Source of the DNA: Desulfomarina profundi
GTDB lineage: Bacteria; Desulfobacterota; Desulfobulbia; Desulfobulbales; Desulfocapsaceae
Reading direction: 5' to 3'
NCBI RefSeq assembly: GCF_019703855.1
Contig: NZ_AP024086.1
Coordinates: 3,492,501 to 3,556,500 of the forward strand
Length of the DNA stretch: 64,000 nt
Of the stretch, positions 1 through 64,000 are shown piece after piece. The notes beneath the pieces were generated by a model, which ran no database searches, was not told the DNA's origin, and worked only from the letters and a program-made list of their open reading frames with translations. The translations under genes were made by a program, and so were the position numbers. The number at the start of each line of letters is the position of its first letter. Within the stretch, counting starts at the first letter, position 1.

Positions 1-1416
1 CCATCGTGGTTGCAGACTGCTCCTCAACAGAAGTTGTAATGGTGGAGACAATGGAGTTCACCTCGTTTATGATTTTGGTGATCTGCTGAATCTGGGTCAC
101 GGTGCCGGCAGTGGAATTCTGAATACCTTCGATACGGGATTTGATTTCATGGGTAGCGTCTGCTGTCTGTTTTGCGAGATCCTTGATCTCATTTGCCACA
201 ACAGCAAAACCTTTTCCGGCCTCTCCTGCCCGTGCGGCCTCAATGGTTGCATTGAGAGCAAGGAGATTGGTCTGCTCAGAAATCTCGGTAATGGTCTCTG
301 TGACCTTGCCGATTTCAGTAGCGGCCAAACCCAGCTCGTCAACTTTTTCAGAAGCAGAATTTGCCTCTGCCACAGCCTCTCCTGAAATGGTCTGGGCCTG
401 CTCCGTATTATTCACAATTTCAGTTATGGTTGAAGTCATCTCATCGGTTGCCGTGGAGACCAGGGCAATATTAGTGGAGGCTTCTTCCGTTGCCGCAGCC
501 ACGGTATTCATATTGGAACTCATCTGTTCAGCCGCCTGGGCCACATCAATGGAAATTGATGAAGTGGCCTTCGCCCTTTCCTGCATTTCAACAGCGATAT
601 TACCGAGTGAAGTGGAGAGATCACTCAGTTTTTGTGAATTTTGAGATACCTCTCCAAACATTTCGTTTAAATTTCCACTCATGTCATCCAGGTAATGCCC
701 AATCTGTCCTATCTCATCCTCACCTGAAATACCAGATTTTCGACTCAGGTCACCATTCCCGATTACCTGGGCGAATTCGGTAATCTGATTCAATCTGCCT
801 ATGACCTTCTGGATGACAATAACACCAATAATTGAAAAAAAGATACCAATGCCGAGCCCGGCCAGCTGCAAAGCAAGAAGCAGAGACACTGATGATTCGG
901 CATCTTTCTGCATCTGGACTACTGCCTTATTCATAGCGACAAGGAGATTATTGGAATGCTCCTCTATCCAGTGAAGTTCATCCTTTGCCGACGGAGCACC
1001 CGCAATCACCCTCTCCATTTTTCCCCTGTACTCCTTCCAAAGAGGTTGAACATTCTGAAGAAGCTGCAATGCCTCACCCTGCACGGGGGGGCAGGAAAAA
1101 CTTTTCTTGTTATCCAACGCCAGAGACAGGGGGATCTCCCCCCCTGCATGAGACTGTTGAGGGTTGTATTGAAAACACGCATGGAATTGGCAGAGGCATT
1201 GAATGCCTTCTCCCGTTCGATTCCATCATCAGCACTCACTCCTTCCAGAAGCTCCCTGGTCATTTTCTGGCTGAGCATTCGCTGTCGACCGGCCATATTT
1301 ATAATAGCCCCATCATTCTTCTGGTTGTTGGTCACCCACCAGGTGACAAGAAACATACCAAGGATGATTAACGCCAGACTGCCGGTGACAAGTATAATTT
1401 TTGTCCTCACTTTCAT
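1..1416 (-). CDS. Methyl-accepting chemotaxis protein with PilJ-type N-terminus (C-terminus outside window; one apparent frameshift)
   Basis: Inner-membrane chemoreceptor signalling to CheA/CheW. The ATG at 1416 follows GGAGGAG, which fixes the start. The N-terminus has a membrane segment ([17 protein letters not shown]), then [17 protein letters not shown], typical of the PilJ/NarX-type sensory domain. After a second membrane segment (about 880-810) come a HAMP-like region and the cytoplasmic signalling domain with its conserved tip [19 protein letters not shown]. The reading frame breaks at a run of seven C (1138-1144); adding one base restores a continuous protein through both membrane segments. 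The C-terminal end runs off the left edge. Function as a chemoreceptor is secure from the tip sequence; the ligand is unknown. Confidence 0.93.
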
Positions 1417-1718
1417 AAAACGCACTCCTCCAGTCACTGAATTTCTGCCTGGGCTGTTCATACAGAAAAAAACAGGCTTTTTCCGGAACAGTTACTCAAT
1501 TTCCTCTCTAATTTGGGTTTATCACAAACAAGCTACAGATGTAAAATTTTTTCTCGGAAAAAACACTTTATGTGGGCTCTTTTTTCAAGTTATCGAAATG
1601 TAACATTTTTTCGCCCAAAACCCTTGGGCCACATTGTAATATAGTTTTATTTCTGATAACCTTTAATGGATCTTAACAAAAAAACATAACCATCAGTGTC
1701 TGCCCGAAGGCCTCCGAA
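1417..1718. other. Divergent intergenic region, no gene seen
   Basis: Separates the leftward chemoreceptor from the rightward sensor kinase, so it should hold both promoters. It is AT-rich. A small inverted repeat (GCCCAA, 1613-1618, and TTGGGC, 1624-1629) is visible. I see no convincing coding sequence or RNA gene. Confidence 0.5.
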
Positions 1719-4372
1719 ATGCGATACGGATCCGGATCCATTCTTTTTTCCATGCTGACACCTCTCCTTTGTCTTTTCCTGAGTCACGCGGCAGCACAGT
1801 CTGACAAAACCGTCTCTGTACCTGTACAGAACCAGCTGAAAATAAAACATATCCTGCTGCTCAATTCCTATCACCAGAGAATGACCTGGGTAAAAGATAT
1901 TGTGCGGGGAGTGGAAGACATTCTTCAGCCTGAAAAAAATGGTCTCTCTCTTCATGTGGAAAACATGGATTCGAAAAGATACCATTCTCGAGAATACTAT
2001 GATATTTTCTATAACTATCTGAAAATAAAATATAAAAATACTGATTTTTCTCTTATTTTATCATCTGACAACAACAGTTATAATTTTCTGCGTAAACACC
2101 GGGATACTCTCTTTCCTGGAGTCCCAGTCTCATTTTGCGGTGTGAACGGTTACAATTACGAACAGATAGCAGACAGAGACGATTTTACCGGCGTTGCGGA
2201 AATCGTCTCTGCCCGTGAAACCGTTGAAATGGCCCTTCGGCTTCACCCGAAGGTGTCCAGGTTTTTTGTCATTAACGATTACCTGGTAACAGGTCGAGCC
2301 TGGACTCACGATATCTCCAGACAATTACGACATATTTCTCCCGATATTACGATTGAATATGCGGACAATCTGCCTATCAGTTCCCTTATGAATACAATAG
2401 CCGGGCTGAAAAACGACACACTCGTCCTGCTGGGCAGCTATTTTTCTGACAGAAACGGGCGCTATTTTACCTACGAACGTATTGGAGAAATGCTTTCAAA
2501 ATCCAGCAGGGTTCCCATCTATTGTCTGCTTCAGTTCAATATCGGAAAAGGTGTTATCGGGGAAAGGTCATCAGCGGTTATTACCAGGGAAGAGCAATGG
2601 CCGGTATCGGCAGAAAAATTCTCTCAGGTTTGAGAGCACAGAATATACCGGTCATTGAGAAGGGCAGTAATAAAACCATTTTCAATTATGAGCAGCTCAA
2701 ACGATTCAACCTGAACGAATCCAGGCTGCCGCCGGAAACCATCATCATCAACAAACCTCACTCGTTTTATGATGACTACAGACCTCAAATTCAAATTATC
2801 ATTATCTCAATCGCCCTGCTCCTCTTCACCATCGTAATACTTGTATTCAACATACGAAAACGAATGATGGCTGAAGAAGCTCTTCGGCTCAGTGAAGAAC
2901 GCTTTCGTCAACTGGCTGATGCCGGATGGGAAGCAATATCCATCCATAAAGACGGGCTGCTGCTCCAGGCAAATGAAGTCTTTTTCGATCTTTTCGGTTA
3001 TACACGCCAAGAATTAATCAATAAACAGATAATGGATTTAATCTTCCCGGCAGAATGCCTTGAGCTCGTGCAGGAGAAGGTAAAAAATAATGATATTAAT
3101 CCTTATGAAGTCAAGGGAAGACACAAAAACGGATCACTTTTCCCCATGGAAATCCGAGTACGGGAAATGAAATTTGAGGGTGAAAATATCAGGATGGCGG
3201 CAATGCGTGACCTTACCGAAAGAAAAGCGATGGAAGAGAAACTGTCACAATCGCTGAAACTCGAGGCAATCGGCACACTTGCCGGAGGAATCGCCCATGA
3301 TTTCAACAACATTCTTTCAGCAATTCTTGGTTACTCCGAACTCACTCTCCTGCATCTTCCTGAAAACTCACAAGCTGAAAATCACCTCAAAAAAGTACTG
3401 GATGCAGGAAATCGGGCCAGATCTCTTGTCCAACAGATCCTTACATTTGCAAGGGAATCCAAAGAAGAACTCCAGCCTGTTCAGGTTTCACTCGTTGTCA
3501 ACGAAGCCCTCAAACTCCTTCGTGCCTCACTGCCCGCCTCCATCGAGATAAGAAAACAAATCAGCTCAGACAGCCTGATACTTGGTGATCCGACCCAGAT
3601 TCATCAAATTATAATGAATCTCTGTACCAATGCCGGAAAAGCCATGCCCAACGGTGGAATTTTAAGCATAACCCTGACCGAGACAACAGCCGATGAAACC
3701 CTTCTCGCCAAATACCCGGAAATGAAAAAGACGCGCTATCTCCAGCTCACCGTTAAAGACACGGGCAGCGGAATCGCACCGGAAATTAAAAACAGAATAT
3801 TTGATCCATTTTTCACAACGCGAAGCAAGGAAAGCGGCACAGGTCTGGGGCTGTCTGTCGTCCATGGAATTGTCAAAAACTGCCAAGGAATAATTACATT
3901 AGCAAGTGAATTGCATTGCGGTTCAACCTTCAATATCTTCCTGCCCGTAATAGATCATGAGATATTATCTGTCTCCCCCGTTTCCGGCCCACTGAGGCGG
4001 GGGACTGAACATATTTTGTTCATCGATGACGAAAACAGCCTTGTGGAAATAGCTGAAACATTTTTAGAGAGGCTGGGATACAGGGTGTCAGGATTTACCA
4101 GCAGCATGGAAGCACTTGAAAAATTCCGGGCAACCCCAAAAGCTTTTGACCTGGTGATCACGGACATGACCATGCCCAAAATGACCGGAGATAACCTGTC
4201 CCGCAAAATACTCGCCATAAGAGAAGACATCCCCATTATCCTCTGCACCGGATTCAGCGAACAGATTTCCGAGGAAAAAGCTCGTGAAATAGGCATAAAA
4301 ACCTTTCTCATGAAACCAATAAACCAGGAAACATTGACCAGAACAGTTGGAGATATTCTGGATTCTGCATAG
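1719..4372 (+). CDS. Hybrid histidine kinase with periplasmic ABC-substrate-binding-like domain, PAS, HisKA, HATPase and receiver (one apparent frameshift)
   Basis: Predicted inner-membrane sensor of about 884 residues. An N-terminal signal/anchor (residues 1-26) leads into a region like the ABC_sub_bind family (HILLLNSYHQRMTWVKDIV, about residues 45-300). A membrane helix (IIIISIALLLFTIVILVF) follows, then PAS, HisKA with GGIAHDFNN (His about 527), HATPase (DTGSGIAPE, GTGLGLSVVHG) and a C-terminal receiver with Asp about 816 in ITDMTMPK. The frame changes at GGGG 2559-2562; one added G joins both halves into GVIGGKVISGYY. The receiver suggests phosphotransfer to a partner not visible here. 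The start at 1719 has a poor ribosome site, and ATG 1752 is an alternative. The fused binding domain suggests direct small-molecule sensing. Confidence 0.88.
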
Positions 4373-4422
4373 AAAACCTGGAGGGTATGAAATATATCTG
4401 TTTTTCGGGACAGATTAAAACA

Positions 4423-5613
4423 TCAGGGTACGGGTGGTGGTTCCTCCGGGGGCACAGGTGGAGGCATAACCGGCTCACTCCCCCTGATCCTCCTGAAGAG
4501 CAGCACACCAATCAGAAAGGCAGCACCGAGAACAGTAAAACCGAGCATCGGCCTGTAAAAGAGCCATGCAATACCAATAGTTACACAGGACAACACAGCG
4601 GAAAAAAGTGCCGCTATAACAGTCGTTCCAGCTCCGATAATCGAACCGATCATCGGTACGACATCAGCAAGAACAACAAGGGGGGAAAGGATCATGCTCA
4701 AGCCAACCGTCATCAGGAAAAAACCGGCAAAACGGAGCATCCAGGTCAAAATGGTGTTGGATTGCCTGGCCTTTGAAAACATTGAATCTGCCGTATGTAT
4801 ACCGGTCTCAAGCAATTCTATATTGCCACCCGCTACAGTATGATAAGGCTTGAAGGTTGAACCAGTCTGGCGTGCCACAATACTTATTTCCGTAGGTAAG
4901 ACAACAGAGAAACTGATCCTCATATCACCAATTTCAGGATGAGAAGGATCACCGCCCAGATAAAATCCGTTTCCTTGCCTTATACTCCCGGCAGCAGTAC
5001 CCTTGGGTTCTGCATCCGCAGGCACGGTGAAAGGTACCTTGTTTCCCAGTCTTGTGAGGAGTGATTGCGGCAGGGTAAATGCACCGAGACGAACATGAGA
5101 AGCCATTACTGTTTTTGGCCTGTAAACCATTGTCTCTGGATTTTCATGGCCGTTTTGCTGCTGAAATCCCCTTGAATCAATAAGCCGTCCGGACCATTCC
5201 TGACTATAACTGTAGGTGGTTACGGTCTCCTCACCTCCGCCAAGTTTCTTTTTCTTTTTTGTCCTGCGCGATTCCTGCCACTGGTACATCTCCACATGAC
5301 GAATCAGCTTAATTGCCGAAGCGGAAACGCCGAAGTCAGGATCAGTTAAAACCTCTTCAGTTTCAGGTTTTCCACTTATATGGACAAGTTTTCCGTCATT
5401 TTCAGGACTAACATGATCCCTGTCAATAGAAAGAACCTTTCCGCCACCTTCTACCAGGGTTTTATAGCGCTCCACAGCCCTTCCCTCGTTCCAGAAGAGC
5501 AGACCAAGGGAAAGCAAAACCATCAATATGCCTGCCAGGATACCCTTAAACGCATTGCCGATACGACTGAACCAGGACTTCTCTGTTGTTATGCTGAAAG
5601 TGTCCTTTCCCAT
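4423..5613 (-). CDS. TMEM43 family membrane protein
   Basis: A 396-residue membrane protein resembling the TMEM43/LUMA family (DUF1625), which is found in animals and sporadically in bacteria. One membrane helix near residues 22-42 is followed by the family-typical FWNEGRAV and a large loop, and then three or four hydrophobic segments near residues 285-385. The C-terminus is proline-rich. The ATG at 5613 follows GGAG with suitable spacing. A Lys-rich patch (RRTKKKKKLGG) lies in the loop. It stands alone, facing the hybrid kinase gene on its left and divergent from the kinase at 5860, so context gives no functional clue. Bacterial function is unknown. Confidence 0.8.
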   Translation of the reverse strand: MGKDTFSITTEKSWFSRIGNAFKGILAGILMVLLSLGLLFWNEGRAVERYKTLVEGGGKVLSIDRDHVSPENDGKLVHISGKPETEEVLTDPDFGVSASAIKLIRHVEMYQWQESRRTKKKKKLGGGEETVTTYSYSQEWSGRLIDSRGFQQQNGHENPETMVYRPKTVMASHVRLGAFTLPQSLLTRLGNKVPFTVPADAEPKGTAAGSIRQGNGFYLGGDPSHPEIGDMRISFSVVLPTEISIVARQTGSTFKPYHTVAGGNIELLETGIHTADSMFSKARQSNTILTWMLRFAGFFLMTVGLSMILSPLVVLADVVPMIGSIIGAGTTVIAALFSAVLSCVTIGIAWLFYRPMLGFTVLGAAFLIGVLLFRRIRGSEPVMPPPVPPEEPPPVP

Positions 5614-5647
5614 TGTTTCTCCGTTTTTCTATAAATCCAACTGAAAT

Positions 5648-5759
5648 TCCTCACTCCTCACCCCTCACTCCTCACTCCTCACTCCTCACTCCTCACTCCT
5701 CACTCCTCACTCCTCACTCCTCACTCCTCACTCCTCACTCCTCACTCCTCACTCCTCAC
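5648..5759. repeat. Tandem heptamer repeat (TCACTCC, about 15 copies)
   Basis: About 108 bases of head-to-tail 7-mers, almost all identical; one unit reads TCACCCC. It sits between divergent genes, about 35 bases upstream of the TMEM43-like start and 100 bases upstream of the kinase start. Its purity suggests recent slippage, so copy number may vary between strains. Its position could affect promoter spacing or transcript leaders. Apparent reading frames through it are compositional artefacts. Confidence 0.95.
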
Positions 5760-5859
5760 AAAAAAATAACTTCTCTCCCTTCAAGGCCCACTCATTTTCT
5801 GATATGATTAAATAATAGCTTTTCTCAAACAAAAAAACTAACCGAAAATATCCAGCCTT

Positions 5860-8109
5860 ATGCATGATGGCACCCATGACAGCGCAAATCTTCCCGATTC
5901 CGATTTTCCAATACTGCTTACAAGCCTGATTACAGGCCTGAGGTCTGTTTCATCCAGGAAAGAACTATCCGGTTTTCTTCACAGGGAATTTTTTCCGAAG
6001 TTGAGTCAATTGTCGACAGAAATCTACTATCCCAACCTCTCCACCGGGCTCTTTTCTCCGATTTCTTCAGCTACCGCCAATCGGAAGCGTACACCTGTTG
6101 CAATACCTTCAACCCACAGCTATTTTCCGGCCAGGCTCAAAAAAGGAGAAATTGCAGAGCACCATGGAATGAATAAAAGACCACCGTTTTTTGCCTCAAC
6201 GGGAAATTTTTCCCATCTGCTTTTCCCGGTTATGGACGAGGGAAAACCAATCGCCCTGCTCTACTTCGGCAGTCGTGAAAAACAGTCATTTTCAACACAA
6301 TTTCTCTCGCTTCTGCAGCCAATTGCCGCAAGCATCGGTTCATGTCTGCACGATCTTGCCATCATTCAAAATCTGCAGATATCCCTTGACTCCCTGGAAT
6401 ACTCCGAAAAACTGAAAACCTCCCTTTACACAATCAGTGAGCAGGCGCAAAGTCTGGAAAAAATAGAGCATTTTTATATTTCTCTCCATCATGCAATTGG
6501 CCGCCTGATCCATGCTCCCAATTTTATTATTGCCCTGATGGAAAAAAATGGAGAAACCGGAACCATCAATTTTCCCTATTTTGCTGATGCTTATGACAAA
6601 CAGTCCCAGGGACAGACGGTTGATATGAACGAGCATTCCCTCATCGTTCATATGATAGAAAATCGAAAGCCTCTACTTCTCACTCCGGACAATTTTGACC
6701 GTGTATGCAAAAAAAACAGGATCAGTTTTTCCGGGAACATGCCACATTCCTGGCTGGGGGCTCCTTTTTATCTGACAGAAAAAACGGGTGCGGTAATAGT
6801 CCAGAGTTATCAAAACATTATCTACACTGAAAAAGACAAGGCCATCATGGCCCATGTGGCCCAGCACGTGGGGGACACACTGAACCGCAGGCTTGCCCTG
6901 GAGGAGCTAAAAATTGCCAAGGCACAGGCGGAAAAGGCGGAAAAAAACAAATCCACTTTTCTGGCCAACATGAGCCATGAAATCCGTACTCCGATGAACG
7001 GAATTATAGGCATGACGGAACTGGTCCTTGATATGGACCTTTCACCCCGCCAGAGAAGTTATCTGACAATGGTCCACACTTCAGCTGAAAGACTCCTCGA
7101 ACTGATCAACGATATCCTCGATTTTTCCAAAATTGAAGCCGGCAAACTCCAGCTTGACCTGAAACCTTTCAAGTTTCGTGATACCATAGCCGACGCCATG
7201 GAAACCCTGGCCCTTGAAGCCGCTGAAAAAAATATAAACCTGGTGATCAACTGTGATCCTTCCATCCCCATGGTCCTCTATGGAGATGCGGGCAGACTTT
7301 GCCAGATACTCATCAACCTGCTCCATAACGGTTTGAAATTTACTGAATCCGGTTCAATTTCACTCACCATCAGCAGAGCTGAGAACTTCACTGCAACCGG
7401 TGGACAGCTCTCTCTTCATTTCCAGGTTTCGGATACCGGAATAGGCATCCCTTCAGAAAAGCTGAACACAATCTTCAAACCGTTCAGTCAGATCAACACT
7501 ACACGAGATTCCAACAAGAAAGGAACCGGTCTTGGCCTGGTCATTGCGGCAGAGCTGATAGAGCTCATGGGAGGAAATATCCGGGTAAAAAGTCGCCCGG
7601 GAACAGGTACCACATTCTCTTTCACAGCTTGTTTTCAGACGTGCCCGGATGAAAGAAAAAAGGGCAGACTCCCAACAGAACCGGCTGACCCACTCCCACA
7701 GCTTCAAAACAGACCATGCACTATTCTCCTGGTTGAAGATGAATATATCAACCGGACCCTGGCGGTTACCCTTCTCCAACGGGACAACTGGCAGATCACT
7801 ACGGCGGAAAACGGCAGGGAAGCCCTTGAACATCTCGAAAAAAACAGTTTTGACCTTATTCTCATGGATATCCAGATGCCAGAACTCGATGGCTATGAGA
7901 CCACAAGAATAATACGTAAAAATGAAAAGACCACGGGAGACCATATCCCGATTATCGCCATGACGGCTTATGCTGTAAAAGGCGACCGACAGAAATGTCT
8001 TGGCGCAGGAATGGACGGATATATCTCAAAACCCATCAAAGCGGATCGTCTACGAGCGGAAATAGCTGCTATTTTAAAGGATCGCATTGCAATGACTTTT
8101 GATCATTGA
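5860..8109 (+). CDS. Soluble hybrid histidine kinase with GAF-like domains and receiver
   Basis: A 749-residue sensor without membrane segments, hence probably cytoplasmic. The N-terminal 340 residues look like one or two GAF-type sensory domains. They are followed by a short coiled coil ([17 protein letters not shown]), HisKA with [15 protein letters not shown] (His 373), HATPase ([23 protein letters not shown]) and a receiver with Asp 670 in [12 protein letters not shown] and KP near the end. There is no Hpt domain, so a separate phosphotransfer protein is implied. The start ATG at 5860 lacks a strong ribosome site. It lies just downstream of the heptamer repeat array. Confidence 0.92.
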
Positions 8110-8186
8110 TACATTGAACTGAAACTGTATGTAATCCTGAAAAAATGCCCGGAAAACAACGTAAAAAGCAAAAAGGAGACGACCCC

Positions 8187-9823
8187 ATGCACGATAATCT
8201 CATAGAGAGGACCCCATCCGCATACAATTATCCCCTGCTGATTAAAAACCTGCTTTTCTCACCAGTAGTCAACAATCCTGACCAGGAAATTGTCTACAGA
8301 GATCAGTTACGTTTTACTTACCGTGAATTCCGTCGTCGTGTCTGTCGCCTTGCCGGAGCCCTTGTAAAAATGGGCGTAAAACCCGGAAATACTGTTGCTG
8401 TCATGGATTGGGACAGTCATCGATATCTTGAATGTTTTTTCGCCGTTCCAATGGTTGGTGCGGTTCTCCATACCGTCAACGTGCGCCTCTCTCCCGAACA
8501 GATTCTCTACACCATTGATCATGCTGAAGATGATTTTATTTTTGTTAACAGCGAATTTCTCCCTATTCTTGAACAGATTCGCGGAAGAATCGATACGGTG
8601 AAATCGTTCGTTCTGCTGAACGACGAAAAAACAGTTCCGGAAACTACTCTCCCGCTGGCGGGAGAATATGAATCACTTCTGAACAGTGAAAGCGATACTT
8701 TTGACTTTCCGGATTTTGATGAAAATACACGGGCGACAACATTTTATACAACAGGAACAACCGGGATGCCCAAAGGTGTCTATTTCAGCCACCGTCAGCT
8801 CGTACTGCACAGCATCACCGCACTTGTAGCGCTTGGAACCCCGGCATCCCAGGGAAGACTTCACCAGCAGGATATCTATATGCCTATTACTCCCATGTTT
8901 CATGTTCATGCCTGGGGTCTGCCGTATATGGCCACATCCCTTGGGGTAAAACAGGTCTATCCCGGGAAATATGCGCCCAACATGTTGTTGAACCTTATCC
9001 AGAAAGAAGGAGTAACCTTTTCCCACTGTGTGCCGACAATCCTCCATATGCTGATGAGCAGTCCCGAATTCGAATCCACCGATCTGTCACGCTGGAAGGT
9101 CATTATCGGGGAGCAGCCCTGCCGAAAAAAATGTGCCAGGATGCACTGACCAAAGGAATCGATATTTTTACTGGATACGGTATGTCAGAAACATGTCCGA
9201 TTCTCACTCTGGCCCACGTGGGAAATGAAAAGCTGGATAACGAAGCTGAAGTAACCAGACGTTGCAAAACTGGTCGTCCCCTCCCCCTGGTTGACTTGAG
9301 AGTTGTGGATGAACATCTCCAGGATGTTGAACCGACCGGAGACCAGGTCGGGGAAATCGTAGTACGCTCTCCATGGCTGACCCAGGGATACCTCAAAGAC
9401 CGGAATAATTCGGAAAACCTCTGGAAAGGCGGGTATCTCCACACTGGAGATGTTGCCGCAATTGACCGGGAAAACTATGTGAATATTACCGACAGAATAA
9501 AAGATGTCATAAAGATCGGTGGAGAATGGCTCTCCTCCCTGGAACTGGAAGATGTTATTAATCTCCATCCGGCTGTAGCTGAAGTTGCTGTAATAGGCAT
9601 GGAAGACCAGAAATGGGGAGAACGACCACTCGCACTCATTGTTCCAAGGGAAGACCATGAACCTGTCAGCGAAAAAGAGATGATCAACCATGTTAAATCC
9701 TTTATTGATAAGGGAATGCTTACAAAACTGGCCCTGCTCCTGAATCTTCGCAAAGTTGAGGCAATAGACAAAACAAGCGTTGGTAAAATCAATAAAAAAT
9801 TGCTTCGGGAAAAATACCTATAA
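8187..9823 (+). CDS. AMP-forming acyl-CoA synthetase, AlkK-like (one apparent frameshift)
   Basis: Activates a fatty or other carboxylic acid to its CoA thioester through an acyl-adenylate. The adenylation motif YTTGTTGMPKGVYFSHRQ and the AlkK-like PMFHVHAWGLPY are clear, followed by GYGMSETCP, the hinge region TGDVAAID and a C-terminal Lys in TSVGKINKK. ATG 8187 follows AAAAGGAG, which favours it over the in-frame start 42 bases upstream. The frame breaks at GGGG 9108-9111; one extra G gives IIGGAALPKKMCQDALT and a full-length product of about 545 residues. Substrate is uncertain; the AlkK-like motif suggests medium- to long-chain acids. Confidence 0.92.
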
Positions 9824-10273
9824 GGAGTAACTACAAAAAACCAGGGCAGTCCAAGTTAAAAACTGACAAAAAAAAGAATGACATCACCGCAAAAGGCACT
9901 GCATTTTTCTCCCCCGACTGACTTGGTTATTTTCCACACTGACTACACAAAAACATCGAAACCGGTGCCTGATCATCCCGAATAGATGTATGGACAGTGA
10001 GATCGCAACATAACAGTATGAAAATACTGATCGAAATCAAACTTTTCATCTCTCGAACAGATATTTTGAAATCCCGGGATTTTCTATCATTTCTTTCTTT
10101 CCCGTAACCCGTGACCCATCGCCTTGGATAAGTGATGGATCCTGGATTTCCCGTGTTACAATGTGGTGAAAACAAGTATTTTTACCTATTGTTTGTTCTC
10201 TTTCACTTTGATATCATTTTATTATATTTCGACGTTACTACAATTCTTTATCCAAAACAACGGAGGAAATACC
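9824..10273. other. Intergenic region with a perfect 14-bp palindrome
   Basis: About 450 bases with no convincing gene. It holds AAATCCCGGGATTT at 10069-10082, a perfect palindrome, and AT-rich sequence before the hemerythrin gene that could contain its promoter. No terminator stands out after the acyl-CoA ligase. Confidence 0.5.
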
Positions 10274-10666
10274 GTGCCACTCATCAAATGGAGAGATTCT
10301 TATTCTGTAGGTGTTGAACAATTTGATAATGAACATAAAATACTTGTTGACCTTATAAATGAAATGTTCATCGTTGTTCGGGATAAAAAAAGTGTTGACC
10401 ATCTGGCATACGCAATAGATCAATTGATAGAATACACTCAAAATCATTTCAGTTCAGAAGAAGAAGCATTGGCACAGGTTAATTATCCGGATCTGGATGC
10501 CCATAAGGATATGCACGGTAGACTGATAAAAGATGTACAGAAGCATAAAAAACGTATAGAAAACAATGATAGACAGGAAAGAACAGATTTTTACCATTTT
10601 TTAAGGGATTGGCTTCTTACCCATATTGTTGAAGAGGATATGCTTTATAAAAACTATTTCTCCTGA
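10274..10666 (+). CDS. Bacteriohemerythrin
   Basis: Small cytoplasmic non-heme di-iron oxygen-binding protein of 130 residues. The start is taken as GTG 10274, after GGAGG, because the protein then begins PLIKWRDSYSVG as family members do. Iron-ligand motifs are visible: DNEHK, HFSSEEE, HKDMHGRLI and THIVEED. In anaerobes these proteins are thought to bind or scavenge O2; that role is inferred here. It stands alone after a long leader. A second hemerythrin domain occurs in this window within the protein at 49559-50973. Confidence 0.93.
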   Translation: MPLIKWRDSYSVGVEQFDNEHKILVDLINEMFIVVRDKKSVDHLAYAIDQLIEYTQNHFSSEEEALAQVNYPDLDAHKDMHGRLIKDVQKHKKRIENNDRQERTDFYHFLRDWLLTHIVEEDMLYKNYFS

Positions 10667-10761
10667 AAATTGCTCTCTAAAAGAATATTTATACAAAGCG
10701 TTATATCAACAAGGTAACTAATCACCCTATGAGAAAAATGTTGACAAGTTTTGAGGAGATA

Positions 10762-11224
10762 TTTCTCGAGTCAGTCTGACGACTTCATCAGGACCGTAAA
10801 GGACGGAGAAACAGAGGCTATTATAACTTACTGGCGAAAACTTTGAACCTGATACCACCTGAACTGAGAAGAAATGTCATACAGCTACCTGAACAACAGG
10901 CTCTCCTCTTCAGCCACGAACAAGACAGATAAAATTCATATCCACAGGCTTCAGTTTCACGCAAGTTACAGATTCTCAGAAAAACTCAACCTGAACAGCC
11001 ATTTTTACTGGAACAGTGAAGTGAGTCTCGGCAATACCAGGACACCGGAATATATACGAATGGACCTGGGCTTCCGTTACCAGCTGTCCGAAACCATAAA
11101 ACTCTCACTGACAGGACAAAATCTTCTTGATGATACCCATCGGGAAATAGACGATACTGTTTTTCCATTTTCCAATACCGGGATTCCCCGAACAGTTTTA
11201 CTTAACTTCACTATCAATTTATAA
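10762..11224 (+). pseudogene. Remnant of a TonB-dependent outer-membrane receptor (C-terminal barrel)
   Basis: Only the last part of a receptor remains. Around 10778-10815 the frame reads DDFIRTVKDGE, like a barrel loop of these receptors. After stops and frame changes, an open segment from 10868 carries SYSYLNNR and amphipathic strands and ends with the barrel-closing pattern LNFTINL at 11222. The plug domain, signal peptide and most of the barrel are missing. Its TAA overlaps the ATG of the next broken gene (TAATG at 11222-11226), so the two probably once formed a coupled operon. An intact receptor lies downstream at 12502. Confidence 0.7.
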
Positions 11225-12058
11225 TGATCGCATCTGATTGCCGTGCGAAAATATTTTTCATTATTCTTCTACAGACAATCCTGCTCCTCTCTCTTTCTCT
11301 TCGTGATGGATCCAACAGTATTTGGCAAATCACTGAATGCCATCAACGGTAAAAAAATTCATGACGATGAAATCGGTAACCTGGTCGACACATTCAACAG
11401 AATGCTGCAGGAAATTCAAAACAGGGACAGAAAGCTTGTCGGACAGAATGTACGACTTGAAAAAACAGTAAAAGAAAGAACCCTTCTCCTGCAATTATAG
11501 AACAAGCAACTGGAAAAAGTAAAGACAATGTTGCGACAACTGGTTAATATTGATGGGTTAACCAACCTTGCCAATAGAAGATATTTTGATGTCTGCCTTG
11601 AAAATGAAATAAAACGAAACAGGAGAACAAACAGGTATTTCTCTCTTATACTCGGCGATATTGATTTTTTTAAGCTCTATAATGACCACTTCGGGCATCT
11701 CAAGGGAGATGAATGCCTCAAGGTCGTGGCCGGTGTCATTAAAAATAAAAGTGGCCGCCCGGGAGACCTGCCGGCAAGATATGGAGGTGAGGAGTTTGCT
11801 GTGATCCTCCCTGATACTGATATCATCGGTTCAAAAAATGTTGCGGAATCAATTCGTCTTAGAGTTCAGGGACTCAAACTTCCTCATCCTGCCTCACCGA
11901 CTGCTGATACGGTTTCAATTTCCCTGGGAGTGGCCAGTTTTCCCCCCGCTGATACTACAGCTTTTACAGGAAAAGACATCATTCTCCGTGCCGACAAGGC
12001 CCTTTACAAAGCAAAAAGTCTCGGCCGAAACCGAATAGTTCATTTTTTCGATTATTAG
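11224..12058 (+). pseudogene. Decayed membrane diguanylate cyclase (GGDEF)
   Basis: The first codons encode a membrane helix (KIFFIILLQTILLLSLSL), but the frame is then lost and the periplasmic sensor part is absent. A HAMP-like piece (DDEIGNLVDTFNRML) and coiled coil follow, ending in TAG at 11498-11500. In the same frame the sequence resumes with a full GGDEF domain: DGLTNLANRR, GDIDFFKLYNDHFGH, inhibitory-site RPGD and active-site RYGGEEF. The domain from ATG 11528 is complete and might be made as a 176-residue protein, but it lacks a ribosome site. Unlike the window's homopolymer frameshifts, the TAG and the deletion are real lesions. Confidence 0.75.
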
Positions 12059-12093
12059 CCCGGATTTCTCATGAACATTGTTTCAATTTTGAG
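12059..12093 (+). repeat. Partial copy of dispersed intergenic element (left end)
   Basis: Begins directly after the GGDEF stop and matches the left end of the element at 22398-22624 for about 35 bases: CCCGGATTTCTCATGAAC, then ATTG, two differing bases and TCAATTTTGAG. The rest of the element is missing. A short perfect hairpin (AGGATTG, CAATCCT) follows before the riboswitch promoter. Confidence 0.75.
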
Positions 12094-12123
12094 AATTGCA
12101 GGATTGAGGTATCAACAATCCTC

Positions 12124-12152
12124 TTGACATTTTTTCCATCCTCCTGTCTATA
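12124..12152 (+). promoter_or_regulatory. Candidate sigma-70 promoter for the btuB-like operon
   Basis: An exact -35 box TTGACA (12124-12129) lies 17 bases before TCTATA (12147-12152), or 19 before TATATT (12149-12154). The predicted transcription start, near 12160, falls just before the riboswitch, which supports it. Confidence 0.6.
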
Positions 12153-12165
12153 TTTACTGAAGTTT

Positions 12166-12330
12166 TTCAGGTGCTCACACGAGCTTGAAAGGGAACCCTG
12201 TGAAAATCGGGGACGGGCCCGCCGCTGTAACCGGGGATGAACGTTGCTTTATGTCACTGTTTGCCACAGGCAGATGGGAAGGCGCAACAAGTAGGATGAA
12301 CCGGAAGTCAGAAGACCTGCCTGGAAAAAA
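12166..12330 (+). ncRNA. Cobalamin riboswitch upstream of btuB-like receptor
   Basis: Conserved blocks of the family appear in order: an opening stem strand near 12168, GGGAACCCTGTGAAAATCGG, a run ending GCCGCTGTAACC, then GGAAGGCGCAACAAGTAGGA, and finally AAGTCAGAAGACCTGCCTG, whose end pairs back with the opening strand. It should repress the downstream receptor and binding-protein genes when cobalamin is plentiful. The 170 bases to the start codon could hold the expression platform; I did not resolve its mechanism. Confidence 0.95.
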
Positions 12331-12501
12331 GAAATCCATCATTATACCGGGATTTCTGACGGTTGTCTCCGTGGACAAGGGACTGCTGTGCAATTCGTGG
12401 AAAACCAGGGCATCCTCGGATCAATGTTTATTGGTCCGGGGATTTTTTTTGCCCGTGCAGGGCATCTCCGGACTGAAAATATCAGAAAAGGAGATAAGAT
12501 C

Positions 12502-14547
12502 ATGAAGAAAACTACCCAAACTGTTCTTGCCCTGTGGTTCCTTGCCACCCCTTCACTCGGCCTGGCGGACCAGGGAGAACAGGCAGGCAAGACACCAGAA
12601 ACAACCCTTGCTGAAGTAGTGGTAACTGCAACCAGAAGCGAAGAGGCCATTAACAAGATTCCTGCCAAGATGGAAGTTATCAACTCCCAGGAAATTCAGT
12701 TGACAACCGGAGAAACCATTACAGAACAACTGAAAAAGAATGCTTCAATCGGTGTTATAGAATACCCGGGTGCTCTTGCCGGTATTGGTATCCGCGGTTT
12801 CAGACCGGAATTTTCGGGCATCACTAAACACTCCCTGATCCTCATCAACGGCCGCCCGGCAGGAGCAACCAACCTCGCCGGAATCCTTGCAGATAATATT
12901 GAAAAAATAGAAGTGCTGAAAGGCCCGGCTTCGTCCCTTTACGGGGCTGAGGCCATGGGTGGCGTTATCAATATCATAACCAAAAAAAATATGGACAACC
13001 TGACCGGCATGGCAGAACTTGGTTTCGGTTCCTTCCAGACCAATTTTCAGAAAGCAGCCATTGGGGGTGGGCTGGGTAAAATCCTGGATTTTGATCTTTC
13101 GGCCAGGCGCTTTGACCAGGTTGATGATTTTGATATGGGCAATGGCAAAACCAGGGCCAACACCAGCTATAGAACCCAGAACGGCACCCTGCGACTGGGA
13201 GCCGATCTCGGGGAATCATGGAGAATGGACGTAAGTGGTGACCTCTACCAGGGCCGTGATATCGAGCTTCCCGGTGACACCTTTGACGGTGACAACAAAT
13301 CAGGCCACAAAGACATTGACCGCTATGGTGTGGATATAAATGTCGGTGGAGAACTGGGGAAAAACAACCAGCTCTCTTTCACCGCCTATAAAACCAACGA
13401 AACCTCTGAATCCTATAAACATTATGCAGGCTGGTTTGTTCCGGTTCAGGTAACACCTTACCGCAGCTATGATTCGGAGATCGACTGGTTCGGTTTCCAG
13501 GTTAAAGATGAATATACCTGGGGTGCCCACCACTTCATCGCCGGTTTTGATTACCAAGGCATTGACAAAGAGAGCAGGAGCTACTATCAGAGTGGTACAA
13601 GGAAGGCTCCCTACTCACCAAATGAAAGCCGGGAGAATATTGCCGGTTACCTGGAGGCCATCTGGAAATTTTTTGGAGAAAGATTCACCGCAACCGCTGG
13701 TGGTCGATATGACACCTTTGATGTTGAGACAAAGACCACTCCCTATAAAACCGACTTCACTCCCAACTCTGAAACATTTTCCACCTTCAGCCCCCGGGCA
13801 GGCCTTAACTATCTGTTTGACCAGGGTATCCGTCTGCACACTACCATCGGTAAGGCCTTTGTTCCTCCGACCGCAGCCCAGCTCGCAGGGTATTCCGAGC
13901 GTATTGTAGGGAGTGTCACCATGATCACCAGGGGAAACAGCTCACTTGACCCGGAAACCTCCATCACCTACGATTTCGGTGCGGGATATGAATTGCCCGA
14001 ATGGGGACTTTCCATGGACATCACCTATTTCCATACAGATGTGGATGATAAGATCAGCACGGTAACACAAGGTTTTACCACGACCTATGAAAACAGCCTC
14101 AGTGCCGAAATGGACGGTATTGAGACTGAACTTTCCTTTGATCTTGGTGCCCCCCTGGAATGGAACCGGACAATCTCCTTCTATGTCAACTCCACCTCCA
14201 TCCTGAAGGCGGAAGAGGAGCAACCTGGCGGAACCATGAAAGATATTCACAATGTGGCAGATTATACAATCAACTACGGAATTCTTTACGATGACGGTAT
14301 ATTCGACGGAAAACTGCATTTCCGCAGCCAGGGTAAGATGAAGGATACGGACTGGAATGCACCCGGATATCCGGAAACAGAATATCCATCATTTACCGTG
14401 GTTGATCTGGTTCTCGGTACCACCATCAGGGACCACCACAGGCTCTCCTTGAAAATTGACAACATGTTTGACAAGGATTACTACGAGAAAAAAGGGTTCC
14501 CTAAACCTGGTCGGGCCTTCTACCTGAGTTACACCTATTCATTCTGA
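12502..14547 (+). CDS. TonB-dependent outer-membrane receptor, BtuB-like (cobalamin/corrinoid)
   Basis: Outer-membrane active transporter of about 681 residues, energised by TonB. ATG 12502 follows AAAAGGAG. A signal peptide (MKKTTQTVLALWFLATPS) is followed by a TonB-box-like ETTLAEVVVTATR, a plug domain (GIGIRGF, KGPASSLYGAEAMGGVINI) and a 22-strand barrel ending in AFYLSYTYSF with terminal Phe. The cobalamin riboswitch immediately upstream and a BtuF-like gene downstream indicate vitamin B12 or another corrinoid as substrate. That assignment rests on context rather than on ligand residues. A relic of a second receptor lies upstream. Confidence 0.93.
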   Translation: MKKTTQTVLALWFLATPSLGLADQGEQAGKTPETTLAEVVVTATRSEEAINKIPAKMEVINSQEIQLTTGETITEQLKKNASIGVIEYPGALAGIGIRGFRPEFSGITKHSLILINGRPAGATNLAGILADNIEKIEVLKGPASSLYGAEAMGGVINIITKKNMDNLTGMAELGFGSFQTNFQKAAIGGGLGKILDFDLSARRFDQVDDFDMGNGKTRANTSYRTQNGTLRLGADLGESWRMDVSGDLYQGRDIELPGDTFDGDNKSGHKDIDRYGVDINVGGELGKNNQLSFTAYKTNETSESYKHYAGWFVPVQVTPYRSYDSEIDWFGFQVKDEYTWGAHHFIAGFDYQGIDKESRSYYQSGTRKAPYSPNESRENIAGYLEAIWKFFGERFTATAGGRYDTFDVETKTTPYKTDFTPNSETFSTFSPRAGLNYLFDQGIRLHTTIGKAFVPPTAAQLAGYSERIVGSVTMITRGNSSLDPETSITYDFGAGYELPEWGLSMDITYFHTDVDDKISTVTQGFTTTYENSLSAEMDGIETELSFDLGAPLEWNRTISFYVNSTSILKAEEEQPGGTMKDIHNVADYTINYGILYDDGIFDGKLHFRSQGKMKDTDWNAPGYPETEYPSFTVVDLVLGTTIRDHHRLSLKIDNMFDKDYYEKKGFPKPGRAFYLSYTYSF

Positions 14548-14661
14548 CCGAAATGGCCCGACCACTCATGCCCTTGGGGTAATTATGCCCTGAGGGTGCA
14601 ACAAGCAAATGAAAATCTGATTACAGTAATACTACCCTCGAAAGGGGAATTTTCAGATAAA

Positions 14662-15540
14662 ATGAAACCTGCACATCTGCAAATATTTTCAAGGATTCTG
14701 CTTCCGGCAATCCTGGTCATTGTCTCTTTCTCCACCTTCGCAATTGCAGGTTATCCCCGGAGAATTGTCTCTCTGGGACCAATCAACACCGAAAATGTCT
14801 ACCTGCTCGGAGCTGGAAACCGGCTTGTAGGCAATACTGAATACTGTATTCGACCAGAAGCTGCAAAAAAACTGCCTAAAATCGGTTCAGTGATGCAGAT
14901 TTCCATTGAAAAGATCCTCAGTCTGCATCCGGATATCGTCCTGGCAACAGCGCTGACTCCACCACGTCAGATAGAAAAACTGCAAAAACTCCATATCCGG
15001 GTGGTTCATTTTCAACAACCGGCATCTTTTTCCGAAATCTGTCAGCAATTTCTTGAACTCGGGAAAATTCTGGGTCTTACAGAGCAGGCGGAACATATTA
15101 TTGCCGAGGCAAAATCAGAGGTCAGAACAATCGGGCGTCAGGTCGCTCCTCATAAGAAAACCACCGTGTTTCTCCAGGTCGGCACCTCTCCGCTCTTCGG
15201 CTCTGTCGAAAAATCATTTACCAATGATTTCATCCATCTGGCAGGAGGGAAAAATATTCTGGCAGGTAAATCCTCAGGTGCCACCAGTTATGAACGAATC
15301 ATCAGTGCTGATCCGGAGGTTATTATTGTAGCGATCATGGGCTCGGAAAGCGGGCTTGCCGGAGAGGAAATGAAAAAATGGTTTCATATTCCCATCCTTC
15401 AGGCAGCAGAGAAAAAACGGATCCATATTATCGACCCAGATCTCGTCTGCAGTCCTTCCCCAATGACGTTTGTCAGAACCTTGAAACTCATTGCGACACT
15501 CCTTCATCCTGAAGTTTTTCCAGAAAAAAGGCCTGACTGA
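14662..15540 (+). CDS. Periplasmic cobalamin/iron-chelate binding protein, BtuF-like
   Basis: Class III periplasmic binding protein of about 292 residues. ATG 14662 is preferred over GTG 14596 because it opens directly into a signal peptide (LLPAILVIVSFSTFAIAG) and follows AAAGGGGAA. The mature part starts YPRRIVSLGPINTENVYLLG and has the typical KIGSVMQISIEKILSLHPDIV segment. It lies 114 bases after the BtuB-like gene in the same direction, so it is probably under the same cobalamin riboswitch. No BtuC or BtuD genes follow, so it must use permease and ATPase encoded elsewhere. Siderophore binding is the main alternative. Confidence 0.87.
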   Translation: MKPAHLQIFSRILLPAILVIVSFSTFAIAGYPRRIVSLGPINTENVYLLGAGNRLVGNTEYCIRPEAAKKLPKIGSVMQISIEKILSLHPDIVLATALTPPRQIEKLQKLHIRVVHFQQPASFSEICQQFLELGKILGLTEQAEHIIAEAKSEVRTIGRQVAPHKKTTVFLQVGTSPLFGSVEKSFTNDFIHLAGGKNILAGKSSGATSYERIISADPEVIIVAIMGSESGLAGEEMKKWFHIPILQAAEKKRIHIIDPDLVCSPSPMTFVRTLKLIATLLHPEVFPEKRPD

Positions 15541-15566
15541 TCTTTATCAACAAAAGCCAGTCAGGC
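15525..15566 (-). terminator. Intrinsic terminator of the chemoreceptor at 15608
   Basis: GCCTGACTG (15531-15539) pairs with CAGTCAGGC (15558-15566). On the minus strand the stem is followed directly by CTTTTTTCTG, a good terminator tail. The hairpin overlaps the stop of the BtuF-like gene. Confidence 0.85.
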
Positions 15567-15607
15567 ATAAACAGGGAACAATCATTCAAAATTGGTCCGG
15601 CAGTGTA

Positions 15608-17254
15608 TCACTTCTGTTTTCCACCCTGAAACTTCCGGGTCAATTCTTTCAAGGCCGACACCTGCTCTGACAGGTGCCCTGCCATATTTCTGATCTCTTC
15701 TCCGCTTCCGGAAAGCCTGGAAACGACTTCACTGGTTTCTGAGATATTGCTGGCAATTTCAGAAGAAACGGTGGAACTCTGGGAGACTTTTTCATTCACC
15801 TCCATAATCCCTTCCGCCGCCTGGGAGACATTCTGTGAAATTTCACCGGAAGTGGCGCTCTGTTCCTCCACCGCCATGGCTATTTCACTGACAATGACAT
15901 CCACTTCTCCAATAACACTACTGATCTGCCTGATCTCCTCAACAGTCTCATTGGTTGAATTCTGGATCGAAGCAATCTTGTTTTTGATTTCCCCGGTAGC
16001 CTCGGCAGTCTGCTTTGCCAGTTCCTTGATTTCATTGGCAACTACGGCAAATCCCTTTCCGGCTTCCCCGGCTCTTGCTGCCTCTATGGTAGCATTCAGA
16101 GCCAGCAGATTGGTCTGTTCGGATATCTCTGTGATCACTTCCGTAACCTTGGATATCTCAGTAGCCGCAGTTCCAAGAGCATCAACCTTTTCAGACGAAC
16201 TTGCCGCCAGACTCACGGCATGACGGGTAACCTCCTTGGCCTTATCCGTCTGTTTTGCCTCCTGTTCCACCGAAGTCAAAATTTCATCTATTGCATCGGA
16301 AACCAAGCCGACATTGGCAGAAGCCTGTTCACTGGCAGCAGCCACCGAATTCATATTTCCACTCATTTCTTCTGTTGCTGCAGCGACACTGTCCGCCTGT
16401 TCAGCCGCCTCCCTGGTTCCTTTGGAAAGATCTGCGGAAATTCCGGACAGGGACTGCGACGAATCACTGAGAACATTGGCCTGCTCATGAATCCTCTGGA
16501 TCACATCCTTCAGTTTTACAGACATTTCGGCAAGCGCCCTGCCGATGGAAGAAAATTCATCACTGCCCTCAATGTCTATAGGCACGGATAAATTACCTTT
16601 ACCTATCTCCACAATGGCGCGATGCAGCCTGACAAACCGTTTCCCTACGCCGGTCAACACCAGGGAAAAAAGTATAAAGAAAATGACCAGGACTGCCCCG
16701 GAAACAAGCATTAAAACATAAATCGCTCCGATCTTTTTATTCAACTGTTCTCCCGTTGATTTCTCAAGGGCTCGAACATATTTATCAAGCACGGCAAATC
16801 CCTTGAATGCTGGAGAATCATCAATCTTCACCGCTTTGTCAATTTCGGTAGCTGTCTTTCCCTGCTGATGCATGGCAATGGAAACATCAACAGCCTTTGC
16901 ATACTGGTCCGCCACCGCTTCAACTGCCCTAAGGGCCTTTTGTTCCTCAGGGGAGAGATCCATTCCCCTGTAAACAGTAAAAGCCTTGTCCATCTTTTCC
17001 TTGTTCTTTTTAAACCTGTCCGCGTATTTGCCGGCACCACGCAATACATGGTTCTTGAAATTATGAATAAATCCCCCGTAACCGAACTGGCTCTTTATCT
17101 CGGTAAGCTGCACCTGTCGTTTCAACGCCGTCTGCTGATACTCTTCCCAGTTGGCCGATATTCTTGAAATTGAACGAAACTGAAGCATCCCGGTGATAAG
17201 CAGCAGTACAACCAGTGTCAGTGAAAGCAACACCATTTTTTTCTTGACAGTCAT
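15608..17254 (-). CDS. Methyl-accepting chemotaxis protein
   Basis: Complete 548-residue transmembrane chemoreceptor. Helix 1 ([18 protein letters not shown]) and helix 2 (about residues 180-205) flank a periplasmic region of about 150 residues that looks like a helical-bundle sensor. A HAMP domain follows ([20 protein letters not shown]), then the signalling domain with [19 protein letters not shown] and [21 protein letters not shown] saw no C-terminal CheR-tethering pentapeptide. It is convergent with the BtuF-like gene and ends at a clear terminator. The ligand is unknown. Confidence 0.95.
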
Positions 17255-17395
17255 GAATTTACCCTTTGTTTATACATTTCTGATATCGTTTCGACAAAAT
17301 CCAACGAATCCCTTTTCAACTTTTAACAATTAGAAGCTTATCGTATTTTCTCTTTTGATGTCCAGTACGATTTCATTTTTTAAAAAAAGAGAAAG

Positions 17396-19993
17396 TTATT
17401 TGTCAGGCAATTGAATCGTAAAAACGGTTCCTTCTCCCGGTCTGGATTTGACTTCTATTGAACCATTGTGTTTTTTGGATATGACATCATGACAGATAGC
17501 CAAACCCTGGCCACTCCCTTTCCCCACCTCCTTGGTGGTAAAAAACGGATCAAATATTCGGTTGATAATATCTTCAGGAATACCGATACCATTATCCCGT
17601 ATAACACATTCAATTCCGGACTCAATATTTCTTGTGGTGATCTCGATAACACCTTTTTCCCCATTCCCTGTGTCACTGTTGCGCTCTTCGATAGCATTTG
17701 CGGCATTGACAATCAGGTTCAGAATTACCTGCCCCATCTCATCGACAATAAGAGGTACCATCTTAAGATCTTCAGCCAGGTTTTTAATTATTTCTGCATG
17801 GTATTTCCATTCATTCCTTGTCACAGTCAACGAGGTTTCAATCAATTTGTTCAAGTCGGCTGTAGCCTTCTCCCGCGAACCGGGATGAGAAAATTCCTTC
17901 ATTGCCATAACAATCGATGAAACCCTGTCAATCCCTTCACGGGACTGGACAATGGCCGCCGGTATCTCCTCCTGCAGAAACTCCCAGTCCGCATTTTCCA
18001 GAACCTCTTTAAATTTTTCCTCCGCCTCCGGCCCGCAATGCATTGCAATATGCTCAATACCTTCTATAAGACTGCCCACATCCCCATGGGCTTCTCCAAG
18101 AAATTCAATATTTGTGGCCACAAACTGAATGGGTGTATTGATCTCATGGGCAATACCTGCTGCCAGACGACCGACTGATTCAAGTTTTTCTTTCTGGAGA
18201 AGTTTTGCCTGCAACATGTTGTTTTCCTTACGTTTATTTATTCTATCGGTCATGTCGTGAACAATGGCGACAAATCGTGGTTCACCTTTTGGTGGAAGTA
18301 TATATTTGATAGACACCTCAACAGGGATGTTTTCACCGGAACAGGTCTTGAGATGTGTGGAGAATTCATACACACCGCTTTTATCTTTTATAAGGTAGTC
18401 AAGGTTCTTCCATAAGGTTTCAGAAGTCGATTTCAGATCAGCATCAATGTCAAATGGAGACATGTCCATCATTTCTTCTCTTGAATACCCGAGAAGATCT
18501 ACTACACCCTGATTGACAAAGATAAAACTGTACGTATCCGGTTCAAACATAAAAACACAGTCATGGATCTGATCCAGAGTCTGATTAAAAGCATTCAATG
18601 TTTCTTCCTCCAGTTTCCTCAGTTCCCTTGCCATGGCGTTCAAGGCCCTGCCCATTTCCCCCATCTCATCAGGACCTTCAGGCAACCGCTCATCCAGATG
18701 TCCCTCAGCCATCTTTTCCGCAAAGCGAAGTACCCTTGAAATAGGTTCAGTCAGGCTTCTGATCATAAAGAAACTGACGGCAACAGCCAATATTGTGCAG
18801 ACTGCGGTAATCAACAGACTGAATGTGGTCATTTTCTGCAGGGAATCCGTCAATGTTTTCCCGATAATCTGCTGGGAAGCCATTATTTTTGTTCCAAACA
18901 GGTTGAGAGCCTTCCCTGTATTTTCATCAATTTCCCCGGCAACCTTCTTTTTAGCCCTGTCCACGGCCATCCGGGTGGAAATAATTTCTCTTTTGATCTT
19001 CCTATTTGTTGCTTTGTCCTTTTCTTTCAAGTATTGCGGAAGAGTTTTTCTGAGAACATCAATGGTAGTCTTGACCTGGACGGAAGAAGCAGCTATGTTT
19101 TTCCTTAAAGTAACCAGGGTTCGGGTAAGGTTACCGGCAATCCTGCCGGCTTCATTAAACTGGGTTACCGAGCTGTTCTCCAACTCCCTGTTACTGGCCC
19201 AGTTGACTTTATCAGCCACAAGGGCAGATTCTTCCACAAGGATCCTTTTCTGAAGATCAATATCCTGCAGCATCTCCAGATAGAATTTTTCCTGACTGGA
19301 AATAATCTCCTTTTTCAACTTTTCCAGCTCACGAATCATGATATCTTCGTTCTTCTCTCTGCCTTCAACCTTTTTTTCCATGGAAAGTAGAAATTTTATC
19401 AGAACCTGGTCTATACTCCTCTCCACAGCTGTACCGAGTACATTAAATTCACGATCATAGTATTCCCGGGTTCTGCCAAACCGTTCCAGACTCTGGGTCG
19501 TTATTTCCTTTAAAGAATCCACATTGATAATCGCAAGATTCGACATCAGCTTCCTGGATTTCTGTCCGGCTTTTGTAATTTCATAGATGGAATGTGTCGA
19601 ATCCAGCACAACTTTATCCAGATTATTATTAATTACCCGGCTCTGTTCATCCAGCGTGGTTGAAACCGCTTTGCCGGCGGCAATAACTTCGTGGGCAACG
19701 ACATCATAAAATTCTTTCTGGTTCTGAAGAGCTATTGCTGTGATCGAATCAATGGCCTCCAGTCCGCTTACCTCCACAACTCCTCTTCTGGCTATATTTT
19801 TAGCCTTTTCAAACTCAAAGGAGCTGAGTTCCTGTAAATCCCTCATTCTTGTGGACACACTTTCAAGAATGGACTGCCCTGCCTTTTTGCTATGATAAAT
19901 TGTGGTCGAAATAAGAGAAACACTGACTACACCAAGAATAATGACAATATGTATCAGTATTTTATATTTAATCTTTATGTTTGCCGGTTTCAT
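17396..19993 (-). CDS. Membrane histidine kinase (HAMP-PAS-HisKA-HATPase) coupled to two binding proteins
   Basis: Sensor kinase of about 865 residues. ATG 19993 follows GGGGAGGG and overlaps the upstream gene by 26 bases. Helix 1 (ILIHIVIILGVVSVSLIST) is followed by a long, mostly helical, probably periplasmic region (about 360 residues), helix 2, HAMP (EKMAEGHLDERLPEGPDE), PAS (FVNQGVVDLLGYSREEM), HisKA with AAGIAHEINTPIQF (His 616) and HATPase (DNGIGIPEDI, GKGSGQGLAICHDV). It has no receiver. It is the last gene of an operon with two periplasmic binding proteins, which suggests they present ligand to its periplasmic part, as in LuxP/LuxQ; this is inferred. The cognate regulator is not adjacent. 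Confidence 0.9.
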   Translation of the reverse strand: MKPANIKIKYKILIHIVIILGVVSVSLISTTIYHSKKAGQSILESVSTRMRDLQELSSFEFEKAKNIARRGVVEVSGLEAIDSITAIALQNQKEFYDVVAHEVIAAGKAVSTTLDEQSRVINNNLDKVVLDSTHSIYEITKAGQKSRKLMSNLAIINVDSLKEITTQSLERFGRTREYYDREFNVLGTAVERSIDQVLIKFLLSMEKKVEGREKNEDIMIRELEKLKKEIISSQEKFYLEMLQDIDLQKRILVEESALVADKVNWASNRELENSSVTQFNEAGRIAGNLTRTLVTLRKNIAASSVQVKTTIDVLRKTLPQYLKEKDKATNRKIKREIISTRMAVDRAKKKVAGEIDENTGKALNLFGTKIMASQQIIGKTLTDSLQKMTTFSLLITAVCTILAVAVSFFMIRSLTEPISRVLRFAEKMAEGHLDERLPEGPDEMGEMGRALNAMARELRKLEEETLNAFNQTLDQIHDCVFMFEPDTYSFIFVNQGVVDLLGYSREEMMDMSPFDIDADLKSTSETLWKNLDYLIKDKSGVYEFSTHLKTCSGENIPVEVSIKYILPPKGEPRFVAIVHDMTDRINKRKENNMLQAKLLQKEKLESVGRLAAGIAHEINTPIQFVATNIEFLGEAHGDVGSLIEGIEHIAMHCGPEAEEKFKEVLENADWEFLQEEIPAAIVQSREGIDRVSSIVMAMKEFSHPGSREKATADLNKLIETSLTVTRNEWKYHAEIIKNLAEDLKMVPLIVDEMGQVILNLIVNAANAIEERNSDTGNGEKGVIEITTRNIESGIECVIRDNGIGIPEDIINRIFDPFFTTKEVGKGSGQGLAICHDVISKKHNGSIEVKSRPGEGTVFTIQLPDK

Positions 19994-21008
19994 GGGACAT
20001 GGCCCTCCCCTTGTCCGGTTGTAATATTTGCACGGGCAGCCTGTTGAGATCCCCGGGTACAGCCAGCAACTGTAATCTCTGCATATCCCTGCTGATATGA
20101 TGGACAAAACTCATACTGATATTTTCAAACCTGAAAGAACTTCCCTCCCTTATCGCCTTCAGAGATTTTCTGAAAAGGTCACGGTCAAAACCAAAATATC
20201 TCATCTGGGTTACAGCTTCCTGCTCACCACCGAAAAAAGAAAGGCTTTCCGCGATTCTGAAAGTGGCTGATTTTACTGATTCCAGCCACTCCCGAACTCC
20301 GTTACGACATTGATCAGTCAACAGATTTCCTTTTATTGCCAGGACTGAATAGACAACGGAATACTGCTTCGACAGTTCCGCAACAGTTCCATTTACAGCT
20401 CCCAGCCGATCCAGGGCCAATGTCGGATAAGGCTCGGGAAAAAACGCGCCATCAATCTTCTCCTGAGTAAGATCATTTAACAGCGACTGCAGCGGAATAT
20501 TGATCACCTTGTAATCAGTCCCATACTTCAAATACTTGCCGGCCAGGAAATGAATCAACTGGAAATGCTCATTGGAATATAGATCTGGAACACCTATTAT
20601 TGCTGACTTGAAATCAGAATATTTCTTTCTGACAAACAGCCTCGACCCCCCTCTGCTCGTGGAACCGATAATTCTGACATCAATACTATCCTCATTCATT
20701 GCCAAAATTATGGGCAGCGGCAACATGGCCACATCGACAGCTGAGATTCTGAATGCAGCTTCCAGGGCTGTAAGGGAGTGATATTTTACCAGTTTAACAT
20801 CAACATATTGATAGGCGAAGCGATCACGATCAAAGGACATGATCAATGGCAACTGAGTGACAATCGGCACATAGCCAACACGCAGAAGCATTTTTTTTCC
20901 ATGAAAAACGGGAGGTGAAGCAGAAACAGAAAATGCGCACATTAATACCAACAGGAGTGGAATAATAATCTTTTTCAACCCATTTTTTCTGGTTTTACCT
21001 GACAGCAT
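19968..21008 (-). CDS. Periplasmic substrate-binding protein, NMT1/SsuA-like
   Basis: A 346-residue exported protein of the NitT/TauT/ThiY binding-protein type. A signal peptide (IIIPLLLVLMCAFSVSAS) precedes LLRVGYVPIVTQLPLIMS, and EKIDGAFFPEPYPTLAL is typical of the family. Its start overlaps the end of the upstream binding-protein gene by 14 bases and its end overlaps the kinase start by 26 bases, so all three are probably translationally coupled. No ABC permease or ATPase is present, so a sensory accessory role is more likely than transport. The ligand is unknown; relatives bind nitrate, sulfonates or pyrimidine precursors. Confidence 0.85.
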   Translation of the reverse strand: MLSGKTRKNGLKKIIIPLLLVLMCAFSVSASPPVFHGKKMLLRVGYVPIVTQLPLIMSFDRDRFAYQYVDVKLVKYHSLTALEAAFRISAVDVAMLPLPIILAMNEDSIDVRIIGSTSRGGSRLFVRKKYSDFKSAIIGVPDLYSNEHFQLIHFLAGKYLKYGTDYKVINIPLQSLLNDLTQEKIDGAFFPEPYPTLALDRLGAVNGTVAELSKQYSVVYSVLAIKGNLLTDQCRNGVREWLESVKSATFRIAESLSFFGGEQEAVTQMRYFGFDRDLFRKSLKAIREGSSFRFENISMSFVHHISRDMQRLQLLAVPGDLNRLPVQILQPDKGRAMSHETGKHKD

Positions 21009-22257
21009 CGGGTTTTACTCCTTTCAGCAACGGTTCAAGGACTACTGGATTTTCCCGTCGTGTCCTTGCCAGCAATTTGCCGCTGCTCTCACTGATTATT
21101 GTAAACAGATCCCATTTACTCCTGCTCTCTTCCGGAGTCTTTCCAAGAGCAATATAAGTGGGATGAATCCCCTGATGATCCCATGATCTCCAGTATTCAT
21201 CACTGCCCAGAAGAGTAAAATGATGCCCTTCAAGGGCCAGAACAATATCATTTGCGGCAAATGAACCTGCCTGTTGGGCCGCTTCGGCAAACTGCATCAT
21301 ATTCACCCACGCTACAGCCGCCGAATTACCCGGTTTTTTATGATAGCGCCGCTCAAATAGAGTCACAAACTGTCTGCTGCCTTCATATTTTTCCGACAGA
21401 CCATGGTACCAGCACATTGAAGTCAGGATACCCTGCATAATTTCGGGACCAAGTTTCACGGCCATGTTGACTTCCATCAGTGGGATTACTACTGCCATGT
21501 TTTCGCGAAGGCGGAGCATTGTCGCCTGCTTGAGAGAACTGACCATATCGCTGCCGAAATGGATAAGAACAAGTACATCAGGCCCGGCCCGTTTCACCTG
21601 TATCAGTTCACTGATAAAATCATCACTTCCCAGGGGTGTAGGCAGACTGAGTATAACCCTGCCACCATCTTTTTCTATCACCTTGCTCAGGGAATCCTTC
21701 AAGGTCCTGCCCCAGGTATAGTCCGCGTAAAGAAATGCATAGGTAGCATTTTGACCATATCGCTCATGCAGAATTCCTGCTATTGCTCCAGCCGTCTGAT
21801 GGCCGTTATTATACCATCTGAAAGAATAACGATGCCCTTCCTTCCCTGTTGTGGCATTGGAATGGGTCAGGCCGGCCATAAAAACCACTCCCCGCTGCTG
21901 ACAGACCTTGCTCTGGGCAATGGCAGATGCTGAACTCGCCCCACCGGTAACAAGAACAGCGCCGAGATCCATCAGTTCAATGGCATTCTCTCCAGCCCTG
22001 GAGGCATTTGTTCCCGTATCCCGAACAGCATAGACAATATGATGGCCAAGGATGCCACCCGACTCATTGAGTATATCAATGGCAAGCTGGTAGGCACGCA
22101 GCTGATCTTCCCCCTGTCTGACATAGGCTCCGCTGAGGGGTATGTTTAAACCGACGAGAACTGTTTTCCCAGGAGCAGAACAGCATTGTGTGACAGGGGT
22201 AAGACACAATCCCACAAAAATGAGAACTCGAACACGAGCGGTTAACTTTCTCGCCAT
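20995..22257 (-). CDS. Periplasmic binding protein, branched-chain amino acid/amide (LivJ-like) family
   Basis: Exported type I periplasmic binding protein of about 420 residues. ATG 22257 follows TGGAGGC and opens into a signal peptide (VRVLIFVGLCLTPVTQC); the longer frame upstream lacks such support. Family features include VLVGLNIPLSGAYVRQGED, ILGHHIVYAVRDTGTNAS and AFLYADYTWGRTLKDSL. It heads a three-gene operon with another binding protein and a histidine kinase. Relatives bind Leu/Ile/Val, urea or short amides; the ligand here cannot be read from sequence. No transport genes follow. Confidence 0.88.
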   Translation of the reverse strand: MARKLTARVRVLIFVGLCLTPVTQCCSAPGKTVLVGLNIPLSGAYVRQGEDQLRAYQLAIDILNESGGILGHHIVYAVRDTGTNASRAGENAIELMDLGAVLVTGGASSASAIAQSKVCQQRGVVFMAGLTHSNATTGKEGHRYSFRWYNNGHQTAGAIAGILHERYGQNATYAFLYADYTWGRTLKDSLSKVIEKDGGRVILSLPTPLGSDDFISELIQVKRAGPDVLVLIHFGSDMVSSLKQATMLRLRENMAVVIPLMEVNMAVKLGPEIMQGILTSMCWYHGLSEKYEGSRQFVTLFERRYHKKPGNSAAVAWVNMMQFAEAAQQAGSFAANDIVLALEGHHFTLLGSDEYWRSWDHQGIHPTYIALGKTPEESRSKWDLFTIISESSGKLLARTRRENPVVLEPLLKGVKPDAVR

Positions 22258-22657
22258 CTTTAAGCCTCCACAACTTACCTCTGCCGTTCCTGTTCCATTC
22301 GGAAAACAGTACGGAACCTGGCGAAACAAGGACATTATTCAAAAAAACCTCTTTCTGAATTATCCATATTTTCAAAACCATTGTCAAATGGCAGCACTTA
22401 TCCCGCATTTCTCATGAACATTGAGTCAATTTTGAGATTAGCTGTAGAATACAAATAATTAGCCAACTATCAGTAGTCGAACAAAATTGACACAATGTTC
22501 ACCCAAGGTCAGCCTAGGCGACGCCATCTTCTGCAATATTTCAACAGTAAATATAGGCCACTATTATTTACTCTTGAAAATTTTGTAGCTGACGCCGCCT
22601 GAACTGATGAAAAATGCGGGTTATCGGTTCCAATGAACAGGCAGAAAAGGAAGAGAC
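22258..22657. other. Intergenic region holding a dispersed element
   Basis: Separates the binding-protein operon, transcribed leftward from 22257, from the end of the dioxygenase gene at 22658. The promoter of the operon should lie in 22258-22397. The remainder is the structured element described separately. No gene is seen. Confidence 0.6.
22398..22624. repeat. MITE-like structured element, family 1 (outer inverted repeat plus two hairpins)
   Basis: The outer arms are CCCGCATTTCTCAT (22402-22415) and ATGAAAAATGCGGG (22607-22620), with one mismatch. Inside, TGAACATTGAGTCAATTTTG (22415-22434) pairs with 22482-22501 at 19 of 20 positions. A longer imperfect stem joins 22510-22553 with 22564-22605. 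The result can fold as a three-way junction in DNA or RNA. No transposase is present. Left-end fragments recur at 12059, 23683 and 57805, so it is a dispersed family. Confidence 0.8.
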
Positions 22658-23491
22658 CTACCAGATATACGAACTTGTTTTTTTGCCCATGAATTCCACT
22701 TCAATAACCCGTTTTGCAGGACAACCGGCAACACCATAACAGACATGGAGCGGCAGCAGATGTTCTTCCCGGGGATGGCAATACTGCGCAAAAGGTGCGT
22801 CAACCCAGTGTTCCAACCTTGTCCGACGTTCTTTTTCACTCAAATGATCGCCAGTCAGGGTTTCAACAAGCCAATTCTCAAAAGTTTCATTCCAGTAATT
22901 TTCCTCACCAGCAGTATTGTTTCTGAAGGCAGTAAGATTATGAAATGAAGAACCTGAGCCAATGATCAAAAGGTTCTCTTCCTGTAAATCTCGCAGAACT
23001 GTACCGATACGGATATGCTCTACCGGGTTCAAAGAGTCCAGCAGCGAAAGCTGAATACAGGGTATGACTGCCTCGGGATACATGAGTTTGAGGGGAACAA
23101 AAAGACCATGATCATATCCCCGGCTTCCTTCAAGAGCGGCCTGGATACCGTTTTCTTCAAAAATATGGAGGATTTCCCGGGCAAGTTGAGGATTTCCAGG
23201 TGCACTGTATGAAATGGAGTACGTCTCCTGGGGAAATCCGTAATAATCGTAAAAAAGTGGAGGAGATGCAGCTGAAATGAGTGTTGGATGCTGTTCTTCC
23301 CAATGAGCACTGATAACTAGAATTGCTGACGGTTGCGTCAACAACCCGGGTACAGCTTTTAAAAACTCTATTAAATTGATATGACGTGGATCTCCCAGCA
23401 GAGGCCAGGGGCCACCTCCGTGGGGAATATAAATAACTGATCCAGGCGATTCGCCTCTACAGATTTTCATTTTTACTGTTCTATCCTTCAT
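22658..23491 (-). CDS. DODA-type extradiol ring-opening dioxygenase (LigB superfamily)
   Basis: Metal-dependent oxygenase family protein of about 277 residues, similar to YgiD/4,5-DOPA dioxygenase. ATG 23491 follows GGAGGAAAC, preferred over the in-frame ATG 12 bases upstream. Probable metal and active-site His residues appear in YIPHGGGPWPLLG, ISAHWEEQ, GYDHGLFVPL and EEHLLPL, and SGSSFHNL is conserved. A true O2-dependent reaction would be notable in an anaerobe, and the substrate is unknown. It stands alone between two intergenic regions carrying repeat elements. Confidence 0.9.
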   Translation of the reverse strand: MKDRTVKMKICRGESPGSVIYIPHGGGPWPLLGDPRHINLIEFLKAVPGLLTQPSAILVISAHWEEQHPTLISAASPPLFYDYYGFPQETYSISYSAPGNPQLAREILHIFEENGIQAALEGSRGYDHGLFVPLKLMYPEAVIPCIQLSLLDSLNPVEHIRIGTVLRDLQEENLLIIGSGSSFHNLTAFRNNTAGEENYWNETFENWLVETLTGDHLSEKERRTRLEHWVDAPFAQYCHPREEHLLPLHVCYGVAGCPAKRVIEVEFMGKKTSSYIW

Positions 23492-23682
23492 TGTTTCCTC
23501 CATTTCATATCAAGAATGTATTTAAATAACCTTATAAAACAGCACATTTCAAATTTGCCAGAGTTTCATTGGTAATCAGAGAAAAATGACCCATGCCGGA
23601 GGTAAAGCATCTTTTCCATGGCACAGCGTGGCGGTACAGCAATGGTAATCATTTACCAACCAACAGCAACTCATTATAAATT

Positions 23683-23703
23683 TATCCCACATTTCTCATG
23701 AAC
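23683..23703 (+). repeat. Fragment of family 1 dispersed element
   Basis: TATCCCACATTTCTCATGAA and the next base match the left end of the element at 22398 except for one base; similarity stops soon after. No right end was found nearby. Confidence 0.65.
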
Positions 23704-24152
23704 CTGAACATGTGAAGGCTTTCCTCTGGATATTTTCCGACAACAGGAACTTAATTAGGTATTTTGCTTGGAATTGTGAATTAAATTAACTAAACTGTTT
23801 TTAAACTGTTCCGCATTGCTCTTAAACAGTGTTCTTTTGAGGATGCCTTGTATAGTCAGAATTTTCGTTCGAGATCAGGTAAACGATGACTCAGAAGAAC
23901 AGGGAAAATCAAAAGCGCAACATATCAGGAAGATGTGATCATTATTCATTTTCTGTAACGCAGGGATCGGGTGAAAAGGCAATTTTTAAGGTAGCTTTGA
24001 ATCGTGACGCGAGGGAAATTTTACCACAGGCTTAGAGGTAATATTCTGAGAATAAAATTTCCACACCAGCAATGAGTCAGGAAAAAATGGCTGTTTATGG
24101 ACAGACACCAACTAACCTTGAGCCAGTGACGACTTTGAAGAAACACTTTTTT

Positions 24153-24170
24153 ACCTGAATCCTGCACTTC
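24153..24170 (+). repeat. Solo terminal repeat resembling family 2 element
   Basis: ACCTGAATCCTGCACTTC differs by one base from the inverted right end of the element at 31945-32190. It lies just upstream of the promoter of the Lrp/AsnC gene. No partner end was found, so it may be a relic. Confidence 0.55.
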
Positions 24171-24173
24171 AGG

Positions 24174-24213
24174 ATTGACAAATTTGTCAATTACAGAATT
24201 AAGGTTTTATAAT
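24174..24213 (+). promoter_or_regulatory. Promoter with 18-bp palindromic operator for the Lrp/AsnC gene
   Basis: ATTGACAAATTTGTCAAT (24174-24191) is a perfect palindrome. Its right half contains a -35-like TTGTCA (24184-24189), 18 bases before an exact TATAAT (24208-24213). The start codon follows within 20 bases. The overlap with the -35 box suggests repression, probably autoregulation by the encoded regulator. Confidence 0.65.
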
Positions 24214-24232
24214 TCCAAAAACAAAAATACCA

Positions 24233-24699
24233 ATGGCCCTCGACAAAACAGATATTAAAATTCTCAATATTCTCCAGGAGAACGGTCGTATAACCAATGC
24301 AAAACTGGCCGCAGAAATCGGTATTTCCCCCCGGCAATGCTGGAAAGAGTCAAACGCCTGGAGGCATCCGGCGTCATAAAAAAATACCTGGCTCTCCTTG
24401 ACCGTGAGCAAACCGGTTTCGGCCTGCTGGCCATAATAATAATCTCACTCAGTCTTCACCAGATTTCTTCTCTGCAGCAGGTCAAGGAACGACTGGTCAT
24501 TCTCGACGAGGTACTTGAATGCTACCAGTTGACAGGTGATGTGGATTTTATGCTGAAAGTTGCCGTCAGGGACATGCCCAGTTACACGGCTTTCATCAAT
24601 GACAAGCTTTCCTCCATTCCCGGAATTCAGAATATTCGCACATCTTTTGTGCTGGATACCCTGAAAAGCACAACCACACTACGACTCAAACCGGAATAA
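24233..24699 (+). CDS. Lrp/AsnC family transcriptional regulator (one apparent frameshift)
   Basis: DNA-binding regulator of about 155 residues with an N-terminal winged helix-turn-helix and a C-terminal RAM ligand-binding domain. From ATG 24233 the frame reads LDKTDIKILNILQENGRI and LAAEIGIS, then breaks at a run of six C (24327-24332). One added C restores SPPAMLERVKRLEASGVIKK, the recognition part of the helix-turn-helix. The RAM domain contains CYQLTGDVDFMLKVAVRDM. It has a palindromic promoter immediately upstream and is convergent with the chemoreceptor at 24706. Effectors are usually amino acids; none is indicated here. Confidence 0.9.
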
Positions 24700-24705
24700 A
24701 CAACC

Positions 24706-26856
24706 TCAGGCAACCTCGAATCTTCCGAGAATCGTCCCCAACCCGGCAGAAAGCCCGGAAAGTTCTTCTGATTTTCCACTCACCATGGAAGAATCCTCCG
24801 TCATCGAGTTTACAATAGCACTCACCTCGCTGATATCATTTGAAATATCTTTAGACATAGTAGAACTGTGGGATACATTTTCATTCACTTCAGCCAGACC
24901 GACGGCAGCCTGACTCACATTATCACCAATCTCCGAAGCCACTCCGGCCTGTTCTTCCATGTCTGTGCTGATTGAGGCTACTATCTGGCTGACCTCGTGA
25001 ATAACTTCCGAAATTTCATGTATTTCCAGAACAGTTTCATCAGTTGAAGAATGTATGGCCTCGACTTTCTGGCGTATTTCCATGCTGGCATCTGCGGCCT
25101 GCCTGGCCAGACCTTTGATCTCATCTGCCACTACGGAAAAACCTTTTCCGGCCTCTCCAGCACGGGCAGCTTCAATGGTTGCATTCAAAGCCAGCAGATT
25201 GGTCTGTTCAGCAATTTCAGTGATTGTTTCAGTTACCTTATTTATCTGTGTGGCCGCAACTCCGAGCATATCAACCTTCTGCGAAGCACCTTGTGCCTTT
25301 TTGACAGCGTTTGCTGTAACACCTGCAGCCTGATCTGTTTTTCCCGCAATTGCCGAAATAGTCCCAATCATCTCTTCAACAGCCGAGGCCACCATATTCA
25401 CATTGGTGGTTGCCTCTTCACTGGCCGCTGCGACCGAATGCATATTTGAGCTCATTGTTTCAGCTGCAGCTGCAACATCGTTTGCCCTCGCTGAAGATGC
25501 GTCCGCACCTTCCACCAGGCTTTTTGCCATATCAGACAGCTGACCGGCAGAAGAAGTCATCACTTCCATACTGCGGCGTGCATTTCCTATAAGAATCCGC
25601 ATATTATATATGAAAGCATTATAATAGCTCCCCAACTCCTGCAGCTCATCCATTCTTGCCTGCTGATAAACATCACGGCATTCATGACAGTTGTCATATA
25701 TTCCGTTTATCACTTTTTCACAGCTCACCTCCACTGCCGAAAACGATCCAACTGTCTCCCAGCAACGACCTTTTTTACCAAAAACATCACATTCCGTTTT
25801 ATTACAACTGGAAAGAGAGGAACAATCCATTACCGGCATTCTTTCTTCTAAAATCTGAGTCAGATCACCACTTCCCGCCCTGGTAAATGTATCAATCAAC
25901 AACTGAATCGGTTTATCCACCAGTTTGTCAAAAAGAAAATAGAGACTTGACACGAGGAGAACAAACAGACCTGTTCCAATTGCAATCTGTTTGTAGAGAT
26001 CTATTTCAAGCTGGTGCAGTAACCTGGAAATTTCCCTGGGAATGGCAATAACTCCTATGACATCATCATTATAGTTGTGCAGAGGTGCAAATACAGTCAG
26101 AAGATGTTTGTCGTTTTTTTCCACCTGTTTAAAACGGATTCTTTTTTCCTCCATCATCCTGTGCAGCCAGGGGAATGATTTTTCTGGAATCGTCAAAGAA
26201 TGGGTTTTCGCCAGGTACTTAAACCCTCCCTCTGTCGGCACAACTATTGAGATATCAAAACCATTTTTCCTCTTAATCGGCATAAAAAGCTTACTGTTCA
26301 ATTTAATTCCCACCTCCACGCTGCCCACCTGTGCTCCTTCATAAAAAACGGGAACTACTCCCCGGATACCATACCCGGCAACTCCTTTTTCTATACCCGC
26401 AACAGATTTTCCCGTGCGATTGACACGTATAACCGTATGCCTGAACGAAGAGAGGTCATCCCCGAATTTCTCAGGTTTATGAGCCCTGAAAAAAGATATT
26501 GCCGGTGGCAGATGGACCTGAAACTGGGCGAGATTGTATGATTCTTTTAATCTTAAAAAACTTCCCAGCGTGAGCCTCCTTACCTCTTCCCTGTCACGAT
26601 TTGCCAGAGCTCTCTGTAACTCAGCGTTTTCAGCGAACACACTGGCGATGGTCGTTGCCTGCATCTTCTTTTCTGCAAGCAGATTTTTCACGATTATATA
26701 CTCAGAATTAAGCTGTGATCGTTCCTGTTGCAGGATTCTTGCATGTTTCTGCCCATAATCATTTTGAATATATACACAGATAATAATCGCAACTGCTGTT
26801 GATACAATCAGCATGAATATTGATTTGATCTTATGGGGAATTATTCCTTTCAACAT
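24706..26856 (-). CDS. Methyl-accepting chemotaxis protein with dCache-type sensor and Cys-rich insert in HAMP
   Basis: Chemoreceptor of about 716 residues. ATG 26856 follows GGAG; a longer frame lacks one. Helix 1 ([18 protein letters not shown]) precedes a periplasmic sensor like dCache_3 ([38 protein letters not shown]) and helix 2. A HAMP-like segment ([17 protein letters not shown]) is then interrupted at about residues 340-398 by seven cysteines (for example [23 protein letters not shown]) before the second HAMP helix ([14 protein letters not shown]). The signalling tip is [19 protein letters not shown]. The Cys-rich part is on the cytoplasmic side and could bind metal or respond to redox; that is inferred. 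Confidence 0.93.
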
Positions 26857-27159
26857 GTGAGATCTCCAGTTAAACAGTGACGGGAAATGACAGGGTTTTC
26901 CGCGCAGTTTCCACCCGGGTAATGCTTTCATCTCAACGGTAAAATACCTAACTGGTAGATGGATAACTAATTAGATTTATTACGCAAGTTATGATTAATA
27001 GCAATAATATTTAATGCTGTAGAAAAAAAAATTGCAACACTGTAAAACAACAAAAAACTACTGTATTACGTGCAGTAGTTTTTTGCTGTTTTTTATAATG
27101 ATGAACAGTCTGTGAACCAGAGCAATTGATTTTGCAGGAAGACACGCAGTACATCAATT
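26857..27159. other. Intergenic region with strong hairpin
   Basis: Lies between the end of the PAS-LuxR gene and the start of the chemoreceptor, both leftward. It is AT-rich, contains the strong terminator at 27044-27092, and presumably the chemoreceptor promoter to its left. No gene is seen. Confidence 0.5.
27044..27092. terminator. Bidirectional-type intrinsic terminator
   Basis: AAAAAACTACTG (27052-27063) pairs perfectly with CAGTAGTTTTTT (27073-27084), and the stem extends to about 20 pairs with one mismatch. T-runs occur on both strands. It most likely ends the leftward HDOD-GGDEF/PAS-LuxR operon. Confidence 0.85.
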
Positions 27160-28812
27160 TTAATTTTCGATTGAGAAAGTACTGGTTAAGTAATGCTTAA
27201 GGCTTATTTTTTTCCCGGTAAGATGAAGTTTTTTTCTTAAACTGTTGCGATATGCCTCTATTGAGCGGGGAGAAAGACCGAGGAGTGAGGCAATTTCTTT
27301 GGATTTCTTCCCGTTCCTGATCAGATCCGCAACCAGAATCTCTCTTCTGGTCAGGCCGAAATCTGAATAACCGGGGAGCTCATTCCGGGAATCAGAGAAA
27401 GAATTGATGTGGGATTTAATGATTGTGATATACTCCAGCCCGGTATCCTCGACCGTACATTCTCCCAGGAGATCCAGGTAAGGCAAAACGAGCTTTTTCA
27501 ACCTGACCAGGTTTTTTCGATATGCGCCTTGACGGTCATTTCTGGTCTTGTTCAGGAGAACATTCAAGGCGATATTTATATTTTCCAACTCTACATTTTT
27601 TTCTGCCAACTGTTTATTTTTCTCAGCGAGCTTTTTTTCAATCAGGTATTGTTCCGTTATTTCGCGAAAAAAAGAAACCTTGATAGCCTGCCCTTCAGAT
27701 AACTCAAAAGGTGTTTCGTAAACCTCATACACCCGATTTTTTCCGACAACATTCATCCGCCAGCGGACTGTATTTCCACGCAGTACATGGATGTTATTAC
27801 ACCAGAAACAGGGTGTCAGCTCTCCATTGAGGTACTCATAACATTTCTGACCTGAATGTACTTTTCCAAAATCCTTCTGCAGTGTGGCATTTGCATGAAT
27901 GATGTTATATTCACCGTCAACGATAAAAACACCATCAGACACATTGCTCAGGATATGCTGATATCGCTTTCCCTCCTGTACTTTGCGCCTTTCCACGAGC
28001 TTGATATCTGTTACATCATGGATAACAACTATCGCCCCCGAAAGCATTCCATCAGGCTCTCGGTAGGGATAAAAGGTCACATCCAGGAACCTCCCTCTCT
28101 CTGGGTCAGAAAAAGAAAACCGACCCTGAAACCGCACTGTCTCTCCGGAAAAACACTGGTCCAGTCGCTTTCTGACCTGTGCTTCGAAAATTTCCGTACC
28201 GAGAAGGTCATCCACACGTCGACCAAGAATTTCCTGCTGAGAAACGTTGAAGGTGTCGAGGTAGGCCCTGTTGACAAAGCGATAGACATAATCTCTGTCG
28301 ACAAAGGACATGAGATCGTCGGTGGCAGAACAAATTTCCTGCTGACGCTTCAACAGACTTTCTTTTTCCCGGCGGCAACTGATATCCCGTATACTGATCT
28401 GGACCAGGTACCTGTCATCATAACGAAATACCGAAGCGTTCAGTTCAACGGGAATTTCCCTGCCATCCTTGTGGAGATACTGTGTTTCCACCGTCAGGTA
28501 GCCCTGCTGAAACAGGAGAGCATATCGACGTTGAAACTCCTCATTTTTTGCAGGATCTCTGAATCGGAGACAGGGGTTACCCAACAGTTCTTCACGGCGA
28601 TAACCGAAGGTTTCACAGAGGGCATGGTTCACTTCCAGCAGCGTTCCTTTATCATCTGCTATAGCCATACCATCATGGGAATGAAAAAAAGCCTGTTTGA
28701 ACATTTTCATGTCAAACAGCTGTTGTTCCAGTTCCCCGTTTCTTTTTTTCAATGCACTGCAGGTGTATTCTGCAGACAAACAACGATCATGTGAACTCCC
28801 GCTGTATCGCAT
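27160..28812 (-). CDS. Multi-PAS regulator with C-terminal LuxR-type DNA-binding domain
   Basis: A 550-residue cytoplasmic regulator. Three PAS domains lie at about residues 40-150 (VNHALCETFGYRREELLG), 160-280 (FVNRAYLDTFNVSQQEILG) and 285-395. The third has a Cys cluster (KCYEYLNGELTPCFWC). A coiled coil (KNKQLAEKNVELENINIA) and a LuxR-type helix-turn-helix follow (FGLTRREILVADLIRNGKKS, LLGLSPRSIEAYRNSLRKKL). There is no kinase domain, so sensing and DNA binding are in one chain. Its ATG follows the TAG of the HDOD-GGDEF gene with no gap (TAGATG), which implies translational coupling. Ligands and targets are unknown. Confidence 0.9.
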   Translation of the reverse strand: MRYSGSSHDRCLSAEYTCSALKKRNGELEQQLFDMKMFKQAFFHSHDGMAIADDKGTLLEVNHALCETFGYRREELLGNPCLRFRDPAKNEEFQRRYALLFQQGYLTVETQYLHKDGREIPVELNASVFRYDDRYLVQISIRDISCRREKESLLKRQQEICSATDDLMSFVDRDYVYRFVNRAYLDTFNVSQQEILGRRVDDLLGTEIFEAQVRKRLDQCFSGETVRFQGRFSFSDPERGRFLDVTFYPYREPDGMLSGAIVVIHDVTDIKLVERRKVQEGKRYQHILSNVSDGVFIVDGEYNIIHANATLQKDFGKVHSGQKCYEYLNGELTPCFWCNNIHVLRGNTVRWRMNVVGKNRVYEVYETPFELSEGQAIKVSFFREITEQYLIEKKLAEKNKQLAEKNVELENINIALNVLLNKTRNDRQGAYRKNLVRLKKLVLPYLDLLGECTVEDTGLEYITIIKSHINSFSDSRNELPGYSDFGLTRREILVADLIRNGKKSKEIASLLGLSPRSIEAYRNSLRKKLHLTGKKISLKHYLTSTFSIEN

Positions 28813-30309
28813 CTATCCTTCTATCCTGTTTCTCCCGTTCTGTTTGGCCCGATAGAGAGCCCGGTCACTTGATTCGATCAATTTTTTTCTTTCCATGACG
28901 GGGATTCCCCCACCTGTTGTCGCCAGACCTATACTGATCGTAATCGAAATTGAATTCTCCCGGTAAATAATCTGCTCCTGACCAATTCCCCTTCTCAACC
29001 GCTGGGCTATCACCCTGGCTCCCCGGGAATCTGTTTCCGGCATAATTACTGCAAATTCTTCGCCGCCATATCGGGCTACGATATCACTGTGACGGACAAG
29101 TTTCACCAGTAACCGGCTGACCGCGCAGAGAACACTGTCTCCTGCCGGATGCCCATAGGTGTCATTTACTTTTTTAAAAAAATCAATATCAATAAAAAGC
29201 AGGGACAACGGATGTTCGTACCTGGAAGCTCTGCTCAATTCCGCCTCAAGCACTTCCTGAAAATACCGATGATTATACAACCCTGTAAGACCATCCCGCA
29301 GGGCCAGTTCCCGAAGACTTTCGTTTGCTTTTTTCAACTCCGTCGCCAGTTGTTCCGCGTTCAGTTTCGCCTGTTTGAGCTCGAGAACAATCTGTTCATA
29401 GGAGAAGTTCAACCGCCTCAATTCATCATTGGCCTCCTGCATGATCTGGGTGAATGGCTTTATTTCTCCGGGATCTATGGAAAAAAGCTCCATCACTTCC
29501 CTGGCTCTCTCACCTATACTGTCTATCAACGCATCGACTTCTTCAGAAGTGCAGTGCCATTCATCAGCCAGTCCCGTATGGATATCGACAAACTTACTAT
29601 TGCTGTGCAGACCGTGATACATTGAGGAAATCTTGTCTGCAAAACTCAGAATCTTTGCCTCCTGCGGGTATTCATTTTCCAAACCCGCAGAATGGTGCGC
29701 ACGAATCGGCCCGCAAATGGAAGAAGGCAGCATCCAAGAGCTGAGAAGATAGTAGCCTATTTCCGTGTGATCATGGCCAAATTGTTCTTTTTCCATATCG
29801 CAAAGCGTTCTTGCTCCAAGCCTTTTATCATCCAGAACCATGGTATATTCATTTGGACTGGAAAGAAAAAAAATCAGCACACCTATATCCTGTAACAGGG
29901 AGGAAACAAAGAGATCCTGACCGTTACAGCCAATCTTCCGCCCCAGCACTTCAGCCGCCACCGCAGCAGTTACGGCCCTTCGCCAGAAAAGATTCAGATC
30001 AAATCCACCCTGGGGAACATCCTGGAAATCCTGAACGATGACAAAGGACAGAGCAATATTTTTCAGCGCCTCCGTGCCTATCAGGGCTGTTGCTTTGGCA
30101 AGTGAATCTACCGGCTTGGAAAAGCCATAAAGGGATGAATTGGCAATTTTCAGAATTCTGATGGAAAGGGCGGGGTCAACGGATATGATTCCGGCCAGCT
30201 CTTCAAAGGAATTTTCATCTTTTCTGACTGCCTGGAGAATTTTCAGGGCAATGGCTGGGGGAGAAGGCAATCGTATCTTCTCATCAAAGAAATCCTGCAC
30301 ACTGCTCAT
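28813..30309 (-). CDS. HDOD-GGDEF protein (probable diguanylate cyclase)
   Basis: A protein of about 498 residues without membrane segments. The N-terminal HDOD domain (LPSPPAIALKILQAV, ILKIANSSLYG) spans roughly residues 10-210. A helical linker (LKQAKLNAEQLATELKKANE) precedes a GGDEF domain with DGLTGLYNHRYFQE, FIDIDFFKKVNDTYGH, inhibitory-site RHSD and active-site RYGGEEF. All catalytic features for making c-di-GMP are present. The start is ATG 30309, with GTG 30315 as an alternative; neither has a strong ribosome site. The gene abuts the PAS-LuxR gene (TAGATG), so the two probably act in one pathway. Confidence 0.92.
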   Translation of the reverse strand: MSSVQDFFDEKIRLPSPPAIALKILQAVRKDENSFEELAGIISVDPALSIRILKIANSSLYGFSKPVDSLAKATALIGTEALKNIALSFVIVQDFQDVPQGGFDLNLFWRRAVTAAVAAEVLGRKIGCNGQDLFVSSLLQDIGVLIFFLSSPNEYTMVLDDKRLGARTLCDMEKEQFGHDHTEIGYYLLSSWMLPSSICGPIRAHHSAGLENEYPQEAKILSFADKISSMYHGLHSNSKFVDIHTGLADEWHCTSEEVDALIDSIGERAREVMELFSIDPGEIKPFTQIMQEANDELRRLNFSYEQIVLELKQAKLNAEQLATELKKANESLRELALRDGLTGLYNHRYFQEVLEAELSRASRYEHPLSLLFIDIDFFKKVNDTYGHPAGDSVLCAVSRLLVKLVRHSDIVARYGGEEFAVIMPETDSRGARVIAQRLRRGIGQEQIIYRENSISITISIGLATTGGGIPVMERKKLIESSDRALYRAKQNGRNRIEG

Positions 30310-30487
30310 CTGCACACACTCGGTAATTGTTCACATCTCTGTTGGACAACTTCGCCCAACCCCCCGCAAATCATGCATAAACGCATAACTACAAAAAATC
30401 ATCCGCTCTGTCAAGAAACCATTCTTTCGATAATTCGAAGAGTTATACCAGAAATCGATTTCAGACATCAGGAGATGCGCATACTGA

Positions 30488-31837
30488 TTACAGAAGAGAT
30501 GCACCCTTTTGATAAAAACTCTCCATTTCATCATCAGGGACCATACTCCCGCCGGTACCCCAGGCAATATGGGTTGCAGCATTCATTGTATCCGTCAGCC
30601 CGTTCTTCTCAAGCCAGGAACGGGACGAACAGAGCATGGAAATGCCGGCCAGTCCGGCAAGCGCTGAAGGTTCCATCCGAATCAGTTCTCTATCAGAGAG
30701 CATGGCAAGCATGGAGAACAGCCTGTTGTCGTCCACAGTCAACACACCGTCCACCAGGGGCCCGACAGTCCTGCCGACAAGTCCGGAAGGCCTGCTTACG
30801 GCAAGACCATCGGCTTCTGTTACACCATCCAGACCGAAATCGTGTACTGATACCTTCTCGTTGAAGCCGGTCAAAAGCCCAAGAAGCACGGAAGGGGCAT
30901 GAGTCGGTTCCGCGAAAAAACAGTGTACATTGTCTCCGAAAATATGTTTCAATCCAAAACAGATCCCTCCGGGTGCACCGCCAACTCCACAGGGCAGATA
31001 GACAAAGAGAGGATGTTCGCTGTCCACCATGATATTCTGCTCTTCGAGCTGGTCTGCCAGTCGCTGTGCTGCCACACTGTAACCGAGAAAAAGATCTCTG
31101 GAGTTTTCATCATCGACAAAATGACAGGTGGAATCATTTGCCGCAAGAGCGCGACCCTTTGTCACCGCGTCACTGTAATCCCCATCGTATTCTACAACGT
31201 TCACTCCATGGGAACGGAGCAGCTTTTTTTTCCACGTCCTTGCGGTGGCAGCCATATGCACTGTGACTCGAAAACCGAAACGGGCTCCCATAAGGCCAAT
31301 GCTGAGGCCAAGGTTCCCGGTTGAACCAACCGCCAAGCTGAATTTTTCGAATATTTTCCGTGCCTCTTCTGTGGCAAGCAGGGAGTAATCATCAGTAACA
31401 GCAATAAACCCCGCATCAAGTGCCACCTTTTCAGCCACCTTGAGAACCTCATATATTCCCCCACGCGCCTTGATCGAACCGGAAACGGGAAGCAGGTTGT
31501 CACATTTGAGATAGAGCCGGCCACCAAACGCGCAACTGTGCTTTTCAAGTTCCTTCTGCATTGCCGGAATGGGGCGAAGAGGAGACTCTATGATACCGCC
31601 ACTTTCCAGGGTTTCAGGAAAAAATTCTGCTATGCAGGGTGCAAATCTTGTGAGTCTTGCCGTCGCATCAACAATATCACTTCTTTTCAGAACCATTTTT
31701 TCCAGGACGACACTGGATTTTTCCTGTCGTTGATTGAACCAGATAACTTCCTGATATTGCATAATCTCGCGAAGACATGGATATGTTCTGCACCATGCAT
31801 CCACATCAATTGACTCTCTTTCCTGTGACTCTCTCAT
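30488..31837 (-). CDS. dsdA: D-serine dehydratase
   Basis: Pyridoxal-phosphate enzyme converting D-serine to pyruvate and ammonia. The length of about 449 residues matches DsdA. The PLP-lysine motif is PVSGSIKARGGIYEVL, the phosphate-binding loop is VGSTGNLGLSIG, and the C-terminal AWGTGGSMVPDDEM is typical of the family. ATG 31837 follows GGCGGGAG; upstream in-frame codons lack support. No DsdX transporter or DsdC regulator is adjacent; its neighbours are HDOD-GGDEF and a nitrilase-family gene. A role in D-amino-acid detoxification or use is inferred from the family. Confidence 0.94.
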   Translation of the reverse strand: MRESQERESIDVDAWCRTYPCLREIMQYQEVIWFNQRQEKSSVVLEKMVLKRSDIVDATARLTRFAPCIAEFFPETLESGGIIESPLRPIPAMQKELEKHSCAFGGRLYLKCDNLLPVSGSIKARGGIYEVLKVAEKVALDAGFIAVTDDYSLLATEEARKIFEKFSLAVGSTGNLGLSIGLMGARFGFRVTVHMAATARTWKKKLLRSHGVNVVEYDGDYSDAVTKGRALAANDSTCHFVDDENSRDLFLGYSVAAQRLADQLEEQNIMVDSEHPLFVYLPCGVGGAPGGICFGLKHIFGDNVHCFFAEPTHAPSVLLGLLTGFNEKVSVHDFGLDGVTEADGLAVSRPSGLVGRTVGPLVDGVLTVDDNRLFSMLAMLSDRELIRMEPSALAGLAGISMLCSSRSWLEKNGLTDTMNAATHIAWGTGGSMVPDDEMESFYQKGASLL

Positions 31838-31944
31838 TATTCTCCCGCCTTTTTTCATGAGAAGTGGGGGCTGATATTGTTCTTTTTCATCTTGTAGCGC
31901 AATACACGCCCGCTGATTTCCAGACGTTCTATTCAATATATTCT

Positions 31945-32190
31945 ACCTAAATCCTGCAATTGGCAAGTTTTCGGAGATGCGAGGCATCAAGGGCGCAGAC
32001 GTATTAACATACTTCAAGCACTTGATAACGAAGCAGATTCGATAAAATTGCCAATCCCCCAGGGCAAGGGAATAAAGAAAAAACAATCTCACTCTGATAG
32101 TGAGTAGTATAGCCCCTACTGCAATACGATAACTATCTGTTTATACAGTATAAATATTTTTTCTTTATTCCCGAAGTGCAGGATTTAGGT
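31945..32190. repeat. MITE-like structured element, family 2 (outer inverted repeat plus two hairpins)
   Basis: Perfect 14-base ends ACCTAAATCCTGCA (31945-31958) and TGCAGGATTTAGGT (32177-32190) enclose two stem-loops. The first joins ATTGGCAAGTTTT (31959-31971) with AAAATTGCCAAT (32044-32055). The second is a perfect 16-base stem, GGGAATAAAGAAAAAA (32068-32083) with 32157-32172, and contains a smaller hairpin CTCACT/AGTGAG. The plan is the same as in family 1, but the sequence differs. No transposase or clear target-site duplication was found. Confidence 0.8.
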
Positions 32191-32216
32191 TCTAATGTCT
32201 CGATGATCATCTCCTG

Positions 32217-32261
32217 AAAAACCCTTCGACAATCTGCTACCCGCTCGATAATATTGTCGAA
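32217..32261 (-). terminator. Intrinsic terminator after the nitrilase-family gene
   Basis: TTCGACAAT (32225-32233) pairs with ATTGTCGAA (32253-32261). Read on the minus strand, the stem is followed by GGGTTTTTC. It lies directly after the stop codon at 32265. Confidence 0.8.
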
Positions 32262-32264
32262 TCT

Positions 32265-33055
32265 TCACCCACTCAACAGCTCACGGCGGATATGCCTGAG
32301 TGCCGGCAACCGTGCGCGGACATCCTTCAGGCGCTCTTTCTCAATATGAGCAGACACCATGGTTTCCTTTTCCCCCGCTCCCGCCAATGGAACACCGAAG
32401 GGATCAAAAACGGAACTGCGCCCACAGAAAGGAGCGGAACATTGATTCACTCCTGCAAGATAGATTGTATTCTCAATAGCCCGTGCCCGCAGAAGAGTCA
32501 GCCAGTGGTCTTCCTTAAGAACCCCACCATACCAGGCGGCAGGTACGATCACCGCTTCCGCCCCTGCCGGGCCAGATATCTGAAAAGTTCAGGAAAACGC
32601 AGGTCATAGCAGATCGCCAGACCAAATCGAATGCCACCGCATGAAAAGAGTGGAGGTGCTATGGAACCGGCCACCATCTGCTCCGATTCATTCACATTCA
32701 GCGCGTCAAAGAGATGAATTTTCCGGTATTCCGCCTGCAAACTGCCATCCCGACCAAGAACAATGACTGTGTTGGCAGCTCGCTTTTTTTCGCCCTCCAC
32801 CTTCTGCCAGACCCCACAGACAATGGTTACCCTGTACTGTTCGGCCAGCTCCGCCAGCCCGCTGATAAAGGGGCCATCGGAGGGTTCAGCTATTTCCGCA
32901 GTTGACATGCCCTTTTCCACACGGGTCATAAAGGTCTCAGGAAAGGCGACAAGATCACTCCCTTCAATCGAGGCCTGATGAACAGCATCCGATGCCGTTT
33001 TAAGGTTGTCTGCGGGGTATTTTGAAACTGCTGTCTGGGCGAGGGTTATTTTCAT
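32265..33055 (-). CDS. Carbon-nitrogen hydrolase, omega-amidase/Nit2-like (one apparent frameshift)
   Basis: Nitrilase-superfamily amidase of about 263 residues. The Glu-Lys-Cys triad is visible in VAFPETFM, YRKIHLFD and LAICYDLRFPELFRYL. The frame breaks at CCCC 32561-32564 (GGGG on the coding strand). One extra base gives ARQGAEAVIVPAAWYGG and continues into WLTLLRARAIENTIYLAGVN. Relatives hydrolyse 2-oxoglutaramate-type omega-amides, small amides or deaminated glutathione; the exact substrate is not clear. It is divergent from the cobalamin riboswitch operon and ends at a clear terminator. Confidence 0.92.
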
Positions 33056-33085
33056 TGTAATCCTCCCTGTACCATTGTTTCCATA

Positions 33086-33114
33086 TTGATTTCCTGCAAA
33101 AAGAGAGGTATAAA
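33086..33114 (+). promoter_or_regulatory. Candidate sigma-70 promoter of the cobamide operon
   Basis: TTGATT (33086-33091) and TATAAA (33109-33114) are separated by 17 bases. The predicted transcription start near 33121 coincides with the beginning of the riboswitch. Confidence 0.65.
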
Positions 33115-33116
33115 AA

Positions 33117-33345
33117 CCGGTGCAGGTGTCGAATAAAAGGAAAGACGGTGTGAGTCCGTCACAAGCCAGTCCTTGCTGTATTCGAAGTCTGTACCGACTG
33201 TATCATTTCAACAGTTCTCTGAAGGGTGGCTTGAAATGATATCATATTCTGAATTCAAGGATAAGTCACTGGAGAATATCTCCGGGAAGGCGGTCGGCTG
33301 CAGGAAAATTCGTAAGTCAGAAAGCCTGCCTGCGCCCGTGGAGGC
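33117..33345 (+). ncRNA. Cobalamin riboswitch upstream of TrpD-like/ADH-CobT operon
   Basis: The order of blocks matches the cobalamin class: opening strand GGTGCAGGTG, GGAAAGACGGTGTGAGTCCG, CAGTCCTTGCTGT, a long variable arm, CGGGAAGGCGG, and AAGTCAGAAAGCCTGCCTGC closing on the opening strand. It is more divergent than the copy at 12166, and the central arm is long. It should make the operon cobalamin-repressible, which ties the three downstream genes to cobamide metabolism. Confidence 0.88.
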
Positions 33346-33522
33346 TGTTTCGCTCCATGTTCAGAGTAAACCACTGGAGTTCTCTGTATTCGGAAAAGTT
33401 TTTTGTATTGTCCTTCCAACAGGATAATGCCCACCGCCGGATACGGAGCCCTGATTCCCGATTTTTTCCAGTATTTCTCCCGTATCCCGCATTATTCATT
33501 CTTTGCAGGAGTAATTTATACT

Positions 33523-34640
33523 ATGGATTTCAACACTGAAAAAAACCGGGTGCTCGGGGAAATGATAACCCATCTTATTGCCAAAACAGATCTGACCAGA
33601 GATGAATCTTTCTCCGCCTTTCAGATGATTTTGAACAATGAAGTTTCAGAAATGCAGCAGGGTGCCTTTCTCGCCGCCCTTACCGCCAAAGGAGAAAATG
33701 CTGCTGAAGTTGCCGGTGGCTGGCAGGCGGTTTATGACCTTGATACAGAAAAGGTCACCCTGGACGACCTGGAAGTTGTTGATAACTGTGGAACCGGTAT
33801 GGACAGTTTCAAGACATTTAATATCAGCACCGCCGCAGCCCTGGTGGGCGCCGCCGGTGGAGTACATATTGCCCGCCATGGTGCCCGCGCCATCACCTCG
33901 GCCCGTGGAACTGTGGATATGGCAGAGAGTCTTGGCGTCGATATGGAATGCGATGTCAAAACGGTTGCCGGCAGTATCAGGAAGTGCGGTATTGGCCTTT
34001 TCAACGGTATGAGTCCCAGGGTTCATCCCATGGCACTTGGTCGTATTCTCTCTCAAATCTGTTTCGGATCCCCGCTCAATATCGCCGCTTCCCTGGCCAA
34101 TCCGGCCATGCCGAAAATTGCTGTCCGGGGTGTTTACTCCCCTTTCTCCTCAGACCGGTTGCCGAGGTCATGGACGCGATCGGTTACAGGGATGCCATTA
34201 TTATTTATGGGGCTATCACGGTCAACGACAAGGGGATGGACGAAGCTTCTGTCTGCGGAACAACCAAAGGAATCCACCTTTCCCATGGTACTTTTGAGGA
34301 ACTGACTTTTTCCCCTGAAGATTTTGGTCTGCAGACCCATGCACCTGAAGCCATTGCGGCGGACAGGGACCACCACAGCGCCTCCCTCAATATGGTCCGC
34401 CTGCTGGCCGGACAGGGTGATTCAGCCCCTAATGACGCTGTTATTTTAAACAGCGCCCTGCTATTTTATGTCACGAAAATGGTTGCATCCATTGGCGAGG
34501 GCGTGGCCAGAGCCAGGGAAATTCTTCTCTCGGGCCAGGGTCTCATGCAACTGGAAAAATGGGTTGAAGTCCAGAATGAAAATCCAGCAGCGGGACTGGC
34601 AAAACTTGCTGAGCTGAAAACCAGGGCGGGAGTCAACTGA
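33523..34640 (+). CDS. TrpD-like (anthranilate phosphoribosyltransferase family) enzyme under cobalamin control (one apparent frameshift)
   Basis: Protein of about 372 residues in the TrpD/thymidine-phosphorylase fold family. ATG 33523 follows GCAGGAG. The PRPP-site region reads NCGTGMDSFKTFNISTAAAL, and RHGARAITSARGTVDMAE stands where TrpD has a KHGNRSVSS-type motif, so substrate residues are altered. The family segment GVYSPFLLRPVAEVM appears only after adding a base at CCCC 34139-34142. It is the first gene after a cobalamin riboswitch, and its TGA is two bases from the next ATG. No other trp genes are present, so tryptophan synthesis is unlikely. Phosphoribosylation of a cobamide lower-ligand base is a reasonable guess, not shown. 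Confidence 0.8.
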
Positions 34641-34642
34641 TC

Positions 34643-34852
34643 ATGGAACTTCTGGTTATAAAGGACGGAGAGAGCTATTTTCGTTTTCGGGATAATACTG
34701 CCCTGCCCTGCAACATGGCAAAAGCTTCTGTTTTTCCGTTGGAGCAAATTGAAAAAGTAAGAAAACTTGTGGAAAAACTTCACCAGGAAGGGAAAATGGA
34801 AGCCATCATTATGCAACTGACAATCCATGAGAAAATATATCAAGAGGACTGA
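34643..34852 (+). CDS. Small conserved-looking protein of unknown function in cobamide operon
   Basis: A 69-residue protein starting two bases after the TrpD-like stop and ending three bases before the ADH-CobT start, so it is almost certainly translated with them. It is soluble, with a beta-like N-terminus (MELLVIKDGESYFRFRDN) and a charged helix (EQIEKVRKLVEKLHQEGKME). No Cys/His metal site or membrane segment is visible. I do not recognise the family. Position suggests a subunit or chaperone of a neighbouring enzyme. Confidence 0.7.
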   Translation: MELLVIKDGESYFRFRDNTALPCNMAKASVFPLEQIEKVRKLVEKLHQEGKMEAIIMQLTIHEKIYQED

Positions 34853-34855
34853 TCC

Positions 34856-36969
34856 ATGAAGCTTTCACTCACCGGCTGCCGCAGCCTGGAATATTCCCCT
34901 GCCGCACCAGCTCCACAGGAAAAGGACAATCATGTTGTTCTTGAGGTTGCCTGCTGTGCAATCTGCCGCACCGATGCCAAGATGTGGAACCAGGGTCATC
35001 GCGACCTGGCCCTGCCCAGGGTCCCCGGCCATGAAATTGCAGGTTTTGACAACTCGGGAAAATTGTTTACCGTCTGGCCAGGCCAGGCCTGTGGGCAATG
35101 CCGCTACTGCAGGGAGGGACGGGAAAACCTCTGTGAGGATATGCGGATCATCGGCTTTCATTCCGACGGTGGCTTTGCCCGGTTTGTGTCCGTCCCCGAA
35201 GACAGCCTGGTTGCCGTCACTGAAAAAATCGAACCCCGCTGCCTGACCTTTGCTGAACCCGTCGCCTGCGTCATTAACGGATTATCAAAATTTCCCACGG
35301 AACCAAACTCACGGGTCATCATTTACGGGGCGGCGTGGTAGGCATGCTCGCGGCTCTTCTCTGCCGTGAACGAAACTGCAAAATAACGGTTGTGGAACGC
35401 AGCCAGGAAAAAATCTCCCGGCTTGATACTTTTGCAAAGGAACATGATTTTACACTCTGCAAAGATACGGTTGCCTCGGATTTTGATCTGGCTCTCAACT
35501 GCTGCGATTCGCATATAGCCTTTTCCCTCTGTATCACAAAACTGCGCAAGGGTGGTCGCTTTATTTACTTCAGTGGGCTGGAAAAAAATGAGGAGATAGA
35601 AACAAACCTGCTCAACCTGATCCATTATAAGGAGCTGGAAATTCACGGAGCTTATGGTCCGGGAAGAAAGCATATGGAGGAGGCAGTTTCATTCTGCCAC
35701 CGCCGGCAGGATAACCTGGAAATGCTGATTGAAAAATGTATCGGACCTGAAGATGTTGAAGGGGTACTGGACCATGTTCTCTCTGGAAATGGTCTGAAAT
35801 ACATCATCGACTGGTCGCAAAAAAAAATCCCTGGAACTGCAGAACCGGGTGCGAAAAAAGAAGCGGAAAATAATCACAGGGCCGCGCAAAAGCCGGTTTC
35901 ACTCTCACCTTTTCTCCAGGATCTTACCGAAACAATACAGCCTGCGTCCACCGCTGTCAGAGACCAGGCACAAAAAAAAGTTGATCTGAAAACAAAACCC
36001 TTGGGTGCCCTGGGAACTATCGAGAAACTTGCCGTGCAGCTTGCGGCGATCCAACATGATCTCAACCCGGAAATCAACAGAAAAAAGATGTTTGTCTTTG
36101 CAGGAGATCATGGGGTGGTTGAGGAAGGTGTTTCCGCCTTTCCCGCCAAGGTAACAGTGCAGATGGTAGAGAATTTCCTGGCGGGCGGAGCCGCGATCAA
36201 TGCCTTCTGCCGCCAGTTTGCAATAGAGCTGTCCGTTGTTGACATGGGGGTAAACGGCGATTTTGATGATCATCTTATGCTGATTAAGAAAAAAATTGCC
36301 CGTGGAACAGACAATTTTGCGGTTCAGCCGGCCATGGGTAATGGTCGGGCAATTGAGGCCATCGAGAGCGGTGCCGCGGTTTTTCTCGAAAGAAACAATC
36401 CTGTCCCCTGCGATATCGTCGGAATGGGCGAGATGGGCATCGGCAACACCACAAGTGCCACAGCTATAATCAGTGCGGTTTCCGGTCTTTCTCCGGCACG
36501 GCTTACCGGCAGGGGTACCGGTGTGGACAACAGCGGACTGGAGCGCAAGATAGAAGTCATTGAAAAAAGCCTTACCCTCCACAAGCCTGACCCCACAGAT
36601 GCCATAGACCTCCTGGCCAAAATCGGTGGTTTTGAGCTTGGTGGTATATGCGGAGCCGTACTGGCCGCCGCATCCCAACAATGCTGCGTGGTCCTGGATG
36701 GTGTTATCTCCACCGCAGCAGGCCTTCTCGCCTACCTGATCTGCCCTGCTATCGGAGATTACCTTATTGCCGGACATAAATCCGTTGAAATCAGCCAAAA
36801 AACCGCCCTGGAAATCATGGGACTTGAGCCGGTAATCGATCTCGATATGCGTCTGGGAGAAGGGACAGGCGCCGCCATAACTATTGACCTGGTCGAACTG
36901 TCCTGTCGAATGATGCGGGAAATGGCTTCCTTTGATGATGCGGGAGTTTCCACAGCTGTTACCCAATGA
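34856..36969 (+). CDS. Fusion of zinc-type alcohol dehydrogenase and CobT phosphoribosyltransferase (one apparent frameshift)
   Basis: A single frame of about 704 residues once GGGG 35327-35330 is extended by one G (VIIYGGGVVGMLAALL). Residues 1-335 form a medium-chain zinc dehydrogenase: catalytic-zinc motifs CAICRTDAKMW and PGHEIAG, the structural four-Cys site ACGQCRYCREGRENLC and a Rossmann GGGVVG. After a short linker, residues about 345-704 are a complete CobT-like domain (KTKPLGALGTIEKLAVQLA, FAGDHGVVEEGVSAFP, MGEMGIGNTTSA, DMRLGEGTGAA). CobT transfers phosphoribosyl from nicotinate mononucleotide to the cobamide lower-ligand base. No start codon separates the parts. Aminoalcohol or base-precursor oxidation/reduction are possible dehydrogenase roles, both inferred. 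Confidence 0.88.
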
Positions 36970-36982
36970 AACCAGGATCAGA

Positions 36983-37035
36983 GAATATAAAAACACTTGA
37001 GCTTTTGATGAAAATAAATCAAAATTTTTATATTC
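36983..37035. repeat. Perfect AT-rich inverted repeat after the cobT fusion
   Basis: GAATATAAAAA (36983-36993) and TTTTTATATTC (37025-37035) are exact inverted copies, with a smaller TTTGAT/ATCAAA repeat inside. It may work as a terminator, an mRNA-stabilising stem, or an operator for the following gene. Confidence 0.5.
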
Positions 37036-37104
37036 CTCAATAAATCATCTGCTTCCCTGAGAGACTGTCACTCTATTTTTAAGGCCATTGAGGTATAAAA
37101 TCTC

Positions 37105-37911
37105 ATGACAGAGACAATATCTATAGAAAACCGGGATGGCACTCAGACTTCTGCCCGGATAGCAGGTAATGTCGGAAGTCAGGCCATTGTTCTTCTTCAC
37201 GGTATCGGGGCAGATCACAGAATGTGGGATCCGCAGATTCAGGTATTGTCACAAAATGGATATTATGTTCTGGCTCCTGACCTACTGGGCCACGGAAAAA
37301 CCTCAAAGGTCAGTGAGTTAAATTTAGAAAATTGGGAAGATCAACTCCTCGAATTACTGTTTTATGCAGGAGTATCAAAATGTATTCTTGTCGGGGTGAG
37401 TATGGGGGGAGTAATCGCACAGTCATTTGCCATGAATTATCCGGAAAAAATCCACAAATTGATCCTGGCTGATACATTTGGGGAACTGAAGACCTGCCGG
37501 GAAAAAGTACTTGGTTTTCTGCAGATAACTGCTTACTCCATCCTTAAAGTATCAGGTCATAAAATATTGGCAAAAGGAATGGAGCTGACATATAAAGCAC
37601 CATTTGCACACATGGCGAAAGAATATTTTTGTCAGATGAGTCTGACTGCTGACTTTGAGCAATTAATCCTTGCAAGAAAAGCAATCAACAAAATAAAGGC
37701 AATTGGAAAAATAGATGGTGATCAAATTTCTACACTTGTACTGGTTGGTCATCAGTCCGGAAAATCATTCGTTGAAATAAATCGGAAAATTGCCGATGCA
37801 ATAACAGGTTCACGGTTTGTGATCTTAAAGAACTCGATGGATCCATCAAATCTGGTTAATGAAACTGATTTCAATCGGGAAGTACTACAATTTTTACAAA
37901 ACCCGACTTAG
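37105..37911 (+). CDS. Alpha/beta-hydrolase fold protein with incomplete catalytic triad
   Basis: A 268-residue protein of the alpha/beta-hydrolase superfamily. It has the oxyanion-region VLLHGIGADHRMWDPQ and the nucleophile elbow GVSMGGVIAQ. Where relatives carry the acid (G-x-x-D-x-x-P) it reads LVGHQSGKSFVEINR. Where they carry the catalytic His (GHMSNLE-like) it reads NSMDPSNLVNETDFN, so His appears to be replaced by Asp. Either the triad is rearranged or the protein is non-catalytic. It stands alone between the cobT operon and an outer-membrane protein gene. Its codons are more AT-rich than those of its neighbours. Function unknown. Confidence 0.85.
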   Translation: MTETISIENRDGTQTSARIAGNVGSQAIVLLHGIGADHRMWDPQIQVLSQNGYYVLAPDLLGHGKTSKVSELNLENWEDQLLELLFYAGVSKCILVGVSMGGVIAQSFAMNYPEKIHKLILADTFGELKTCREKVLGFLQITAYSILKVSGHKILAKGMELTYKAPFAHMAKEYFCQMSLTADFEQLILARKAINKIKAIGKIDGDQISTLVLVGHQSGKSFVEINRKIADAITGSRFVILKNSMDPSNLVNETDFNREVLQFLQNPT

Positions 37912-37948
37912 CCGGATTGAAGGGATATCTGCCTAAATCTAGTAGAAA

Positions 37949-38464
37949 TCAAAATTCAATACGAACCTGTGCACCCAACGTTATGGTGTCCGTGTCGATA
38001 TCTTCCTTTATCGCATCAAAATCCCAGGTTTCAAACCTGTAATTGGCATTGATATCAACATAGAGAGCCGGCAGGACTTCCAGCTCAACTCCTGCACGAA
38101 GAGCAAAAAACGGACTTTCTGCAAAAGAGCCGTCGGAATAATTTATTCCCACACCAGCTCCGGCATAAACAGCTTTTCCAAGAAGCAAAAAGGCCTGGGG
38201 TGAAAAAACAGTGCTGTCCGAACCACCATATCCTTCCTGCAGCACATCCAGATCCGCCTCGATTTTCAGTAAACTCGTAGTGACATACTGATATGAAAAC
38301 TGGAGCGCGTACCCCTTGTCATCCACATTGTCCTTATCAATATCCTCAAGCGCGTACCAGTAATGAAGGCCGGCACCCAGCCTGTGGTTCCCTTCGGCAT
38401 ACACGCTCCAGGCACTGCAGAATACAAGTATAATTACGCTGATAAAAAATATTTTTACTCTCAT
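37949..38464 (-). CDS. Small outer-membrane beta-barrel protein
   Basis: A 171-residue exported protein. A signal peptide (IFFISVIILVFCSAWSVYA) is followed by alternating amphipathic strands (YALQFSYQYVTTSLLKIEAD, AVYAGAGVGINY, ALYVDINANYRFE) and a C-terminal strand ending in Phe (LGAQVRIEF), the usual recognition signal for barrel insertion. The size suggests an 8-strand barrel like OmpX/OmpW-type proteins. No specific function can be assigned. It is convergent with the alpha/beta-hydrolase gene. Confidence 0.8.
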   Translation of the reverse strand: MRVKIFFISVIILVFCSAWSVYAEGNHRLGAGLHYWYALEDIDKDNVDDKGYALQFSYQYVTTSLLKIEADLDVLQEGYGGSDSTVFSPQAFLLLGKAVYAGAGVGINYSDGSFAESPFFALRAGVELEVLPALYVDINANYRFETWDFDAIKEDIDTDTITLGAQVRIEF

Positions 38465-38631
38465 TTACATACACCGGTAAAAATTTGCAGGATCCAATAA
38501 TAAAAATTCTTCCAACCAGAAAAAACAACTCTCTGAGCACGAAAAGAACCGACTTTAAAATATACAAAATGAATAATCAATAATATTTTGAAAAGACGGC
38601 TGTTTCCCCACTTCCTGCCTTTCCAGTCCAG

Positions 38632-38826
38632 ATGAGTTTTATAATTTACTGCCGAAATCCTGCAGAAGAAAGCGACGCCTTTGAAAGACTCCAGGTCGAA
38701 TATAATTATACCGACCATCTCACCCTGGCGGGAGGTATGATTTTCTACCAATCCGGAGACCAGGCCGGATTCAGTGATATCGGGGACAGCGACCGCCTGT
38801 TTATTGAATTCAAGTATTCTTGTTGA
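38632..38826 (+). pseudogene. C-terminal fragment of an outer-membrane protein
   Basis: The frame encodes amphipathic barrel strands (AFERLQVEYNYTDHLTLAGG, MIFYQSGDQAGFSDIGDSDR) and a final strand LFIEFKYSC, like the C-terminus of large porin-like proteins. Signal peptide and most of the barrel are absent, and there is no ribosome site before the first Met. It overlaps the end of the kinase gene by 17 bases. It is probably a relic left by a deletion. Confidence 0.6.
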
Positions 38827-41512
38827 CCCGTTGTGCCACATATCCTGAAAGCGCACGTTTGATGGCCATCCCGATTTGTTCCAGGGAATACGGTTTCTTG
38901 ATATACTGACATCCACTCAGTTTCTGCAGTTCCCGAACCCGTTTATTCTCGGAAAATCCACTTGTAATGACAACCTTTATATCCGGTTTAAATGCAGACA
39001 TCTGCCGGTAGGTCTCGAGACCATCCATACCCTCCATGATCATATCCAGAACAACCAGGTCCACCGGATTATCTTTCAGGTAGCGAACCCCTTCCTCACC
39101 CGAGGCCGCAAGTGCAACCCTGAAATCCAACCGCTCCAGAAGATGTTCCGCTATTTCTCTCTGGGAATCGGAATCATCAACCACGAGAATACGTTCTCCA
39201 TTTCCCTGGTATCTGTCTATGGACAAGGGGGGTAGTGTTTCACTGATCTCTTCGTCTGTCACCGGTAAATATAATGTGAAAACCGTACCTTTCCCCTGAA
39301 TGCTTTCAATATCAAAAAAACCCCTGTGATCCTTTACCGTTCCCCAGACAACGGCCATTCCCAGGCCACTGCCGCTCCGCCCCAGCTTCTTATTTGAATA
39401 GAACGGTTCAAAAATCCGCAGCAGTTCTTCATCGCTGATACCAACACCTTCATCTTCGATTGTAACCTTTACATAGTGGCCTTTTTCTATAACCTCATAC
39501 CCTTTCAACGGGCTGTGGAGCACCACATTCTCTGTGACAAGTGTAATTGTCCCTCCTTCGGGCATCGCTTCCGCGCTGTTGTTGATCATATTCATAACGG
39601 CCTTTGCCAGATGGGCCTCGGAACCTTTGATATTGGCTAGGTTTCCGTCAAATCTGCAGACTACATCCACCCTGGAATGATATCGTTTGAACTGACAATA
39701 TTCCGAGCTCTGCAATTGATTTCTGATAATTGTGTTGATATTCAGTACCTCGGCAATGGCAACACCCCTGCGTGCCATCGTCAGTAAATCCTGAACTATG
39801 GCAACAGCCTGCTTTCCGGACTTGAGAATAGTATTCAGAGGTTTTCTGATCGGACTATCCTTTGGAAGATCCAGGAGAATATATTCAGGATAACTGACAA
39901 TGGACGAAAGAATATTATTCAGGTCATGGGCAACACCTCCAGCAAGGGTTCCGATAGCTTCCATTTTCTGGGCCTGACGCAGTTTCTCCTCAAGCTTTTT
40001 TGCCTCGGAAATATCAGCAACTGCAATAATAATTCCCTGGCTGAGATCCTCGGGATCAAGGGGATATCCCCTGATACTACAGTCAAAAACCACACTGTTT
40101 TTTCGAACCCAGCAGACCACCGTCTCTCCGATTTCACCCTGGAACACTCTGCCGTAAAACTCCCTGCCCACCTGTTCGTACTGTTCCTGCTTCTGGTACA
40201 AGAGACTGATATCCTTACCAACAAGAAACTCTTTTTCATGTCCGGTAAGCTGCACCATCATTTCATTGATCCAGATAAATTTCCGATTAACCAGCAGACC
40301 GATACCGACAGGAGAGGCCCTCAGAATAGCCTTCATCCTCTGTTCATTCTTATGGAGGGCTTCAACAGCCTGTTTTCTTTCCTCCACCTCGCTGACCAAC
40401 CGTTCGTTGGTGCAGACCAACTCTTCAGTTCTCTTTGAGACCAGTGTTTCCAGGCTGTCCTGATAATGACGAAGCTTTTCCTCTGCATGCTTTCGATCAC
40501 TTATTTCCTGCTGGAGATTCTTGTTGAGGGCATGGAGTTCCGATTCCTTTCTTTCAAGTTGTTCCTTTTTGACGGTTGTTATGGCAAGATTCTGTACCAT
40601 CCTGTTAAAATCTTCTGTCAGATCATCCATCTCCCCGGTCATCCCCGCCTGAAGACGTATTGAAAAGTCTCCCTGGTTAACCTTTTTTGTCGCATTTCTG
40701 AGTTTTCTGACCGCCCGGGAAAAATACATTCCACTCACTATTGCCATCCCCAGAAGCAGCACAATAGATATCCCCATGAATAAAAAACCCATACTTCTCA
40801 TGGACTGAATGAGATTTTTTGAGGTGAGCATCAAAAGATGAGTGGTTCCACTGAAAATATCACGGGTAGCCTGGATTGACCGTGTAAATTCATCAACATA
40901 TGCCGTGGCCGCAACACTGAGTAGAACTCCATCGGCCGTTTGACGCCCCAGGGGAACAATATACATGAACTTATGCCGCAGCTTGGAGTCAGCGCCTTTC
41001 CATTTGTAATACCCGCTGGTGTACCTGCCGTTCAGACAGGTTTTGATTATTTTCCAGAACTCAGGGAACTCATCGGCAAAAACAGATAATTTTATATTTT
41101 CTTTTTGAGAGTCCCTGTGAAACCTGGTAACCACTGCCCGGGAATCAATAACAACAGTATACCCTGTACTGCCCACGGGCTGGATGGCTATTTTCCTGAA
41201 AACCTGATCTTTCTGCAACTCTTCCAGGTTCATCTCCGGATGTCCCTCCATATACAGACTCATCTGCAAAGCAACATCCATTGCCTTCTGACGAACAAAA
41301 TTTTCTGCCATCTGGGCAAGAATAACCCTGCTTCTCTGCCATTGATCGTGCTGTCCCTGCTCAATGGCGTGAGAGGTCTCGTCAATAAAACGATGGCCGA
41401 AAATGCTCATCAGTACAGCAAAAATAATTACAGGAATAAAGCCGGATAAAAACATCATCCCAATCAGTCGTCCACTGAAACTGTTTGGCAGGATCCTGGA
41501 AAAATTCAGCAT
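38810..41512 (-). CDS. Hybrid histidine kinase with Cache-type sensor, HAMP, PAS and receiver
   Basis: A membrane sensor of about 900 residues. Helix 1 (LIGMMFLSGFIPVIIFAVLM) and helix 2 (MGFLFMGISIVLLLGMAIV) flank a periplasmic Cache-like domain of about 210 residues (GSTGYTVVIDSRAVVTRF). HAMP, a coiled coil, PAS, HisKA with AGGVAHDLNNILSS (His 529), HATPase (EDEGVGISDEEL, GSGLGMAVVWG) and a receiver (Asp 823 in VVLDMIMEGMDG) follow. ATG 41512 is used; GTG 41518 is an alternative. It is 30 bases downstream of a lipoprotein binding-protein gene, which suggests that the two form a sensor pair. No output regulator is adjacent. Confidence 0.92.
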   Translation of the reverse strand: MLNFSRILPNSFSGRLIGMMFLSGFIPVIIFAVLMSIFGHRFIDETSHAIEQGQHDQWQRSRVILAQMAENFVRQKAMDVALQMSLYMEGHPEMNLEELQKDQVFRKIAIQPVGSTGYTVVIDSRAVVTRFHRDSQKENIKLSVFADEFPEFWKIIKTCLNGRYTSGYYKWKGADSKLRHKFMYIVPLGRQTADGVLLSVAATAYVDEFTRSIQATRDIFSGTTHLLMLTSKNLIQSMRSMGFLFMGISIVLLLGMAIVSGMYFSRAVRKLRNATKKVNQGDFSIRLQAGMTGEMDDLTEDFNRMVQNLAITTVKKEQLERKESELHALNKNLQQEISDRKHAEEKLRHYQDSLETLVSKRTEELVCTNERLVSEVEERKQAVEALHKNEQRMKAILRASPVGIGLLVNRKFIWINEMMVQLTGHEKEFLVGKDISLLYQKQEQYEQVGREFYGRVFQGEIGETVVCWVRKNSVVFDCSIRGYPLDPEDLSQGIIIAVADISEAKKLEEKLRQAQKMEAIGTLAGGVAHDLNNILSSIVSYPEYILLDLPKDSPIRKPLNTILKSGKQAVAIVQDLLTMARRGVAIAEVLNINTIIRNQLQSSEYCQFKRYHSRVDVVCRFDGNLANIKGSEAHLAKAVMNMINNSAEAMPEGGTITLVTENVVLHSPLKGYEVIEKGHYVKVTIEDEGVGISDEELLRIFEPFYSNKKLGRSGSGLGMAVVWGTVKDHRGFFDIESIQGKGTVFTLYLPVTDEEISETLPPLSIDRYQGNGERILVVDDSDSQREIAEHLLERLDFRVALAASGEEGVRYLKDNPVDLVVLDMIMEGMDGLETYRQMSAFKPDIKVVITSGFSENKRVRELQKLSGCQYIKKPYSLEQIGMAIKRALSGYVAQRVNKNT

Positions 41513-41542
41513 GAACACCTCAAGTACAAGTAATGCGGAACA

Positions 41543-42559
41543 TCAGTTAATCAGGTTATCGACTGTCATGATAAGGGCCCGGTCAATATTTATTCCCAAC
41601 TGATCGGCTTTTCTAAGATTCAGAGACCATTTTTTGATAATCGGTTTTTGTGATGGAATATCCCGGGCATTCACTCCTTTGAATATCCGGACAATGGGTC
41701 CAGCAGCCTGCCGCCCTATTTCATAATAATCACAATGGTATGCGGCGAGGACACCCCGCTTTACAAATTCTTCAGCTACACCGAAAACAGGTATCCCGTG
41801 TTCATCGGCCACACGAATGACAAGATCAAGATTTTCTGCAGTCCCCAGAACCGGATCAGTAGGAATATAAATGGCATCCATTTTCCTGGCAAGCATTTCA
41901 ACCTGTTTGCGGAGAAATGGTAATGCTTTTTGGGAAACTGTTTGAACAGCACTGGTCCAACCAAATTTTTCAGCAGTCCCGGCAGCCTCCATTCCTGTTG
42001 CTACCGCCTGGGGCATTTCAGTACAGTAAAGGATTCCCAGTCTTTTCAAACGGGGAAGAATCTTATGAATTTTCTGAAACTGCTCTTGAACCGGCACTTT
42101 CATACTGACACCGGTTATATTGCCTCCTGCTTCAGAAAAACTGTCTATTATTCCGGTGGTTTCAGGAGAACCAACTATGGAGAAAACAACAGGAATCGGT
42201 GTATGGTCTGTTGCCCTGATCGCGGCAAGACTGCTGCCAGTACCAAGGGCTACAATCAGATCAACGTTGTCTTTTACAAAATCCTGCGATATTTCGTAGG
42301 CAAGTTTTCTGTCCTGCTCAACATTTCGATAATCAATTGTCAGGTTAACAGATTCCTGGAAACCAAGATCATGAAGCCCGTCAATGACACCCTGGTATGT
42401 CAAACGGTATGGATACACTTTTTCTGTCCATTGCAGGACACCAATATGGTATTTTGGCAGCTTCTCCCTGCAACCGAAAAGCAGAACAGAAAACAGAAGA
42501 AAGAAAAACAGGTAGTAGCAGTTTTTCCACTTCCCTTCCATCAGGAAAACAATTCCCAT
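41543..42559 (-). CDS. ABC-type substrate-binding lipoprotein (ABC_sub_bind family), kinase partner
   Basis: A 338-residue exported protein. A hydrophobic stretch ending in LLFGC is a lipoprotein signal, so the mature protein is probably anchored by its Cys. The domain resembles the tryptophan/tyrosine ABC_sub_bind family (YHIGVLQWTEKVYPYRLTYQ, VDLIVALGTGSSLAAI, PIPVVFSIVGSPETTG). No permease or ATPase follows; instead a hybrid histidine kinase begins 30 bases downstream. A similar domain is fused directly to a kinase at 1719-4372, which supports a sensory role. ATG 42541 is a possible alternative start. The ligand is unknown. Confidence 0.87.
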   Translation of the reverse strand: MGIVFLMEGKWKNCYYLFFFLLFSVLLFGCREKLPKYHIGVLQWTEKVYPYRLTYQGVIDGLHDLGFQESVNLTIDYRNVEQDRKLAYEISQDFVKDNVDLIVALGTGSSLAAIRATDHTPIPVVFSIVGSPETTGIIDSFSEAGGNITGVSMKVPVQEQFQKIHKILPRLKRLGILYCTEMPQAVATGMEAAGTAEKFGWTSAVQTVSQKALPFLRKQVEMLARKMDAIYIPTDPVLGTAENLDLVIRVADEHGIPVFGVAEEFVKRGVLAAYHCDYYEIGRQAAGPIVRIFKGVNARDIPSQKPIIKKWSLNLRKADQLGINIDRALIMTVDNLIN

Positions 42560-42670
42560 AGTTTTTTCACCATAAAACCGTTAAACTCATAAAAAAACTT
42601 ACACTGTTACTATAGGCTGGAAATTTTACTAAAAAAAGAAAAATTTACATTTTTGCTCCATATACAACAT

Positions 42671-43869
42671 ATGAAACAACTATCGTTATTTTCATTTTTT
42701 CTCATTTTTTTTTCCTCATCCTCATACCCGGCTGCAGCCGGACAAACCAAAGAGGCTGCAGTCAGCGCAGGGATGGAAGAAAAAGTAGTCGATTACCTGC
42801 AACCGATTGTTGAGGTTTTCTCGAAAAATCCCTGGTTCCAGGGCGGAGCAGTTATCTGCATTACCTTTGTCATCGCTTCCCTGCTCACCTTCGTTCTTTT
42901 TAAAATAATCAGGAGTATTACACAAAAGACATCCATCGTCCTTGACGACCAGATTGCTGTCCTCCTCAGGCCACCGATCTATTACACCCTGGTTGTGATC
43001 GGCTTATCGGGGGACTTGCCCTGATGCCCCTGGCGGAAAAATGGGAAATCCTTTCTCTTCGATGCATCCGGACAATCGGTGTTCTGATATGGATGGTGTT
43101 TTTTATCAGGCTGGCCACCCTGCTGCTCAAGAGAATTGCCGGCCTGTCAAATAAATACTCATTTATCCAGCACCGTACGGTCACCCTCTTTGACAACCTG
43201 GCAAAGGTCATTATTTTCGGAGCTGCAACCTATGCTGTCTTTGTCATCTGGGATATCAACATGACCGCCTGGCTGGCGTCTGCCGGGGTGGCCGGTATTG
43301 CCATTGGCTTTGCCGCCAAAGATACACTCTCAAATCTTTTTGCCGGGGTCTTTATTCTTGCTGACGCACCCTACAAAGTGGGGGACTATATTGTACTCGA
43401 CAAGGGTGACCGGGGAAAGGTTACCAATATCGGCCTGCGCAGTACACGCATACTTACCCGGGATGATGTAGAGATTACCGTCCCCAACTCCATCATCGGC
43501 AATACAACCATCACTAACCAGTCAGGCGGGCCCCACGAAAAACTGCGTGTCAGGTTGAAGGTTGGAGTGGCTTATGGGTCCGATATTGACAAGGTCAGAA
43601 CAATTCTCATGCAGATTGCCGACAAGGACCGACAGGTGTGTAAATTCCCACCTCCCCGTGTTCGATTCAGGCTGTTTGGCACCTCCAGCCTCGATTTTGA
43701 GCTGCTTTTCTGGGTCAACCATCCTGAAGAAAGGGGAAGGGTTTTAGATGCGCTCAACACAAAAGTCTACCAGAAATTTACGGAAGAGAGTATTGAGATA
43801 CCGTATTCAAAACAGGACATCTATATAAAAGGACTCCCTGAAGCTCTGTCAAAAATAAACACCAGGTAA
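42671..43869 (+). CDS. MscS family mechanosensitive channel with N-terminal extension (one apparent frameshift)
   Basis: Inner-membrane channel of about 399 residues. ATG 42671 leads into a signal-like hydrophobic stretch, then several membrane helices. The pore helix and beta domain are recognisable: LASAGVAGIAIGFAAKDTLS, NLFAGVFILADAPYKVGDYI and VTVPNS-like VEITVPNSIIGNTTITNQ. The frame breaks at GGGGG 43009-43013; one more G joins LVVIGL to GGLALMPLAEKWE. Opens on membrane tension during osmotic downshock in known relatives. A second MscS gene follows 73 bases downstream. Confidence 0.92.
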
Positions 43870-43942
43870 CATTATTGACAAATTGTCACAAACAAATAAA
43901 ATATTTTGTAATTACTCATGAAATTCAGCCGGAGCTTACAGC

Positions 43943-44769
43943 ATGAAAAGTGAACAATATATACAATATTTCAACATTGCCAAAGATTGGATTGTCACAA
44001 ACGGACCAAATGTCCTTATCGCTCTGGTCATTTTCATTATCGGTCGGATTCTTGCGAAATGGCTCGCCGCCATTGCCAGAAAAGCCATGCTCAAAGCAGG
44101 AATCGAACAGACCCTTGTCCGCTTTCTCAACAAACTTATCTACTATGTTCTGCTGGCTGCCGTGGTGATAGCCGCAGCAGACCAGGTGGGAATAAAGACT
44201 ACTTCTTTTATTGCCATTCTGGGAGCCGCAGGTCTTGCCGTAGGACTTGCCCTGAAAGATTCCCTGGCAAACTTTGCCTCGGGAGTGATGCTGATCCTCT
44301 TTCAGCCGTTCAAGGTAGGAGATGCCATCAGTACCGCAGGAGTCACAGGCAAGGTCTTTCAGATCGATATTTTTTCTACAATTATCATGACTCCCGATAA
44401 TCAAAAAGTCATTATTCCGAACTCATCCATTACAAGTGGTGTTATCACCAATATTACGGCTGAACCAACCCGAAGAATCGACCTGACAATTGGAATCGGC
44501 TACGATGACGATATCACTCAAGCCAAAAAAGTCCTGAAAAGCCTGGTAGACGCGGATTCAAGAATCCTGAAGGATCCGGCTCCGTCCATTGGTGTGGTTG
44601 AACTTGCCGACTCCAGTGTCAACCTGATTGTCCGACCGTGGGTAAAGACAGGTGATTACTGGGATGTACGACTGGATCTGACGGAAAAAATAAAACTCAC
44701 TTTTGATAAAGAAGGCATCTCTTTTCCGTACCCCAGCAGGAAGTCCATATGCGCCAGGTGGAGCGGTAA
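43943..44769 (+). CDS. MscS family mechanosensitive channel (one apparent frameshift near the end)
   Basis: Short MscS-type channel of about 275 residues, close to E. coli MscS in size. Three membrane helices lead into the pore motif LGAAGLAVGLALKDSLANFA and the beta domain FKVGDAI, VIIPNSSITSGVITN. At CCCC 44731-44734 the frame is lost; one added C gives the expected ending FPYPQQEVHMRQVER and a TAA at 44767-44769. Without it the frame would run on to 44851 and collide with the convergent gene. It probably forms an operon with the longer MscS gene upstream. Confidence 0.92.
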
Positions 44770-44780
44770 GGCAGAATTTG

Positions 44781-45196
44781 TCAGCCACAACTCCTGTCGG
44801 CGGGATAGAAATAACAGTGGAAAGCCTGTCGCGCTGCCACTGAACCGATAATAGCCACAAGATCTTTTCCCTGAAGCGGAACTCCGCTTCAGGGTTGACC
44901 ACCAGCGCCTCATCTCGGATTATTCCCACTACGGAAACACCTGTTGCTTTACGCAAACCAACCTCCCCCAATGTAACGTCAATCAGTGCAGTCCCTTTCT
45001 CCAGCCTGACCATTTCAAAACCCGCTTCATATTCGGGATAGATAAGGTTATGGACCTCCATTTCTCTGAAAATTGGAAAGAATTCTGGATCAGCAGACCG
45101 CAGCAGAACGATGCGAGGATAAGAATTATGATGTCTGTGGTGATACCCATAGTCGATTCTCCTGAGATTACCCGAACTGAACTGCACCCACTCCAT
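44781..45196 (-). pseudogene. Truncated TrkA/RCK-type potassium-channel regulatory fragment
   Basis: Encodes the end of a TrkA-N-like domain (PRIVLLRSADPEFFPIFREM, VHNLIYPEYEAGFEM) and a TrkA-C/RCK_C domain (LIDVTLGEVGLRKATGVSVV, LVVNPEAEFRFREKDLVAII). The last part needs one added base at TTTT 44875-44878, after which it ends at 44781. The nucleotide-binding N-terminus and any channel or antiporter membrane domain are missing, because the next gene starts at 45320 in the opposite direction. It is probably a relic of a Kef or potassium-channel gene. The 5' limit is uncertain. Confidence 0.6.
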
Positions 45197-45319
45197 AATC
45201 CAGCCTCTTGCCTGCCCAGAATAATTCCCGTATAGTAGCAGGAATCATCACTTCTGTATATTTCCTGAGTCCGCAACGGATCCAGGTAATCACAGGGCAG
45301 ATCTCCAGGGTAATAAACT

Positions 45320-47511
45320 GTGCAATTCAATATACGGACAAAACTTTTTATAAGCTACTCCTCCATCTTCCTACTCATCCTGATTGCTGCCGGAATGGGT
45401 GTCTACTCCTTTGTCCGCCTGACAATTGAGAAAAATATTGAAAGTGAACTCCAGCAATCCACTAATATTCTTCTCAATCTGGTGGAAACGGCAGCAGAAG
45501 TCTCCCTGAAGAATTACCTCCGCGCCACAGCAGAAAAAAACCTTGAAATTACCGAATTCTTCCATCAACGAACCCTGAAAGGAGAATTGACGGAAGAGGA
45601 AGCAAAAAACCAGGTGGCCGAAATTTTCCTCCATCAGCATATTGGTGAATCTGGCTATATCTATGCCATTGACAGTGGGGGCGTACTTCAGATCCACCCA
45701 CAGCCGTCTCTTGTAGGTGTCAATATTTCCCAGTACAATTTTGTCACTGTCCAGAAGAAAAAGAAAACCGGCTATCTTGTCTATGACTGGCAGAACCCCG
45801 GCGAAAAACACAAACGGGGAAAAGCTCTTTATATGGCCTATTTTGCCCCATGGGACTGGATTATCTCTGTTTCCACATATCGCAGTGAATTCAGGCAACT
45901 CGTCAAACTGGAAGATTTCAGAAAAAAAATTCTCGCTGTCAGCTTTGGCAAGACCGGTTACAGCTATGTCATGGATCTCAAAGGAAATCTGATTGTCCAC
46001 CCCAAGCTTGAAGGACGTAACATACTGGGGGAAAAAAACGCCAAAGGTCGATATTTCATCCAGGAAATCTGTGAAAGGAAAAAGGGAAAGATTATTTATC
46101 CGTGGCAGAACCCCGGAGACTCGACTGCCAGGGAAAAACTCGTTATTTTCAATTTTATTCCCCAGTTCCAATGGATTGTTGCATCATCGAGTTATCTTGA
46201 TGAATTTTTTGCCCCCTGACAACCATCAGAAAATTCATGCTGTGGGCCATGGCCGCCGCCCTGTTCCTCCTGCTGCCTCTCACACTGGTGATCAGCCGGA
46301 CAATAACCGCCCCCTTCAGGAACTGATGGCCTCCTTCGCCAAACCGCCGGATGGTGATTTTACCACGAGAATCACAAAGCCATACAGCGGAGAAATAGGA
46401 AAGCTTGCCTCTTATTTCAACCAGTTCATGGAAAGGCTTGAAAATTACAGCAATAAACTGAAAAAGGAGATCCGGGTCAGGGCTCATGCCCAGAAAGCAC
46501 TCAGACAGTCCGAGGAGATGTTTTCCAAGGCGTTCAATCTCAGCCCGATTTCCATTCTGATACTGAGCTATCCCGGGGAAAAATAATCAGCGTCAACGAC
46601 AGCTTCATCCAGACAACCGGTTTCAGGCAAAGAGCCCTTTTTGACCATCCCCTTGCTGAATTGCCGATTTTTGATTCCCCAAAGATATCCTCAATCTGCT
46701 CCGGGAACTTACGGAAAAAAAACAGATCAGGGAACGGGCAATCGCTTTTCACACAAGAGATGATGAAAAAAAACAGGGTCTCGTCTCAGCCGATCTCATT
46801 ACACTCTGGGGTGACACCTGTATTCTTGCGGTGGTGGAAGACATCACCGAGCGACAGAGTCTGCAGGAACGAATTCTCGACATAGGAGAAAATGAAAGAC
46901 GAAAGGTGGGCCAGGATATCCATGACGACCTCTGTCCACACCTCATAGGAACGGAGGTCATGGTCAAAATTCTCCAGAAGAAATTGGAGGAAAACTTTCC
47001 TGAAGCAGTGGAAACAACAGAAAAAATTCGAAAACTCATCAAAGACGCCATAAGAAAATCACGGAGTATGGCACGGGGACTGAGTCCCGTTTTTCTGGTA
47101 AATCGGGGATTTGAAGCTGCGATTGAAGAACTTGTAACCCATACTGAAGAGGTTTATGGTCTGGTTTGCACTTATAAACGAACTGGAGATCTCGATTTTC
47201 AAGACAGCAGGGACAGCATCCATCTTTTCCTTATCGTTCAGGAAGCTGTCTCTAACAGTGTCCGCCATGCCCGGGGTAATACTGTTGAGATAAAACAGGA
47301 ACAGAGTGAAGACGGTGTATTGATCACCATCACAGATGACGGCATCGGAATCCGCGATATAACCGAAACCGATGGAATGGGACTGAAAATCATGCGCTAT
47401 CGGGCCGAACGGATCGGCGCGGAACTCTCTTATGCGACAATGGATAAAGGCGGTACCCGGGTAATTATTACACTCAATGATAATTTGACAATATACGAGG
47501 AAGAGATATGA
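45320..47511 (+). CDS. Cache-domain sensor histidine kinase of NarL-type family (four apparent frameshifts)
   Basis: Reconstructed membrane sensor of about 731 residues. Helix 1 (ISYSSIFLLILIAAGMGVYS) precedes tandem Cache-type motifs (GESGYIYAIDSGGVLQIHPQ, GKTGYSYVMDLKGNLIVHPK). After helix 2 (AAALFLLLPLTLVIS) come HAMP, PAS and a HisKA_3 kinase with ERRKVGQDIHDDLCPHLIG and HATPase (DDGIGIRD, GLKIMRYRAERIGA). Frame breaks occur at CCCCC 46212-46216, CCCCC 46310-46314, GGGG 46575-46578 and CCCC 46677-46680; one base at each restores the protein. The stop overlaps the start of the response regulator (4 bases), so the two form a standard pair. Four lesions could also mean a true pseudogene. Confidence 0.82.
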
Positions 47512-48154
47512 CCAGAGTAGTCATAGTGGAAGATCACCCTGTTTTCCGCGCCGGCCTGAAGGAACTGATTGAAACGGAAAAAAACCTGCAGGTCTGCGGA
47601 GATGCTGATTCGACAACCACCGCCTTGCGGGTGATTGAACAGGTACAGCCTGATATGGTTATTGTTGATATTACCCTCAAAGGTCGTAACGGTATCGAAC
47701 TGATCTCTGAACTTCACCGTGATTATCCCGATCTTCCAATTCTTGTGTTATCCATGCACGATGAAGCACTATATGCGGAACGAGCTTTTCGTGCGGGAGC
47801 AAGGGGTATATTATGAAAGAAGAAACCTCCGAATCGATAATCAAGGCCATACATACAATTCACAGGGGAGAAAAATATGCTTCCGCCCGGTTTATGGCCA
47901 AGGTTCTCGATAGATATCTCAACCATCCGAAAGACTCCTCCGAATCCCCCATTGACCGCCTTACCCACAGGGAACTTGATGTATTCAGGCTGCTGGGGAA
48001 AGGAATGACAACAAGGGATATTGCCGACCATCTCGACCTGGGCGTGAAAACTATTGGCACCTACAGGGAACGGATAAAGAATAAACTTGACTTGCAAAAT
48101 GCAACAGATCTGATACATTCCGCCGTTCGCTGGTTGGAAAAAGGCGAACTGTAA
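47508..48154 (+). CDS. NarL/FixJ-type response regulator (one apparent frameshift)
   Basis: Reconstructed 215-residue regulator. The receiver has VVIVEDHPVFRAGL and the phospho-Asp in MVIVDITLKGRNG. A GerE/LuxR helix-turn-helix follows (LTHRELDVFRLLGKGMTTRD, IADHLDLGVKTIGTYRERI). The frame breaks at GGGG 47803-47806; one G gives RAGARGYIMKEETSESIIKA. Its ATG overlaps the stop of the cognate kinase (ATGA-type overlap). Targets are unknown. A TGTAGG/CCTACA inverted repeat lies just downstream, at about 48183-48201, and could be a terminator or binding site. Confidence 0.92.
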
Positions 48155-48367
48155 GAGAACAACCGACCGCATAACACCCCCCTGTAGGTAATCTGCCTAC
48201 ACCCTGTGACATTTTCACCCTGCACCGACTGTACTTTTTACCACCAGATTTTTTACGTTTTCCACCGATTTACATAGCCCCGTTCTTTTTTTACACTGTC
48301 GCCTGTTGCATACAGGTTTCTGCAATTATCACGGATATACACCATTTCCGATTATGTATAACAGAAT

Positions 48368-49318
48368 ATGAACCACACAGATAAGCGTACAAGTTTGAAA
48401 GAAGCGATAAACCGATACCTGAAAGACAACATCAGCATCGGTTTAGGTGGTTTTATTGACACCCGCATCCCCGTAGCGGCAACGCATGAAATCATCCGCC
48501 ATGGAGCACGAAGTATTACTCTCATTGAACAATCCGGTTCCATTTGCGCCGAACTGCTTGCGGGGGCGATGATCCTGAACTCCAACCACCTGTCAATCAA
48601 ACGGATTAAGCTGGGCCGTTACGAAAATGAAGCAAATGATGAAAATGATGATATACCACTGTTAAGGTACCTGTCTGACAGGGGCATGATCCGGCTTGAC
48701 AAGACTCCTCCCGGCAACATGACGGCAGGATTCAGGGCGGCAGCCATGGGCGTTTCTTTCATGCCGGTCGGAAACAGGGATAATTCTGAGCCTGAAAGAA
48801 ATAACTCTGAAAAAACAATTAAATGCCCCTTCACCAAAAAAACGGTCCGCCTTGTTCCCGCCTGCCACCCTGATTTAAGTATTGTCCATGTCCAGGCAAG
48901 TGACAAACGTGGGAACAGCAGGATCTTCGGGAATCTGTTTAACTGCCCTGAGATCGCAGGAGCTGCAGCAAACACAATTATAACCACAGAACAGATTATT
49001 CCGGATTCGAGTTTCAGTAACTTTCCGAACCTTACTGAAATCTCCAGTTCGGTAGTTGATACCGTTGTTGATCAGCCTTTCGGTTCGACACCAGGAAGTT
49101 GTTATGGTCATTATCGTTCCGACAGGGACCATCTCCATGAATTCAGAAAAATCCGTTTTGATTTCTGCAGGTCGAATAACAGGGAAATACTCCAGAATTT
49201 TTACGATAAATATATATTTGGAGTCGAAACTTTTGATGATTTCCTGGAAGAAAAACCGTATCCGGTTCTGCAAAAACTCTGTCAACTGAACGAAAACCAG
49301 CCACTCCTGCTGGACTGA
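48368..49318 (+). CDS. CoA-transferase family I subunit A (GctA-like), without partner subunit
   Basis: A 316-residue protein like glutaconate/3-oxoacid CoA-transferase subunit A. Typical segments are SIGLGGFIDTRIPVAATHEI, NMTAGFRAAAMGVSFMPVG, IKCPFTKKTVRLVPACHPDL, IVHVQASDKRGNSRIFG and QPFGSTPGSCYGHYRSDRDH. In this family the catalytic Glu sits in subunit B, which is normally encoded directly downstream. Here no second subunit follows; a 240-base gap leads to an opposite-strand gene. It must use a distant partner or have another role. The insertion SEPERNNSEKT is unusual. The ribosome site is weak. Confidence 0.85.
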   Translation: MNHTDKRTSLKEAINRYLKDNISIGLGGFIDTRIPVAATHEIIRHGARSITLIEQSGSICAELLAGAMILNSNHLSIKRIKLGRYENEANDENDDIPLLRYLSDRGMIRLDKTPPGNMTAGFRAAAMGVSFMPVGNRDNSEPERNNSEKTIKCPFTKKTVRLVPACHPDLSIVHVQASDKRGNSRIFGNLFNCPEIAGAAANTIITTEQIIPDSSFSNFPNLTEISSSVVDTVVDQPFGSTPGSCYGHYRSDRDHLHEFRKIRFDFCRSNNREILQNFYDKYIFGVETFDDFLEEKPYPVLQKLCQLNENQPLLLD

Positions 49319-49558
49319 CCTCCATATTAAAAGAATCGTAAGTGACCAATTACTCAGAATCGGGTGTGATCATTTTTAAAACGAAAAGTGAAAAAAAGAA
49401 AAACTCTTCAGCAGTGTCCGGCAGTAAAGCTTCACTTATCTGTCTGCGACCAAGTCTTCCTTCTTGTACCCACGACACCTCCGTCAAGTGAAGGCGAAAC
49501 CGGGCACTGTTGGGGTGTTTTCCTGAACAACAGTTTGTTTAATCCCGTAATAGATTTT

Positions 49559-50973
49559 TCAGTTCAATAAATTTTTCTTCAAGAGCAAGAAATCCATCCA
49601 CAATCCGGGATCAAAATGCCCCGCTCTCCCTTCAAGAATTATTGCCTTTGCCTTTTCGTGTTCAAAAGCCTTTTTATAGACCCGCTCGGTGGTCAGGGCA
49701 TCGTAAACATCGGCAAGAGCCATAATCCTTGCGGCAACAGGAATACCGTTACCGGCAAGCCCGGCAGGATAACCGTTACCATCCCAATGTTCATGGTGAT
49801 ACATGGCTATTTCGAAGGCAAGTCGCATGGCAACCGAATTGGTTTTCATATAGATATCGCTGATCAGATTTCCCCCGATCTTCGTATGATCTTTCATGAT
49901 CTCAAACTCTTCAGGAGTATATTTTCCCGGTTTTTTCAAAATATTATCAGCAATCCCCACCTTACCGATATCATGAAGGGGACTCACCCGGGAAATCTCG
50001 TTTGCCATAGGGGCGGTAACGCCCATCTCCGGATGATGAACAGAAAGGTAATGACCGAGAATCAAGGTATATTCCCTGACCCGATCCAGATGAAGACCCG
50101 TCTCTTCACTGCGATAGTCTGCCAGTTTCGCCATGGAGAAGATCAGTTCGTCCTGTGTTTCAAGGCGAAGCAGTTGCAGTCCGCCCTGAAGCCGCAATGT
50201 CAGTTCTTCCGGGAGAACCGGTTTTGTGAGAAAATCATTTGCCCCTTTGACAGGGCCTTAATGACACTCGCCTTTTCATCAATCACCGTGACAACAATGA
50301 TATACATATAATGAATCTGCTCTTCCCGGATTTTTCGTATCAGCTCGAAACCATCCATTCCCGGCATCTGCAGATCCGTTACCATAAAGCGAATATCGGA
50401 ATGTCTGTCACATATCTGCAAGGCATCTATTCCGTTCTCAGCCTCCAGAACATCATAATTTTCCCGTTCCAGTATCATCCTCAGCAGCATACGCTGATCG
50501 GCTGTATCATCAACAATCAGCACTTTGATTTTTGATCCCAGCTCCCCGGTTTCCTTTACCGACTCTTCCTCGTTTTCATATCGGAAATAACCGAGCTCCC
50601 GAAAAAAAATAACATCGGTATGAAGAACATGACTTTTTAACCAATTTACAAGAAAATCCAGAATTTCTTCCGAGATATCTCCCCGGCTCCGACTATAGGA
50701 TTCACTGATTTCCACAGCTTTCTGCACAAATCCCTTATGAACTTTACAGTGCTTTTCATAGTCCGGATGAATTTTAAAAAACTTCTCCTCCGAAGAAAAA
50801 TGATATTGTGTATAATCAAGAATATCCGCAAGAATTTTCTCTATCTTTTCTTTCCGCAACCCGTTTTCCCTGGCCTCAACCAGTACATTCATGATTGCAA
50901 ACAGCCGCTTGTGCTGTTGATCAATGAGTTTTATACCGACACTGTATAGATTACTCCATTGTAAGTTACCCAT
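49559..50973 (-). CDS. Hemerythrin-receiver-HD-GYP fusion protein (one apparent frameshift)
   Basis: Reconstructed 471-residue protein. Residues 1-135 are a hemerythrin domain ([37 protein letters not shown]). A receiver follows ([27 protein letters not shown]), then an HD-GYP domain with HDIGKVGI and [13 protein letters not shown], the signature of c-di-GMP phosphodiesterases. The frame breaks at CCCC 50242-50245; one base gives [20 protein letters not shown] 50973 follows CAGGAG and overlaps the stop of the upstream hybrid kinase by 8 bases. This suggests an O2- or redox-tuned, phosphorylation-controlled c-di-GMP hydrolase. Confidence 0.9.
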
Positions 50974-53398
50974 TACCGGACTCCTGTTCTCCATTATCAT
51001 TTTCCAGGAGAAAATCTGATAAAGCGTGTCTCAGCCCATTCAACTGTTTCTGACAGGTTGACACTCCCCCTGCTTCCAGTTCCAACTCGATGACCTGTGC
51101 CCTTTCAGCAAATTCACTCAGACCAAGATTTAAAAGACTACCCTTGACACTGTGAACCACGGCCTTCATACCGGTAAAATCTCCATTTTTCCCACATGTT
51201 CCAGCCTTTTCCAGATTTTCAGCCACACTTTTACGGCTGGACTGGAGAAAGATTTCTATTTCGGCATCCTCAAGCCTGTAGGTCGTACTCAAATGATCAC
51301 GAACTCTCTTTGTTATTTTTTCAACCGGTTTATCTGGGAATTCCACCTCGGGAGGTATTTCTGCCGCAGTCGGATTTTCTTTACTCTTTTGTGGTTGAGC
51401 CGTTGAGTCCAGCCATGCCGGTTTATCAATATTTTCTTTTTCCCGGTTTGATCCATTATCGGTTATCTTGTCGGTCAATGCAAATTTCTGAGAGATTTTT
51501 CCCAGAACCTGAAGAATCTCTTCCCGTCGAAACGGCTTGGTCAGGTAACTGTCCATTCCCGCTGCAAGACATTTTTCCCGATCACCTTTCATGGCATTGG
51601 CGGTCATGGCTACAATGGGTAAATGTTTTCCATGCAGATGAGACAGTTTTTCTTTCAACCCGGCCGGCAGTGCAAATCCTTCCGGGCAGTCACCTTCTTC
51701 ACCTTTTCGAATCACCTTGCATGCGGTCAATCCGTCCATCACAGGCATCTGCACATCCATAAAAATGAGATCATAATCCTCTTCCACAATTTTTTTCAAT
51801 GCTTCCAGACCATTCTCAGCAACTGTCACCTGATGACCATGCCGCTGCAGAAAAATCATGGCCAGATCTCGATTAACCACATTATCATCCACCAGGAGAA
51901 CAGAAAGATGATCAATTTCCATCGGAATCATTTCCGTCGGTTCCTCAACCGGTTCTTCTCCAAGACCGCAGACTACCGTAAAATGAAATTTCGTCCCTCC
52001 ATTGTCATTATCTTCAAACCAGATCGAACCTCCCATCAGTTCCACGAGCTGTCTGGAAATGGCAAGACCAAGACCGGTGCCTCCATATTTCCTGGCCGTT
52101 GTGGAATCCGCCTGACTGAAGCTTGCAAAAATGACATCTCTTTTGGCCCTAGGAATCCCGATACCACTGTCCATCACCGTAAAATGCAGCATCACCTCTT
52201 TGCCTGTTATCTCCTCCGCAGCAACAGCCACCTCGACAGAACCTTCGGGAGTAAATTTCAGACCATTGCTGATCAGATTGGTCAATACCTGTCTCAGCCT
52301 CAGCTCATCGCCCACAATAAAAGGCGGAAGACCTGAAACAGAGGAAGGCATAACCAGCCTGAGCCCCTTTTTCTCAGCCACATAATGCATCATTGATCCC
52401 ACATGATCCAGCATGGCAGGCAAATTGAATGTCTTGGACTCCAGGACCAGCTGGCCGGCTTCAATTTTAGAGAAATCAAGTATATCATTCAGCAGCCCCA
52501 ACAGACTGTCTGCCGATTTTTTCACGTTTTCCAGGTACTGCAGCTGGACCGGATCAAGCGGAGTTTCCAAAACAAGCTCCGTCATACCGATAATGCCATT
52601 CATGGGAGTTCTGATCTCATGACTCATATTTGCAAGGAACTCCCTTTTGGCCCTGTTTACAGATTTCTCATTTTCGATAGACACCTGAAGCTGCCTGATA
52701 AGTAACTCATTGGTGAACTGAAGAACCAGGTTCCTGACTAGAGATTTATGCTGCTGCCATCCCAGCCAAATCATAATTCCCCAGAAAATAAATGACAGAC
52801 TTGAAAAATGAACAGCCCAGGGATGTGACGCCCTGAAAAGAGCATAGCTGAGCAGGACAGGAAAGGGAGTTATATAGAGAAACAGCAGAAGACGACTCAT
52901 TGCCAGAACAATAATGGCAATATAAAGAACTCCCATCATGATGAAAAAAATCATCACCTGGGGGAATATATTACTGAAAATACCAGGCATCAGAGCCAGC
53001 AATCCCCAGCCCACCCCAATCAGCGTGGTCATAACCCGATATGCTTTTTCCAATGTTACACTGGAATACCCCGCTTCTTCCTTCCTGCTGTATGACTGAC
53101 AGAGAAATAACCTTAACGCGGCAAGAAAAACCATCAAAACTACCCAGGAAAATACTATAACTATCGGAATAAACGACTTCAGCAGCAGGGAAAATAAAGG
53201 AGCACCGATAAAAACAAAAACATTGGCCCTGAATCCTCCGGCAAACAGAAGAGAAACCAGTTCACGGGAAACCTTATCATCAATGACTTTTTGTGAAGTA
53301 TGATCTTTATACATCGATATGAATACCCAATAACCAGCAAGACTGAACCAAAGGAAAATCCCAACTGCGGCAGCAGTGAAATGTTCAGATATAATCAC
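50966..53398 (-). CDS. Hybrid histidine kinase with multi-helix membrane sensor, receiver and Hpt
   Basis: An 810-residue phosphorelay kinase. The N-terminus has about six membrane helices (for example [20 protein letters not shown]) with little periplasmic sequence. HisKA has [15 protein letters not shown] (His 260), HATPase has [12 protein letters not shown] and [18 protein letters not shown], the receiver has Asp 548 in [12 protein letters not shown], and a C-terminal Hpt domain carries [14 protein letters not shown] (His 749). The start is GTG 53398, the first possible start after an in-frame stop, with no clear ribosome site. The downstream hemerythrin-receiver-HD-GYP gene overlaps by 8 bases and is the likely phosphoryl acceptor. 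Confidence 0.93.
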
Positions 53399-53460
53399 AA
53401 TAAGTGACTATGAAAATCATTATTAAGTATTATTTCATATCGAAATCAAAATGTATAGGA

Positions 53461-55293
53461 CTAATTATGACGTAATTTCACCACCATTTCACAGTTCTCA
53501 CAGTCAAAGAAAACCTGATATTCTCCAATATTATCTGTCAAAATCAGAGGTTCTTTTTCGTGCTTCCCGGAACAGATTCCCAATTGAGCCCTGATGCAGT
53601 ATTTCGTTTTCATTAAAACAGCACCACGATCTGGCTGAAAATATGAAGGAAAAACAGCTTTTTCTGCTCCATGTCGATGGTAAAATTCCTGCGCTTTTCT
53701 GTTTGTGATATTATCAAGGTAGTTTATTTTATTTTTTTTGATCCACGGAAAACTGTTTGAAACAATCTTCGATTTTTCCTGGCGGTATTGCTCCAACCTG
53801 ACAATGAGATGTGCTGCCAAGCCATCCCTGCGTAACCTGTTCAAGGCTGACACTGGCAAATGAATCGAAGAATCAAGTTTAACCACAACTTTTTTTACCT
53901 TAAAAACAGTCTCTCCTGATTTGCGCAACTGCTTTTCAGCAATCGTATGCACCGCTGAAGGGCTCCTGGCCGACTCTTTTTCCAGACAGTTTTCCGTCAG
54001 AGACTGAACCCCGTCTTCATCAACTATTGCGAGGGAAAGCCCCCTGTTTATTTCACTGAGAAACAGATCTACGGCTATTTTCCGGCACCCACTGCTCCGA
54101 CCCAGCTCTCTTGCGAAAACCTGATCAGCATTCCTGTATATTTTCATACCGCGGGCCAGATCCGACGGAATTCCAAGATGGGGATAAATCCTTTCTCCCG
54201 AAACCCTGTTAACTTTTATTCCTTTCAGAACACCGGTAGAGGAGAAATAACAGAGCCCGTCACCATTGTGAATGGCGGCACCATCCTTCAGTACAAAGCC
54301 AGCTCCAACAATATGGCTCACGGACCCGACATAACTTCCCCGTGACTTGGGGCTGTTAATTGATCCAGGACGTTTTTTTCCCCCATCGAGAAAGTAACTG
54401 GTCTGTCCCCTGTTAAATGATTTTGAGGTATCAGGAACAAATGAAAACTCACACGAACCGGTGGAAGACCTACTGAAACCCGCTTTTTTTTCAAGGATGT
54501 CATCGAGTTTCTGCCGGTAAAATGCGGTTACATTTTTTACATAATTTTCATCTTTGAGCCGACCTTCAATCTTAAACGATGTGACACCGGCATCTACCAG
54601 CTCTTCCAGGCGCAGGGAAAGATCTAAATCTTTCAGGGAAAGAAGATAGCGGTCTCTTGCCAGCACCCTGCCCTCCAGGTCTGTCAAGGTGAAACGGTGC
54701 CGGCAGAACTGGGCACATTCGCCACGGTTGGCGCTTCGCCCCGTCATGACTTCACTGATATAACACTGACCACTATAAGAAACACACAGAGCTCCATGGA
54801 CAAAAAATTCCAGAGGAACTGTGGTTTTTTCACGGATCTTCCGAATCTGTCCAAGACTCAGCTCCCGGGCGAGCACCACCTGGCGAAAACCAACCTTTTC
54901 CAGAAAGACCACTTTTTCAACAGTCCGGTTGTTCATCTGGGTGGAGGCGTGGAGGGGAATGGGTGGCAGATCCGCTTCGAGCAGACCTGTATCCTGGATA
55001 ATAAGAGCGTCCACACCCATGTCATAAAACCGGTGGGCAAGGACCACTGCCCGCTCCAATTCCCTGTCATTGAGAAGCGTATTGAGCGCCACATAAACCC
55101 TGGCGTAAAACTGGTGGGCATGGGCCACCAGTTTTTCAATGTCATCAGGACTGTTGCCCGCTCCCCGGCGGGCACCAAATTCAGGCCCGCCAATATAGAC
55201 CGCATCGGCACCATGATCAATGGCAGCGATACCCGACTGCAGGTTGCCGGCCGGGGCCAGCAACTCGAGTTTTGTTACTGGTTCAGGCTTCAA
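53461..55293 (-). CDS. U32 family protein (peptidase U32/DUF3656), RlhA-like
   Basis: A 610-residue cytoplasmic protein. It starts LELLAPAGNLQSGIAAIDHG and has the U32 signature region EFFVHGALCVSYSGQCYIS with conserved cysteines (GECAQFCRH). A C-terminal extension like DUF3656 ends in a Cys-rich tail (CIRAQLGICSG, FFDCENCEMV). Members once called collagenases include RlhA and TrhP, which take part in RNA hydroxylation; that activity is more likely here than proteolysis, but is inferred. Its ATG overlaps the stop of the upstream MBL-fold gene by 4 bases. Confidence 0.9.
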   Translation of the reverse strand: MKPEPVTKLELLAPAGNLQSGIAAIDHGADAVYIGGPEFGARRGAGNSPDDIEKLVAHAHQFYARVYVALNTLLNDRELERAVVLAHRFYDMGVDALIIQDTGLLEADLPPIPLHASTQMNNRTVEKVVFLEKVGFRQVVLARELSLGQIRKIREKTTVPLEFFVHGALCVSYSGQCYISEVMTGRSANRGECAQFCRHRFTLTDLEGRVLARDRYLLSLKDLDLSLRLEELVDAGVTSFKIEGRLKDENYVKNVTAFYRQKLDDILEKKAGFSRSSTGSCEFSFVPDTSKSFNRGQTSYFLDGGKKRPGSINSPKSRGSYVGSVSHIVGAGFVLKDGAAIHNGDGLCYFSSTGVLKGIKVNRVSGERIYPHLGIPSDLARGMKIYRNADQVFARELGRSSGCRKIAVDLFLSEINRGLSLAIVDEDGVQSLTENCLEKESARSPSAVHTIAEKQLRKSGETVFKVKKVVVKLDSSIHLPVSALNRLRRDGLAAHLIVRLEQYRQEKSKIVSNSFPWIKKNKINYLDNITNRKAQEFYHRHGAEKAVFPSYFQPDRGAVLMKTKYCIRAQLGICSGKHEKEPLILTDNIGEYQVFFDCENCEMVVKLRHN

Positions 55294-56867
55294 ACAAGCA
55301 CGCTCTGCCCGTGATGGGGCACGACTACATTGAATTTTTCTTTCCTGAGATGCTCGGCAAAAGCCAGTGACTGCTCTTCTTCACCATGAACCAGAGCGAT
55401 TTTTTTGATGCGCAGGTTGGAGTCTTTCAGCACGCGAAGCAGTTCATTCCTGTCCCCATGGGCACTGAATCCGCCGAGAGTTACCACATGGGCATTAAGA
55501 GGATATTCTTTATTGTAAAAGCGCACCACAGGTGGTTTTCCCTGGCGGCCCGATGCCTCGAACTCCTCTCCCTTTCTCTGAAGATGGCGACCAAAAGTAT
55601 TTTCACCCATATAACCAACGATGAGTACCGTATTGCGACTATCATGAATCTTATGCCTGAGATGATGCAGGATACGCCCACCCTCGCACATTCCGGAACC
55701 GGCCAGAACAATATGGGAGCGGGTATCCCGGTTCAGGGCCATCGATTCCTCAACTGTCTGTACGAATTTCAACTGCTCAAAACTGAACGGATTGATACCG
55801 CGCTCAAGAAAAACCTGATGCGTCTCCTTGTCGAACGTCTCCGGGTGTTCACCGAAAACATGAGTGATGTGTGTTGCCAGGGGACTGTCCACATAAACCG
55901 GCATGGGAGGCACTTCCTTTTTCAAATAAAGCTCATGAAGGAAATAGATGAGTTCCTGGGTACGACCATATGAAAAACTGGGGATAATAACGGAACCACC
56001 CCGGGCAAATGTTTCTTTGAGTACTTCTTTTAAAAGAGGTTTCATGTTAACCACGGGATCATGAAGCCTGTCACCATAAGTGGATTCCATGATCATCAGG
56101 TCAATATCGCAATGTTCCTGAGCAAACTCGAGTGTTGGATCCTCGATAATCGGTTTATCAAAACGACCAAGATCCCCGCTGTACAAAACTGTTTTTGTGG
56201 ATGAACCGTTTTTATACTGCAGTACTGACATGGCAGAGCCGAGTATATGTCCCGCCTCATAAAAAGTACAGGTCAGATCTTTTCCCACAGTGACCGTATC
56301 TTTATAGGGAACACCATTGAAATAATCCAGGGCTTCCTCGGCCTCTTCCATGGTGTAAATCGGTTCAATGATCTCCAGCTGATGCTTTTTGAGAAGTGCT
56401 TCGATAGCATCCGTCTTCAACCTGTGTCCGCCGGACTTCAGCAGTGACTTGATCTCCTTCAGCTCCTCCTTTGACACTTTTTTTCTACCGTTTCCTGTTT
56501 TCAGCTTACCAAGAAAATGTTTGGCCGTTTTATAGTTGAGATATGAAGCATCACCTTCCTGAATCTTCGCAGAATCCTTCAACAGATATTCACAGGCATG
56601 GGCGGTTGCTCTGGTACAGAAGATCCTGCCGTTAAAACCGTCACTGGTTAACAGGGGCAGGCGTCCCGAATGATCAATATGGGCGTGGGACAACACAGCA
56701 TTGGTCAAAACCTTCGGATTGACAGGCAGAGCCCGGTTTTTTATCTCCGCTTCTTTTCTTTTTCCCTGAAACATACCGCAATCCAGGAGAATCGTATCAC
56801 TCTCCGTGGTTAGCGTGTGAAACGATCCTGTGACTTCCCGTGTTGCTCCATAAAATGAGACGTGCAT
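55290..56867 (-). CDS. MBL-fold beta-CASP RNA-processing exonuclease-like protein
   Basis: A 525-residue metallo-beta-lactamase-fold protein with beta-CASP domain, related to CPSF73/Ysh1-type nucleases. Metal motifs are LSHAHIDHSGRLPLL, EAGHILGSAM and YSGDLGRFD. The beta-CASP and RNA-specificity parts have SGMCEGGRILHHLRH, VGYMGENTFGRHLQ and GGFSAHGDRNELL, with a late His in VVVPHHGQSV. An insertion rich in Lys/Leu lies near residues 110-170. ATG 56867 follows AAAGGAG. It sits in an operon between a Trm5-like methyltransferase and a U32 protein. Confidence 0.93.
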   Translation of the reverse strand: MHVSFYGATREVTGSFHTLTTESDTILLDCGMFQGKRKEAEIKNRALPVNPKVLTNAVLSHAHIDHSGRLPLLTSDGFNGRIFCTRATAHACEYLLKDSAKIQEGDASYLNYKTAKHFLGKLKTGNGRKKVSKEELKEIKSLLKSGGHRLKTDAIEALLKKHQLEIIEPIYTMEEAEEALDYFNGVPYKDTVTVGKDLTCTFYEAGHILGSAMSVLQYKNGSSTKTVLYSGDLGRFDKPIIEDPTLEFAQEHCDIDLMIMESTYGDRLHDPVVNMKPLLKEVLKETFARGGSVIIPSFSYGRTQELIYFLHELYLKKEVPPMPVYVDSPLATHITHVFGEHPETFDKETHQVFLERGINPFSFEQLKFVQTVEESMALNRDTRSHIVLAGSGMCEGGRILHHLRHKIHDSRNTVLIVGYMGENTFGRHLQRKGEEFEASGRQGKPPVVRFYNKEYPLNAHVVTLGGFSAHGDRNELLRVLKDSNLRIKKIALVHGEEEQSLAFAEHLRKEKFNVVVPHHGQSVLV

Positions 56868-56949
56868 ATCTACTCCTTTTTTTCTTTTCTCCTGAATCCG
56901 TAATGGCTTCAGGTTTCGGGCCCGGCCTTGATTACTTGTCCTTTTAAAA

Positions 56950-57780
56950 CTATTTTATCCGGCAATCAACACAGATCCTGTGGGTACGCGGTGCGCAATG
57001 TCCGCAGAGGGTAAATGAAAAATCCAGCAGACTCTGTCCTCTTTTTTTGCAGACATTCCTCACTTTTTCAAGGGACAGTTCCAGACTATCGAGATGTTGC
57101 ATATCATAAAAATGCAGGGTTCCTCCCGGTTTCAACGCACCAAGCGCCGTATACAGAAACTGTTCTCCACCTTTTGGGTACACCATGACCAGTCTGTCAA
57201 AACGGCGGGAAAACGCAGGTACAATATCCTCAACATCCCCATGGATCAGTTTTATACTATTCTCCCTTTTATTCAACTTCACATTTATTTCAGCATAATG
57301 ATGGGCAATTGGATTTTTTTCCACTGCCACAATTTCCCCGGCCCTGCTGTACCTGGAAATCATCAATGGATATGGCGCAATTCCGGAAAAAAGAACCAGC
57401 ACATTTTCCCCGGAACGAACAAGGGAGGCAATACGCCTTCTCTCGCCTCCACTTCTGATGGAAAAATAGACCTGTTCAATATTCAGGCGAAGCCGGATGC
57501 CAAACTCTATGACTTCTGTTTCCAGACGATTCTCCCCTGCGATAATTTTTACAGGCAGGGTTCGAAATTCTCCACTGTAATGGGCAGAACGTTTGGCCAC
57601 TACCCTGATTCTATTGTTGTCGGCAAGTATCGCTTCTGCAATTTCCCTTTCTTTAACGTCAAGAGATTCCGGAATGATTACAATGGCGATATCTCCCACG
57701 AGATCATATCCACCCACCAGCAGCTGCAATTCTTCCGGTGAAAACTGGCTGGCCAGCAGCTGTTTCAATCTTCGCCCCAT
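56950..57780 (-). CDS. Trm5/TYW2-like class I methyltransferase
   Basis: A 276-residue SAM-dependent methyltransferase resembling archaeal and eukaryotic Trm5 (tRNA m1G37) or TYW2 proteins. The N-terminal part has DLVGDIAIVIIPESL and the FRTLPVKIIAG region. The SAM site has VLVLFSGIAPYPLMIS, VAVEKNPIAHHYAEINVKLN and HGDVEDIVP. The catalytic-loop position reads VMVYPKGGEQFLYTA, like the archaeal M-x-x-P-K-G form. A Cys-rich C-terminus (CGHCAPRTHRICVDC) could bind metal. Bacteria normally use TrmD for m1G37, so a different RNA target is possible. It heads the operon with the MBL-fold and U32 genes. Confidence 0.85.
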   Translation of the reverse strand: MGRRLKQLLASQFSPEELQLLVGGYDLVGDIAIVIIPESLDVKEREIAEAILADNNRIRVVAKRSAHYSGEFRTLPVKIIAGENRLETEVIEFGIRLRLNIEQVYFSIRSGGERRRIASLVRSGENVLVLFSGIAPYPLMISRYSRAGEIVAVEKNPIAHHYAEINVKLNKRENSIKLIHGDVEDIVPAFSRRFDRLVMVYPKGGEQFLYTALGALKPGGTLHFYDMQHLDSLELSLEKVRNVCKKRGQSLLDFSFTLCGHCAPRTHRICVDCRIK

Positions 57781-58121
57781 CTCTCCATTACTCCCCTCAA
57801 TCCCTATCCCGCATTTCTCATGAGCACTGTGGATTAATTGTGCAATTCAGTCAAAATAACTGCCGACAACATTCAAATAAATAAAAATAACTGGAAAATC
57901 ATAGCTACAGGCAACTAAACTGCATATCTGGCACATTTTGCCCACAGCAGAGTTTCGTTTTTATCAGAATTACAAAAAGATAACTTTCACTGAATCATTT
58001 CCATCGTCCACATATAGAGGTTGATTTAATAATGACTTTGTGCTTACTTACCATAGAAAATTTATCGAAACACAATTTTTTTACCTATATAATTCAATGG
58101 TTTTTCACTGCGGAGGGAAAA
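57781..58121. other. Divergent intergenic region
   Basis: About 340 bases between the leftward RNA-related operon and rightward nfnA. It contains a family 1 repeat fragment (57805-57823) close to the leftward start and AT-rich sequence before nfnA. No gene is seen. Confidence 0.5.
57805..57823 (+). repeat. Fragment of family 1 dispersed element
   Basis: TATCCCGCATTTCTCATGA is identical to the left end of the element at 22398. Similarity then falls off (GCACTGTGG). It lies 25 bases upstream of the Trm5-like start. Confidence 0.7.
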
Positions 58122-58958
58122 ATGTTTAAAATTGTGAAACGAGAGGAAATGTCAAAGGGTACAGTGATCCTCAATGAAATAGAGGCACCGCTAATTGCCA
58201 AAAAGGCCAAACCCGGTCAATTTGTCATTCTCAAGGCCAACGAAGAAGGGGAACGAATCCCGCTGACAATGGCTGAGACTGATCCGGAAAAGGGAACTAT
58301 CACCATTATTTATATGGTAGTCGGAAAGTCGACTGCCCTGTTCAAGGAACTCCAGGTCGGAGACAGCTTCCAGGACGTAATAGGTCCTCTCGGCAAGGCC
58401 ACCCATCTTGAAAAGGTTGGCAAGGTTATCTGTGTCGGCGGTGGAACCGGTGTTGCCGTCCTCCACCCCATCACCCGCGGCCTCAAGGAAATCGGCAATG
58501 ATGTTACCTGTATTATCGGAGCCCGCACCAAAGACCTGCTTATCATTGAAGACCAGATGCGAGCTGCCTCCCATGATCTTCGGGTCTGTACAGATGACGG
58601 CTCTTATGGCCATCACGGTTTTGTCACCGATGTCATGAAGGAAATCCTTGATGAAGGCGATGTAAAGCTGGTTGTCGCCATTGGTCCAGTACCGATGATG
58701 AAAGCTGTTTCAAATATCACGAAAGAGTACAACGTGGAAACCCTTGTCAGCCTGAACCCGATCATGGTTGACGGTACCGGAATGTGCGGTGGCTGCAGAG
58801 TTACCATCGGTGGCGAAACAAAATTTGCCTGCGTAGACGGCCCTGAATTTGACGGACACAAAGTAGATTACGATGAACTCATGCTCCGGCTGAATGCCTA
58901 CAAGGAAGAAGAGCAGAAATGCCATCAGGATTACTGCACAATTCGTGATGCCGAATAA
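58122..58958 (+). CDS. nfnA: NADH-dependent ferredoxin:NADP oxidoreductase subunit A / sulfide dehydrogenase beta-like
   Basis: A 278-residue FAD and [2Fe-2S] protein of the ferredoxin-NADP reductase fold. ATG 58122 follows GGAGG. FAD-binding RIPLTMAETD, nucleotide-binding ICVGGGTGVAVLHPI and the iron-sulfur Cys cluster (GTGMCGGCRVTIGGETKFAC, then the DGPEFDGHKVD ending) are clear. With NfnB it bifurcates electrons between NADH, NADPH and ferredoxin in known anaerobes. A gene for the large subunit follows at 59097. Sulfide dehydrogenase (SudB) is the older name for the same family. Confidence 0.92.
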   Translation: MFKIVKREEMSKGTVILNEIEAPLIAKKAKPGQFVILKANEEGERIPLTMAETDPEKGTITIIYMVVGKSTALFKELQVGDSFQDVIGPLGKATHLEKVGKVICVGGGTGVAVLHPITRGLKEIGNDVTCIIGARTKDLLIIEDQMRAASHDLRVCTDDGSYGHHGFVTDVMKEILDEGDVKLVVAIGPVPMMKAVSNITKEYNVETLVSLNPIMVDGTGMCGGCRVTIGGETKFACVDGPEFDGHKVDYDELMLRLNAYKEEEQKCHQDYCTIRDAE

Positions 58959-59096
58959 TAAGGGCAGAACTCGTTTTTATCAGCGTCCAGCCGGGATTTT
59001 CCAGTTGACAGGAAAAGCCTGAACGGGAAAACTCAACATTCCGGCTGACTCTTTTTAGATTTTGAAAACGTGGATACGATTTCTACGGAGGACATT

Positions 59097-60508
59097 ATGG
59101 CAGAAAAAGCAGCAAAAAAAACAAAAACCCCAAGAGTGGCAATGCCCGAGCAGGACCCCAAAGTAAGGGCACGTAATTTCCTTGAAGTACCCACGGGCTA
59201 CACCATGAAAATGGCCCAGGAAGAAGCCTCACGGTGCCTGCAGTGCAGAAAGCCGGGCTGTGTTCAAGGCTGCCCGGTCGGCGTTGATATTCCAGGCTTT
59301 ATCGATCTTATTGCCCATGGCGATATGACCGGAGCCATCCGCAATCTCTGGACTAAAAACGCCCTGCCCGCGGTATGCGGCCGCGTCTGCCCCCAGGAGA
59401 TTCAATGTGAAGGGAAATGTATTGTCGGCCGCAAGGGTGAACCCGTTGCCATCGGAAATCTTGAACGTTTTTGTGCAGATTATGAAAGAGAACACGGCAC
59501 TGGTGAACTGCCCCCAAGGCCGAACCCACAGGCAAGAAAGTTGCCGTTGTCGGAGCCGGCCCATCCGGCCTGACAGTTGCAGGTGACCTTATAACCAAAG
59601 GCCACGATGTGACAATTTTCGAAGCCTTTCATAAACCCGGCGGTGTTCTTGTCTACGGGATTCCCGAATTCAGACTACCAAAGGACATTGTTGCCCAGGA
59701 AGTTCATTTTCTTGAAAGACAGGGCGTCAAGGTTGAGTGCAATGCCGTAGTGGGCAGAACTGTCTCTTTAGATGAGCTCTTCGAACAGGGATTTGATGCT
59801 ATCTATGTCGGCGTTGGTGCCGGGCTGCCACGTTTTATGAATATCCCGGGGGAAAACCTTGTAGGTATTCTTTCAGCAAATGAGTACCTGACCCGGGCCA
59901 ACCTGATGAAGGCTTACAAGTACCCCGAAGTCGACACCCCCATCCCGAAAGGCAAAAATGTTGTTGTCCTCGGTGCCGGTAATGTCGCCATGGACTCGGC
60001 CAGAACCGCCATGCGACTGGGCGCCGACAGTGTTAAAATTGTCTATCGCCGCTCCCGGGATGAAATGCCTGCCAGAAAAGCTGAAATCCATCATGCCGAA
60101 GAAGAGGGTATTGAGCTTTTTCTGCTCACCAATCCGACCAAATATCTCGGCGATGAAAACGGCCGTCTGGTGGGTATGGAATGTCTCCGTATGGAGCTCG
60201 GCGAACCTGATGATTCCGGCAGACGCCGCCCTGTTGCCATAGTGGGTTCTGAATTCACAGTTGACTGTGACCTCTGTATTGTCGCCGTCGGCTCAGGAGC
60301 CAATCCGCTGCTGACAAGCGAAACCCCAGATATGAAACTGAACAAGTGGGGCAATGTGGTCACCGACCCGTCCACCGGCAAAACCACAAAGAAGGCAGTC
60401 TGGGCCGGCGGGGATATCGTCACCGGTGCCGCAACAGTTATTCTGGCTATGGGCGCCGGCAGGGATGCCGCCAACTCAATCCATGACTACCTGACGCTTG
60501 GCTGGTAA
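59097..60508 (+). CDS. nfnB: NfnB / glutamate synthase small-subunit-like flavoprotein (one apparent frameshift)
   Basis: Reconstructed 470-residue flavoprotein. ATG 59097 follows GGAGG. The N-terminal Cys motifs CLQCRKPGCVQGCPVGVD and CGRVCPQEIQCEGKC bind two [4Fe-4S] clusters. Two Rossmann folds follow (VAVVGAGPSGLTVAGDL, VVVLGAGNVAMDSARTAM) and the C-terminal WAGGDIVTGAATVILAMGAG. The frame breaks at CCCCC 59511-59515; one C gives ELPPKAEPTGKKVAVVG. Adjacent nfnA shows that this is the NADPH-binding subunit of the Nfn complex rather than glutamate synthase. Confidence 0.93.
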
Positions 60509-60532
60509 CATTCTGTTTTTTTCTACTGTAAT

Positions 60533-60575
60533 AACAAGCCTGCCGGTTTTCACACTGACGGGCTTGTTTCTTTTT
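60533..60575 (+). terminator. Intrinsic terminator after nfnAB
   Basis: AACAAGCC (60533-60540) pairs with GGCTTGTT (60561-60568), with partial extension into the loop, followed by TCTTTTTC. It lies 25 bases after the nfnB stop. Confidence 0.85.
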
Positions 60576-60618
60576 CATTTCAAGGCCGATTCAGGTAAAA
60601 ATATTCCAAAATTCCACC

Positions 60619-61374
60619 ATGAGTAAAGATAAAACTGTTGCTTCGGACGTACTCCTCACTACGGAAAACAGGATAGGACTGCTCACCCTCAATCGACCGG
60701 AAAAACTCAACGCCATCCGCCTCCAGACATACAATGACATAATTTATGCACTGAAAACCGCCGATGACTCCAGTGAGTGCAATTGCATCGTTATTACTGG
60801 AGCTGGAGGAAAATTTACTGCCGGAAACGACCTCGCCGATCTAGTCGGGGACAGGGCCGGAAAGGTCATGGAAGCAGTCCAGTCCCTTTTCGATGCTGTG
60901 ACTACCCTGAAAAAACCACTCATTGCTGCAGTTGAAGGGGTGGCAGTCGGTATAGGAACGACCTTCCTTCTCCATTGCGACCTTGCCGTTGCCTCAACGG
61001 ATACTCGTTTCCGTCTCCCCTTTGTAAACCTCGGCGTCTGCCCCGAGGGTGGCTCATCTGCACTTCTACCAAGAACTGCAGGAGTAAAAGCGGCAAATGA
61101 ACTGCTCCTGACAGGCAGATTTTTCTCCGCGGATGAAGCTTTGAAATTTGGACTGGTCAACACCATCACGGAAAAAGGCTGCTCTCTATCGAAGGCTATG
61201 GAATATGCCCTGTCCATTGCCGAACAACCCCCGGCAGCCGTCCTTGCCACAAAATCCATTTTACGCAGACACCAGCGGCTGGACATTCCCCAAATCGTAT
61301 ATGACGAACTGGAACTTTTTCTGAAACTGACCCTCTCAGCAGAAACCCAGGTACGAATTAAAAAGTACCGGTGA
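60619..61374 (+). CDS. Enoyl-CoA hydratase/isomerase (crotonase) family protein
   Basis: A 251-residue crotonase-fold protein acting on acyl-CoA thioesters. Family motifs are GLLTLNRPEKLNAIR, the oxyanion-hole segments GAGGKFTAGNDLADL and AAVEGVAVGIGTTFLLHCDL, and FVNLGVCPEGGSSALLPR. The PEGGSS form is more like delta3-delta2-enoyl-CoA isomerases (ECI/PaaG type) than classical hydratases. It is a single gene after a terminator. The acyl-CoA ligase at 8187 is the only other clear acyl-CoA gene nearby, so pathway context is weak. Confidence 0.9.
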   Translation: MSKDKTVASDVLLTTENRIGLLTLNRPEKLNAIRLQTYNDIIYALKTADDSSECNCIVITGAGGKFTAGNDLADLVGDRAGKVMEAVQSLFDAVTTLKKPLIAAVEGVAVGIGTTFLLHCDLAVASTDTRFRLPFVNLGVCPEGGSSALLPRTAGVKAANELLLTGRFFSADEALKFGLVNTITEKGCSLSKAMEYALSIAEQPPAAVLATKSILRRHQRLDIPQIVYDELELFLKLTLSAETQVRIKKYR

Positions 61375-62015
61375 TCAATCATTAAAAAGGCAGGCTTTTG
61401 CAACAACTGGCCAACCGATCAACAGTTGACTGATCCACAACAACCTTCATATAACTTTACCTGAACATTACAATCAGGCAAATGAATACCTATTCATTCT
61501 CACATATCTCATTGAAATAACGGTATTTAAGGCGGAGCTTAATAAGGAGAACCAACTCAATCCAAACCGATTGATGGAGCGAACATCGTCGCCGCGCCCA
61601 ACTTATCGTATGCGTGTTGTGCGTATTTTTCTTATGCGTCAGATACTGTACAGAGAACATCATTGAAAATCATCCAGACATAACTCACTATAATTCAGAT
61701 ATAAACAGTGCCATGGACAACTGCATTGAACTGATCTGGTCCAGACAAAACCTGGCACAAGAAGGACAATTCAAAAGATACAGGGCACAAAAAGCACACC
61801 TTTCAAGCTGGATTTGCACAATATAAACCAGAGACGCAGCCCGTAACCCACTGACAGGGCAGGAAAAATATTTTCTTGACACAGATTAATACTGCCTGTT
61901 AATGAATGAATGTTCATTTTTTGAGTGCAGTTCACGGGAATTTTCAAAATACACATGTCTATCAGGCTTCCCGGCTTGGGAAGTAAATTTTTATACACCG
62001 GCAGGAGAAAAACAG
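61375..62015. other. Non-coding region upstream of nuo
   Basis: About 640 bases. No credible gene was found on either strand. The right end holds the candidate nuo promoter and operator; the remainder shows no structure that I can name. Confidence 0.5.
61876..61918 (+). promoter_or_regulatory. Candidate nuo promoter with palindromic operator
   Basis: An exact TTGACA (61876-61881) is 16 bases before GTTAAT (61898-61903). Directly after it lies AATGAATGTTCATT (61905-61918), with half-sites AATGA and TCATT. The neighbourhood TGAATGAATGTTCATT resembles TetR-type FadR operators as I recall them. The position at the start of transcription suggests repression. Confidence 0.5.
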
Positions 62016-62375
62016 ATGTCAACTGAACTTGTTCTTTCGGCAACAGCTCTGATCGGGATTGCTGTTCTTGTCCCTGTCATGATGGTCCTCACTGCAGTTC
62101 TTGGACCCCGTTCCAAAGGAAAAGTAAAAAACGAAGCCTACGAAAGCGGTATCGGGTCCATGATCGGCGGGGCCGACCAGAAGTTCAGCGTCAAGTTTTA
62201 CCTGCTGGCAATTCTCTTCCTGATCTTCGATATTGAAGCGGTATTTATGTATCCATGGGCTGTATCCGTCCGGGAACTCGGGTGGTTCGGTTTTACTGAA
62301 ATGGTTGTCTTCATGCTGCTTCTGCTTACCGGACTCATCTATATCTTAAAGAAAGGGGTGCTCAATTGGCGTTAG
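62016..62375 (+). CDS. nuoA: NADH-quinone oxidoreductase subunit A
   Basis: A 119-residue membrane subunit of complex I. Three helices are visible (ALIGIAVLVPVMMVLTAVLG, FYLLAILFLIFDIEAVFMYP, MVVFMLLLLTGLIYILKKG) and the conserved loop NEAYESGIGSMIGGADQKFS. ATG 62016 follows GCAGGAG; in-frame codons upstream are unsupported. Its end overlaps nuoB by 10 bases, starting the usual nuoA-B-C-D order. Confidence 0.95.
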   Translation: MSTELVLSATALIGIAVLVPVMMVLTAVLGPRSKGKVKNEAYESGIGSMIGGADQKFSVKFYLLAILFLIFDIEAVFMYPWAVSVRELGWFGFTEMVVFMLLLLTGLIYILKKGVLNWR

Positions 62376-62878
62376 GATTGGAAGCAAATCTCGGCGACAC
62401 GGTTATCACTACCAAGCTTGATGAAATAGTCAACTGGGGCAGACAGTATTCCCTGTGGCCATTCGTTTTTGGAACAGCCTGCTGTGCAATTGAATTTATG
62501 AGTGCGGCGGCAAGCCAGCATGACATCTCCAGGTACGGTGCGGAGGTCGTCAGGTTCTCACCAAGGCAGGCGGATCTCATGCTTGTCTGCGGAACTATCA
62601 GCTATAAACAGGCTCCGATTCTGAAAAGAATCTACGAACAGATTGCAGAACCCAAATGGGTAATGGCCATTGGTGCCTGCGCAAGCTCCGGGGGCATTTA
62701 CGACAATTACTGCACAGTTCAGGGAATTGATACGGTGATTCCAGTCGACGTGTATATCTCCGGCTGCCCGCCACGACCTGAAGCAATTCTGGATGGGTTG
62801 ATGAAGATCCAGGACCAGATTAAAGGCGAAAGTGTTCTGAAAGACCGCCATAAAGACTTTAAAGGGATTCTCGACTGA
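62366..62878 (+). CDS. nuoB: NADH-quinone oxidoreductase subunit B
   Basis: A 170-residue peripheral subunit that carries cluster N2. The start is TTG 62366 after AAAGGGG, overlapping nuoA. Cluster ligands are in GTACCAIEFM, MAIGACASSGGIYDNY and VYISGCPPRPEAILDGLM. Conserved VVRFSPRQADLMLVCGTIS is present. It is followed directly by nuoCD, whose ATG lies one base after the TGA. Confidence 0.95.
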   Translation: MALGLEANLGDTVITTKLDEIVNWGRQYSLWPFVFGTACCAIEFMSAAASQHDISRYGAEVVRFSPRQADLMLVCGTISYKQAPILKRIYEQIAEPKWVMAIGACASSGGIYDNYCTVQGIDTVIPVDVYISGCPPRPEAILDGLMKIQDQIKGESVLKDRHKDFKGILD

Positions 62879-62879
62879 T

Positions 62880-64000
62880 ATGAGTGCGACGGCGTTAGAA
62901 AAATTTCAAGCCGCATTTCCGGACGCGACCTGCAAAAGTGTTCTGGATACTGTGGTGATTGACGTGGAGCCGGACAGGCTGGAAAACACACTTTCCACAC
63001 TGAAGACTGATCCCGCATTGAACTGTGGCCTCCTTCTCGATGTTACCGGAATTGATTATAAAGACTATCCTGGGCCAGACCGGACACGCTTTGCTGTAGT
63101 CTACACCCTGCGCAACTGGCAGGACAATTTTCTTGTTCAGGTGCGCTGTCCGGTGGAAGATCCGGAAAAGGGAGTCACTTCCGCAACTCACCTCTGGGGT
63201 TCGGCAAACTGGGGTGAACGGGAAACCTGGGACCAGTATGGTATTACTTTCCAAAATCATCCGGACCTGAGGCGCATTCTCAACCACTGGCAGTTCAAGG
63301 GTCATCCACTGCGCAAGGATTACGACATAGGAAAAGGCCAGATCTGCACTGAAAGTGATAGACTGGAAAAAGAAATCAGGGCGAGACTTGCCGAAAACGG
63401 TATTGAAGAATCCACCATGAAGGATATCAATACCGAAATCATGTTTCTGAACCTGGGCCCATCCCACCCCGCCACCCATGGTGCCATCCGGATTCTCACC
63501 GCGCTGGACGGGGAAACGGTCATGGCCAATGTCAACGAGATAGGCTATCTGCACAGGGGATTTGAGAAAACGGCAGAAAACCGTACCTACAACCAGATAG
63601 TCCCTCTGACCGACAGGTTGAACTACTGTTCCTCCATGATGAACAATATCGCCTATGTCAAGGCGGTTGAATCGTGGCTGGGAGTAGAGATTACTGAACG
63701 TGCTCAGTTCATGCGCGTTATCCTGACCGAATTCTACCGGGTCCTTGACCATCTGGTGTGCATAGCGGCAAATCTGGTTGATATGGGTGGACTGACAAAC
63801 TACTGGTACCTCTATAATGAAAAGGAAGCGGCTTATGATTTCATCAGCCGCCTCACCGGAGCCAGGCTGACCAGCTCCTTTACCCGCATCGGCGGTATGT
63901 ACCGGGATTTTTATGAAGGATGGGAAACCGACCTGGAACTCCAGCTGCGTGACATTGAAAAGGGTATCGGTGATTCCCTGGCCCTTATAGAAACCAACAG
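62880..64000 (+). CDS. nuoCD: Fused NADH-quinone oxidoreductase subunits C and D (incomplete at window end)
   Basis: One uninterrupted frame from ATG 62880 to the window end. Residues about 1-165 are NuoC-like (LLLDVTGIDYKDYPG, WGERETWDQYGITFQNHPDL, GHPLRKDYDIG). After a linker with STMKDINTEI the frame continues into NuoD (FLNLGPSHPATHGAIRIL, EIGYLHRGFEKTAENRTYNQ, PLTDRLNYCSSMMNNIAYVK). The fusion is known in E. coli and other bacteria. The C-terminal part of the NuoD half lies beyond the window. Confidence 0.95.
   Translation, partial: MSATALEKFQAAFPDATCKSVLDTVVIDVEPDRLENTLSTLKTDPALNCGLLLDVTGIDYKDYPGPDRTRFAVVYTLRNWQDNFLVQVRCPVEDPEKGVTSATHLWGSANWGERETWDQYGITFQNHPDLRRILNHWQFKGHPLRKDYDIGKGQICTESDRLEKEIRARLAENGIEESTMKDINTEIMFLNLGPSHPATHGAIRILTALDGETVMANVNEIGYLHRGFEKTAENRTYNQIVPLTDRLNYCSSMMNNIAYVKAVESWLGVEITERAQFMRVILTEFYRVLDHLVCIAANLVDMGGLTNYWYLYNEKEAAYDFISRLTGARLTSSFTRIGGMYRDFYEGWETDLELQLRDIEKGIGDSLALIETN

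Follow-up and report, generated by a model that had tools for sequence, protein, structure and literature searches.

An intergenic MITE of Desulfomarina profundi with IS1380-type ends and a probable strand-specific folded domain

Introduction

MITEs are commonly regarded as decayed leftovers with interiors that are free to change. Other systems, such as the ends of IS200/IS605, REP elements and HEARO/omega RNA, also link a mobile element to a single strand that folds in a strand-specific way, and none of these, to our knowledge, has terminal inverted repeats with target duplications. IS1380 transposases are of the DDE type, and the elements of this family have terminal repeats and make target duplications; they differ in this from the single-strand IS200/IS605 family. 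For small multicopy repeats, passages of PMC10969869 report the cleavage of Correia-containing transcripts by RNase III and an RNase E site in ERIC. In the table of the 104 candidate RNAs of Weinberg et al. 2010 (PMC2864571), the motif Desulfotalea-1 is entered as an ambiguous RNA, probably not cis-regulatory, and carries no Rfam number.

The element described here lies in a window of 64,000 nucleotides (the whole stretch of DNA that was analysed), which corresponds to positions 3492501-3556500 of the 4.31-Mb single-contig genome of D. profundi. A sequence-only reading of this window had suggested either a non-autonomous mobile element or a structured RNA/DNA family; both descriptions agree with the evidence. 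The overall reading, to which a probability of about 0.7 is given, is that of a MITE with IS1380-type ends carrying a conserved, strand-specific folded domain.

Identity, boundaries and copies of the element

The 227 bases that had been singled out consist of exactly 4 + 219 + 4 bases, that is, a 219-bp element between two copies of the duplication TTAT. The features of this copy are as follows:

22398..22401, no strand: left target-site duplication TTAT, the same 4-mer as at 22621-22624
22621..22624, no strand: right target-site duplication TTAT, the same 4-mer as on the left side
22402..22620, minus strand (probable constraint on P3/P4): element core, 219 bp, with ends common to the copies
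22402..22415, plus strand: left terminal inverted repeat CCCGCATTTCTCAT (P1), identical at 13/14 bases to the own-genome IS1380-family ends
22607..22620, minus strand: right terminal inverted repeat (P1), assigned by the end motif and the ends common to the copies
22416..22500, no strand: left hairpin P2, stem GAACATTGAGT/ACACAATGTTC, with an AT-rich variable interior and no minus-strand bias
22501..22509, minus strand: mini hairpin P3, ACC-nnn-GGT, at the centre of the element (AC 20 vs GT 2 on the plus strand)
22510..22606, minus strand: right hairpin P4, conserved, covarying and strand-asymmetric
22553..22564, minus strand: apex of P4, AUAG-UNNN-CUAU on the minus strand, with the loop UGGC in this copy and the pattern present across arms

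The terminal repeats (CCCGnATTTCTCAT, 13-14 bp) enclose no transposase gene, and the short length, terminal inverted repeats and multicopy occurrence are those of a MITE. A genome search with the full element, which had been proposed as a check, revealed many further full copies that share sharp boundaries with 4-bp target-site duplications. Approximately 40 related copies are present in the D. profundi genome. The sequence search returned 182 candidates, and among the best 40 scored, 24 covered essentially the full length with 91-100% identity. A right-arm model (R1, 120 positions) had at least 39 matches at E <= 0.001, and the end motif was found 136 times with up to three mismatches, compared with 0 for the reversed control. 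After the removal of spurious end pairings, 41 own-genome elements had both ends; a perfect 4-bp NTAN duplication was observed in 34 and the exact length of 219 bp in 28 of them, with TTAG (9), CTAA (8) and TTAA (5) among the duplication sequences. Element lengths cluster at 218-221 bp, and three further own-genome copies (L028, L029 and L039) had no recognisable end.

Across all genomes, the duplication was perfect in 48 of the 85 copies with an end match of at least 11/14 and a length of 205-262, and in 53 of all 138 copies, many of which are decayed. The end search rewards the duplication and intact copies were themselves defined with it (at least 3/4 bases), so the corresponding figure of 48/67 is not an independent one. 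At the single insertion site tested for an empty counterpart (that of L023), three of six congeners (G002, G003 and G006) were contiguous without the element, and the other three gave no match. No examined copy was located inside a predicted gene (39 copies in the own genome; 51, 36 and 16 elsewhere). Because it is multicopy, is flanked by NTAN duplications, has an empty site and has no examined copy inside a predicted gene, the element is a MITE.

Three left-end pieces, which had been reported at 12059, 23683 and 57805, do exist in the window:

12055..12099, plus strand: solo left end, decayed remnant (TTAG + 41 bp), 87% alike over 45 bp
23682..23703, plus strand: solo left end, about 22 bp shared with the element
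57804..57825, plus strand: solo left end, 64% alike over 45 bp

The left-end pattern has four matches in the window including the element itself, against 0.01 expected, and an NTAN tetramer precedes each of the three pieces. Their description as always intergenic has to be amended for the piece at 12055, which touches a gene: its TTAG holds the stop codon of the ORF at 11528-12058. When a TAA or TAG stop codon serves as target, the gene keeps a stop codon through the duplication; L023 and this remnant are examples.

Other features were also observed in the window, including two cobalamin riboswitches (12152-12338 and 33107-33347), the former of which starts about 50 bp past the solo left end at 12055-12099, and a tandem array of the 7-mer TCCTCAC at about 5648-5759.

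Distribution across genomes

Hits of R1 were detected in 25 of 93 genomes of the family Desulfocapsaceae at 0.001 and, for the order Desulfobulbales, in 40 of 257 genomes at 0.0001 (order and class coincide among these 257 genomes and were counted once). In a phylum sample of 297 genomes, two were positive, namely the own genome and G386, which belongs to another class. When that second class was sampled, 52 of 291 genomes had hits. Its terminal repeats vary (ACCTGAATTTTGCA, CCCTAACGTTGCA, CCTAAATTGAGCG, and also CCCGGATATTTCA and CCCGCATTTCTCAT), with the geometry mostly kept, and 5-bp duplications were found in the five G386 copies tested. Recognisable repeats were present in 22 of the 24 second-class loci examined, and in 18 of these 22 the right end fell within 3 bp of the model end. 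Thus, P4 occupies a nearly constant position beside the right end of the element in both classes, usually 14 bp away. From 110 and 74 model matches, solely those of the right arm were used (99 and 39, respectively). A search of plasmids for the element gave nothing, a search of viral contigs gave nothing beyond one exact 25-mer, and a pattern scan of wider genome contigs gave two stretches, both from one Desulfocapsaceae MAG.

Several copies are themselves interrupted or altered. A second MITE-like repeat of 164-168 bp, with ends GATGGACTCGTAAAAA..., is nested in P4 of L025 (1671-1838), L028 and L037, the insertion point in L025 and L028 being different from that in L037, and also occurs at G000:C1:268615-268782. 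This repeat had at least 40 own-genome matches at 98% or more among the best 40 of 69 candidates, and it has TCTACTGCGT...CCTTGTATAT in common with the G386 elements. A 17-bp insert (CCAGGTAAGCGAAGACT and variants) is present in one side of P4 in L034, L035, L036, L040 and L043, and a sequence similar to it, inverted, lies within the apical loop of L067. The 249-bp element at L026:2397-2645, whose middle is replaced by unrelated sequence, has no matching duplication; this chimeric copy (L026_249) was excluded from alignments A1 and A2.

Fold and compensatory changes

The outer arms (22402-22415/22607-22620), the 20-base stem that lies within 22416-22500 and has a single mismatch, and the long imperfect stem (22510-22606) are all present as the sequence-only reading had described them. 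As for the three-way junction proposed there, its big stems stand, and the minimum-energy fold is instead four-way owing to an extra 3-bp hairpin at 22501-22509, so that P1, P2, P3 and P4 are predicted to meet in one junction. The plus-strand centroid leaves this ACC/GGT hairpin open. Folding energies of the 219-nt core were -77.4 kcal/mol for the plus strand (z -9.0) and -88.6 kcal/mol for the minus strand (z -9.2), and on each strand 0 of 200 shuffles were as good.

Alignment of the copies, a second check that had been suggested, revealed strong compensatory changes in the stems. In 22 representatives of the whole element, both-side changes occurred in 27 of 65 pairs, where shuffles predict 11.3, and 90.9% of cells were paired, compared with at most 40.5% with slid partners. 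The pattern is also found in P4, for which 31 copies of less than 85% identity from both classes were compared; of the three G386 rows that entered the selection of these representatives, one was kept. Both-side changes were found in 33 of 37 pairs, and 91.3% of cells were paired versus 65.1% after shuffling. A total of 312 cells had changed on both sides, versus 94.6 in shuffled alignments and at most 72 with slid partners; the structure was predicted from the same 31-copy alignment, which makes the slid control flattering, and the double-change cells are still far above every control. Compensatory change of the kind expected of structured RNA is therefore present beyond both shuffled and slid controls.

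At the apex of P4, the minus-strand pattern AUAG-N4-CUAU was found in 93 of 157 arms when one mismatch was allowed, and was missing in the other 64. The loop fits UNRN in 75 of the 93 arms carrying the pattern; UNR is the U-turn signature of anticodon and antisense-RNA loops. An internal loop, CAAGGC / AACGCAGnAGAUG, was seen in the sequences of many second-class P4 arms.

Which strand is constrained

If G-U pairs are tolerated on the strand that acts, an excess of A-C mismatches on the opposite strand reveals the acting one. In 60 rows read on the plus strand, A-C and G-T combinations numbered 174 and 49 in P4 and 20 and 2 in P3, compared with 14 and 27 in P2 and 21 and 27 in P1. In these counts, L033 was included as structure reference although its duplication is imperfect, and L059 and L088 are the same place, counted twice both here and in the energy set of 67 copies. 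Strand-specific wobble tolerance was thus found in P3 and P4 and was absent from P1 and P2, which resemble plain DNA palindromes that are part of the ends. In the 31 divergent arms, the minus strand of P4 contained 127 G-U wobbles versus 30 A-C mismatches. Individual pairs showed the same tendency on the plus strand, such as 120/194 (AC 31, GC 22, AT 3), 123/191 (CA 31, GC 20) and 113/201 (CA 39, CG 16), all of which become canonical or wobble pairs on the minus strand. A plus-strand RNA was also considered and was dropped, as the conserved "mismatches" of P4 are G-U pairs of the minus strand.

Larger counts of the right arm, from which the G386 rows were excluded, made it possible to compare copies in different states of preservation. 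Among all 131 distinct arms, 392 A-C and 189 G-T combinations were found on the plus strand, of which the 65 intact-ended copies account for 202 and 57 and the remaining 66 copies, where some raw-cell bias remains, for 190 and 132. When changes from Watson-Crick pairs were counted on a tree, those to A-C outnumbered those to G-T by 85 to 30 in the intact copies (26 vs 6 pairs, P = 0.0005), compared with 119 to 97 in the remaining copies (19 vs 16 pairs), and the strand bias differed between the two sets (P = 0.0009). Starting from G-C pairs alone, the ratio of A-C to G-T changes was 58 to 16; starting from A-T pairs alone it was a weak 23 to 13. As mutational controls, the unpaired interior of P2 had no strand bias (G>A 0.0626, C>T 0.0621), and unpaired P4 sites had a mild excess of G>A (0.051 vs 0.035). 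Because of the weak A-T path and this mild excess, part of the P4 strand bias may be mutational.

Folding energies were also compared between the strands. The alifold consensus energy of the same 31 arms was -47.8 kcal/mol on the minus strand and -16.7 on the plus strand (about 0 after column shuffling), and RNA energies were lower for the minus strand in 66 of 67 intact copies, by 17.5 kcal/mol on average. The energy gap is partly due to base composition (a shuffled window copy differs by 8.7) and is hence no sole proof; in the 31 arms, it was 10.3, versus 4.0 after shuffling.

Taken as an evolutionary pattern, these data argue that P3 and P4 are probably under selection as a single-stranded structure of the minus strand. 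The wobble tolerance suggests, with somewhat less assurance, that the P4 single strand is RNA; a similar but weaker signal could come from single-stranded DNA that folds.

IS1380-family elements and mobilisation

Three IS1380-family transposase loci, one of them truncated, were identified in the own genome, plus a 49-aa fragment below the cut-off. The transposase passes Pfam DDE_Tnp_1_4 and NCBIfam transpos_IS1380, and its second half alone falls below the NCBIfam cut-off. Two complete elements of 1711 bp have the ends CCCGGATTTCTCAT and the duplications CTAA and CTAG. The search for a transposase with matching ends, which had been recommended, was therefore successful: 13/14 end bases are identical between the MITE and the own-genome IS1380-family element, and the NTAN target and the 4-bp duplication are the same. 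In G014, the end form ATATTTCA is common to IS and MITEs, so the end match follows lineage. The element very probably has IS1380-type ends. We infer mobilisation in trans, in which an IS1380-family transposase would cut at the terminal repeats and insert the element at NTAN.

A transposase of this family is not present wherever the element is. Matches at 1e-10 were found in 13 of the 40 element-positive genomes, many of which are incomplete assemblies, versus 41 of the 217 others (P = 0.06); the single-contig genome G019 has 26 element hits yet no IS1380 match. IS1380 as a universal helper was rejected, as this overlap is too weak. In a blastn comparison with five IS copies (E <= 1, word 7), the interior of the element had no match, and IS1380 elements have end hairpins that differ from those of the MITE.

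Two features of the IS1380-family elements were noted in passing. The own-genome transposase loci (L031, L051 and L055-L056) each consist of two overlapping frames, and the break falls at the same place in all three, a run of eight A, so that programmed -1 frameshifting is possible. In six of seven folded IS1380 elements (L031, L233, L210, L211, L212 and L230; absent in L222), a hairpin follows the upstream terminal repeat and closes just ahead of the transposase start, and perhaps blocks read-through translation.

Possible role of P4 and alternative explanations

The folded minus strand, most likely as RNA, might act in cis for its own copy and help that copy to be mobilised or tolerated. Nascent RNA might recruit the transposase, the right end might present a folded single strand, or neighbours might be shielded. 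Such a cis role in transposition or tolerance is put forward tentatively, because copies that keep their ends and duplications have a strong strand bias and the other copies a weak one, and conservation in every mobile copy would be needless for an RNA acting purely in trans. A more specific version appears unlikely, namely that a non-autonomous copy makes or exposes the minus strand of P4 beside its right end as a cis RNA or single-stranded DNA component of IS1380-type DDE transposition, conserved in two classes of Thermodesulfobacteriota. P4 is not strictly required, because three elements of 112-113 bp without it, one in G000 and two in G008, carry target duplications:

L042:259-371: terminal repeats and one hairpin, perfect 4-bp duplication
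L077:1504-1615: terminal repeats and one hairpin, perfect 4-bp duplication
L083:668-779: terminal repeats and one hairpin, perfect 4-bp duplication

A function embedded in mRNA was examined as well and was abandoned, since orientation relative to flanking genes is inconsistent between genomes. With genes called by codon usage, 29 neighbours of the 39 own-genome copies point at the element and 37 away; in other genomes, 53 point toward and 27 away from 51 intact copies, and 37 toward and 22 away from 36 other copies.

Several other explanations of P4 were considered. It is somewhat doubtful that the hairpin reflects single-stranded DNA folding during replication, with the transposase or a host protein recognising it by the right end. 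This would account for the near-fixed place of P4 (18 of 22 second-class loci within 3 bp, lengths clustered at 218-221 bp), for its apparent action per copy, and for DNA energies, which also favour the minus strand in 65 of the 67 intact copies. On the other hand, G-T wobbles stabilise DNA less than G-U wobbles stabilise RNA, and the G-U to A-C ratio of 127:30 fits RNA better. The IS1380 family is also unlike the single-strand IS200/IS605 family, and orientation has no clear relation to the GC skew of the flanks (+0.004 vs -0.013; 12 and 16 copies).

It seems improbable that the MITE ends spread P4 as a cargo, an independent non-coding RNA that would act in trans to the benefit of the host or of itself. 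The occurrence of the same hairpin behind differing terminal repeats and duplication lengths, as well as the 112-113-bp elements that lack it, would agree with such a cargo, whereas its usual position 14 bp inside the right end, which in 18 of 22 second-class loci was within 3 bp of the model end, and the many near-identical copies would not. In addition, none of the Rfam families matches, and no dedicated promoter is evident in the window copy, which has three consensus matches (0.9 expected), none of them in P4.

Considerably less credible is a plain MITE in which mutation rather than selection maintains the palindromes, through template switching that repairs imperfect ones. Template-switching repair does make paired changes without function, and P1 and P2, which have no minus bias, would suit it. 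However, it predicts erasure of mismatches on both strands, and pairs 113/201, 120/194 and 123/191 stay A-C on the plus strand in about half of the copies or more; the tree-counted bias also nearly vanishes in copies that are not intact. Least credible of all is a purely double-stranded function, as a palindrome to which a dimeric protein binds or as a cruciform, which fits P1 and P2 but predicts equal strands for P3 and P4, where the strands are unequal, and a P4 stem whose sequence changes freely while its pairing stays speaks against it.

Comparison with known systems

In Rfam 15, no family reached its gathering threshold at any element from 13 and then 18 sources, and further Rfam comparisons gave merely sub-threshold miRNA, snoRNA and lncRNA matches. 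No description of the element was found among the open-licence papers listed for MITEs, IS1380, structured or multicopy RNA motifs, and Desulfobacterota or Deltaproteobacteria. The open-licence literature found to combine MITEs with structured-RNA covariation concerns plant retrozymes, and parts of two open-licence papers on IS1380 and MITEs describe no IS1380 MITE.

In the present element, the terminal repeats have changed in two classes while a hairpin of the interior has persisted, and the RNA-like, strand-specific constraint on this hairpin is strong in intact copies and weak elsewhere. This raises the testable question of whether a folded RNA or a single DNA strand is used by a DDE transposition system, and provides a worked case for repeats, in which a functional RNA is easily mistaken for a plain DNA palindrome and vice versa.

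Like P4, the folded single strands of IS200/IS605, REP elements and HEARO/omega RNA are linked to mobile elements; unlike the present element, which has no Rfam match, these systems are not known to have terminal inverted repeats with duplications. IS1380-family insertion sequences share with the MITE their ends (13/14), NTAN target and 4-bp duplication, whereas its interior is no internally deleted copy of the five IS elements compared. Desulfotalea belongs to the Desulfocapsaceae, the family of the element's host, and the Desulfotalea-1 motif (PMC2864571) may be identical with P4. Correia, ERIC and the Coxiella repeat QMITE2, as presented in passages of PMC10969869, are likewise small, multicopy and often intergenic, with transcripts predicted to fold; in those passages, the folds are predictions for single elements, whereas P4 exhibits compensatory, strand-specific evolution in two classes.
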